DNA of 42,506 nucleotides from NCBI GenBank assembly GCA_020831775.1, contig JAFIFZ010000051.1:1-42506 (forward strand), written 5' to 3'. The notes under the pieces were generated by a model. That model was not told the origin of the DNA. It was given only the letters and a program-made list of their open reading frames with translations, and searched no databases. Below are positions 1 through 42,506 of the stretch, in pieces (the first letter of the stretch is position 1; each line of letters begins with the position of its first letter). This DNA is from Phycisphaerales bacterium. Its GTDB lineage: Bacteria > Planctomycetota > Phycisphaerae > Phycisphaerales > UBA1924. The position numbers and the translations under genes are program-made.

Positions 1-129
1 CTGCGATCGCTCGCATGCAGGACCAAAGACGCTCTCTGGCGGGCGATGCAGTCCGTCCTCGACCAGATCACCTCGACCGACGCCGCCAACTGCTTCAGAC
101 ACTGTGGGTACACGCTACGAGTTGAGTAA
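1..129 (+). CDS. IS630-family transposase, 3' end only (partial)
   Basis: The reading frame is open from the first base and ends at TAA 127-129, giving the last 42 residues of a protein. The tail contains RTKDALWRAM, then DAANCFRHCGY, then TLRVE. A closing FRHCGY-type motif after an ALW.AM segment is what I recognise from the C-terminus of IS630-type transposases in planctomycetes; the DDE catalytic region lies outside the window, so the family call rests on this tail alone. It is convergent with fabF, whose stop codon is only 7 bases away. No terminal inverted repeat can be seen because so little of the element is present. Whether the copy is intact upstream cannot be judged. Confidence 0.6.
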   Translation: MRSLACRTKDALWRAMQSVLDQITSTDAANCFRHCGYTLRVE

Positions 130-136
130 GGACGCT

Positions 137-1423
137 CTAGCCGTGACGCCCAACGATCAGCGTCACATTGTGACCGCCGAACCCGAAGGTGTTGTTCATC
201 GCGTAGCGGACGGGCCGCTCCTTCGCTTCTTTCGCCACCAGATCGATGTCGAAGTCCGCGTCGGGCTCTTCCAGATTGGTCGTGGGGGCCACCACACCGT
301 CGCGGACGGCATGGATGCAGGCGATCAGTTCGACGGCCCCCGACGCCCCCAGGCTGTGCCCGTGCATCGACTTGGTCGAGCTCATCATCAGCTTCCCGCC
401 GGCGCTCTTCCTGGCGTGGTCGCCGAAGACCTTGCCAACCGCGGCCACCTCGGCCTTGTCGCCCAGGGGCGTCGCCGTCCCGTGGGCGTTGACATAGCCG
501 ATCTGGTCCGGGTTCAAACCCGCGTCTTCCAGGGCCCAACGCATCGAGCGGGCGGCGCCCATGCCCTCGGGGTCCGGGGCCGTGATGTGCCCGGCGTCGG
601 ACCCGTTGCCCGCCCCGACCAGCTCGGCCAGGATCGTCGCGCCGCGGGCCTTGGCGTGCTCCTCGGTCTCGAGCACATACATCGCGGCCCCCTCGGCCAG
701 CACGAACCCGTCGCGAGAGACATCGAACGGGCGTGAGGCGGTGGGGGCGTCCTTGTGCGGGCTCAGGGCCTTCATGGTCATGAACGCGCCGACGCAGAGG
801 GGCGTCACCGCCGCCTCGCACCCGCCAGCGACCATCACATCGGCACGCCCCAGGCGGATCTGCTCGACCGCGTCACCGATGGCGTGCCCGGAACTGGCGC
901 AGGCAGTCGCGTGCGCCGTCGCCGGGCCCCGCAGCCCGTAGCGGATCGAGATGTTCCCCGTCGTCGCGTTGATCATCAGGCGCGGGACCGTGAACGGGCT
1001 CATCCGGTCCGGACCACGGCTCATGAGGACTTCCTTGCCCTCCTCGATGGTCATGATCCCGCCGATGCCCGAGCCCACAATGACGCCGCAACGCTCGCTG
1101 TTTTCACGCGCGAAGTCGATGCCGGAATGGGTGACGGCCTGGTGGGCCGCCGCCAGGCCGAGCAGGGTGTTGCGGTCGAGCCGCTTGATCTCCCGCTTGT
1201 CGCACGCGCCGGCCTGGACCGGGTCCCAGTCCTTGACCTGCCCTGCGGCAAAAACGGTCCACTTGCCCGCGTACAGATCGAACGCGGGCCCCTCGAGCGG
1301 GGAGATGCCGCTGCGACCCTCACGCATCGACTCCCAAGTCGATGCGGCATCATGGCCGAGGTTCGTCACGGCGCCGTAGCCCGTGATCACGATCCGGGTC
1401 GATGGCGTGCGCGGGGTGCTCAT
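137..1423 (-). CDS. fabF: beta-ketoacyl-ACP synthase II (FabF)
   Basis: This is a condensing enzyme of type II fatty acid synthesis: it joins malonyl-ACP to an acyl-ACP in the cytoplasm. The 428-residue length is normal for FabF. The thiolase-fold Cys-His-His triad is visible: nucleophile Cys175 in ATACASSG, His314 in NAHGTATPLGD and His356 in KSMHGHSLGASGA. The C-terminal gating loop NNTFGFGGHN is also present. The start is ATG at 1423, preceded by GGAG. It lies 37 bases downstream of acpP on the same strand, the usual acpP-fabF pairing, and both are probably transcribed from the promoter at 1807-1836. FabB-like alternatives are less likely given the acpP linkage. Confidence 0.97.
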   Translation of the reverse strand: MSTPRTPSTRIVITGYGAVTNLGHDAASTWESMREGRSGISPLEGPAFDLYAGKWTVFAAGQVKDWDPVQAGACDKREIKRLDRNTLLGLAAAHQAVTHSGIDFARENSERCGVIVGSGIGGIMTIEEGKEVLMSRGPDRMSPFTVPRLMINATTGNISIRYGLRGPATAHATACASSGHAIGDAVEQIRLGRADVMVAGGCEAAVTPLCVGAFMTMKALSPHKDAPTASRPFDVSRDGFVLAEGAAMYVLETEEHAKARGATILAELVGAGNGSDAGHITAPDPEGMGAARSMRWALEDAGLNPDQIGYVNAHGTATPLGDKAEVAAVGKVFGDHARKSAGGKLMMSSTKSMHGHSLGASGAVELIACIHAVRDGVVAPTTNLEEPDADFDIDLVAKEAKERPVRYAMNNTFGFGGHNVTLIVGRHG

Positions 1424-1460
1424 GACATCTCCGGCCCCCTCCGGTCGGGGGCGAGCGGGG

Positions 1461-1712
1461 TCAGTTGGCCCCGCGGGCGGTCTTGATGTAGTCGATGGCG
1501 TGGCCGACCGTCTTCATCTTCTCGGCCTCTTCGTCGGGGACGGAGGTCTCGAACTCGTCCTCGAACTCCATCACGAGCTCAACAAAGTCGAGGCTGTCGG
1601 CGTGCAGATCGTCCACGAAGCGGGTCTCGCGGGTGATCTTGTCCTTCTCCGCGCCCATCTGCTCGGCGACGATCTCGATCACCTTCGATTCAATCTCTTG
1701 TTCGGTCACCAT
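1461..1712 (-). CDS. acpP: acyl carrier protein
   Basis: The gene encodes an 83-residue acidic acyl carrier protein, which carries growing fatty acyl chains on a phosphopantetheine arm and hands them to FabF encoded just downstream. The phosphopantetheine serine is Ser40 in the [15 protein letters not shown] motif (DSL box). Four-helix ACP features follow, including [18 protein letters not shown]. The ATG at 1712 is preceded by TTTGGAGATCC, a good ribosome binding site. The frame stays open upstream, but that extension is Arg/Gly/Pro-rich and unlike ACP, so it is not coding. The protein is slightly longer than E. coli AcpP (78 residues). Confidence 0.97.
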
Positions 1713-2090
1713 TGGATCTCCAAAGAGGTCGTTCGCGGGCCCTGCACGCAGCCCTGTCCGGCGGTCTGTCCGGTCAGGGCGTCGATACCCCGCTTCCAAG
1801 GCGGCGATTCTACCCGCCGCCCCGCTCGCGGGGCAACGACCACCGATCCCACCGACAAGATGCCCATAAATCGCGCCCCGGACCGCATAACGCCAGACCC
1901 CGTCCGGCTGTCGCGGCTGTGACGGGAAGCCCGCCCGTTCAGCACCCCGTCGACGAACCGTAGCGTTCAGACCGCCGTACCGTGAGTCGATCCTCGCCCC
2001 GGCCGGCAACAGCGGCCCGGACCGTCCCAAGGCCCCAAAACCGGGCCCCGGGCCTCCCCAAGACGCGATAAGACCGGGAAGAGGTGAGAG
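1713..2090. other. divergent intergenic region with two hairpins
   Basis: This 378-base stretch lies between the divergent acpP and DUF1444 genes and holds no convincing gene. Two inverted repeats are visible: 1751-1780 (GCCCTG...CAGGGC with CCGG inner pairing), which would lie in the acpP leader RNA, and 1819-1834 (GCCCCGC-tc-GCGGGGC), which falls inside the spacer of the predicted acpP promoter. No clear promoter for the rightward gene was found. Confidence 0.5.
1807..1836 (-). promoter_or_regulatory. putative sigma70-type promoter of acpP-fabF
   Basis: Read on the minus strand, TTGCCC (1836-1831) and TAGAAT (1812-1807) are separated by 18 bases. The -10 box matches the consensus at five of six positions. 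Transcription would start near 1800, giving a leader of roughly 90 nt before acpP. The spacer contains a perfect GC-rich palindrome that might bind a regulator. Confidence 0.4.
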
Positions 2091-2888
2091 ATGTCGGAAT
2101 TGCCACTTGAGCCCAAAGCCTTCGCCGAGACCGTCGCCGGCATGCTCCGCCGGATCCAGCCCGCCGCCGCTGTCGAGCTCGCGGGCCCCCGCGAACTCTC
2201 GGTGAACGGCAGGCGCCTCGACCTGGAAAACCTTTTCCGAATGGTCGTCCAGGAGCCAGACCGGGGCCTAGAAATCGCCGAGCACTACCTCGAACAGCTC
2301 TTCGCCGGCGACGCGATCCAGCTCGGCGACATGCCCTTCGAGCTCGCCAAGCCCAGGATCATGCCCAGGATCCAGCCCGAGAGCATCTTCGAAAACCTCT
2401 CCCGGGAACTGGTGGCCCATGTCCCCTATGTCAACGGGACGGTCGTGGTCTTCGTCACCGACCTCCCCCAGATGACCATCAGCATCACCACCGAGCAGGT
2501 GATCCGCTGGGGCGTCACCCCCGAGGACCTCGAGCTCATCGCCCGGGAGAACCTCGAGAAGTACGCCCCGGAGCTCGAAGTCAGGCTCGTCGAGTCCAAG
2601 GAGGGCGGTCGCGCGGCGATCGTCTCCGAGCAGGACGGCTACGACGCCGCGAGGCTGCTGCTCTCTGGCTTGTACGAGCGGCTGGCGCCGCAGCTCGGCG
2701 GGGACTTCTATGTCGCCACGCCCGCGCGAGACATGTTCGTCGCGATGAGCCGGGCGCCCGGAGACTTCGTCAACCGCCTCCGCGACCGCGTCAGCCAGGA
2801 CTACGAGCGTCTGCCCTACCCGATCACCAGCGAACTGTTCTATGTGACGCGTGACGGCGTCGCGGGAACGCTCGGTCTGGCCGCCTGA
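2091..2888 (+). CDS. DUF1444 family protein (YtpQ-like)
   Basis: A 265-residue soluble protein with no signal peptide or membrane segment. I recognise the DUF1444 pattern (the family of Bacillus subtilis YtpQ) in the central [16 protein letters not shown] segment, the [13 protein letters not shown] segment and [14 protein letters not shown] followed by a [13 protein letters not shown] tail. The biochemical function of the family is unknown. The start ATG at 2091 follows GAAGAGGTGAGAG, a good ribosome binding site. A strong terminator follows at 2925, so the gene is probably monocistronic. Confidence 0.8.
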
Positions 2889-2924
2889 CGAGGCGGCGGG
2901 GCGAGACATCCACACGGCTCCAGG

Positions 2925-2957
2925 AGAGGCCGGCCGGAGGAACCGGTCGGCCTCTTT
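2925..2957 (+). terminator. rho-independent terminator after the DUF1444 gene
   Basis: A 13-bp stem (AGAGGCCGGCCGG pairing with CCGGTCGGCCTCT, one G-U pair) with the loop AGGAA is followed by TT and a T-rich stretch (TTTCATT in all). It ends 37 bases after the stop codon. Confidence 0.75.
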
Positions 2958-3012
2958 CATTGCGCACGCTCTTCCTTCGCCGGTCGGATCCGCGAGCGAT
3001 ACCATCGCCGGC

Positions 3013-3708
3013 GTGATCCTCCTCGTCGACAACTACGACAGTTTCACCTGGAACCTCGTCCAGCGCATGGGCGAGCTCGATCCCTCCATCGAGCTCGACC
3101 GCGACCTGCTGGTCGTCCGCAACGACGCGATCACGCCCGATGAGGCCGAAGCCCTCGATAGCGGGCGGGGCCCCAGCCACCTTTTGATCTCCCCCGGCCC
3201 GTGCACCCCCGCAGAGGCGGGCGTCTGCCCGGCGATGATCGAACGCTTCGCGGGGCGGATCCCCGTCTTGGGCGTCTGCCTGGGCCACCAGTGCATCGGC
3301 GCCCTTCACGGGATGCCTGTCGTCCGCCACACCGTCCCCGTCCACGGCAAGACCAGCCTCGTCCACCACGACAACCAGGGCGTCTTCGCCGGGTTGCCCA
3401 ACCCCTTCCAGGCGACGCGCTACCACTCGCTGGTCGTCCCGCTGGAGGCGGCGCAGGCGGCCGGCGATCGGGGCTGGGCCGTCAGCGCCTGGACCGATGA
3501 GGAACTGCCCGGCGGCGAATCCCGGCGCGTCGTCATGGGCCTCCGCCGCGTCTGGGAAGGGCCTGCTTCAGACCGCCAGCCCCTCGAAGGCGTGCAGTTC
3601 CACCCCGAGAGCTTCATGACGCCCGAGGGCCCGAGGCTCCTGGCGAATTTTCTGGCGATGGGCGCGAGGCCCAGAACGCCGCTCGCCTCCTACGCTCCGC
3701 AGCCATGA
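3013..3708 (+). CDS. pabA: aminodeoxychorismate/anthranilate synthase glutamine amidotransferase subunit
   Basis: A class I glutamine amidotransferase of 231 residues that releases ammonia from glutamine for a partner chorismate enzyme (PabB in folate or TrpE in tryptophan synthesis); the two roles often share one subunit, and no partner gene is in the window. The catalytic residues are visible: oxyanion-strand motif LLISPGPCTPAEAG, nucleophile Cys89 in GVCLGHQCIG, and His197/Glu199 in VQFHPESFMTPEG. The N-terminus ILLVDNYDSFTWNL is diagnostic. The start is GTG at 3013: a longer open frame upstream is non-homologous and crosses the terminator. No obvious ribosome binding site precedes it. Its stop overlaps the next gene by four bases (ATGA). 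Confidence 0.92.
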   Translation: MILLVDNYDSFTWNLVQRMGELDPSIELDRDLLVVRNDAITPDEAEALDSGRGPSHLLISPGPCTPAEAGVCPAMIERFAGRIPVLGVCLGHQCIGALHGMPVVRHTVPVHGKTSLVHHDNQGVFAGLPNPFQATRYHSLVVPLEAAQAAGDRGWAVSAWTDEELPGGESRRVVMGLRRVWEGPASDRQPLEGVQFHPESFMTPEGPRLLANFLAMGARPRTPLASYAPQP

Positions 3709-4142
3709 TCGACCCGGCCCCGACAACAGACATCGACCCCCGCCTGGCCCGAGGCCTCCTCCTTGAGCGAGGCTCGGAGGTCGCGGGCAAGCCCGACCAC
3801 ATCGTCTTCGGCACCCACAACAACAACTACCAGCTCCACCTCCAGCCGACCGAGCCGGTCGACACCGAGGTCGGCAAGAGGCTCATCGGGACCGTCCGCG
3901 TTGACGCCCGCAAGATCGACCGCGTCCATACCGGCGGCCGCTTCATCGAGCCGGTCTACGGGCGCCCCAGGCGGGTTCAGGGCACCGTCGTCGCCATCAC
4001 CGACGAAACGGTCGTGGTCGACGCGGGCATCAAGATCCACCTCAGGCCGACCGAGCGCGACCAGAAGCCTTCGGGCTTCAAGCTCGGCGAACTCGTCGGG
4101 TGCGATGTCCACGCGGGCGCGACCTTCACGCCGGCGAGCTGA
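3705..4142 (+). CDS. conserved hypothetical protein, translationally coupled to pabA
   Basis: A 145-residue soluble protein whose ATG overlaps the pabA stop codon (ATGA), so it is probably translationally coupled and belongs to the same operon. I do not recognise a named family. The sequence reads as mostly beta strands: a central HIVFGTHNNNYQLHL segment, then VGKRLIGTVRVDARKIDRVHTGGRFIEPVYG and QGTVVAITDETVVVDAGIKIHLRP, which resembles a small beta-barrel with valine-rich strands, but that is only a guess from the residue pattern. No signal peptide, Cys cluster or catalytic motif is visible. Confidence 0.75.
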   Translation: MIDPAPTTDIDPRLARGLLLERGSEVAGKPDHIVFGTHNNNYQLHLQPTEPVDTEVGKRLIGTVRVDARKIDRVHTGGRFIEPVYGRPRRVQGTVVAITDETVVVDAGIKIHLRPTERDQKPSGFKLGELVGCDVHAGATFTPAS

Positions 4143-4282
4143 CGCACACATCGATTTATTGGACCTCGGTGGTCGCCTGAATCGGCGGCTTGCCGCTGGG
4201 TATCGGCGGTCTCTTCCGTTACGCTGGCGTCGAGCCCCCCTCCCGCGCGCTCTTCTGTGCGCGAAGCAGAAAGAGGATCGTG

Positions 4283-5161
4283 ATGCGTCGAGTGGTCTGT
4301 GCCGGTCTCTTGGTCTCGCTGGCGTCTGTCGCGTCGGCGAGCAACTTCACCAACAACATCATGATCACCGGCTACTGGCCCCCGACCAACAACATGGTTC
4401 GCGACTTCAGCCCCAACCCCGATCAGAACAACGGGCAGTGGCTCGGCGGGAACTGGGAGGGACGCGGGTACAACATCTACTCCTACTTCCCCGAGTTCCC
4501 GGGCCAGACCGGTCCGAACTGGGGCAAGGGCGTGGGCGATTTCGAGGTCGACTACCAGAAGACCTCGGCGGACTGGCACCGCATCACCGACCAGATCAAG
4601 CCCGTCGCGATCATCACCTTCAGCCGCGCCCAGAACAACTTCGAGTGGCGCCTCGAAGGCGGCAACCGCATGTACGCCGAGAGCCAGTGGACGCCAGACT
4701 ACCAGGCGCCCACGCGCCCCGGCAGCGACCTGCCGATCATGCAGGCTCTCGCCCCGGGCACGGAGCTCTTCAGCACGCTGCCCATCCCCGAGATCATGGC
4801 CAATGTCGGCGCGCAGGTCCCCGGTGTGAACCCCACGACGGTGCCGATCGACAACGGACGCTTCCTCTCCAACTTCATCGGCCTGCACGGCAACTGGTAC
4901 CACGAGCTCAACAACGACCCCAGCGCCGAGTTCCGCAACTTCGCCGCCGGGCATGTCCATGTCGGCTACGCCATGAGCCCGCAGCAGGCGCTCGACGCGA
5001 CGCTCGTCACGCTCCGTACTCTCACGGACCACCTGGACATCCTCGGCGTGCCTGCGCCCTCGTCGGCCACAGTGATCGCATTCGGCGGGCTCGTGCTCGC
5101 AAGACGCAGGCGCCCGCTTTGCGGGCGAGAGCGGGAGAGGGTCGAGCAGTCGAGCAGGTGA
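4283..5161 (+). CDS. secreted pyroglutamyl-peptidase-like protein with Ser at the catalytic Cys position
   Basis: The 292-residue product starts at ATG 4283 after AAGAGG; residues 1-20 form a signal peptide (cleavage after ASA). The mature part resembles pyroglutamyl peptidase I (peptidase C15): NIMITGYWPP matches the N-terminal LLTGF strand, LEGGNRMYAESQWTPDY matches the segment around the catalytic Glu, FLSNF matches FVCNH around the catalytic Cys, and AAGHVHVGYAMSPQQ matches the GGFIHVPY segment with the catalytic His. By this alignment Glu125 and His226 are kept, but Cys is replaced by Ser196, so the protein may be inactive or use another chemistry. The end (VPAPSSATVIAFGGLVLARRRR) looks like a PEP-CTERM sorting tail, followed by 16 extra residues encoded by the dispersed repeat at 5111. 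The family call is by eye. Confidence 0.6.
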   Translation: MRRVVCAGLLVSLASVASASNFTNNIMITGYWPPTNNMVRDFSPNPDQNNGQWLGGNWEGRGYNIYSYFPEFPGQTGPNWGKGVGDFEVDYQKTSADWHRITDQIKPVAIITFSRAQNNFEWRLEGGNRMYAESQWTPDYQAPTRPGSDLPIMQALAPGTELFSTLPIPEIMANVGAQVPGVNPTTVPIDNGRFLSNFIGLHGNWYHELNNDPSAEFRNFAAGHVHVGYAMSPQQALDATLVTLRTLTDHLDILGVPAPSSATVIAFGGLVLARRRRPLCGRERERVEQSSR

Positions 5162-5167
5162 GCCGGA
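5111..5167 (+). repeat. dispersed REP-like repeat, copy A
   Basis: The unit begins with the palindrome CGCCCGCTTTGCGGGCG and continues with GAGAGC, GTCGAGCAG and GCAGGTGAGCCGGA. It matches the copy at 9878-9934 closely, and an inverted relative of its palindrome lies at 10034-10052. This copy overlaps the 3' end of the preceding gene and supplies its last 17 codons, including the stop. Confidence 0.7.
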
Positions 5168-5237
5168 GGACGGGGAGAAGGGGGAGCACTGGCTGCCCCT
5201 TGCAACTCCGCCTCCCGCTTTCCCGTACCCTTGTTCG

Positions 5238-6176
5238 ATGACCCGCGGGCGATATCTCGTGCTCGGGGCCGACCGCAAGAGCGGCGAGCCGCGCAAGATG
5301 CTGATCGAGGCCAAGTCGCCCGAGGCGGCGCGATCGCTCGCCGAGAGCCGCGGGATGCTCATCAGCGTGATCGAGACGCGTTCTTCTGATGGGCCCGAAG
5401 CGACGACCCGCGAGCCGGTCAAGGCCGCGGCCGCCGGCGACTCCTCGCCACGCCCGATCCCCCGGCCCCGTCCGGCCGCTTCGATCGAGGAGCCCTCTGC
5501 GCCGCCCGAACCCGAGTCCGATTCGCCGCCCAGAGAATGGACCGACGACCGCATCGGCGAAAACCGTCGCGAGGGCCTGCGCACCGTCTTCCGCCTCTCG
5601 TCAAAGACACCAGAGATCGAGCCGCTCGAAGGCGAGGAACTGCTGGAAGTCTTCGACCCGTCCTTCCGCGAGATGGGGATCCTGCGCTCGTGGCTCGGGC
5701 GTTCACGGCGCATGGTCGTGACTTCGCGCCGCGTCGTCGTGATCGAACGCCGGCGCGGGCTGGACAACATCCGCGAAGCCCTGCACGAAAACAGCGACGG
5801 CGTGGAGGTTGTCAAGGGCGTCCGCTGGCTGCTGCTCGTTCCGGGGTTGCTGCTGTTCCTGCAGCCCGGGCTCATCGGCTTTGCTGCGTTGATCGGGATT
5901 GGGGTGGTCGGCTATCTCACCGAGCTCTTGGTTGGCCAGGTGGCTGGTGCCACAACCGCACAGGCGATGTCGTTGTACCTGATGCTGGGTGTCTCTGTTG
6001 TGATTCTCGTACTCTCGGTGTTGATGATTGTCTCATCTCGCGATCGACGCATCGGCCTGCGGACGCAGAGCGGCTTCGTCGGCGTCCGCATCCGCAGGAT
6101 CGGACCTTCGGAAACTTCAGCGCTGGTCGGCGCGATGGTCGCGGCCCGCGAGCAACAACGGGAGAATACGCGATGA
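5238..6176 (+). CDS. membrane protein with GspF/PilC-like N-terminal segment
   Basis: A 312-residue protein of unknown function. Residues 1-48 (YLVLGADRKSGEPRKMLIEA followed by KSPEAARSLAESRGMLI) resemble the short N-terminal segment found in GspF/PilC-type proteins, where a strand pair is followed by an A..AR..L...G pattern. A Pro-rich, probably disordered linker spans about 55-105. Residues 130-180 contain the RRMVVTSRRVVVIERRRG pattern seen in bacterial PH-like domains. Two hydrophobic segments lie near 195-225 (WLLLVPGLLLFLQPGLIGFA...) and 245-266. A further basic strand pattern, RTQSGFVGVRIRRIGP, follows. The stop overlaps the start of the next gene (ATGA), so the two products are probably made together. 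Confidence 0.7.
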   Translation: MTRGRYLVLGADRKSGEPRKMLIEAKSPEAARSLAESRGMLISVIETRSSDGPEATTREPVKAAAAGDSSPRPIPRPRPAASIEEPSAPPEPESDSPPREWTDDRIGENRREGLRTVFRLSSKTPEIEPLEGEELLEVFDPSFREMGILRSWLGRSRRMVVTSRRVVVIERRRGLDNIREALHENSDGVEVVKGVRWLLLVPGLLLFLQPGLIGFAALIGIGVVGYLTELLVGQVAGATTAQAMSLYLMLGVSVVILVLSVLMIVSSRDRRIGLRTQSGFVGVRIRRIGPSETSALVGAMVAAREQQRENTR

Positions 6177-6895
6177 AAGCTGTGTGGATCGCATCGTTGG
6201 CTCTGCTGACGCCGGCCGGTCCCGGCGGCGCGGGCGCCGGCGGCCGCGAGACGCCGCCCGAGCCGATGCTCGCTTCCGCACACGGCTTCGCGTTCGTCAA
6301 CAGCTTCGGCTGGACGCCGCCCGGCGGGTGGGCTCGCCTGCCGCTCCGTCACCGCTACGGGCTCTGCGGCGGGATGTCGCTGCTGGCGATGGACTACTTC
6401 CACGCGGGGGTCGAGCCGCCCCGTTTTAGCGAGACACCCGGCCCGGGCGACCCGCTCTTCGAACGGATCCTGATCCGACAGGCCGACTCGATGGGCTTCC
6501 TCGGGCGGCGGACGCTGCGATACCTCGCCTGGATGGCCCTGTCCGAAGGAGGGCCCGACGGAGCGCAGGCGGAGACCGCCCGCGCGTTCGGCGAGATGCT
6601 GCCCGACCTGGAGCGGGGCGAGCCCGTCGCGCTGGCCCTGATCTATGTCGGCTTCGCCGACCGCGGCGCCATCTGGCACAACCACCAGGTCGTCGCGACG
6701 GGCGCCCGCTACGAGGGCCGCGGCGTCTACACCGTCTCGCTCTACGACCCCAACTTCCCCGGCGACGACGATGTGCGTCTGGTCCTCCGATCCACCCCGG
6801 ACGGCTTCGAGACCACGCAGATGATCGGCGAACGCAGACGCCGCCATGTCCGGGGCTTCTTCAGGACGCCCTACCTGCCCAAGGATGTGAAGTAG
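6173..6895 (+). CDS. predicted secreted papain-like cysteine peptidase-like protein
   Basis: A 240-residue protein with an N-terminal signal-like segment (MKAVWIASLALLTPAGPGGA). I do not recognise a named family, but the order and spacing of motifs fit a papain-like fold: Cys65 in RYGLCGGMSLLAMDYF at the start of a helix, His171 in WHNHQVVATGA and Asp192/Asn194 in SLYDPNFPGDDD. The LCGGM..L..DYF segment looks like the nucleophile helix and NHQV... like the His strand. The start ATG at 6173 overlaps the stop of the membrane-protein gene before it by four bases, so the two are translationally coupled. Substrate unknown; the peptidase role is inferred from motif layout only. Confidence 0.65.
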   Translation: MKAVWIASLALLTPAGPGGAGAGGRETPPEPMLASAHGFAFVNSFGWTPPGGWARLPLRHRYGLCGGMSLLAMDYFHAGVEPPRFSETPGPGDPLFERILIRQADSMGFLGRRTLRYLAWMALSEGGPDGAQAETARAFGEMLPDLERGEPVALALIYVGFADRGAIWHNHQVVATGARYEGRGVYTVSLYDPNFPGDDDVRLVLRSTPDGFETTQMIGERRRRHVRGFFRTPYLPKDVK

Positions 6896-6915
6896 CGGGC
6901 TCGATCTACTCAGGC

Positions 6916-7887
6916 TTACCGCATCGCCAGCCAGACGATGTATGTTATGTAGCCGATGCATAGCACCCCGCCTTCGAGGCGCGAGAGCTTGCGCTGCGTC
7001 AGTGCCATCGGCAGCAGCGCAGCCGCGAAGCCGGTCATCACCAGGAGATCGATGCGCCCGCCCGAGGGCAGGTCCGTTGGCGCGAGCGTGACTGTCAGGC
7101 CCCAGATGAACAGAAGGTTGAAGATGTTCGAGCCGACGATATTGCCCATCGCCATGTCGGTCTGGCCCCGCCGAGCTGCGATGATGGAGGTCGCCAGCTC
7201 CGGAAGGCTGGTGCCCACCGCGACGATCGTCAGGCCGACGATCACATCCGGGATGCCCACCGCCTGCGCGAAGCCCAGTGCGCCACGCACGGTCAGTTCG
7301 CCGCCGCCGATCAGCAGCAGCAGACCGCCGACGATCAGGGCCGCGAGGCGCACGCCCGACGCTGCACGGTTCGGCTTTTCCGCCGTGTTCGGTGCGACGA
7401 AGAACGCATCGCTTTCGCGCTGGCGCAGGGCGTCGCCGAGCGTGTAGTAGAGAAAGACGCCGAACAGCAGCAGGAGCATCAGCCCGTCGCCTCGCGTGAA
7501 ACGGTCGGCCCCGCCCTCGGTGAGGCTGTTGAGCCCGAGCACCACGGCGGCGACGCTGGCGAGCAGCATCATGGGGATTTCGCGGGTGACGATCGACCGG
7601 TGGATCACTAGCGGATATGCGATCGCGGTGATCGCCAACAGCAGACCGATGTTGGCGGTGTTCGAGCCTACGACATTGCCGAAGCCGATGGCGCTGTCGC
7701 CCCGTATCGCCGCTGCGAGGTTGACGACCAACTCCGGCGTGCTCGTGCCGAAGGCGACGACCGTCATACCGACAATGACCGGGGCCACGCCCAGCCGTCC
7801 GGCCAGATTCGATGCGCCACGAACGAGCAGATTACCGCCTGCAATCAGGATCGCCAAGCCAACGAGCAGCAGTAAGAGGTAGAGCAT
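6916..7887 (-). CDS. yrbG: calcium/sodium antiporter (CaCA family, YrbG-like)
   Basis: An inner-membrane cation antiporter of 323 residues with about ten hydrophobic segments in two inverted halves. The two alpha-repeats that form the ion-binding core are clear: VGMTVVAFGTSTPELVVNL with GNVVGSNTANIGLL in the first half, and VGLTIVAVGTSLPELATSI with GNIVGSNIFNLL in the second. These contain the paired GTS.PEL and GN.VGSN motifs of the K+-independent Na+/Ca2+ exchanger family. The acidic loop between halves (about 140-175) is short, as in bacterial members. It is convergent with the papain-like gene (20 bases apart) and appears monocistronic. Ion specificity cannot be read from the sequence. 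Confidence 0.92.
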   Translation of the reverse strand: MLYLLLLLVGLAILIAGGNLLVRGASNLAGRLGVAPVIVGMTVVAFGTSTPELVVNLAAAIRGDSAIGFGNVVGSNTANIGLLLAITAIAYPLVIHRSIVTREIPMMLLASVAAVVLGLNSLTEGGADRFTRGDGLMLLLLFGVFLYYTLGDALRQRESDAFFVAPNTAEKPNRAASGVRLAALIVGGLLLLIGGGELTVRGALGFAQAVGIPDVIVGLTIVAVGTSLPELATSIIAARRGQTDMAMGNIVGSNIFNLLFIWGLTVTLAPTDLPSGGRIDLLVMTGFAAALLPMALTQRKLSRLEGGVLCIGYITYIVWLAMR

Positions 7888-8035
7888 GGACGCAATAGTA
7901 CGATGAGGCCGGCTGAACAGACATGTTCACTCTACATTCAGCCCGAGAGTACCGGTCGCCACAGGCGAAAGTCCTGAGCTGCGAAACCGTGTAGATCACA
8001 GCTCGGCGTGGCGGGCCAACCATGAGGCGGGAAAA

Positions 8036-8063
8036 CATTGGCAGGCAAGCCGCCAGTGCCACA
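8036..8063 (-). repeat. 28-bp dispersed palindromic repeat (GTGGCAC family), copy 1
   Basis: On the minus strand it reads TGTGGCACTGGCGG, then CTTGCC, then TGCCAATG. It differs at two positions from the copies at 20132 and 42461. It lies in the 198-base gap between the antiporter and SpoIID-like genes, which otherwise shows nothing recognisable. Confidence 0.75.
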
Positions 8064-8085
8064 GAGTGGGTTGCCGATCCGCTGA

Positions 8086-9375
8086 TTACCTGAACGCCCG
8101 CTCCAGCCTCGCCCCCGGATAGAAGTGCCCGAGCATCTCTCTCCACGCGTGCCCCTGCAGCCCCATCGCCTCGGCGCAGAACTGGCACATGCCGACGCCG
8201 TGCCCGAAGCCTCTTCCGGCGATGAGCGTCCGGTCGCCCCGGATCGCGACGCCCAGATCCCCGCTGCGGACGCTGCCCGAGCCGATGCGGAGGCCGGGCG
8301 GCTGCGCGTTCAGCGCGATCCGCAGGTTTTCCGCGGTGATCGTGAAGCTCCCGCCCCGTTCGTCGGTGATGGTGAACTGCGCCGGGCGCTCGGCCGCGTT
8401 GACCAGCGACGGCTCGATCGAGACCGGCCTGCCGACTTCCCGGAGCGGGTCGTTGCGGCTGCGCGCCCAGTGGCGGAGCTGCTCGCGCACGATCCCCGTC
8501 TCGCGCTCGACCTCCCAGCGGTACACGGGCGAGTGGTCGCAAAAGTGCGCGCGCTCGCGGGCGCGAAGCGGCGGGGGGGAGCGGTTGGTGCGGTCGGGCC
8601 AGGTTTCTGCGACGCCGGCGGGACGCCCGCCGCAGGTGCTCGAGTAGTACGCGTGCATCACGCTTCCGGAGTGGGTCAGGACCACGCCCCGGGTCGCTTC
8701 GGTGGCCGCCAGCGCGCGCTCGAGCGTCGCCCGACCGCGGAAGACCTGGTCCATCTGCGTGTTCTCGACATCGAACGCCCGGCTCCGGCGTCGCTCCATC
8801 TGGGCCATCGCGTACGAACGGGCTGCGACGGCCTGCACCTTAAAGGTCTCCTCGGGCCAGTGGCTGTAGAGCTCGGCCGCGATCACCCCGGCGATATAGG
8901 TCTCGATGGGGACACGCGCCACGGCGTTGATCGCGCCCTCCCCGCCCTCGCGCACCACCGGGCTGAGCGAGAGCGAGCCGGGCAGCATCGCGTCGCCGAT
9001 CCGGAGGTCCTCCAGCCACGCGCAGCGGACCCGGACGGCCGCTCCCGGCGGGAAGGCGGCGCCGACACCCTCGGGCCCGGCCAGAAGCAGGCCCCCGTCT
9101 TGCACGCTGACGCGCACGGGGGCGGTCAACGCAGTCAGATCGTCGCCCGAGGACGAGGCGAGCACCCAGCGCGAGGCCTCGATCGTCAGCGTCGGCGCCG
9201 ATCGGGCCACGCGGACCCGGATCGACGGCTCCTCGCCGAGCAGCGGCCCGGGCTCCGACAGGCGGGGGACCAGCAGCGAAACGCCCACGGAGACCGCCGC
9301 GATCAGGATCGCCAGGACGCCGATCACACCGGTGCGGGAGATCGGCGGATCGGGCTGTGGCGGTCCGGGCGGCAT
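8086..9375 (-). CDS. SpoIID/LytB-domain protein (membrane-anchored)
   Basis: A 429-residue protein with one N-terminal membrane anchor (about 15-36). The SpoIID domain starts near 150 with VPIETYIAGVIAAELYSHWP followed by EETFKVQAVAARSYAM, and ends with GRGFGHGVGMCQFCAEAMG and LGHFYPGARLERAF. In sporulating bacteria SpoIID is a lytic transglycosylase acting on denuded glycan; Glu158 corresponds to the catalytic Glu of that motif. In non-sporulating planctomycetes, whose peptidoglycan is thin, the role is unknown, and the domain may be used for cell wall remodelling. The start ATG at 9375 is divergent from the lipoprotein gene, with 73 bases between them. Confidence 0.88.
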   Translation of the reverse strand: MPPGPPQPDPPISRTGVIGVLAILIAAVSVGVSLLVPRLSEPGPLLGEEPSIRVRVARSAPTLTIEASRWVLASSSGDDLTALTAPVRVSVQDGGLLLAGPEGVGAAFPPGAAVRVRCAWLEDLRIGDAMLPGSLSLSPVVREGGEGAINAVARVPIETYIAGVIAAELYSHWPEETFKVQAVAARSYAMAQMERRRSRAFDVENTQMDQVFRGRATLERALAATEATRGVVLTHSGSVMHAYYSSTCGGRPAGVAETWPDRTNRSPPPLRARERAHFCDHSPVYRWEVERETGIVREQLRHWARSRNDPLREVGRPVSIEPSLVNAAERPAQFTITDERGGSFTITAENLRIALNAQPPGLRIGSGSVRSGDLGVAIRGDRTLIAGRGFGHGVGMCQFCAEAMGLQGHAWREMLGHFYPGARLERAFR

Positions 9376-9448
9376 ACTTGGTCCGTTGGCGTGTGGTGCT
9401 GATTACGATACACCCGTGCCGCGTTCGGCCAGTTGCAACGGAGCCAGC

Positions 9449-9877
9449 ATGCGATCGACATCCACCCGCGTCCGCCTCTTCGTCCTTCCCGCCCTGCTCG
9501 CGGGGGCTTTGCTCTCGGGCGCGTTCCTCGCCGGCTGCCACAGCGGGCCCGAGATCGCCGACAGCGACCCGTACCGGGGGCCGGACCTCCGGGTCGATTC
9601 CTCGCGAGACCAGCACCAGATCGTCATGACCGCTCCGACGGGGGGCTGGACGATCACCCGGGAACTCGCCCGCCAGGACGCCAGCGGCTTCGAGGTCTTC
9701 GTCACCATCACCCGCCCCAACCCGAGGTTCGTCCAGACGCAGGCGATCACCGAGCAGCGCCTCGCCACCGGCGTCTCCTCACGCGAGGCGATGACCGTCT
9801 ACGCCCGCGAGGTCGAGTTCGACGAATCGCCCGCCGGCCCCTACGCCCGCGTCGCCGAGGCGACCCCGCAGGAGTGA
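9449..9877 (+). CDS. predicted lipoprotein of unknown function
   Basis: A 142-residue protein with a classical lipoprotein signal: basic N-terminus, hydrophobic stretch and lipobox LAGC with the lipidated Cys at residue 30. The mature part has a strand-rich pattern (QIVMTAPTGGWTITRELARQ, then FEVFVTITRPNPRFVQTQAI) and no motif I recognise. The start ATG follows CGGAGCC, a usable ribosome binding site. It is divergently transcribed from the SpoIID-like gene. The stop codon overlaps the left edge of the repeat at 9878. Confidence 0.8.
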   Translation: MRSTSTRVRLFVLPALLAGALLSGAFLAGCHSGPEIADSDPYRGPDLRVDSSRDQHQIVMTAPTGGWTITRELARQDASGFEVFVTITRPNPRFVQTQAITEQRLATGVSSREAMTVYAREVEFDESPAGPYARVAEATPQE

Positions 9878-9934
9878 CGCCCGCTTTGCGGGCGAGAGCA
9901 GTCGAAAGTCGAGCAGGCGAGCAGGTGAGCCGGA
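9878..9934 (+). repeat. dispersed REP-like repeat, copy B
   Basis: It begins CGCCCGCTTTGCGGGCG and GAGAGC and continues through GTCGAGCAG and GCAGGTGAGCCGGA, nearly the same as copy A at 5111. It starts directly after the lipoprotein stop codon. Transcribed, the palindrome would fold into a short stable hairpin. Confidence 0.7.
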
Positions 9935-10033
9935 GTGGCAGTAGGTGGGGTAGAGACGCAGCGCGCTGAGCCGGGTTCTACTGCCTCCTCCTCCACCTCT
10001 GCTCTCCTGTTCTCCTGCTCTCCTCTCTACCCA

Positions 10034-10052
10034 CTCGCCCGCTTCGCGGGCG
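10034..10052 (-). repeat. dispersed REP-like repeat, inverted palindrome (copy C)
   Basis: The plus strand reads CTCGCCCGCTTCGCGGGCG, the inverted form of the palindrome that heads copies A and B. With copy B it brackets a pyrimidine-rich spacer of about 100 bases directly upstream of dprA, resembling a BIME-type pair. Confidence 0.55.
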
Positions 10053-10070
10053 TCCAGTACACTCCGCCCC

Positions 10071-11279
10071 GTGACGGGGAACCATGACGATCTGCGATCG
10101 CTGCTGAAGCTCACGCTCACGCCCGGCGTTGGGCCGGTGCTCTGCGAGCGGCTGCTGCGCCATTTCGGCTCGGCCGAGGCGGTCGCCGTCGCTTCGCCCG
10201 CCGAACTGCAGCGGGTCGAGAAGATCGGGCCCCGCACCGCCAACACCATCGCCCGGGGGCTCCGCGAGTCCGATCGTCTTGTCGATGAGGAACTCGCCCT
10301 CGCGTCGAAGCTGGGCGTGGGCTACTTCCCGCGCGGGAGCGAGGCCTACCCCGCGTTGCTCGAAGACATCCCTTCTCCGCCGCCGCTGCTGGGGGCGCTG
10401 GGCGATTTCGACCCCAACGGCGCCGACCGCTTCGGCGTCGCGATCGTCGGCTCCCGACGCTGCAGCGCCTACGGCATGGAGCAGGCCGAACGCTTCGCGG
10501 GCGTGCTCGCGTCGGCGGGCGTGACCATCGTCTCGGGCGGGGCACGCGGGATCGACACCGCGGCCCACCGCGCGGCGCTGCGCCTGGGCGGGCGGACTGT
10601 CGCGGTCCTCGGCTGCGGGCTGGCCGAGTGCTATCCGCCTGAAAACAAGGAGTTGTTCTCGAAGATCGCCGCGTCGGGGCGTGGGGCGGTTGTGAGCGAG
10701 CTCCCGCTGCGCACCAAGCCGGCGTCCGAGAATTTCCCGGCACGGAACCGCATCATCTCCGGGCTCTGCCTCGGCGTGCTGGTGATCGAGGCGAGCGAAC
10801 GGTCCGGCGCGCTGATCACTGCGCGGCTCGCCGCGGAGGAGCACGGGCGCGAGGTCATGGCGATCCCCGGGCGGGTCGACAGCCCCGCCAGCGCTGGCAC
10901 GCACCGCCTGCTCAAGGCGGGCGGCGCGCACCTGGTCACCGAGCCTCGGGATGTGCTCGAACTGCTCGAACGCCCGGCGCTGCATCTGCACGAGGGGAAC
11001 CACGCGCCGCTGTACACGCAGCCGGCGTCGCTGTTTGCGCCGGGCGCGGGGGACGGGGGAAGGAAGACCACCGCCGCGGCGCCGCCCGCGCCGATCGGGG
11101 ACGAACCGATCGCGTCGGCGATCCTCGGCGCTCTTGACGAACCCTTGACACTCGACGAGATCGCGCAATCGACAGGGCTCGGGATCGCCGAGCTCCGGGC
11201 CGCGATGACCGCCCTGGAGATCCGGGGTCGGGTTCGGCGTGTTGCCGGTCGCTTTGGGCGGGTTGCATCCGGGTTTTGA
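10071..11279 (+). CDS. dprA: DNA-processing protein DprA
   Basis: DprA binds incoming single-stranded DNA in the cytoplasm and loads RecA during natural transformation; the gene is also widespread in non-competent bacteria. At 402 residues this is a full three-domain form: an N-terminal helix-hairpin-helix/SAM-like domain (about 1-75, with TPGVGPVLCERLLRHFGS), the Rossmann-like core (about 110-300, with GSRRCSAYG, SGGARGIDTAAHRAAL, ENFPARNRIISGL and SGALITARLA), and a C-terminal winged-helix domain (about 340-395, DEIAQSTGLGIAELRAAMTA). The start is GTG at 10071; an ATG at 10084 is out of frame. The REP-like palindrome lies 18 bases upstream. No topA, its frequent neighbour, follows. Confidence 0.95.
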   Translation: MTGNHDDLRSLLKLTLTPGVGPVLCERLLRHFGSAEAVAVASPAELQRVEKIGPRTANTIARGLRESDRLVDEELALASKLGVGYFPRGSEAYPALLEDIPSPPPLLGALGDFDPNGADRFGVAIVGSRRCSAYGMEQAERFAGVLASAGVTIVSGGARGIDTAAHRAALRLGGRTVAVLGCGLAECYPPENKELFSKIAASGRGAVVSELPLRTKPASENFPARNRIISGLCLGVLVIEASERSGALITARLAAEEHGREVMAIPGRVDSPASAGTHRLLKAGGAHLVTEPRDVLELLERPALHLHEGNHAPLYTQPASLFAPGAGDGGRKTTAAAPPAPIGDEPIASAILGALDEPLTLDEIAQSTGLGIAELRAAMTALEIRGRVRRVAGRFGRVASGF

Positions 11280-11327
11280 CCCGCCCGGGGCGGGCGACGG
11301 TCCGGAATCGACCCCCGAACGCAAAAA

Positions 11328-11343
11328 TCCACAGATCTGTGGA
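11328..11343. promoter_or_regulatory. perfect 16-bp palindrome, possible operator
   Basis: TCCACAGATCTGTGGA is a perfect inverted repeat in an AT-richer island 48 bases after dprA. Each half contains TCCACA, resembling the end of a DnaA box, but the first two bases of the TTATCCACA consensus are not matched. It lies 42 bases upstream of the -35 box of a predicted promoter. Confidence 0.4.
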
Positions 11344-11348
11344 CACAT

Positions 11349-11364
11349 TCAAGGGAATCCTTGA
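11349..11364. promoter_or_regulatory. palindrome TCAAGG-N4-CCTTGA with two further half sites
   Basis: An inverted repeat with 6-bp arms is followed by two more CCTTGAT half sites at 11383-11389 and 11397-11403. The half site at 11383 overlaps the predicted -35 box and that at 11397 lies in the spacer, the arrangement expected of a repressor or activator binding array. Confidence 0.4.
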
Positions 11365-11384
11365 TAGAATCCCGAATAGACCCC

Positions 11385-11413
11385 TTGATGTACGAGCCTT
11401 GATAGGCTATCTT
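11385..11413 (+). promoter_or_regulatory. putative sigma70-type promoter reading toward lexA
   Basis: TTGATG (11385-11390) and TATCTT (11408-11413) are separated by exactly 17 bases. Transcription would start near 11420, directly before the first of a series of strong hairpins. Confidence 0.45.
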
Positions 11414-11419
11414 GGGGCA

Positions 11420-11620
11420 AACACGCTCTCGGCCGTTCGGATGTTCCAAGGCCGGCCGGAGCGTGACTCGGGCAAGGCGGCTCGCCATACCCGACCAAAT
11501 CGGTGCCCTTCCGGCGGCGGCCGGCCGGGCGATTTTCAGGGCGTGGATCACACGCCGCAAGGCTCGCTTTTCCCTGCATTTGTGGGGGTTGACGGGCCTT
11601 GCCTGTGGGGTGTATGCCCC
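11420..11620 (+). ncRNA. candidate structured RNA or long leader upstream of lexA
   Basis: The 1.1 kb between dprA and lexA has no convincing gene in its first part, but it has a dense series of inverted repeats: CACGCTC/GAGCGTG (11422-11465, with inner CGGCC/GGCCG pairing), GGCGTG-gatca-CACGCC (11538-11554), GCAAGGC/GCCTTGC (11555-11602) and GGGG-tgtatg-CCCC (11607-11620). A promoter lies directly upstream. It matches no RNA family I know by eye (no RNase P, tmRNA, 6S or SRP consensus). GC-rich DNA makes chance hairpins common, so this is a candidate only. Confidence 0.3.
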
Positions 11621-11832
11621 AGCTCGGCGGGCGCCGGGCACGCGGTTCCGGGCGGAGTTCCCGGGGCGAAGCGAAAGCGGCGGCACGGGCGGACGCCCGC
11701 GCGGGCCGGACAACACGGGCTCTCCGGATCGGACGCCTCGGGCAGAGGCCCATCCCTTCCGGTGCTCGGCGGCATGCGGGCTTCGCGGCGACAAGCGCCG
11801 GGCCCGGGCCGCGAATCGGAAAGGACCGAGCC

Positions 11833-12597
11833 ATGAAGGCGGTCCGGACGACGGTCGGCGGGGCGGATGTGAATCGGGCGGCATCGATGTCGCCCGCAGA
11901 GCCGCCCCTGGTGATGCTCGGGCCCGGCGGAGACTTTCTCGCCGCCTTCGCCCTCGATGAGAACGACCGCCCCGCAGGAGCGGGGGGCGGGTCGCAGGAA
12001 GGCGCGGGCCTGCTGGGGCTCGTCTTCGGATGGTTCGGGCGGATGGCCGCCCTCGTGCCGGCCCTGCGGCTGGCCGAGCCCGGCGAGTTCATGCCGGGCG
12101 GTTCGGGGCGAGACGGAGTCTGGGGACGAGGAATCGGGGGACGAGAGGAATCGGACGGGGCGTCTTCGGTCGGCGCGATCGCGTGTGTGATCGGGCTGCT
12201 GGAGGCGCAGGGGTCGCAGCTTTGCTCGCTTGGCGGGCGGGCGTCGGCTCCGAGCGTCGGCTTTGCGGCCGGCGGGAGAAGTGAAACCTCCGCGTCTGGT
12301 GGCGCGGTGCGTGTTGGTCCGGTGGTGGTCCCCGGCGTGCGGGCGTGTCGCCCGGCTCCGGCGGGGGCTGAAAACATTCTGGAAGGACGCAGACATGAAT
12401 CTGACGCCCAAACAACTGCGGATCCTGAAGCTCATCCGGGACTGGCGGGTTCGGCATGGTTATTCCCCGACCATGCAGGAGCTCGCCGACGAGATCGGGG
12501 TGAGCAAGGTCACCGTGTTCGAGCATGTCGAGGCGCTGATCAAAAAGGGCGCGCTCGTCCGCGAGCCCAACAAGGCGCGCTCTTTGTCGATCGCTGA
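11833..12597 (+). CDS. doubtful open frame upstream of and overlapping lexA
   Basis: An ATG at 11833 after AAGGA opens a frame whose first 85 or so codons look protein-like, with GC-rich third positions, a PPLVMLGPGGDFLAAFALDE segment and LLGLVFGWFGRMAALVPAL, which could be a membrane helix. After about 12110 the codon choice becomes poor and the frame runs 203 bases into lexA, which is unlikely for a real gene. It may be a short gene that has lost its stop by a frameshift near 12100, a gene remnant, or a chance frame. I assign no function. Confidence 0.2.
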   Translation: MKAVRTTVGGADVNRAASMSPAEPPLVMLGPGGDFLAAFALDENDRPAGAGGGSQEGAGLLGLVFGWFGRMAALVPALRLAEPGEFMPGGSGRDGVWGRGIGGREESDGASSVGAIACVIGLLEAQGSQLCSLGGRASAPSVGFAAGGRSETSASGGAVRVGPVVVPGVRACRPAPAGAENILEGRRHESDAQTTADPEAHPGLAGSAWLFPDHAGARRRDRGEQGHRVRACRGADQKGRARPRAQQGALFVDR

Positions 12598-13009
12598 CGG
12601 GATGTCGGTGCCCGACGAGAGCCGGCCGCTCCGCTTCCCGCTGGTCGGCCGCATCGCTGCGGGCAACCCGATCGAGAAGGTTGAGGACACCGACGAGATC
12701 GACCTGGGCGACCTGCTCGGCGCGACACCGGAGAAGGCGCACTCGACCTTCGCACTCCGCGTCGAGGGCGAGTCGATGCGCGACGAGGGCATCCTCGATG
12801 GGGATTATGTCCTGATCGAGCGCACCCAGGTGGCCGACAACGGCGACCGCGTCGTCGCCCTTCTCCCCGACGGCTCGACCACCCTGAAGACCTTCTTCAA
12901 GGAGGCGGACCACATCCGCCTGCAGCCGGCCAACCCCGACTTCGAGCCCATCCGGGTCAAGTTCTGCCAGATCCAGGGCATCGTCAAGGGTGTTGTCCGC
13001 CGATACTGA
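12395..13009 (+). CDS. lexA: LexA repressor (SOS response)
   Basis: LexA represses DNA damage genes and cleaves itself when stimulated by RecA filaments. The 204-residue protein has the winged helix-turn-helix (about 1-65: MNLTPKQLRILKLIRDW, with recognition-region GYSPTMQELADEIGVSKVTV), the Ala89-Gly90 cleavage site in VGRIAAGNPI, and the S24 serine/lysine dyad Ser127 (VEGESMRDEGI) and Lys165 (TTLKTFF). The ATG at 12395 follows GGAAGGA. The recognition helix (VSKVTVFEHV) differs from that of E. coli, so its operator is probably different; neither CTGT-N8-ACAG nor GAAC-N4-GTTC is visible just upstream. A membrane nuclease/phosphatase-like gene follows after 6 bases. Confidence 0.95.
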   Translation: MNLTPKQLRILKLIRDWRVRHGYSPTMQELADEIGVSKVTVFEHVEALIKKGALVREPNKARSLSIADGMSVPDESRPLRFPLVGRIAAGNPIEKVEDTDEIDLGDLLGATPEKAHSTFALRVEGESMRDEGILDGDYVLIERTQVADNGDRVVALLPDGSTTLKTFFKEADHIRLQPANPDFEPIRVKFCQIQGIVKGVVRRY

Positions 13010-13015
13010 TGCTCC

Positions 13016-14152
13016 GTGAGCGGAGCATCGCCGGACCAACCACCAGCGGAGCGTCGCCCGCGCCCCGACACCGGGGCGCGCGGCGACAACCGTGATCGTC
13101 GGCCCCGAGGGCGTAAGCCCGGCCACTCGCCCAAGCCAGCCATCCGGCGGCTCGCCGGGTGGTTGGCGTGGGCGATCGTCCTCGGCGCTGCGGCGGTCGT
13201 CGCGACCGCGTGGCTCTGGCCCTTCCGCTTCGAGGACCGTTCCGGCCCAATGGATCTTGTTGAGCGCGGGCTGATCCTCATCCGCTCAGCCGATTGGCAC
13301 CTCGGGCTGATGACGCTCGCGCTGGCGGCGTTGCTGGCAGCGTTCCGCTTCCGGCTCCAGGCCGTCGCGGCGGCGCTGATAGCGTTCTGGCTGCTCGCGC
13401 CCTCGCTGTGGCACTTTGTGCCCCGCCCGACGCCCGAGGCCGAGGGGCCGATCCTCCGCGTCGGCGTCGCCAACCTGCACACCCGCAATCCCGATTGGGC
13501 GACGCTCCCGGGCATCATGCACGACGCCGAGCCGGATTTGCTGGCGCTCCAGGAGCACAGCGGGCACTGGTCGCGCGAGGCCCCGATCAGGCTCGGCGAT
13601 CGCTGGCCCCACCACGGGCCCGACCTGCAGCACCGATCCAACGCCCCCCGCTACGGCGTCCGCCTGTACCACCACACGCCGTTTGTCGAGCCGCCGCAAC
13701 CGGTCTCGATGGGCCTCGGCGACGACGACGGGCGGGTGGTGCGCGGCGTGATCGAGTTCGACGGGCGGCTGGTTTCGGTGTATTCGGTGCACCTGCCGCA
13801 CGATGTGCTGTACACGCAGCAGGCTCGGATCGCCCGCCCGCTGATGCGAGAGTTGTTGCGTTCGATCGAGCTGGACCCGAACCCGATCATCATGATGGGC
13901 GATTTCAACACGACGCCGCGGGGCCCGCGGATGGCGGCCTTCCGGCGTGCGGGCCTGCGCAACGCGTGGTCGATGGCCGGTCGCGGCCGGGGCGTGACCT
14001 GGCGATCCGATTTCCCGATGCGGGATTTCGTCGGTCTGCGGATCGATCATGTGCTCATGAGCGAGGAGCTCGTCTGCACCTCTATCGACCGGACGGGAGA
14101 TTACGGGTCGGACCACCTCGGCCTGATCGCGGAGATTCGGTGGAGGGATTGA
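13016..14152 (+). CDS. membrane-anchored endonuclease/exonuclease/phosphatase family protein
   Basis: A 378-residue protein with a basic, Pro/Arg-rich N-terminal tail, about three hydrophobic segments (about 46-69, 96-111 and 114-132) and a C-terminal EEP domain from about 146. The metal and catalytic residues of the fold are visible: Asn153 (GVANLHTRN), Glu180 (LLALQEH), His259 (YSVHLPH), Asp296 and Asn298 (MGDFNTTP) and Asp366-His367 (GSDHLGLIAEI). Members cleave phosphodiester or phosphate ester bonds in DNA, RNA, lipids or inositides, so the substrate cannot be assigned. The domain probably faces the periplasm. The start is GTG at 13016, 6 bases after lexA, so it is likely co-transcribed and could be damage-inducible. 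Confidence 0.85.
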   Translation: MSGASPDQPPAERRPRPDTGARGDNRDRRPRGRKPGHSPKPAIRRLAGWLAWAIVLGAAAVVATAWLWPFRFEDRSGPMDLVERGLILIRSADWHLGLMTLALAALLAAFRFRLQAVAAALIAFWLLAPSLWHFVPRPTPEAEGPILRVGVANLHTRNPDWATLPGIMHDAEPDLLALQEHSGHWSREAPIRLGDRWPHHGPDLQHRSNAPRYGVRLYHHTPFVEPPQPVSMGLGDDDGRVVRGVIEFDGRLVSVYSVHLPHDVLYTQQARIARPLMRELLRSIELDPNPIIMMGDFNTTPRGPRMAAFRRAGLRNAWSMAGRGRGVTWRSDFPMRDFVGLRIDHVLMSEELVCTSIDRTGDYGSDHLGLIAEIRWRD

Positions 14153-14171
14153 GAGAGAGAGACGGAGAGAA

Positions 14172-15311
14172 TTAGAGCTTTGGCTCGGGGAGCCCCTGCT
14201 TCGCTTCCCATCCGATGACCACCTCGCGGCAGGCGTCGTGGTAGAGCGTGCCCAAGAGCTTCTTGTCCAGCGAACGCCCGACGAGTCTCGGGGCGTCCAT
14301 TGGCGTGTGCCCTTCGGGGTCGACCATGTGCAGGTCGGGGTCGGCGATCGGTGACTCGCCCTCGTAATCGGTCTCGAACATCGTGCGCAGGGCCCAGTAG
14401 CGGCTCGCGTAGAGGTCGAACGCTTCCGTTTCGGTCGCGGCCTGCTGCGAGCCGAACTTCGTGTTCGACTCGCCGCTCTTCTCGAGGTGGTCGTCGAGCG
14501 TCACGATGTCGGAGCCGAAGAGGATGCGTCCGCGCCATCGCTTCATGAACGATTCGAACCGGTCCCCGTCGTGGCGTGAGAGCTCGCGCACCATCCACTT
14601 GGTCGCGCTGGTGTCCAGGTGCAGGTTGGGGTGCTCGCCGAGCAGTTCGTCGAGGAAGTCGAGGTTTTCAGGCCAGCCCCCCATGTGCGCCGCGATCCAG
14701 GGGATTTCGGGGTAGATCTTCAGCATCCTCTTGAACGGGTCGTACTGTGCGGCCTTGAGCCCGTACTTGGCCGCGTCGGAGTAGCGGGTCTGGAACCAGG
14801 TGTCCGGGTCGGCGATGTGGGTCATCACCATCATGCCCAGTTCGTGGGCGAGGTCGAGGGCCTTCCGTCGCCACTCGCTGTCGTAGGCGAAGAGGTCCGC
14901 GTCGCGGTCGGGGTCGACGAGGTCGTACCAGCGCGGCGCGTGCCAGAACTTGACCACCCGGGCCCCCAGCTCCCCGTGGAACCAGCGGATGTTGTCGAGA
15001 AAGCCCTCGCGGAAGGCGCGCCCGCGGTCCTCGGCCATGTAGTCGGGGATGGCGATGAACCGGACGCGGTCGCCCAGCACGCGGGAGACGCCCAGGGCCT
15101 GCTCACGCTGTGACTGCGAGTAGGTGAGCGCGACGCCGTAGTGGTCGCAGACCTCGGCGTAGACGCTCGCGGCCCGCTCGCCGTTGATGTGCGCGTGGAC
15201 ATCGATGATGGGCTTTGGGGGCGGGCCGAGCCTTGAGGCTTCGGCTCGGTAGTCCAGCCCGAGGCGGTTTGCGGGCCACGGGCGGGGCGGGGGTGCGTCT
15301 GTATCTGGCAT
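14172..15311 (-). CDS. amidohydrolase family protein (TIM-barrel, amidohydrolase 2 type)
   Basis: A 379-residue cytoplasmic metal-dependent hydrolase or decarboxylase. Visible metal-site motifs are Asp37-Val-His39-Ala-His41 after strand 1 (PIIDVHAHING), His165 (MVMTHIADP), His209 (PWIAAHMGGWPENLDFL) and Asp268 (RILFGSDIV). This layout fits the amidohydrolase_2 group, which includes decarboxylases such as ACMSD and many uncharacterised enzymes, so the substrate is unknown. The start ATG at 15311 is only 18 bases from the GTG of the divergent glycosyltransferase gene, so promoter elements must overlap coding sequence. The frame is open further upstream, but that part lies opposite the glycosyltransferase and is not homologous. 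Confidence 0.85.
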   Translation of the reverse strand: MPDTDAPPPRPWPANRLGLDYRAEASRLGPPPKPIIDVHAHINGERAASVYAEVCDHYGVALTYSQSQREQALGVSRVLGDRVRFIAIPDYMAEDRGRAFREGFLDNIRWFHGELGARVVKFWHAPRWYDLVDPDRDADLFAYDSEWRRKALDLAHELGMMVMTHIADPDTWFQTRYSDAAKYGLKAAQYDPFKRMLKIYPEIPWIAAHMGGWPENLDFLDELLGEHPNLHLDTSATKWMVRELSRHDGDRFESFMKRWRGRILFGSDIVTLDDHLEKSGESNTKFGSQQAATETEAFDLYASRYWALRTMFETDYEGESPIADPDLHMVDPEGHTPMDAPRLVGRSLDKKLLGTLYHDACREVVIGWEAKQGLPEPKL

Positions 15312-15329
15312 CGCTCTATCCTTGCAACC

Positions 15330-16538
15330 GTGAGCGACCAGAGCGGCAGGACTATTCCGGACGAGATCGTGCCCAGCGGCGGACAGCCGCGGATCGCGAT
15401 CGCCCACGATTGGCTCGTGGGGATGCGTGGGGGCGAGCGGGTGCTGGACCGGGTCTGCCGCGTCGCGTCGCGCGTGGGCGAGGTCGCGGCGATCTACACG
15501 ATGTTCGACGATGGGCGCCCGCTCTCTGACGCGATCGACGGCCGGCGCAAGATCGTCGCGCCCCTGGGAAAGAGCCCGAGGGTGAACCGGGCGAGGCGGT
15601 GGCTGCTGCCGGCGTACCCCCTGATGGTCAGGGCCCTGAGCGCCGCGGTGCGCCACCAGCACCTGCGCGAAGCGCCGATCGATCTCTTGGTCTCGACGCA
15701 TTCGGCCGCGATCAAGGCGCTGCGGGCGCCCCCGGGCGTCGCGCATCTGTGCTACTGCCACTCGCCGGCGCGCTATCTCTGGTCGCAGGGGGCCGCGTAC
15801 GCGGAGGGCTCGGTGCTCCGCCGCACCGGGCTCGGGCTTGCGGGTCCAGCGCTGCGTCGGTGGGACCGGCGCACGGCGTCTCGCGTGACGAAGTTTCTCG
15901 CCAACAGCACGCACATCGCCTCGGAGATCGAGCGCGTGTACCAGCGCGAGGCGGAGGTGCTGCACCCGCCGGCGCGGACGGACTACTTCACCCCCGATGA
16001 CAGCGTGCAGCGCGAGGGTTTCTGGCTCTTTGTCGGGGCGATCGAGCCTTACAAGCGGCTCGACCTGGCGATCGCGGGCGCACAGCGGGCCGGGGCGAGG
16101 CTGGTCGTGGTGGGGGACGGGAGCGAGGCGGCGTCGCTGCGTGCATCGCTTGATGACTCCGACCTTGTCGAGTGGCGAGGACGGGTCGATGACGAAGAAC
16201 TGCGGCGTCTGTACCGCAGCGCCCGACTGCTGATCTTCCCGCAGATCGAGGATTTCGGGATCATTCCTGTCGAGGCTCAGGCGTGCGGGACACCGGTCGT
16301 CGCCAGGCGGGCCGGGGGCGCGCTGGACACGGTGATCGAGGGCGAGACAGGTGCGTTCTTTGATGAGCCGGAGGCCGAGTCGATCGCGCAGGCCGCGGCA
16401 AAGTGCCCGGCGCCGGGCGAGGCGTGCCGCCGGAACGCCGAGCGGTTCGACGAAGCCCGCTTCGACGAGCGGATGGAGCTGGAGATGCTGACGCTGATCG
16501 AGTCGGGCGAGACGCGGAAGCTACGGCCGTGGTCCTGA
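15330..16538 (+). CDS. glycosyltransferase family 4 protein
   Basis: A 402-residue GT-B fold retaining glycosyltransferase that likely adds a sugar (mannose-type donors are common) to a lipid-linked or surface polysaccharide. Evidence: N-terminal RIAIAHDWLVGMRGGERVL, which contains the G.RGGE acceptor-side motif; CYCHSPARYLW, typical of a mannosyltransferase-like GT4 group; the second domain from about 233 (FWLFVGAIEPYKRLDLAI); and the donor-binding E-x7-E motif EDFGIIPVEAQACGTPVV. The start is GTG at 15330. It is divergent from the amidohydrolase gene and not in an obvious polysaccharide cluster. Confidence 0.9.
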   Translation: MSDQSGRTIPDEIVPSGGQPRIAIAHDWLVGMRGGERVLDRVCRVASRVGEVAAIYTMFDDGRPLSDAIDGRRKIVAPLGKSPRVNRARRWLLPAYPLMVRALSAAVRHQHLREAPIDLLVSTHSAAIKALRAPPGVAHLCYCHSPARYLWSQGAAYAEGSVLRRTGLGLAGPALRRWDRRTASRVTKFLANSTHIASEIERVYQREAEVLHPPARTDYFTPDDSVQREGFWLFVGAIEPYKRLDLAIAGAQRAGARLVVVGDGSEAASLRASLDDSDLVEWRGRVDDEELRRLYRSARLLIFPQIEDFGIIPVEAQACGTPVVARRAGGALDTVIEGETGAFFDEPEAESIAQAAAKCPAPGEACRRNAERFDEARFDERMELEMLTLIESGETRKLRPWS

Positions 16539-16557
16539 TCGGGGCTGCGGAGCCGGA

Positions 16558-17013
16558 TCAGCGCTGAACTTCGAGCGTGCAAGCGTCGACGACCAGGCCG
16601 ATGAAGAGCTCGCAGTCGGCCTCGAGGTCGTAGTGGCGCACGACCTCGCAGTCCAGGGCGATCGGGCTCTTGCGAAGCACCGGCGAGCCGGTCTTCAGCG
16701 TCGTGGTCGGCAGCGCGTCGAACGGATCGGTGCGGTTCTCGGGGTCGGTGTCGTTTTCCTGCGAGAAGACGCGCCGGGCGAGGCGGTCGTCGTCGGCGAG
16801 TTGGCAGACCGCGAACGCGCGGCTGTCGCGGATCAGCGGCTCGATCGAGTGCCCCTTCCGCAGCGCAACGCTCAGCAGCACAGGCTCGTCGGCGCAGATC
16901 TGCACGGAGCGGACGATCACGCCCGAGCGTTCCCCGTCGTAGATCGAGCTGACGATGAACAGCCCGCTGTTGAGCCGGGAGACGGCTGCCTGGATGTGCG
17001 GGTCAGCGAGCAT
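16558..17013 (-). CDS. flavin reductase family protein
   Basis: A 151-residue soluble protein with the flavin reductase-like (FMN-binding split barrel) pattern: an N-terminal LNSGLFIVSSIYDGERSG strand pair, VRSVQICADEPVLLSVALRK, then SIEPLIRDSRAFAVCQLADD and a FDALPTTTLKTGSPVL segment near the C-terminal half. Such proteins reduce flavins with NAD(P)H or carry bound FMN for redox reactions such as diflavin-type NO/O2 reduction. The ATG at 17013 gives the normal domain start; a longer upstream frame is not homologous and would run into the mraZ promoter. Preceding GAGG is a weak ribosome binding site. Convergent with the glycosyltransferase gene. Confidence 0.8.
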   Translation of the reverse strand: MLADPHIQAAVSRLNSGLFIVSSIYDGERSGVIVRSVQICADEPVLLSVALRKGHSIEPLIRDSRAFAVCQLADDDRLARRVFSQENDTDPENRTDPFDALPTTTLKTGSPVLRKSPIALDCEVVRHYDLEADCELFIGLVVDACTLEVQR

Positions 17014-17190
17014 GTCCGACGCCTCAGCCGAGTCCTTGCAAAGGGCGAACGCCCTGCGAGGGTGTCGAGCATACCTCCCCGGGACGAACGCTGCACAACC
17101 TGCGTTGGATCGACAGATCCGGAGGGCCGGATCGGGATCGACGCCGTTCTTTCGAGGCCGAACGGGGCAAGTGTCGAAAAAATCCGACAG

Positions 17191-17229
17191 AGTGTGGCTG
17201 GGGTGTTGCATTGTGTGGCAAAGTGTGTA
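17191..17229 (+). promoter_or_regulatory. putative MraZ-binding box, four direct repeats
   Basis: Four related units, AGTGTGGC (17191), GGTGTTGC (17202), TGTGTGGC (17212) and AAGTGTGT (17222), recur at 10-11 bp intervals, one helical turn, about 35-75 bases before the mraZ start. MraZ is known to bind arrays of short GT-rich direct repeats with 10-bp period in its own promoter in E. coli and Mycoplasma. The repeats end in TAAACT, which may be the -10 element. Confidence 0.6.
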
Positions 17230-17264
17230 AACTGCCCACATGCACCAGCCGGGAGCCCACCCCC

Positions 17265-17729
17265 TTGCTCTTCACCGGGTACACAGAACTGACGGTCGAC
17301 GCCAAAGGGCGTCTGGCGATCCCCGCCAAGTACCGGAACAAGTGGGACCCGCAGCGGGACGGGGGGGCGTGGTACTGCGTCGCGTGGCCGGACGGCTCGC
17401 TGAGGCTGTACACCGAGGCGGCGTTCGAGGCCCTGGCCATGTCCCGGGAAGAGACGCTGATCCCAGAGCGCGACGAGGCGAGGCTGCAGGTCACCTTTTT
17501 CAGCCAGGCCGAACGGCTGGAGATGGACTCGGCCGGCAGGATCATGCTGCCCAAGCGTCACCTGCAGAAGACGGGCCTGCCCCAAGAGGTCGTCATGCTG
17601 GGCGCGGGCAGGAGGCTGGAGATCAGACCCCGCCAGGCGTGGGAAGAGCAGGAGATGGAGCACTTCGAGGGCCTGCAGGACAACGCCGAGCGGATCGAGC
17701 AACGCCGGCGTGAGCCGGGCGGCGGCTGA
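17265..17729 (+). CDS. mraZ: transcriptional regulator MraZ
   Basis: MraZ is an AbrB-like, ring-forming DNA-binding protein that usually heads the division and cell wall cluster and represses it. This 154-residue version has the two SpoVT-AbrB-type repeats with signature D..GR: DAKGRLAIPAKYR at 12-24 and DSAGRIMLPKRHL at 88-100. The start is best placed at TTG 17265, because MLFTGYTELT matches the usual MraZ N-terminus and GGGAG lies 10 bases upstream; an in-frame ATG at 17211 lies within the operator repeats. Unusually, no rsmH (mraW) or ftsL/ftsI follows: the gene stands alone and is followed by a long noncoding stretch. Confidence 0.93.
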   Translation: MLFTGYTELTVDAKGRLAIPAKYRNKWDPQRDGGAWYCVAWPDGSLRLYTEAAFEALAMSREETLIPERDEARLQVTFFSQAERLEMDSAGRIMLPKRHLQKTGLPQEVVMLGAGRRLEIRPRQAWEEQEMEHFEGLQDNAERIEQRRREPGGG

Positions 17730-17753
17730 GCCCGCCGCGGAGCATCAGACCGA

Positions 17754-18095
17754 CCCGGGCATGAACGCCCGGGCGGGCATTGGAGAGAGTGATCCCTGAG
17801 CCGGGTTTCCCGGCGTCAAGATCACGCGGAGTCCTCCGGGTCCAATGGCCCCCCGCACCGGCAGCGCGGGGCGCCGTGAAAGGACTCGACCGAGGCCGGT
17901 GAAGCGCCGCAAGGAAGCTGGCGCTCTGTTCCCGGCCCCGGTGACCCGGCGGAACCGATCGCGCCCGGCCGACACAACGCCGGCCGGGCGCATTTGAAAC
18001 CAAACGGGCGAGACCGGCTCTGGCCGGCTCGCCCGGTCCGGATCCACCTCCGCGGCGGGCCACCACCACCGATCCCGTCCCCCGCCGCAGAAATA
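17754..18095 (+). ncRNA. candidate structured noncoding RNA downstream of mraZ
   Basis: This gene-free stretch of about 340 bases has regularly spaced strong helices: CCCGGGC/GCCCGGG (17754-17773); a nested stem GTGATC/GATCAC (17789-17825) with inner GCCGGG-ttt-CCCGGC and a symmetric 5x5 internal loop; GAGTCC/GGACTC (17829-17887) enclosing CCCCGC/GCGGGG; AGCGCC/GGCGCT (17903-17925); GCGCCCGGCCG/CGGCCGGGCGC (17961-17991); and CGGGCGAG with CCGG pairing to CTCGCCCG (18005-18034). It ends at a strong terminator. It may be the mraZ 3' UTR or an independent RNA. Universal RNase P RNA, tmRNA and SRP RNA motifs are absent, so I assign no family. Confidence 0.4.
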
Positions 18096-18133
18096 CAGCC
18101 CGCCGGAAGATCCCTCCGGCGGGCTGTTCTTTT
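18096..18133 (+). terminator. rho-independent terminator
   Basis: A perfect 12-bp stem (CAGCCCGCCGGA/TCCGGCGGGCTG) with a 7-base loop is followed by TTCTTTTG. It closes the mraZ or noncoding RNA transcript just before the convergent gene ending at 18159. Confidence 0.85.
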
Positions 18134-18158
18134 GTTCGCAGATTCGGAGGTTCGCCCG

Positions 18159-20225
18159 CTACCTGTCGCCCGTCCGCTCAAGGACGCCCAGCGCCAGTTC
18201 GTTGAGGTGGCGCCGGATCTCGGTCTCCAGGCGGGTGTCGGCCAGGCCGGGCAGGATCGAGGCGTAGCGGCAGAGCTCGGCGAGCGTTCGACGCTCGGCC
18301 GCCATCCACGCCCGCGCGGGGTCTGGTGCCCCCGCGGCGAGGCGCATCACCAGCGTCTCTGTCTGATCTCCGCCGAGGCCGAGGGTCGCAGCGGTGCGCT
18401 CCATCCGCCCCAGCAGCCGGGCGAAGGCGAACCGCTGGCGGTAGTGCGAAAGGGCGTCGCGGGCCCGCTCGTACCGGCCCTCGATGAGGTCCGAGGCGAT
18501 CCGGGCGAGGGCGTCGTCGGCGCCGTTGATCGCCAGGCTGCGGGCCGGGGCCGAGGGGAGCGACCAGCCCGGCCAGGTTTCCAGGGCCCCGGGCTCTTTG
18601 GCCAGCAGGACGAGCGCCATCTGCTCGGTCAGGTCGTCGAGGACGAAGAGGCGGGCGGCACGCGAGGAAAGATCGTCGGCGCGCCGGGCGCTGAGCATCG
18701 AGAGGCGTTCGCGATCGATCAGTTCGAGGAGCTCGGGCAGCCTCCACGCCTCGGGCGCTGTTGGTTGCGAGGTCCCCGATCGACGGCGAAGTTCGGCCTC
18801 GCCCCGCAGCTCGATGGCGACGCGGGCGGCTTCGGCCAGCTCGCGGAGGGCGGACCGTGCGGCGCTGTCGTCGTCGCCAGATCGAAGCAGGTTGCCCAGA
18901 CGCACCGCTTCGGTCGCCAGCGGGCCGAAGCGGGGGGCGAGCGTTGGCTCGGGCCCGCTCCGCGTGGGGTCGGCGATGCGCGAACTCATCTCGACGAGTG
19001 TGCGCAGGTCGCCGATCGCTTCGCGGTGGGCGGCCATCGGCGCGATGAACCGTCCCCCGGCCATCGCCTCGGGGTCGGCCAGGAGATCGGGGATGACGGC
19101 GATCAGCTCGCGCTCGGTCCTTCTCGCCTCGCGTTCGAGGCGTTCCCACGAGGGGCGGAGCTGGCGGACGAGCGTGCGGGGCGAGGGCAGCTCGGCGCGG
19201 GCCGCGGCGAGGTCCATCGCGCGGGCCAGAGCGCCGAGGTCTCCCCGAGAGAGGCCGGTTTCGGCGGCTTCGGCGATCGCGCGCAACGCGAGGCGGGTCT
19301 CGGTGTTGTCTTCAAGATGCGAGGCTGCTTCGATGGCGCGGGACCATCGGGCGAGGTTTTCGAGCGTCGAGAGCGAGGCTTGCTGGCGTTCCGGGTCGAG
19401 CAGGCCGTCGATCGCCTCGCACGCCCGCTGCTGGAGGGCTTCGGTGCGGTCCTCCATCCACGACGGGGGCGAGAGGATCGGGCCGATGGCGAGCAGGGCC
19501 GACGCGGTGCGCGACGCGGAGGGGCGGTAGGCGGGATGGTCGAGCGCGAGGTCGAGGACGCGGGCGAGGTCGTCGGCACGCGCGGCGCACGCCTCGGGCG
19601 CTGCGGCGAGTAATGGCTGGAGCGCTTCGAGATCCGGTGCCGGCGAGCCGGGAGCGGCGGGCCAGCCGACGGGGTTTTCGATCTCCGCTGCGTCGGCGAG
19701 GTCCGCCAACGCGTCGCGCAGCAGGCGGTCGAGTGCGGAGGGTCGGGCGGGGATCGGCGCGTCGGCGAGGGTGCGGGCGAGCAGAGTCGCGGCGGGCTCG
19801 ACGAGCGCCGACTCGTCGAAGATCAGGCGGTCGAGGGTCTCGGCGTGTTCAGTGAGCAGCACGCCGGGGATGAAGCGTTCTGGGTGTGCGTCGAGGTCGG
19901 AGGCGAGCAGGCGGAGGCCGTAGCGGCGGAGGGCGATCGCCGCGTCGAGGCGTGGGCCGGGTTCGTGGCGTTCGGTGAGGCGTTGGATCTCGGCGTCGAC
20001 AATGCGGGCGCGTTGTTCCTCGACACCGGCATCGGCGATGGCGGGGGGGTCGGGGGCGCCGAGGTCGAGGATCTGGGCGTTGGCGGGAGCGAGCGCGAAA
20101 AGGAATGAGAGGACCGCAACGACAAATGATGTGTGGCACTGGCGGCTTGCCCGCCAGTGTGTTGGAGTGGTTTGCCAAAATCGACTCGTTGCCGAGTTAT
20201 CATCGATGCGCAGCGCCCGTGCCAC
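18159..20225 (-). CDS. large secreted alpha-helical protein of unknown function (start uncertain)
   Basis: The protein has about 655 residues from the signal peptide on. The stretch FVVAVLSFLFALAPANAQ is a good signal peptide core with cleavage after ANA, but no ATG, GTG or TTG in frame stands directly before it. The nearest upstream in-frame starts are GTG 20225 and TTG 20237, which would add 33 or more residues translated from palindromic repeats. I give 20225 provisionally. The mature part is almost entirely helical (Ala, Leu, Arg, Glu-rich) and reads like long helical repeats. No catalytic motif or family is recognised. The end is probably EIRRHLNELALGVLERTGDR. Confidence 0.6.
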   Translation of the reverse strand: MARALRIDDNSATSRFWQTTPTHWRASRQCHTSFVVAVLSFLFALAPANAQILDLGAPDPPAIADAGVEEQRARIVDAEIQRLTERHEPGPRLDAAIALRRYGLRLLASDLDAHPERFIPGVLLTEHAETLDRLIFDESALVEPAATLLARTLADAPIPARPSALDRLLRDALADLADAAEIENPVGWPAAPGSPAPDLEALQPLLAAAPEACAARADDLARVLDLALDHPAYRPSASRTASALLAIGPILSPPSWMEDRTEALQQRACEAIDGLLDPERQQASLSTLENLARWSRAIEAASHLEDNTETRLALRAIAEAAETGLSRGDLGALARAMDLAAARAELPSPRTLVRQLRPSWERLEREARRTERELIAVIPDLLADPEAMAGGRFIAPMAAHREAIGDLRTLVEMSSRIADPTRSGPEPTLAPRFGPLATEAVRLGNLLRSGDDDSAARSALRELAEAARVAIELRGEAELRRRSGTSQPTAPEAWRLPELLELIDRERLSMLSARRADDLSSRAARLFVLDDLTEQMALVLLAKEPGALETWPGWSLPSAPARSLAINGADDALARIASDLIEGRYERARDALSHYRQRFAFARLLGRMERTAATLGLGGDQTETLVMRLAAGAPDPARAWMAAERRTLAELCRYASILPGLADTRLETEIRRHLNELALGVLERTGDR
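20132..20159 (+). repeat. 28-bp dispersed palindromic repeat (GTGGCAC family), copy 2
   Basis: TGTGGCACTGGCGG followed by CTTGCC and CGCCAGTG; arms CACTGGCGG/CCGCCAGTG pair. It is identical over 28 bases to the copy at 42461. It lies immediately upstream of the signal peptide codons of the large secreted protein. Confidence 0.85.
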
Positions 20226-20250
20226 CGACCTCTGCAAGAGGTCGGTGCCG
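20219..20250. repeat. palindromic repeat of a second family (CACCGACCTC arms), copy 1
   Basis: CACCGACCTCT-gca-AGAGGTCGGTG forms an 11-bp stem; the outer GTGC and GCC bases extend it. A sister copy lies 30 bases away. Confidence 0.7.
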
Positions 20251-20279
20251 TTGTGTGCCCGCCGTTGTGTGCGTCGAGC

Positions 20280-20312
20280 GCACCGACCTCGCAAGGCCGA
20301 GGTCGGTGGCAC
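20280..20312. repeat. palindromic repeat of a second family (CACCGACCTC arms), copy 2
   Basis: CACCGACCTCG-caaggc-CGAGGTCGGTG forms an 11-bp stem followed by GCAC. The flanking GTGGCAC is shared with the 28-bp family. Confidence 0.7.
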
Positions 20313-20368
20313 GGATCGGACGCGCTGCGAGGTCGGGTGTGCGGCGCATGACTGCTCGGGAGAGATTC

Positions 20369-20396
20369 CACTGGCGGGCGAGCCGCCAGTGCCACA
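20369..20396 (-). repeat. 28-bp dispersed palindromic repeat (GTGGCAC family), copy 3
   Basis: On the minus strand it reads TGTGGCACTGGCGG, CTCGCC, CGCCAGTG: one difference from copies 2 and 4, in the loop. It lies 29 bases downstream of the glycosyltransferase stop (minus strand). Confidence 0.85.
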
Positions 20397-20424
20397 GGTC
20401 TGGAGCGTCGGTCGGGCGTTTGCG

Positions 20425-21705
20425 TCAATTCGATGCGAGTTTGAGCGCACGCTGATAGACATCTTCGAGTGCATGAACCATGGCCTCTGCGCTGAAGGCT
20501 TCGCGGCAGTGTGTCCGTCCCTCTGCCGCCATCCGCTGGCGGTCGGCGGGGTGTTCCCACAACCAGCGTATCGAGGCGGCAAGCGCGGCGCGGTCGCCGA
20601 CGGGGACGAGGCGGCCGGTCTTGTTGTCGATGCAGGCCTCGCGGGTGCCGTCGGCGTCGTAGGCGACGGGGCAGACCCCCGCCAGGAGCGCCTGGGGCAC
20701 GGTTCTGGGCAGCCCCTCGCGGTAGCTGGGGTGGACGAGCAGGTCCATCGCCCGCAGCATCGCGGGGATCCTCTCCGGCGGCACGAGCCCGGTGACCGTC
20801 ACGCGGTCCTCCAGCCCCATCGACCGGACGCGGCCCATCAGCCGGTCGCGCCACCACCCGTCGCCGACCCAAAGCAGGCGCCATGACGGGTGTTGTTGCA
20901 GGTCTTCGCCGATCGCGTCGAGGATGTCGTCGTGGCCCTTGTGCTGGGCGAGGCGGGCGACGGTCCCGATCACGAACGCGTCTTCGGGCAGGCCGAGCTC
21001 GGCGCGGACCTCTGGCCTCGATTCGCCGGGGGCGGCGTCGAGAAACGGCGCCGTCTCCATCCCCGAACGCACCGTGACGAACTGCTCGGGCCTGCCGATC
21101 CCGCGTCCAAGAAACTGCTCGGTCATTGCGTCGGCGACGGAGACGATCAGGTGGCAGTTTTTCGCGGCTCGGCGTTCGGCGAGGGTGTAGGCGAGATTGG
21201 CCGCGCGGATCTTCTGGCGTGCCAGCGCTCCGCCCTCGACGGGCATGAACGGCGGCCCGTGGATCGTGTGCACCACGCCGACCTTCATCCCGCCCGCGAC
21301 ATGCTTCCACGCACCGAGCCGCCCGAGGATCCCGGCCTTGGACGAATGGGTATGGACGATGTCGGGCTTGATCGCGTCGATCAGATCGTGGATCTGACCG
21401 AGCGCCCGGCGATCCCGCAGCGGGCTGACCTCGCGGACGAGGTCGGGCAGTTCGTGGGGTTGGATGGGGTGTGGGGCGGCACGGCTCGCCGAGCCGTGTG
21501 CTTCCGTTTGTTCTCCGGCCTCACCGAGCCCCCGGTTGAACGCCTCGACCCTGGGCAGCATCGAACCTTCGGGCCCGTAGATCGGGCCGAAGGCGAGGTG
21601 CACCTCATGCCCCAGCCTCGCCTGGCCTTCGCAGGACAGGATGGTGTTTTCCTGGCTGCCGCCGAGGATGAGGCGGGTGGAGATGTGGAGGATGCGGAGG
21701 GGCAT
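20425..21705 (-). CDS. glycosyltransferase family 4 protein
   Basis: A 426-residue GT-B glycosyltransferase. The N-terminal domain begins LRILHISTRLILGGSQENT, with the G-rich acceptor-side loop GGSQ; IVHTHSSKAGILGRL is the typical GT4 helix-strand. The second domain starts near 245 (FVIGTVARLAQHKGHDDIL), and the donor region reads REGLPRTVPQALLAGVCPVAY, in which the second Glu of the E-x7-E motif is Gln, as in some GT4 groups. Sugar and acceptor are unknown. The ATG at 21705 is chosen over an in-frame GTG at 21729, because homology starts at LRILHIS; neither has a clear ribosome binding site, as the upstream bases are pyrimidine-rich in transcript sense. Probably co-transcribed with the lipoprotein upstream. 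Confidence 0.9.
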   Translation of the reverse strand: MPLRILHISTRLILGGSQENTILSCEGQARLGHEVHLAFGPIYGPEGSMLPRVEAFNRGLGEAGEQTEAHGSASRAAPHPIQPHELPDLVREVSPLRDRRALGQIHDLIDAIKPDIVHTHSSKAGILGRLGAWKHVAGGMKVGVVHTIHGPPFMPVEGGALARQKIRAANLAYTLAERRAAKNCHLIVSVADAMTEQFLGRGIGRPEQFVTVRSGMETAPFLDAAPGESRPEVRAELGLPEDAFVIGTVARLAQHKGHDDILDAIGEDLQQHPSWRLLWVGDGWWRDRLMGRVRSMGLEDRVTVTGLVPPERIPAMLRAMDLLVHPSYREGLPRTVPQALLAGVCPVAYDADGTREACIDNKTGRLVPVGDRAALAASIRWLWEHPADRQRMAAEGRTHCREAFSAEAMVHALEDVYQRALKLASN

Positions 21706-21723
21706 GGGGATGGGAAGGGAGGG

Positions 21724-21840
21724 AGGCACGGAGGCACGCAGGCACGGAGGGGGGGAAGAAGAGACTGAGAGACGAAGAGACGGGGAGATGGGCGGTGCTC
21801 AGGGTTGCTGAACGCTTCGTGCCTCTGTGCCTTCGTGCCT
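21724..21840. repeat. inverted repeat of GGCAC tandem units between two minus-strand genes
   Basis: The left arm (21724-21747) has three AGGCACG units in tandem; the right arm (21815-21840) carries the inverted units (CGTGCCT). The 67-base spacer is purine-rich. The right arm overlaps the lipoprotein stop codon and the left arm ends 18 bases before the glycosyltransferase start, so the whole intergenic region is this element. In RNA it would form a large stem-loop. Confidence 0.6.
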
Positions 21841-22486
21841 AATCGCCCTCTTCCACCGACTCGGTCATCGCGATCAACTCCCGCATGCGTTGGCGGGCGA
21901 GTTCGGCGGTGCCGTGCTGCTTTTCGGCTCGGAAGTTCGCTCGCAGCGCCGAGGCGCCGAGCAGGTCTCGGAAGCCCTCACTGCGGCTTTCGAGCCTGAG
22001 GGTCCCGCCGATCAGGCGTCCGCCGAAGTTCAGGTCGCCGACATTCCCGCCGGGGAGCAGGAACCCGCCGCCCCGATAAACCCCGAGCCGTCCGTTGGCG
22101 ATGACGATGTGGGTCACGGCGGCGTTGAAGGCGGTGGGGGCGATCGGCGTCCGGCCGGGGCGGGGCTTGACGAACATCTGGATGTGGATCAGGTGCCCGG
22201 AGACTTCCGACAGGTCCACGCCGGGGCGGAGCTGGTCGCGGGAGAGGGTTGTCAGGTAGATGTCAGCGGTGCTCTGGTCGTCGTAGCCGTAGACGCGGAG
22301 GGAGAACGCGGGGGTAACGCGGACAGGTTCGTCGATGGACTGGAGTTCGTACCGGCCGGGCCCCATGCCCGCGCAGCCCCCCATCAGGCCGCAGAGCAGG
22401 CTCCCGAGCAGGCCCCATACGAGAAAGATTCCTGCAAGAGCGGGAACACCCGGGCGATTGGGGAGTCGTATAGAGAGGTGGGCCAT
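21839..22486 (-). CDS. predicted lipoprotein of unknown function
   Basis: A 215-residue protein with an N-terminal membrane/signal segment (VPALAGIFLVWGLLGSLLCG) and a lipobox-like MGGC with Cys38 as the lipidated residue. The mature part is strand-rich and has segments such as RVTPAFSLRVYGYDDQST, LIHIQMFVKPRPGRTPI and GGGFLLPGGNVGDLNFGGRL. No family is recognised. The start ATG at 22486 has no clear ribosome binding site. It is divergent from the secreted-protein gene at 22556, with only 69 bases for both promoters, and it precedes the glycosyltransferase gene on the same strand. Confidence 0.75.
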   Translation of the reverse strand: MAHLSIRLPNRPGVPALAGIFLVWGLLGSLLCGLMGGCAGMGPGRYELQSIDEPVRVTPAFSLRVYGYDDQSTADIYLTTLSRDQLRPGVDLSEVSGHLIHIQMFVKPRPGRTPIAPTAFNAAVTHIVIANGRLGVYRGGGFLLPGGNVGDLNFGGRLIGGTLRLESRSEGFRDLLGASALRANFRAEKQHGTAELARQRMRELIAMTESVEEGD

Positions 22487-22555
22487 GCGGTGAGGACGAT
22501 ACCGCCGCCGAGGGCTCGCGGCGATCGGGCGACAGGCCCGACGGGAGGTAGGCGG

Positions 22556-23869
22556 ATGAAAAAGGTTCGAGAGTCGGGACAGTCGTCGGGACGCGGCGTG
22601 TCTGCGGAGCGCCTTCGGCTGCTTTCTGTTTCCGTCTGCGGAGCGTGCATGCTCTTGGGTGTGCCCGGCGCCTCGGCGCAGTCATCAGAGGGCGGGGTGA
22701 AAGGGTCGTCGGGCTCGAACCTTGCGACGGGCGTTCGCCCGGGCGGCGGTGTCCGCGCGGCCGGAGGCGTGCGGGTCGGCATGCGCCGGTCCGTGATCGA
22801 CCACACCAGAGGGCGTCTGACCCCCGGCGCGAAGCTTCCGCGGATCGCCAACAGGATCCCGACGCAGCGGGGGCGTCCCCCGCGCACCTACGAAGAGAGG
22901 CAAGAGAGTTTCCGCGTGATCCGTCGGGCCGCTGCAGCGGCGTCGGGCGCGGCGCCGGTGACAGTCGTCGAGGCGAATCAGAGGGTATTGGACCAGTTCG
23001 CTGTGCCGGGTGTCGGGTTGTACCTGCAGCGGGGCGGATTCATCGGCGATGTGGCCGTCGGCCCGAGGGTCGTCGCGGTGCCCGACGACGCGCCAAGAAC
23101 GCGCACGGAGTACCGCGGCATGCTGATCGACGGTCGATGTGTGAATGTTCCGGTCGAGGTGACGATCGACTACAGCGCGCCGCCGAAGGTCGACCAGCGC
23201 GTGAAACGCAGCGGGCCCAAGGTCAATGAACGGAGCTTCATCGGCCCCGGCCGGATCGTCGGGGACGAAGGGGTAATCGTCTCGACGGGTCCGATGGGCG
23301 GATGGTCGACGAGTTCTTACAGATCGAGTGCGATGCAGCAGACGAGGGTGCACACGCTGCACGCGCCCGCGGTGGCGGAGGTCGACCCGATCCTGCTGGC
23401 GGGGCTGCTGCCAGAGGGTGCGGGCGGCAAGGTCCCCGCGGACTCGATGACGGTGCTCGATCGTCTGCTGCTTGGCTCGCCGCCGTCCCTCAAGGCGGAC
23501 GCTCTGGCCGAGATCGACAGCGCGTCGCACCCGGATCAGGCCCGGGCAATCGCGATCACGGTGATCCTGAGCGGCTCTGTGCGTGAGGGGATGGAGGCGC
23601 TGGCCGCCGTCTACCGCGAGCACCCGTACCTCGCATCCAGGCCCTTGGAGATCGATTCGCCCGAGTTGCAGCGTTCGATGCGCCGCGCCCAGTCGCAGGT
23701 GATGTCGGTCGCGAACCGGGAAGACTCGTTCTTTGCGTGGACTGCCGCTGCGGCGTTCGTGCAGCATGTCGGGGGCCAGCAGGCGGTCATGAAGCGGTCG
23801 ATCGAGCGGGGGACGCGTGTGGGGCTGTTCGGCGAGCTCGCCGAAACTTCTTTCTGGAAGAGTTTGTAG
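22556..23869 (+). CDS. secreted protein of unknown function, paralogue of the next gene
   Basis: A 437-residue protein. The start ATG at 22556 follows GGGAGGTAGGCGG. A signal peptide covers about residues 1-42 (LLSVSVCGACMLLGVPGASA, cleavage after ASA). The N-terminal mature region is Gly/Arg/Val-rich and low in complexity. The C-terminal 130 residues form a domain shared with the next gene: AIAITVILSGSVREGMEALA, then RPLEIDSPELQRSMRRA, VMSVANREDSFFAWTAAAAF and GTRVGLFGELAETSFW. I do not recognise the domain. The frame is open further upstream across the divergent lipoprotein gene but is not coding there. Confidence 0.75.
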   Translation: MKKVRESGQSSGRGVSAERLRLLSVSVCGACMLLGVPGASAQSSEGGVKGSSGSNLATGVRPGGGVRAAGGVRVGMRRSVIDHTRGRLTPGAKLPRIANRIPTQRGRPPRTYEERQESFRVIRRAAAAASGAAPVTVVEANQRVLDQFAVPGVGLYLQRGGFIGDVAVGPRVVAVPDDAPRTRTEYRGMLIDGRCVNVPVEVTIDYSAPPKVDQRVKRSGPKVNERSFIGPGRIVGDEGVIVSTGPMGGWSTSSYRSSAMQQTRVHTLHAPAVAEVDPILLAGLLPEGAGGKVPADSMTVLDRLLLGSPPSLKADALAEIDSASHPDQARAIAITVILSGSVREGMEALAAVYREHPYLASRPLEIDSPELQRSMRRAQSQVMSVANREDSFFAWTAAAAFVQHVGGQQAVMKRSIERGTRVGLFGELAETSFWKSL

Positions 23870-23940
23870 AAACTGCGGGTTAGCATCCACGCAGGGGGAT
23901 GGGTTCGGCGCGGCTGGGTGGGGCGGAAGGAGCTTTTCCG

Positions 23941-24969
23941 ATGCGTCCCGCTTTCAGTCTGGTCGCCGGTTCGATCGCAGGGTTCTTTGTCGTTGCCGGC
24001 GGGGCGGGTGACGCGCACGCGCAGGCTGCCGGTGAGGGCGTGACGGTCAGCGGCTCTGCCTCATCGGGTGGGGTGCGTGTCACAGTTGCATCGCCGCAGG
24101 TCCGGGTTCGCTCGACGAGCGGCGTGCAGCGGTTCGGCGTTGCTATGCCGAGGTCGACGCCCAGCCGCCTGCCGAGCAATTTCGGCGGCGTTCGGATTCC
24201 AGAGACCACGCCCTCGCGGATCGGGCGGGGCGGGGAGATGAGGCGGCTGCCGCCGATCACCCAGCCGACTGTGCGCCCGCCGGTCGTCGTTTCGCCCGGC
24301 CATGGGGTGGTGATCGACCGACGCTTCAGACGCGGATCGTTCGTGATCCGTCGCGGGTTCCACGGCTATCGCGACTATCTCGGCCCGGGCGTCGTCTACG
24401 GGCACGAGGGCCGGATCATCTCGACAGGGCGGTATGGGTACGGCTACGGCTATCCGACGATCCGCAGGGGCGGGTACGCGGCCGCTGTGGACCCCATGCT
24501 GACGACCCGGCCCGAGCCGGTCGAGCCGGAAGAGCCGGTCTCGGTGCTCGATGCGATGCTGGCGGGGTTTGTGCCTTCGGTCGGCCCGATGGATCTGTCT
24601 GGGCTCGACGCCGAAGCCGAGCCGGATCTGGCGCGGGCGACGGCGATCGCGGCGATCCTGAACGGGCACACCCGGGAGGGGATGCTCGAGCTGGCGAAGA
24701 TCTATCAGGCCAAGCCGGAACTGGCGGCCCGTCCCCTCAACCTTCGGGGCGCGGCGCTCGAGCGGGCGATGCGTCGGGCGGTGAGTTCGACGATGTCGGC
24801 GGCGAACCGGGAGGAAAACCCCCTGATGTGGGTGGCTGCGGCGGTCATCGTGCAGCATGTGCCCGGACGGGGCGATGTGGTCGAGCGGGCGGTGGAGCGG
24901 GGGGTGAGGGTCGGGCTGTTCGGGCGACTGGCTGACCCCGGATCGTGGTGGGGTGTGGGGTCTGGCTGA
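23941..24969 (+). CDS. secreted protein of unknown function, paralogue of the preceding gene
   Basis: A 342-residue protein starting at ATG 23941 after AAGGAG. Signal peptide: FSLVAGSIAGFFVVAGGAGD ending AHA. The middle is Gly/Arg/Tyr-rich (GRYGYGYGYPTIRRGGYA). The C-terminal domain (about 230-335) matches that of the preceding gene: ATAIAAILNGHTREGMLELA, RPLNLRGAALERAMRRA, TMSAANREENPLMWVAAAVI and GVRVGLFGRLADPGSWW. The two genes are 71 bases apart on one strand, so they arose by tandem duplication. A shared Gly-rich basic N-terminal part and a conserved helical domain suggest an envelope role, but this is inference. The stop lies 30 bases before the predicted rplK promoter. Confidence 0.75.
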   Translation: MRPAFSLVAGSIAGFFVVAGGAGDAHAQAAGEGVTVSGSASSGGVRVTVASPQVRVRSTSGVQRFGVAMPRSTPSRLPSNFGGVRIPETTPSRIGRGGEMRRLPPITQPTVRPPVVVSPGHGVVIDRRFRRGSFVIRRGFHGYRDYLGPGVVYGHEGRIISTGRYGYGYGYPTIRRGGYAAAVDPMLTTRPEPVEPEEPVSVLDAMLAGFVPSVGPMDLSGLDAEAEPDLARATAIAAILNGHTREGMLELAKIYQAKPELAARPLNLRGAALERAMRRAVSSTMSAANREENPLMWVAAAVIVQHVPGRGDVVERAVERGVRVGLFGRLADPGSWWGVGSG

Positions 24970-24998
24970 GGCTCTCGCCTGCCCCGAAGGGGGGTTGA

Positions 24999-25027
24999 TT
25001 GTCCGGGGGATTGGGGCGGCCTAGTAT
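24999..25027 (+). promoter_or_regulatory. putative promoter of the rplK-rpoC operon
   Basis: TTGTCC (24999-25004) and TAGTAT (25022-25027) are 17 bases apart, four of six matches each. It lies about 130 bases before rplK, leaving a leader of ordinary length for L11/L1 autoregulation, although no L1-binding mimic was recognised. Confidence 0.4.
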
Positions 25028-25160
25028 CCCGGCCCTGCTCTGGGAACCTTTCCGGAGCTACTCACAAGAACCGGTTGCACCACCGAGACCAGCCGCGGGC
25101 GTGTTCGTCAGCCTGCGGCCATCGCCGGGATCGTCCGGGGCCGGTGGGAGGTGGAGTCAG

Positions 25161-25589
25161 ATGGCGAAGCGCGAGCTCGTACACGAATTTAAAATCATGG
25201 CCCCGGGCGGGCAGGCGACGCCTGCGCCTCCTCTGGGTCCTGTTCTGGGCGCCAAGGGTGTCAACCCCGGGCAGTTCATCCAGCAGTTCAACGCGGCGAC
25301 CGGGAGCCTGAACGGGAAGGTCGTAGGCTGCATCGTGCGGGCCTACTCCGACCGCTCGTTCGAGTTTGAGGTCAAGTCGTCGCCGGCCTCGGTGCTCATC
25401 AAGGAGGCCGCGGGCGTGGACAAGGGCTCCGGCGAGCCGAACAAGAACAAGGTCGGCAAGATCACCCAGGACCAGGTCCGCAAGATCGCAGAAGAGAAGA
25501 TGGCCGACCTGAACTCGAGTTCGGTCGAGTCTGCGATGCGTGTGATCGAGGGGACGGCACGCTCGATGGGCGTGACGGTGGAGGGCTGA
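25161..25589 (+). CDS. rplK: 50S ribosomal protein L11
   Basis: L11 forms the base of the GTPase-associated region with 23S rRNA. The 142-residue length is normal. The N-terminal domain has the Pro-rich APPLGPVLGAKGVNPGQF segment, which links L11 to factor and thiostrepton binding, and the C-terminal rRNA-binding domain ends with IEGTARSMGV. The start ATG at 25161 follows GGGAGGTGGAG. It heads the rplK-rplA-rplJ-rplL-rpoB-rpoC operon. nusG and secE, which often precede rplK, are not upstream here; two paralogous secreted protein genes are. Confidence 0.97.
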   Translation: MAKRELVHEFKIMAPGGQATPAPPLGPVLGAKGVNPGQFIQQFNAATGSLNGKVVGCIVRAYSDRSFEFEVKSSPASVLIKEAAGVDKGSGEPNKNKVGKITQDQVRKIAEEKMADLNSSSVESAMRVIEGTARSMGVTVEG

Positions 25590-25593
25590 ACCC

Positions 25594-26289
25594 ATGACAC
25601 GCGTATCACGCAAGCGGAAAGAGAACCTGGCGATCTGGACCGAGGACGCGGTCGAGCCGCGTCATGCGTTCGAACTGCTCAAGAAGTTCAAGGCGCCCAA
25701 GTTCGACCAGACCGTCGAGATCTGCATGCACTTGGGGGTCGACCCCAAGCAGGCGGACCAGATCATCCGCGGCTCGGTGAGCCTGCCCAAGGGCATCGGC
25801 AAGAGCAAGCGGGTGGTGGCGTTCTGCTCGGACGACCAGATCGGCGCGGCCAAGGAGGCCGGGGCGATCGAGGCGGGCGGGGAGGACCTGGTCGGCAAGA
25901 TCGAGAAGGGGTGGATGGACTTCGATGTCGCCGTCGCCTCGCCCGAGATGATGCGAGTGATCTCCAAGCTCGGCAAGGTGCTCGGCCCGCGCGGTCTGAT
26001 GCCCTCGCCCAAGGCCGGGACGGTCACCAAGGATGTCTCCGGAGCGGTGAAGGAGTACGCGGCTGGCAAGGTCGAGTACCGCACCGACAACGGCGGCAAT
26101 GTCCACGCGATCCTGGGCAAGATGTCGTTCCCCTCTGAGGACCTCGAGGAGAACTACAAGCACTTTGTGTCGACGATCGAGAAGGCCCGCCCGAGCACCG
26201 CGAAGGGCGTGTACATCAAGAAGATCTCCGTCAGCGGGACGATGACGCCGGGCGTTCAGGTCAAGCACGCCGAGGCCGTCGTCGCCTGA
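25594..26289 (+). CDS. rplA: 50S ribosomal protein L1
   Basis: L1 binds 23S rRNA at the mobile stalk near the E site and often represses its own operon by binding mRNA. The 231-residue product has normal length. Typical segments are AFELLKKFKAPKFDQTVEI near the N-terminus, LGVDPKQADQIIRGSVSLP, VLGPRGLMPSPKAGTV in the rRNA-binding domain and the C-terminal YIKKISVSGTMTPGV. The ATG at 25594 is 4 bases after the rplK stop, so translation is probably coupled. Confidence 0.97.
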   Translation: MTRVSRKRKENLAIWTEDAVEPRHAFELLKKFKAPKFDQTVEICMHLGVDPKQADQIIRGSVSLPKGIGKSKRVVAFCSDDQIGAAKEAGAIEAGGEDLVGKIEKGWMDFDVAVASPEMMRVISKLGKVLGPRGLMPSPKAGTVTKDVSGAVKEYAAGKVEYRTDNGGNVHAILGKMSFPSEDLEENYKHFVSTIEKARPSTAKGVYIKKISVSGTMTPGVQVKHAEAVVA

Positions 26290-26323
26290 GCCGGTTGAAG
26301 AGCAAGAAAGCAGGAGCGGACCG

Positions 26324-26869
26324 ATGTCCAAACCGGTGAAAGAAATCATGATGCGTGAGTACCTCGACCGCCTCGGCGGGCGCGAGGATGTCATGGTGAT
26401 CGGGCTGCGGGGTATCGACGCCAACGACACGAACCGGATCCGGGCCGGTCTGGCGAAGAAGGACATCCGCATCACGATCGTGCGAAACGCGCTGGCCAAG
26501 CAGGTCTTCCGCGAGACCTCGCTCGACGCGCTCACGCCGGTTCTGTCCGGGGCGAGCGCGCTGGCCTACGGCGGCGAGACCGTCGTCGAGGTCGCCCGCG
26601 AGATCGTCGATCTCGTCAAGGAGTTCCCCGACCTTGAGCTCAAGGGCGCGGTGCTTGACGGCGAGCTCTTCGAGGGCAAGGAGGGCGTCGAGCGTCTGAG
26701 CAAGTTCCCGACCCGCGACGAGGCGATCGCCCAGGATGTGGCGTTGATCCTCGGCCCGGCCCGCAAGCTGATGGCTTCGGTCAAGGGCCCTGGCGCGTCG
26801 CTCGCCGGCATCGTCAAGGCGATCGAGGACAAGCTGGAGAAGGGCGAAGAAATCGCCAAGGTCGGCTGA
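26324..26869 (+). CDS. rplJ: 50S ribosomal protein L10
   Basis: L10 anchors L7/L12 dimers to the ribosome stalk and, with them, autoregulates the downstream part of the operon. The 181-residue product shows DVMVIGLRGIDANDTNRIRA and DIRITIVRNALAKQVF of the N-terminal domain and a helical, lysine-rich C-terminus that binds L7/L12 (ASLAGIVKAIEDKLEKG). The start ATG at 26324 follows AGGAGCGG. It is 34 bases after rplA. Confidence 0.95.
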   Translation: MSKPVKEIMMREYLDRLGGREDVMVIGLRGIDANDTNRIRAGLAKKDIRITIVRNALAKQVFRETSLDALTPVLSGASALAYGGETVVEVAREIVDLVKEFPDLELKGAVLDGELFEGKEGVERLSKFPTRDEAIAQDVALILGPARKLMASVKGPGASLAGIVKAIEDKLEKGEEIAKVG

Positions 26870-27037
26870 GGCCGGCCTTTTCGAGCACACACGAGCAACC
26901 CGTGTCTGCCGACTGGCCCCTGATACAACCGGCGCCGAGCGCGTCGGGGGGTGAAAGAGCCGAATGGTTCGGCCCCTCTCGGTAGAACGAGTCCGCCTCC
27001 GCTTTCGGGCGTGGGCACAGCGTTTGGAGAACGGACC

Positions 27038-27442
27038 ATGTCCGACGAAGCGACAAAGACTTTCAGCGAAAAGATCAGCAAACTCGGCGACGAGCTGGCC
27101 GGCCTGACCCTCAAGGAGGCCGTCGAGTTGGGTGACTACATGAAGGACACCTACGGCATCGAGGCCGCCGCGGGCGGCGGTGTCATGATGGCCGCCGCTG
27201 CCGACGGGGGCGGGGCCGCCGCGGTCGAGGAGCAGACCGAGTTCGATGTGATCCTCAAGTCTCAGGGCGAGAAGATCAAGGTGATCAAGGTCGTCCGCGA
27301 GGCGACGGGCCTGGGCCTGAAGGAGGCCAAGGACCTGGTCGACAGCGTGCCGAGCAAGATCAAGGAAGGCCTGTCGAAGGAAGAGGCCGAGGCTCTCAAG
27401 AAGAAGTTCGAGGAAGTCGGGGCCGAGGTCGAGCTCAAGTAA
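27038..27442 (+). CDS. rplL: 50S ribosomal protein L7/L12
   Basis: L7/L12 forms the stalk that recruits translation GTPases. The 134-residue protein has the N-terminal dimerisation domain ([20 protein letters not shown]), an Ala/Gly-rich hinge and the C-terminal domain with [36 protein letters not shown] and the closing [14 protein letters not shown]. The ATG at 27038 follows TTTGGAGAACGG. Unusually, 168 bases separate it from rplJ; they include a short hairpin (GCCGAA-tgg-TTCGGC near 26960) and could hold processing or extra promoter signals for this highly expressed gene. Confidence 0.96.
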
Positions 27443-27476
27443 GCGATTTGATTGGGTCTTCTGTGGAACGATCCAT

Positions 27477-27510
27477 GCGGGGGCGGCCGGAAACGGTCGC
27501 CGCCGCTTTT
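27477..27510 (+). terminator. attenuator-like hairpin between rplL and rpoB
   Basis: GCGGGGGCGGCC pairs with GGTCGCCGCCGC (12 bp, one mismatch and one G-U) around the loop GGAAAC and is followed by TTTT. It lies 35 bases after rplL, in the position of the partial terminator that lowers rpoBC expression relative to ribosomal proteins in E. coli. Confidence 0.65.
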
Positions 27511-27535
27511 CCTCCCGGGCTCGGGCCGGGGGCAC

Positions 27536-27564
27536 TTGACGGTACGAAGTCGGGCGGTTACCCT
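27536..27564 (+). promoter_or_regulatory. putative internal promoter for rpoBC
   Basis: TTGACG (five of six) and TACCCT are 17 bases apart, starting 26 bases after the attenuator T-run. This would restore polymerase gene expression after attenuation. Confidence 0.4.
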
Positions 27565-27692
27565 ACAAGGTTCGGCGACAAGACGGGTGACGGCAGTACA
27601 GAAACACACCAAGTGAACCACGACGACGGCGAACGCCCACCAGGGGGCGGTCGGTCCGTTGTCGTGCGTTTTCATCGAGCGTGAGGGAGCCG

Positions 27693-31610
<3,918 letters not shown>

Positions 31611-31716
31611 GTGTGCGTTCGGCGAGGGCGCGGGTGTCCCGCTTTTCGGCGGGCCCCGCGGGGGCTGGTGATTGTGACGAAACGAACCCCGGGCGGACGC
31701 CCGGATGGAGCGAGCC

Positions 31717-36123
<4,407 letters not shown>

Positions 36124-36152
36124 AGCGGGCGTCCGTTCAATGCAACCAACAC

Positions 36153-36188
36153 CAACGCCCGGCGCACCCGCGTCGGGCGTTGTTTCTT
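36153..36188 (+). terminator. rho-independent terminator after rpoC
   Basis: CAACGCCCGGCG pairs with CGTCGGGCGTTG (12 bp, one G-U) around a 6-base loop and is followed by TTTCTT. It ends the ribosomal protein/polymerase operon 30 bases after the rpoC stop. Confidence 0.85.
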
Positions 36189-36271
36189 GGGGGGCGGGGT
36201 GTAGGGCGCGGGGCGCTGGTGGAGGCGGTGGCCTTCGGCCGCGTCGACTTGATGCTGTGAACACACAGCGA

Positions 36272-36499
36272 TCAGCCCGACTCCCGCGCGATCTCCCGCT
36301 TCAGCGTGTCGGGGTGCATCACCGGCAGCCGGTCCCGGCCGGTCTTGATCGCCAGCTTGATGTAGTCGCGGCACATGCCGCACCCCGTCCCGCACTTGGT
36401 CTTTGCAGACAGCTCATCGAAGTCCGCCCCCGTCTGGCGGTGCATCGCCAGCAGCGTCGAGAAGCGCACATCGTGGCAGACGCAGCGGTCGACACACAT
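36272..36499 (-). CDS. BFD-like [2Fe-2S]-binding protein, last gene of the cobalamin-riboswitch operon
   Basis: A 75-residue protein with the [2Fe-2S] fold of bacterioferritin-associated ferredoxin: ligands Cys6 and Cys8 (CVC), then 31 residues, then Cys40 and Cys43 (GTGCGMC), the C-X-C-X31-C-X2-C spacing of BFD. An additional Cys36 precedes the second pair. BFD delivers electrons to reduce ferric iron in bacterioferritin; the same fold occurs in other small electron carriers. Its ATG shares one base with the pseudopilin stop (TGATG), so it is translationally coupled. In a B12-controlled operon it could reduce cobalt in a corrinoid, but that is inference. A small hairpin lies just after the stop (36254-36269). 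Confidence 0.85.
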   Translation of the reverse strand: MCVDRCVCHDVRFSTLLAMHRQTGADFDELSAKTKCGTGCGMCRDYIKLAIKTGRDRLPVMHPDTLKREIARESG

Positions 36500-37317
36500 C
36501 AGCGCCACGCTTCCCAGTCGGGCACATACCAGGGCCCGTTCTCCGTGCCGACAGAGCCGATCCGCTGGCGCGGGTGCGTCAGCCATTCCGGATCGGCGCG
36601 GTGCATGGCGGCAGAGCCGTCCGCTCGTGCGCCCGACGCCGCGCCCTCGCCACTCGCGTGCCTGAATGAAGTGGTGGGGGCGTAGTTCTGGCGCCAGCGC
36701 CCGCGACCCTGGTACAGCATCGGCGGGTCGAGCAGCGCGCTGTTGATCATCGGCTCGCCGGGCAGCATCGTGTCGGCGAAGACCAGCAGCTCCGTCGGGC
36801 GTCGCAGGTCAGCGATCCGCCGCCAGGGCCGGTGCCCGATCGACGAGCTCCACCCCGGCGTGTGCTCGGGCGCGAGGTAGTACCCGTTGTACCCGTAGGT
36901 GCTGGTGATCGTCCGAGGCGTCCCCTGCGCCAGATAGCTCCCCCATGGCTGGCTCGGGCACTCGTAGACCGACCGCTCGCCCAGACTCTCCGACAGGTAG
37001 GGCGTCAGCAGCCCCTGCCTCGGATCGATGAACTCTGAGATGTTCCCCGCGGCCCCCCACCAGTACACGCTGTCGCCGGCGATGTCGGGCCCGGTGTACG
37101 CCGCGGGCATCGAGAGGTCGCGGTAGTCCCCCGCGTACATCGTCCAGCCGAAGACGAGTTGGCGCATGTTCGAGAGGCACCGCGCGTCGCGTGCCGCCGA
37201 CCTCGCCGCCCCGAGCGCTGGCAGCAACAACCCGATCAGCACGCCGATCACCGCGATCGAGATCAAGAGCTCGATCAGCGTGAACGCGGTGCGTGTTCGG
37301 CGGGGCGTGCCTGTCAT
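36499..37317 (-). CDS. type II pseudopilin-like protein (prepilin N-terminal methylation motif)
   Basis: A 272-residue protein of the planctomycete pseudopilin-like group. The N-terminus has a basic leader then [19 protein letters not shown]: cleavage would be after Ala11 (usually Gly), with Phe12 methylated and the Glu16 at position +5 conserved; the hydrophobic helix runs to about 32. [20 protein letters not shown] resembles the usual CXNNLRQI..A...Y pattern, and [20 protein letters not shown] is a variant of the H-X9-DG motif. Such proteins are processed by prepilin peptidase and assembled into envelope pseudopili or secretion systems. The start overlaps the stop of the beta-propeller gene by four bases, so the two are coupled. 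Confidence 0.85.
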
Positions 37318-38891
37318 CGCAACGGCTCCCGCATCAACCGCTCCTCATCACGCCGGATCTCGGCGACGATCGCATCGTGGTCGCGCTGGTCGACTGTGCC
37401 GTCGCGGTTGACATCGCGCTCGCCATCGCCGGCGACCCACGCGTAGAGGTCTTCAAGATCCACCACGCCGTCGCCGTTGACATCGAACGGTGACCTCGCC
37501 GCTGCGTCGAACGCGACAAGCCCCTGCGCCCCGGCAGTAAAAACCCTTCCCCCGCCGATCGCTGGCGAGTTGCCCCCGCCCTGGTAGGTGTCCCAGAAAA
37601 ACCCCGCCTCGCCCGGCGAGCGGTCCAGGTCGACCGACCGCATCGACGGGTACGCACCGACCTCGCTCCCCCCCGTCGAGATCACGCCGACAAACGCGAA
37701 CAGCCCGCCATCGGCGCGGATCACCAGCGGGCGTTGCGTCCATCCCCCCAGCGGCGTGTACTCGCCCGGATCGATCACGCCGTTGTTATTCGTGTCGTTC
37801 CAGGTCTCGATCGCGCTGTCCCAGAGCAAAACGGCGCTGTCGCCCCGGTCCTCGAACATCTGCAGCGAGGGCGTCGTGCCGAAGCCCGCAAGCCCCGTCG
37901 AGAGCAGCACGCGACCGTCGCCCAGCGCCAGCGGCACAGACGAGCTCCGGTTGCTCGCGACGCTCCACCGCAGCGTGCCGTCCTGCGCATCGAGCTTCAC
38001 GAGGTTCGCCGAAAAGCGGGTTCCCGAGAACGCGTAGGACGCGGCGAAGACCGCGAGCCCGCCCGCGTCTTCCGCAACGCTCACCCCGCCGAAAAACCCC
38101 TGACTGATCGTGTTGATGAAGACCCACACCGGCTGCGCCGTCCCGCCCGGCTGGTCGGCCTCGAACGCGAAGACACGCCCCGGCTCGATCCCCCCGAGCC
38201 CCGTGGTCGCGACAAACACGCGCCCGCCCGCGTACGCCGGCGACGCCCCGCTCGTCCGCCCGAGCACCGCCGACCAGACGATCTCGCCGGGGTCGTAGGG
38301 ATTGGTCGCCGCATCGAACGGATCCGCATTGATCGCGTACAGGCGCCCTTGGGAAAAGAACGGATCGTAATCGGTGATGAAGACGCGGTTCTCGCCCGGC
38401 CGGTCGCCGGTCACCAGCGGCGAGGCGTTGACGATGTCGTTCTGCAGCACCGTTTCCCAGACCACCGAGCCGTCGGCAAGGTCGTAGGCGACGACGGACC
38501 GATCCGCGCCGTACAGCACGACGCCGTGACCAGAGTCGATCGCGGGCGCCGACCACGAATCGGAGACGACAAACGGCGCCTCGGCGGTCCAGAGGAGCTG
38601 CCCGGTCGCCGCGTCGGCGCACACCAGATGCTCGATGTTGTCGATCAGCCCGACCGAGAAGACGCGCTGCCCGTCGGTCACAGGCCCCGACGCGGTGAAG
38701 AACTCGATCGGCCGCCCCAGTTGATCGTGCGTCAGCCGCCACAACGCCGAGCGCACGCCGACGCGATCGGCGGCGGGGATCGCGTTGCGGGCCGCATCGC
38801 CCGAGTACACCGGCCAATCGGCCGTCGCACTGGCGGTGCAGGCCGCGGCAATCAACAGGATGGACATTCTGCGGCACATCGTCGTCGTCAT
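37314..38891 (-). CDS. secreted PQQ-like beta-propeller protein with C-terminal dockerin
   Basis: A 525-residue secreted protein: signal peptide 1-24 ([14 protein letters not shown]). From about 30 to 465 it carries beta-propeller repeats with PQQ-like blade endings: [43 protein letters not shown] and [12 protein letters not shown], with LYAINA and VFAFEAD between them. A Ca-binding tail, about 469-514, has paired EF-hand-like loops [13 protein letters not shown] and [14 protein letters not shown], the GC-type dockerin seen in planctomycetes, which anchors proteins to a partner on the cell surface. The ATG at 38891 follows AGGGAGTGA. Upstream lies the hairpin at 38918-38947. Propellers of this shape can bind ligands at their central face; in a cobalamin-controlled operon the ligand could be a corrinoid, by analogy with surface propeller BtuG of Bacteroides. 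Confidence 0.85.
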
Positions 38892-38917
38892 TCACTCCCT
38901 GCAACAGATCCAACAAT

Positions 38918-38947
38918 CGCCCGACGCATCTTCCGATGCGCCGGGCG
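38918..38947 (-). terminator. intercistronic hairpin, possible partial terminator or mRNA stabiliser
   Basis: Two 13-base arms (CGCCCGGCGCATC and GATGCGTCGGGCG, one G-U) surround GGAA, a stable tetraloop, in the 61 bases between the PEP-CTERM and propeller genes. It is followed by ATTGTTGG on the minus strand, a poor T-run, so partial termination or 3' end protection of the first cistron is likely. Confidence 0.5.
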
Positions 38948-38952
38948 TTCTC

Positions 38953-39765
38953 TCACCGCCTCCGGCGCAGCATCCCAACCGCCGCGAGCCCGAGCAGCCC
39001 GAGCGTGCCGGGTGTCGGCACAACCGCGAAGCCGTCGATGTTCACGCGGAGTTCCGTCGTCGGGTCGCCGTCGTCGGCGACGCTCAGGCGCACGAAGTAG
39101 ATCTCATCGAGCATCGCCGCCGCGACATCGACGGGGATCCCGCCCCCTGAAGCGCCGTACAGCTCGCGGATCTGCTCAAGGCTCACGCCCGCGAAATCAT
39201 TGAGCGTCAGCGACGGGTCGACGGGCGTGAGGAAGTCGGTCTCGATCTGCCCGCGCACGCCGTCGAATGGGCCGCCGTCGCGGTAGCCCATCGTCGGGAA
39301 CAGCCGAGTATCAATGTCGCCCAGCGAAAAGAAGTCGACGCCGTCGCGGCTGACTTCGATCTGCGCCGAGCCCACGCCGAACATGTCCGGCGGGTCGCCC
39401 ACCGTGCCGCCCCCGGCAAACGCCGCGTTGGCGAAGACGATCAGGTCGACGCCGAACGGGTTGGAAGGGTCGTTCCGGATCGGCGAGTCGAATCGGACAG
39501 TCAGATGACCGCCCTCGCCGATCGACACGATCTCGTCGTTGCCGAAGGGCGGGCTGAAGGGCGACACCACGGCGGCGAACTGCCCGCCGGAGACATTCTC
39601 GCCCGTGAACCGCGTCGGCTCGCCGAGCACGGTCTGGGGGTTGTCAAAGCCCGACGCCGCCGTCGCGCCGGACGCGAACGAGATCACCTCGCTCGCCCAG
39701 GGCGACGCCGAAGCGCCGCCGGCCATCGCGCCCAGCAGGGCGCACGCAAACAAACGGTCTCTCAT
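38953..39765 (-). CDS. PEP-CTERM surface protein, first gene of the cobalamin-riboswitch operon
   Basis: A 270-residue exported protein. The signal peptide ends near ASA (residue 21). The C-terminus VPTPGTLGLLGLAAVGMLRRRR is a PEP-CTERM sorting signal: P-TP motif, hydrophobic helix and Arg cluster, recognised by an exosortase. The body is strand-rich, with core segments TVLGEPTRFTGENVSGGQFA, VSIGEGGHLTVRFDSPI, PFGVDLIVFANAAF and IEVSRDGVDFFSLGDI, a lectin- or discoidin-like pattern (LG.P, SLG.GG, D..VF.N.F, VS.DG) that recurs in planctomycete surface proteins. Ligand unknown. The ATG at 39765 is preferred over an in-frame GTG at 39777. The riboswitch lies upstream, so B12 controls it. A function in corrinoid binding is an inference from this control. 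Confidence 0.85.
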   Translation of the reverse strand: MRDRLFACALLGAMAGGASASPWASEVISFASGATAASGFDNPQTVLGEPTRFTGENVSGGQFAAVVSPFSPPFGNDEIVSIGEGGHLTVRFDSPIRNDPSNPFGVDLIVFANAAFAGGGTVGDPPDMFGVGSAQIEVSRDGVDFFSLGDIDTRLFPTMGYRDGGPFDGVRGQIETDFLTPVDPSLTLNDFAGVSLEQIRELYGASGGGIPVDVAAAMLDEIYFVRLSVADDGDPTTELRVNIDGFAVVPTPGTLGLLGLAAVGMLRRRR

Positions 39766-39920
39766 CTCTCGAACCACTTTCCGCTCGTTCTGCTTCTCGC
39801 GGCAGAACGGTCCCCGCCAAGAACGCCGGGAAACGGCCCGGGCCGTGGCGCTCGCGTGGGCTCGATGTCAGCGGGAGGCAGCTGCGCGGGGACGGGCGCA
39901 AACCAACAGCGCTGACGCCC

Positions 39921-39951
39921 TAAAAAACGCGAGGGCCGTCACAACGCTCTC
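39921..39951 (-). terminator. expression platform of the riboswitch, terminator with U6
   Basis: On the minus strand CGAGAGC near the end of the aptamer can pair with GGCCCTCG, directly followed by CGTTTTTTA. The stem contains mismatches, but the T-run of six is the only such run here. It overlaps the P1/L-end side of the aptamer, as expected for ligand-dependent termination. Confidence 0.45.
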
Positions 39952-40162
39952 GGCAGGTCTTCCGGCTCCGGGCTCGGCGGGTCTCACGCCTTCCCACCCC
40001 GATGTCCGGCTTAACACCGGATCGGCGGCAGTGGCACTTTCACGCCGGGATCTTCCCGGCGAGGAGGCCCGCGTCAGCACCCGTTACGGCGGCGCGTCCG
40101 CGGTGGCTTTTCACCACGCTTCCCTTTTCACCCGGGTTCCCCGGGCACCGAAAGCGAACTCA
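39945..40162 (-). ncRNA. cobalamin (adenosylcobalamin-type) riboswitch
   Basis: Read on the minus strand, this 218-nt element has the conserved features of a B12 riboswitch in order: GGTGCCC with GGGAACCCGGGTGAAAA, then GGGAAGC, GGTGAAAAGCCACC, GCGGACGCGCCGCC, the GCCACTG segment near 40030, GGGAAGGCG, and the B12 box with AAGACCTGCC (plus-strand 39952-39961). Cobalamin riboswitches normally repress B12 transport or synthesis genes when B12 is abundant. This one controls the PEP-CTERM/propeller/pseudopilin/BFD operon that follows. The aptamer starts within a few bases of the transcription start predicted from the -10 box at 40163-40168. Confidence 0.95.
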
Positions 40163-40190
40163 AGGATACACGACCGCTCGGTCCTGTCAA
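40163..40190 (-). promoter_or_regulatory. consensus promoter of the cobalamin-riboswitch operon
   Basis: TTGACA (40190-40185) and TATCCT (40168-40163) are 16 bases apart on the minus strand; the -35 box is perfect and a TG precedes the -10. The spacer has an interrupted palindrome, GACCG-AG-CGGTC. Transcription would begin near 40156, right at the riboswitch. Confidence 0.75.
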
Positions 40191-40230
40191 TGGAGAAGGG
40201 GGTGGGGTGTATGGGGCCGGCCCCGAATCC

Positions 40231-40653
40231 TCAACGCCCCGTCCGCCCCCAGCGATCGATCAGCTCGCTCATCAGGCAGCTGAACGCGTACCCACCGTCG
40301 TTGAAGTGCACGCCGTGCACCTCCGGATGATACTCGTACAGCCCACGGCAGTAGTCCACCGCGTCGTCGACCTCCATGTGGATCACCAGGGGGACGGCCC
40401 CGCCCTTCTTCGCCGCGAGCCGACGGCCGAACTCGTGCGCCCGCTCCTCATCTGTAAACGCGAGCAGGTGGGGCTTGCCCTCGACCGCCGCGACCAGGGG
40501 CTGCATATCTTCTCCCTCGCCGACGCCGATGCAGTACCAGTGCTCCAGCGCCAGGCAGCGCCGCCAGAGCTCGTGCTCGGCGTTCTTGTTGTGGCCCATC
40601 CGGGTCGCGTCGACGAGGTCGTCGAAATCGGTCTGCTCAAAGCCTTCGGTCAT
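40231..40653 (-). CDS. small hypothetical protein, SseB-like
   Basis: A 140-residue soluble protein. The ATG at 40653 gives MTEGFEQTDFDDLVD. A central stretch HWYCIGVGEGEDMQPLVAAV followed by HLLAFTDEERAHEFGRRLAA resembles the N-terminal SseB-type domain, in which a strand with L.FT..E.A is followed by a helix, and the end VHGVHFNDGGYAFSCLMSEL also has helix/strand alternation. The function of this domain is not known. It reads toward the riboswitch promoter (40190) on the same strand; no terminator was recognised in the 40 bases between. Confidence 0.65.
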   Translation of the reverse strand: MTEGFEQTDFDDLVDATRMGHNKNAEHELWRRCLALEHWYCIGVGEGEDMQPLVAAVEGKPHLLAFTDEERAHEFGRRLAAKKGGAVPLVIHMEVDDAVDYCRGLYEYHPEVHGVHFNDGGYAFSCLMSELIDRWGRTGR

Positions 40654-40704
40654 CGCGGCGCTCCTGCGTGCTGCCGCCACGGGGAAGTCCGCGGCAGGGG
40701 CAGT

Positions 40705-41910
40705 CTACAGCGCCGGACCTGAAGCGCCGCCGGCGTTTTTGCCAGGCGAACGGGCCTTGCGCTTGCGCCTCGGCCGCTGGTGGTTGATCAGGCCCCGCAT
40801 CGCTTCGAGCTTGCCGAAGCAGAGCAGCTTGTCCCCGGCCTGCAGCATCGCGCCGGGCCCGGGGTTGGGCGTGACCTTCCTGTCGCGGCTGAGCGTCAGC
40901 ACCACCAGCCCGAGCTCGCCGACCTCCGTCTCGCCGATGGTGCGTCCGGCCAGCCCGCTCTCGGGGCTGATGCGCAGCTCGCCGACGCCGTAGCCCTTGC
41001 TGACCGTCAGCCGCTGGCGGATGTCGATGTCGCCGAACTGCACGCGCTGCTCGGTGTACTCGATGATCGCGTCTGCGACATCGATGCCGGTGGCGTTCTC
41101 GATGCCTTCGAGGCCGGGCGAGGAGTTGACCTCGGTGATCAAGGGCCCGCTCTCGGATTCGAGCATGTCCACGCCCGCGACGCGCAGGCCGAGGATCTGC
41201 GAGGCGCGGACCGCGAGCTCCTCGAGTTCGGGCGTCACCGGCACGATCTCGGTCGATCCGCCCCGGTGCACATTGCTGCGGAACTCGCCGGGCTTGGCGC
41301 GACGGCGCATCGCCGCGATGACGCGCTCGCCGACCACCAGCGCGCGCACATCGCAGCCCCTGCTCTCGGCGATGAACTTCTGGATGAGCACATTCTGCTT
41401 GGCGAGTTTGAGCGTCTCGACGATCGCCTGGGCGGTCTTGACCGATTCGGCCAGCATCACGCCCACGCCCTGCGTCCCTTCGAGGACCTTGATCACCACC
41501 GGGCAGCCGCCCAGCCGCTCGATCGCGCTGGAGACATCGCCCGCGCTGCGCACAAGTTCGGTCGGGGGCATGCCGATCTCGTGGCGGCTGAGCACCTGCA
41601 TCGCGCGGAGCTTGTCGCGGCTGGTCGTTACGCTCGCCGCCGAGTTCAGGCAGAAGACATCCATCTGCTCGAGCTGGCGCAGCACCGCGGCGCCGAAGTA
41701 GGTGATCGACGAGCCGATCCTCGGGATCACCGCGTCGGGCAGCGGGAAGCGCTTGGAGCGGTAGTACAGGTCCGGGCGGACTTCTTCGAGCGAGATCGAG
41801 AACGCCAGCGTGTCGCGGACGATCGTCTCGTGCCCGCGTTTGATGGCCGCTTCGCGCAGGCGGCGCGTGCTGAAGGCCCGGGGCTGTCTTGAAAGGATCG
41901 CGAGTTTCAT
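40705..41910 (-). CDS. rimK: RimK-type ATP-grasp ligase fused to an RCK_C (TrkA-C) domain
   Basis: RimK adds glutamate residues to the C-terminus of ribosomal protein S6 using ATP. Residues 1-300 match RimK: MKLAILSRQPRAFSTRRL, IPRIGSSITYFGAAVLRQLE, TSRDKLRAMQVLSRHEIGMP, GCPVVIKVLEGTQGVGVML (ATP-grasp loop), and the metal motif VDMLESESGPLITEVNSSPG. An extra domain from about 310 (VGELRISPESGLAGRTIGET, ending LQAGDKLLCFGKLEAMRGL) has the RCK_C/TrkA-C pattern, normally found on K+ channel subunits, where it binds small ligands. The tail is basic (RPRRKRKARS). The start ATG at 41910 overlaps the stop of the protease gene by four bases. S6 was not found here, so the substrate is inferred. Confidence 0.85.
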   Translation of the reverse strand: MKLAILSRQPRAFSTRRLREAAIKRGHETIVRDTLAFSISLEEVRPDLYYRSKRFPLPDAVIPRIGSSITYFGAAVLRQLEQMDVFCLNSAASVTTSRDKLRAMQVLSRHEIGMPPTELVRSAGDVSSAIERLGGCPVVIKVLEGTQGVGVMLAESVKTAQAIVETLKLAKQNVLIQKFIAESRGCDVRALVVGERVIAAMRRRAKPGEFRSNVHRGGSTEIVPVTPELEELAVRASQILGLRVAGVDMLESESGPLITEVNSSPGLEGIENATGIDVADAIIEYTEQRVQFGDIDIRQRLTVSKGYGVGELRISPESGLAGRTIGETEVGELGLVVLTLSRDRKVTPNPGPGAMLQAGDKLLCFGKLEAMRGLINHQRPRRKRKARSPGKNAGGASGPAL

Positions 41911-42362
41911 GGGGCGGCGGTCCCGTGCGAGTTGCCGATCAGAAATTTGTGCTCGCTGTCGACGAGCACGCGCCCGCCCAGGGCGCGGCGCCCCAGCAGC
42001 ATCCGGTTGAGCATCCGTTCGCGGTCGACCAGCGAGAGCTCGATCTGGAACGACTGCGGCCCGATCCGCAGCGTCGTACGCACCACCGGGCGCTCGTGGA
42101 TGTGCCCGGTGGTCGGCTTGACGCGTGCGATCCGGACCACATCCGCCTCGGCGACCACATGCGTGCGGGGCCGCCGGCGCCGGATCACCACCTCGAACCT
42201 GGCCCTCGTCGGCGAGAGCAGCTCCAGGTGCTGCACATGGATCGCGCTGAGCTTTGCGCCCGTGTCGAGCTTGGCGATGATCCCGCTGATCCCCCACTCG
42301 GGAAGATCAACACGCTCACGCCAACCCGCGACAACAAGATCGCCCGGCAGCTCGCCGCTCAT
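41907..42362 (-). CDS. retropepsin-like aspartic protease (RimB-type, PF05618)
   Basis: A 151-residue protein of the group long annotated as ATP-dependent zinc protease but whose fold is retropepsin-like. The catalytic motif is AKLDTGAKLSAIHVQHLE (Asp-Thr-Gly), followed by the strand series RARFEVVIRRR and a hydrophobic RMLLGRRALGGRVLVDS flap-side segment. In Pseudomonas the homologue RimB is encoded next to rimK and modulates S6 modification; the four-base overlap with rimK here supports the same partnership. The ATG at 42362 is chosen (two in-frame GTG codons lie just before it); GAGGT lies 4 bases upstream. Confidence 0.8.
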   Translation of the reverse strand: MSGELPGDLVVAGWRERVDLPEWGISGIIAKLDTGAKLSAIHVQHLELLSPTRARFEVVIRRRRPRTHVVAEADVVRIARVKPTTGHIHERPVVRTTLRIGPQSFQIELSLVDRERMLNRMLLGRRALGGRVLVDSEHKFLIGNSHGTAAP

Positions 42363-42460
42363 CACCACCTCAGTGTCGACAGAACGACCCGCCCGACGTC
42401 CGACAGAGACGCCGAAAAAACGGGGCTGACTATAGAGCGGGCAGGGACCCGACCTCCCCC

Positions 42461-42488
42461 TGTGGCACTGGCGGCTTGCCCGCCAGTG
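42461..42488 (+). repeat. 28-bp dispersed palindromic repeat (GTGGCAC family), copy 4
   Basis: TGTGGCACTGGCGG, CTTGCC, CGCCAGTG: identical to copy 2 at 20132. It lies upstream of the protease/rimK pair. Confidence 0.85.
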
Positions 42489-42506
42489 GTTCGAGCCCCG
42501 CTCACG

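Follow-up and report, generated by a model that had tools for sequence, protein, structure and literature searches.

The window, the whole stretch of 42,506 nt of Phycisphaerales DNA analysed here, carries on its reverse strand four tightly packed genes, headed by a gene for a BtuH-like surface protein and closed by one for a BFD-like [2Fe-2S] protein. The first gene (38953..39765, minus strand) is a 270-aa open reading frame (ORF) with its ATG at 39765 and its stop at 38953, named here from family and fold evidence. Its N-terminus resembles a signal peptide by eye, and an AlphaFold2 model and VIA alignments place a BtuH-type domain at aa 24-249 (39019..39696, minus strand). The frame stands at the head of an operon behind a cobalamin riboswitch and is a genuine gene, as an earlier note made from the sequence alone had taken it to be. 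That note also called the product a PEP-CTERM protein. The C-terminal sorting tail (38956..39021, minus strand), VVPTPGTLGLLGLAAVGMLRRRR, does resemble the motif, but falls under both curated cut-offs (PF07589, E 0.0066, 16.9 vs 20.7 bits; TIGR02595, 15 vs 16 bits); the VPEP tail is clear in several relatives, and in others its place is taken by a dockerin-like one. After a gap of 61 nt follows a gene for a 525-aa PQQ_2 (BamB-type) beta-propeller with an EF-hand/dockerin-like tail (37314..38891, minus strand; PF13360, E 2.6e-20). By its coordinates, the stop of the propeller gene is overlapped by the start of the third gene (36499..37317, minus strand), which encodes a 272-aa DUF1559 protein with a type IV prepilin N-terminus (AFTLIE) that exceeds both Pfam cut-offs (PF07596, E 6.6e-6, 26.8 vs 23.3 bits; PF07963, E 6.8e-6, 25.9 vs 21.2 bits). 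The BFD-like gene (36272..36586, minus strand; PF04324, E 1.1e-5) scores 26.2 against a Pfam cut-off of 26 bits, and its true start is probably an internal ATG at 36499, which overlaps the prepilin stop by coordinates.

The riboswitch aptamer at the head of the operon (RF00174; 39935..40167, minus strand) is matched by cmscan over the full model (1-189) at 72.1 bits and E 5.3e-16, against a gathering threshold of 31.5 bits. It ends 169 nt before the ATG on the same strand and is the sole RF00174 match detected in its genome, an assembly of 84 contigs that is 95% complete and in which the BtuH-like domain is likewise single copy (E 0.001). A perfect 8-bp inverted repeat, read in the sequence at 39786..39809 (minus strand), ends 20 nt before the ATG and is paired in the minimum free energy (MFE) fold; this may be the expression platform, and outside the aptamer the leader is no more stably folded than shuffled sequences (z -0.84).

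Searched by itself against Pfam, NCBIfam and the PDB, the window protein returned nothing relevant beyond its sorting tail and chance matches; in Pfam, neither an F5/8-type C or CBM match nor a PF14717 (DUF4465) match appeared at E <= 1. As a query it matched 18 of 294 Planctomycetota genomes, in 16 of which (its own included) the domain is present. The other two, represented by L018 and L019, matched by their C-terminal tails only and were rejected as domain members; no riboswitch was found in the stretch scanned at either, and their genomes (G160, G231) have one riboswitch each, elsewhere. Full-length profiles (A1, A2) were also discarded, being dominated by dockerin tails, even if A2 had already found 8blw_B at E 1.8e-4, and profiles were therefore trimmed to the domain (A4, from 16 sequences; A7, from 43 sequences; A9, from L014, L016 and L017). 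Against the PDB, A4 recovered 8blw_B (BtuG1/BtuGH) at E 3.3e-5 and 7biz_A (BtuH2) at E 0.11; up to E 10, the other matches came to one antibody chain (E 1.2) and no CBM. The sequence link from the window protein to BtuH passes through L014, L016 and L017, and once these bridging sequences were removed, a profile of the remaining 13 short members found nothing in the PDB. L017, which has a riboswitch upstream too, is matched by the window protein at E 3.4e-7 and itself matches 8blw at E 1.1e-13 and 7biz at E 1.4e-11, and hhalign joins A7 to A9 with a probability of 99.6 and E 1.7e-23 across 106 columns, in the N-terminal half only. As far as sequence comparison goes, we consider this bridge firm: homology to the H-domain of BtuH2 and BtuGH is reached through the intermediates, and from neither the window protein nor the 13 short members alone. 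We also noted a weak similarity to the LIC_13355 lipoprotein family in 6 of 15 members of A2 (best E 4e-4, far below the cut-off) and in L113 at 2022-2969; by sequence, this family is possibly a further distant relative of the domain.

How closely the domain follows cobalamin riboswitches was tabulated in two collections. The first, sample 1, comprises the 294 Planctomycetota genomes, chosen evenly across the phylum, of which 34 are domain-positive with profile A4 at E 0.001. With four genomes left out because of contig edges or fragments (G111, G053, G091, G282), a riboswitch precedes the domain gene, on its strand, in 29 of the 30 domain-bearing genomes that can be tested (G000, G002, G034, G095, G172, G270, G278, G077, G251, G142, G157, G209, G261, G287, G011, G045, G135, G236, G103, G066, G096, G085, G249, G235, G290, G167, G199, G128 and G073). 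In the remaining genome, G274, no riboswitch was found in the 17.5 kb fetched, and the domain match is itself weak (34 bits over 70 positions of a 5243-aa frame). The distance from riboswitch to domain reaches about 1.9 kb in this sample, except that it is about 4.6 kb in G235 and G290, whose long ORFs have the domain close to their end; at some loci one gene intervenes. The first homologue stretches, of 2.2-3.8 kb, had given RF00174 on the gene's strand in 13 of 15. At L016 (G278) the riboswitch lies just beyond the stretch scanned, and L010 (G111) meets a contig edge, with the genome's only riboswitch near the edge of another contig and pointing outwards.

In the second collection, a same-strand riboswitch stands 115-1009 nt before the domain match at 37 of 42 loci, as paired by genome, coordinates and strand, contig names not being used. 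Four of its loci (L044, L060, L063, L064) are contigs of sample-1 genomes (G251, G077, G209, G157, respectively), and leaving them aside gives 33 of 38. Counted among the 37 is L024, where RF00174 scores 27.3 bits, under the gathering threshold. The upstream contig measures just 449, 105 and 252 nt at L025, L047 and L056, which are without a riboswitch, and L029 and L057 have enough upstream room and no riboswitch match even at E <= 1. RF00174 itself occurs in 255 of the 294 genomes (250 over the cut-off) and is thus far commoner than the domain, which stands without a riboswitch in one testable genome of sample 1 and at two loci of the second collection. The supposition that the domain tracks B12 riboswitches is accordingly supported by a purpose-built profile and the tabulation of its matches, and a lack of enrichment near such riboswitches is ruled out by both counts, which share four loci. 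Two further observations belong here. Both G209 and G261 possess a second cobalamin riboswitch (L078 10261-10462, minus strand; L079 1087-1289, plus strand), each preceding genes that by eye resemble those of anaerobic ribonucleotide reductase, nrdD and nrdG. Additionally, L031, L036 and L056 are titled as Bacteroidia, Leptolyngbya and Chitinophaga and have operons like the planctomycete ones; their labels or bins are probably wrong.

The neighbours of the domain gene were surveyed by BLAST clustering at the 42 loci of the second collection together with the window, 43 in all. A homologue of the prepilin gene lies downstream on the same strand at 39 of these; L023 and L030 have too little contig, and L024 and L062 have none within 10 kb. 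A motif rule for the prepilin gave 37 operonic matches in the 43 loci and none elsewhere in their 639,606 bases, which rules out chance as the source of the linkage; the rule missed two members of the BLAST cluster of 39 (L037, L038) and gave one second, doubtful match (L076). Among the 15 divergent stretches (L101-L115), most of which end within about 700 nt after the domain gene, a prepilin-like ORF occurs in L113 alone. The AlphaFold2 model of the prepilin has a pLDDT of 70 and no fold match at E <= 0.001. Homologues of the BFD-like [2Fe-2S] protein are present at 6 of 43 loci, the window included. In L074 a ComF-like gene (5994-6767, minus strand; double zinc ribbon and phosphoribosyltransferase) follows the prepilin, and ORFs similar to it by eye are found in a like position in L073 and L075.

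Other arrangements occur at further loci. In L113 (G167), positions 877-3915 hold a riboswitch, a DUF1559-like prepilin, a divergent BtuH-like PEP-CTERM protein and, directly after the latter, a DUF4465 PEP-CTERM protein (PF14717, E 4.7e-56) that keeps the TPAYF loop, thereby placing a second family of B12 binders in a planctomycete PEP-CTERM setting. G235 and G290 each have the domain inside a single ORF of about 1400 aa, and that of G235 matches the surface-layer protein 1l0q at residues 53-156 (E 1.3e-9) and has one PKD domain; stronger-scoring short WD-40 matches at 907-956 are taken as low-weight repeats. An apparent domain-propeller fusion in L025 (817-aa ORF) was rejected: along with a PEP-CTERM tail, the ORF has another signal-like segment midway, and its sequence gives the appearance of two genes run together through loss of a stop in a draft contig. 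In L102 (4119-5483), L104 (3700-5055), L071 (1394-2539) and L072 (8110-9180), genes situated between the riboswitch and the BtuH-like one encode products that look propeller-like by eye. None of them matches a propeller family in Pfam, and for the L072 protein, a propeller by eye, neither the PDB nor Pfam gave a significant match; it would seem that a BtuG-like slot is filled here by a second type of propeller. A Trp-rich secreted protein of at least about 190 aa, with no Pfam domain, is encoded in L074 (8745-9338, minus strand), L075 (8509-9138, minus strand) and L077 (1-654, minus strand). In L074 and L075, where the product has PEP-CTERM-like tails, its gene separates the riboswitch from the BtuH-like gene, and in L077 it follows a riboswitch; the protein is possibly another corrinoid binder.

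The domain was next considered as a structure. An AlphaFold2 model built from 43 sequences is of high confidence (pLDDT 94.3, pTM 0.91). Foldseek against the PDB gave a single match at E <= 0.001, again 8blw_B (1.1e-5), though the two superpose poorly (TM 0.39 by query, rmsd 14.3); CBM32 chains fill many rows below it, and 7biz is absent, among the best 50 matches listed. VIA-align placed 7biz_B first (321-591; Z 11.6, rmsd 3.9, 145 residues aligned) and 8blw_B second (396-659; Z 11.1, rmsd 3.2, 145 aligned), followed by carbohydrate-binding and other discoidin-like modules at Z <= 9.9 with about 120 aligned. From this ranking we take the predicted fold to be a discoidin-like sandwich nearest to the BtuH domains, with a modest lead over the carbohydrate-binding modules (BtuH2 leads by about 1.7 Z and about 25 more residues). 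The lectin- or discoidin-like sandwich expected in the earlier note is thus upheld at the level of a model, and in the comparison which that note had proposed, with BtuH on one side and carbohydrate-binding modules on the other, BtuH2 and BtuGH rank higher. Its idea of a corrinoid-related surface domain stands insofar as the domain is riboswitch-linked, but needs revision in that relatives are known, the domain being a divergent one of BtuH type.

So modest a structural lead invites the thought that the protein is a sugar-binding (CBM32/F-lectin-like) adhesin that binds no B12 and whose expression is tied to B12, for instance for attachment to B12-producing algae or bacteria. The scores of the discoidin-like carbohydrate-binding modules and the many CBM32 rows in Foldseek would suit such a role, as would the co-operonic prepilin and the dockerin and PEP-CTERM tails. 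We nevertheless hold it improbable: BtuH2 and BtuGH top the VIA ranking with the longer alignment, the profile recovers BtuG1 and BtuH2 without any CBM, Pfam yields neither F5/8-type C nor CBM, and in G167 a DUF4465 gene adjoins. That the domain folds as a sugar-binding module whose sugar site is conserved is disfavoured.

The body of the protein had been described in the earlier note as holding a recurring set of motifs, LG.P, SLG.GG, D..VF.N.F and VS.DG. All are present, but the spellings need correction and there is no repetition within one protein: each motif occurs once per protein, and what recurs does so between relatives. In the window protein LG.P reads VLGEP and VS.DG reads VSRDG; SLG.GG reads SIGEGG, SLG being seen in relatives such as L003; and D..VF.N.F reads D-L-I-V-F-A-N-A-A-F, that is, N..F and not N.F, a spacing that does occur in 33 of 43 aligned members. 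The D and N of D..VF.N are invariant in all 43 aligned homologues, and the motifs are therefore beyond chance.

This last motif aligns with part of a published binding site. The B12 contacts of BtuH2 are given as Gln333, Asn399, Phe401, His476, Tyr510, Trp511, Trp577 and Leu578, of which Asn399 touches the phosphate of B12 in the structure (PMC8941943). Our mapping assumes that positions in the PDB chain are offset by 100 from the published numbering. With that offset, Asn399 and Phe401 are the N and F of GNAF, which is the D..VF.N.F motif above, Gln333 is the Q of PAPGQF, and Trp577/Leu578 fall on GWLG; since the residue types are right at all of these positions, the offset was taken as correct. 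In alignments to 7biz, the equivalent of Asn399 is Asn113 of the window protein (codon 39427..39429, minus strand), which is invariant across the 43 members and, read by eye, present in all 14 divergent members as well. By alignment, then, the residue that contacts the phosphate in BtuH2 is conserved in the family. At the position of Phe401, 33 of 43 members have Phe and the window protein has Ala. Of the three bridging sequences, L014 and L016 retain Gln333, which the window protein does not; for Trp577/Leu578, no equivalent can be recognised in the window protein.

With several published contacts unrecognisable, one could suppose that the protein is a BtuH homologue that has lost binding and serves as a corrinoid-responsive surface protein with another job, such as the biogenesis of vesicles, stalks or pili when B12 is limiting, for which the prepilin as the most constant partner in close relatives (39 of 43 loci) and the precedent of BtuK2, which does not bind though similar to the B12 binder BtuK1 (PMC12751083), could be cited; the universal Asn at the phosphate contact and the strict riboswitch coupling across the phylum make this highly improbable in our estimation.

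The setting in which uptake would take place differs from that of Bacteroides. A TonB Plug domain (PF07715), as the btuB of the Bacteroides BtuB/BtuG/BtuH locus would require, was not found in the window's own genome or elsewhere in its family, of which 7 genomes were sampled (that one included), and 7 of the 11 domain-bearing genomes first tested were without one. Across sample 1, Plug is absent in 18 of 34 domain-positive and 60 of 260 domain-negative genomes (Fisher p 6e-4, phylogeny ignored), and in 13 of 23 vs 29 of 132 where completeness is >= 90% (p 0.0015, phylogeny again ignored), these absences being read from draft genomes, which may miss genes. Against a simple rule, Plug domains are present in 16 of the 34 domain-bearing genomes (G077, G209, G287 and others). 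CbiC was found in none of 11 domain-bearing genomes tested, the window's own included, and by this single marker synthesis of the corrin ring is therefore unlikely. All 11 have FecCD-type permeases. The window's own genome has four B12-binding-domain matches, and in it a FecCD-type permease and an ORF of about 1270 aa that contains a B12-binding domain, taken for MetH, are some 1.2 kb apart. Given that no Plug was found in this genome and six relatives and that its sole detected cobalamin riboswitch is the one described here, the operon is the obvious candidate for passage of a cofactor of >1 kDa across the outer membrane.

We consider it likely that the first gene encodes a divergent BtuH-type domain, held at the cell surface and repressed by B12, that captures corrinoids for import. 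The riboswitch, the order of the genes, homology to BtuH, the fold and the conserved linkage to B12 riboswitches are shown by the results above; B12 binding, surface display, the OFF direction of the switch and hand-over to an importer are what we infer within this reading. The protein would be secreted and held at the surface by its PEP-CTERM-like tail, or by a dockerin-like one in many relatives. Low cellular B12 would cause the riboswitch to permit expression of the operon, and the displayed protein would then capture corrinoids outside the cell, the invariant Asn113 holding the phosphate/nucleotide loop as Asn399 does in BtuH2. The captured corrinoid would later be imported.

How it might cross the outer membrane can be extended only tentatively. 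For this step, the most constant of the candidate partners is the prepilin, and one could envisage a TonB-independent acquisition of B12 in B12-auxotrophic planctomycetes that combines a BtuH-type catcher, a dedicated DUF1559 prepilin and a propeller in the BtuG slot. In such an arrangement, the prepilin might display the BtuH-type protein or carry the ligand across the outer membrane in a pilus- or pseudopilus-like device, in the manner of competence pili, which carry DNA across that membrane. The two grounds for this extension are gene linkage and Plug absence, and we think it rather unlikely to hold.

Returning to the favoured reading, a surface-held BtuH-type corrinoid catcher, its place among known systems can be set out. 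BtuH is described from Bacteroidetes and three Firmicutes in a survey of 313 gut species, in which >80% of the homologues share an operon with btuB (PMC8941943). Our search, run outside most subscription journals, found no literature linking BtuH or cobalamin riboswitches with planctomycetes, and the titles and abstract openings of papers on cobalamin riboswitches or vitamin B12 together with PEP-CTERM describe nothing like the present operon. The window protein shares its general fold with CBM32/discoidin-type modules (Z up to 9.9), but differs in the lower Z and shorter alignment to them, the want of a Pfam match and the B12-riboswitch context. Like the jelly-roll proteins of the DUF4465 (BtuJ) family (PF14717), whose B12 binding is published (PMC13398666), it is a secreted beta-sandwich tied to B12, whereas it has no PF14717 match and, by eye, lacks their published HI-loop GTPAYF (PMC13398666). 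BtuG1/BtuGH (BT_1490; PDB 8blw chain B), a propeller fused to a BtuH domain in which each of the two halves binds cobalamin (PMC12751083), is its best profile and Foldseek match; the window likewise has a beta-propeller gene next to that of the domain, and the surface-layer match of G235 falls within the domain's own ORF. Unlike in BtuGH, the window encodes its PQQ_2 propeller as a protein of its own, and nothing found here corresponds to BtuB1, with which BtuG1 forms a complex in its solved structure. The long ORF of G235, with its 1l0q match and PKD domain, recalls both BtuGH and BtuH2. To BtuH2 (BT_1956; PDB 7biz, C-terminal domain, from Bacteroides thetaiotaomicron) the resemblance lies in fold, in sequence via L017, in Asn399 and in encoding within a B12-riboswitch-linked locus. 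The window protein departs from it in having no PKD domains, no lipobox (by eye) and shortened loops, in corrin-contacting aromatics that are unrecognisable, in a genome with no Plug domain found, and in its PEP-CTERM-like tail, for which relatives may have a dockerin-like one. The BtuH domain itself is thus known, and what is new is its combination with a different anchoring, different partners and a different uptake setting, whereby BtuH-type scavenging of B12 would extend to environmental bacteria of another phylum, the Planctomycetota.
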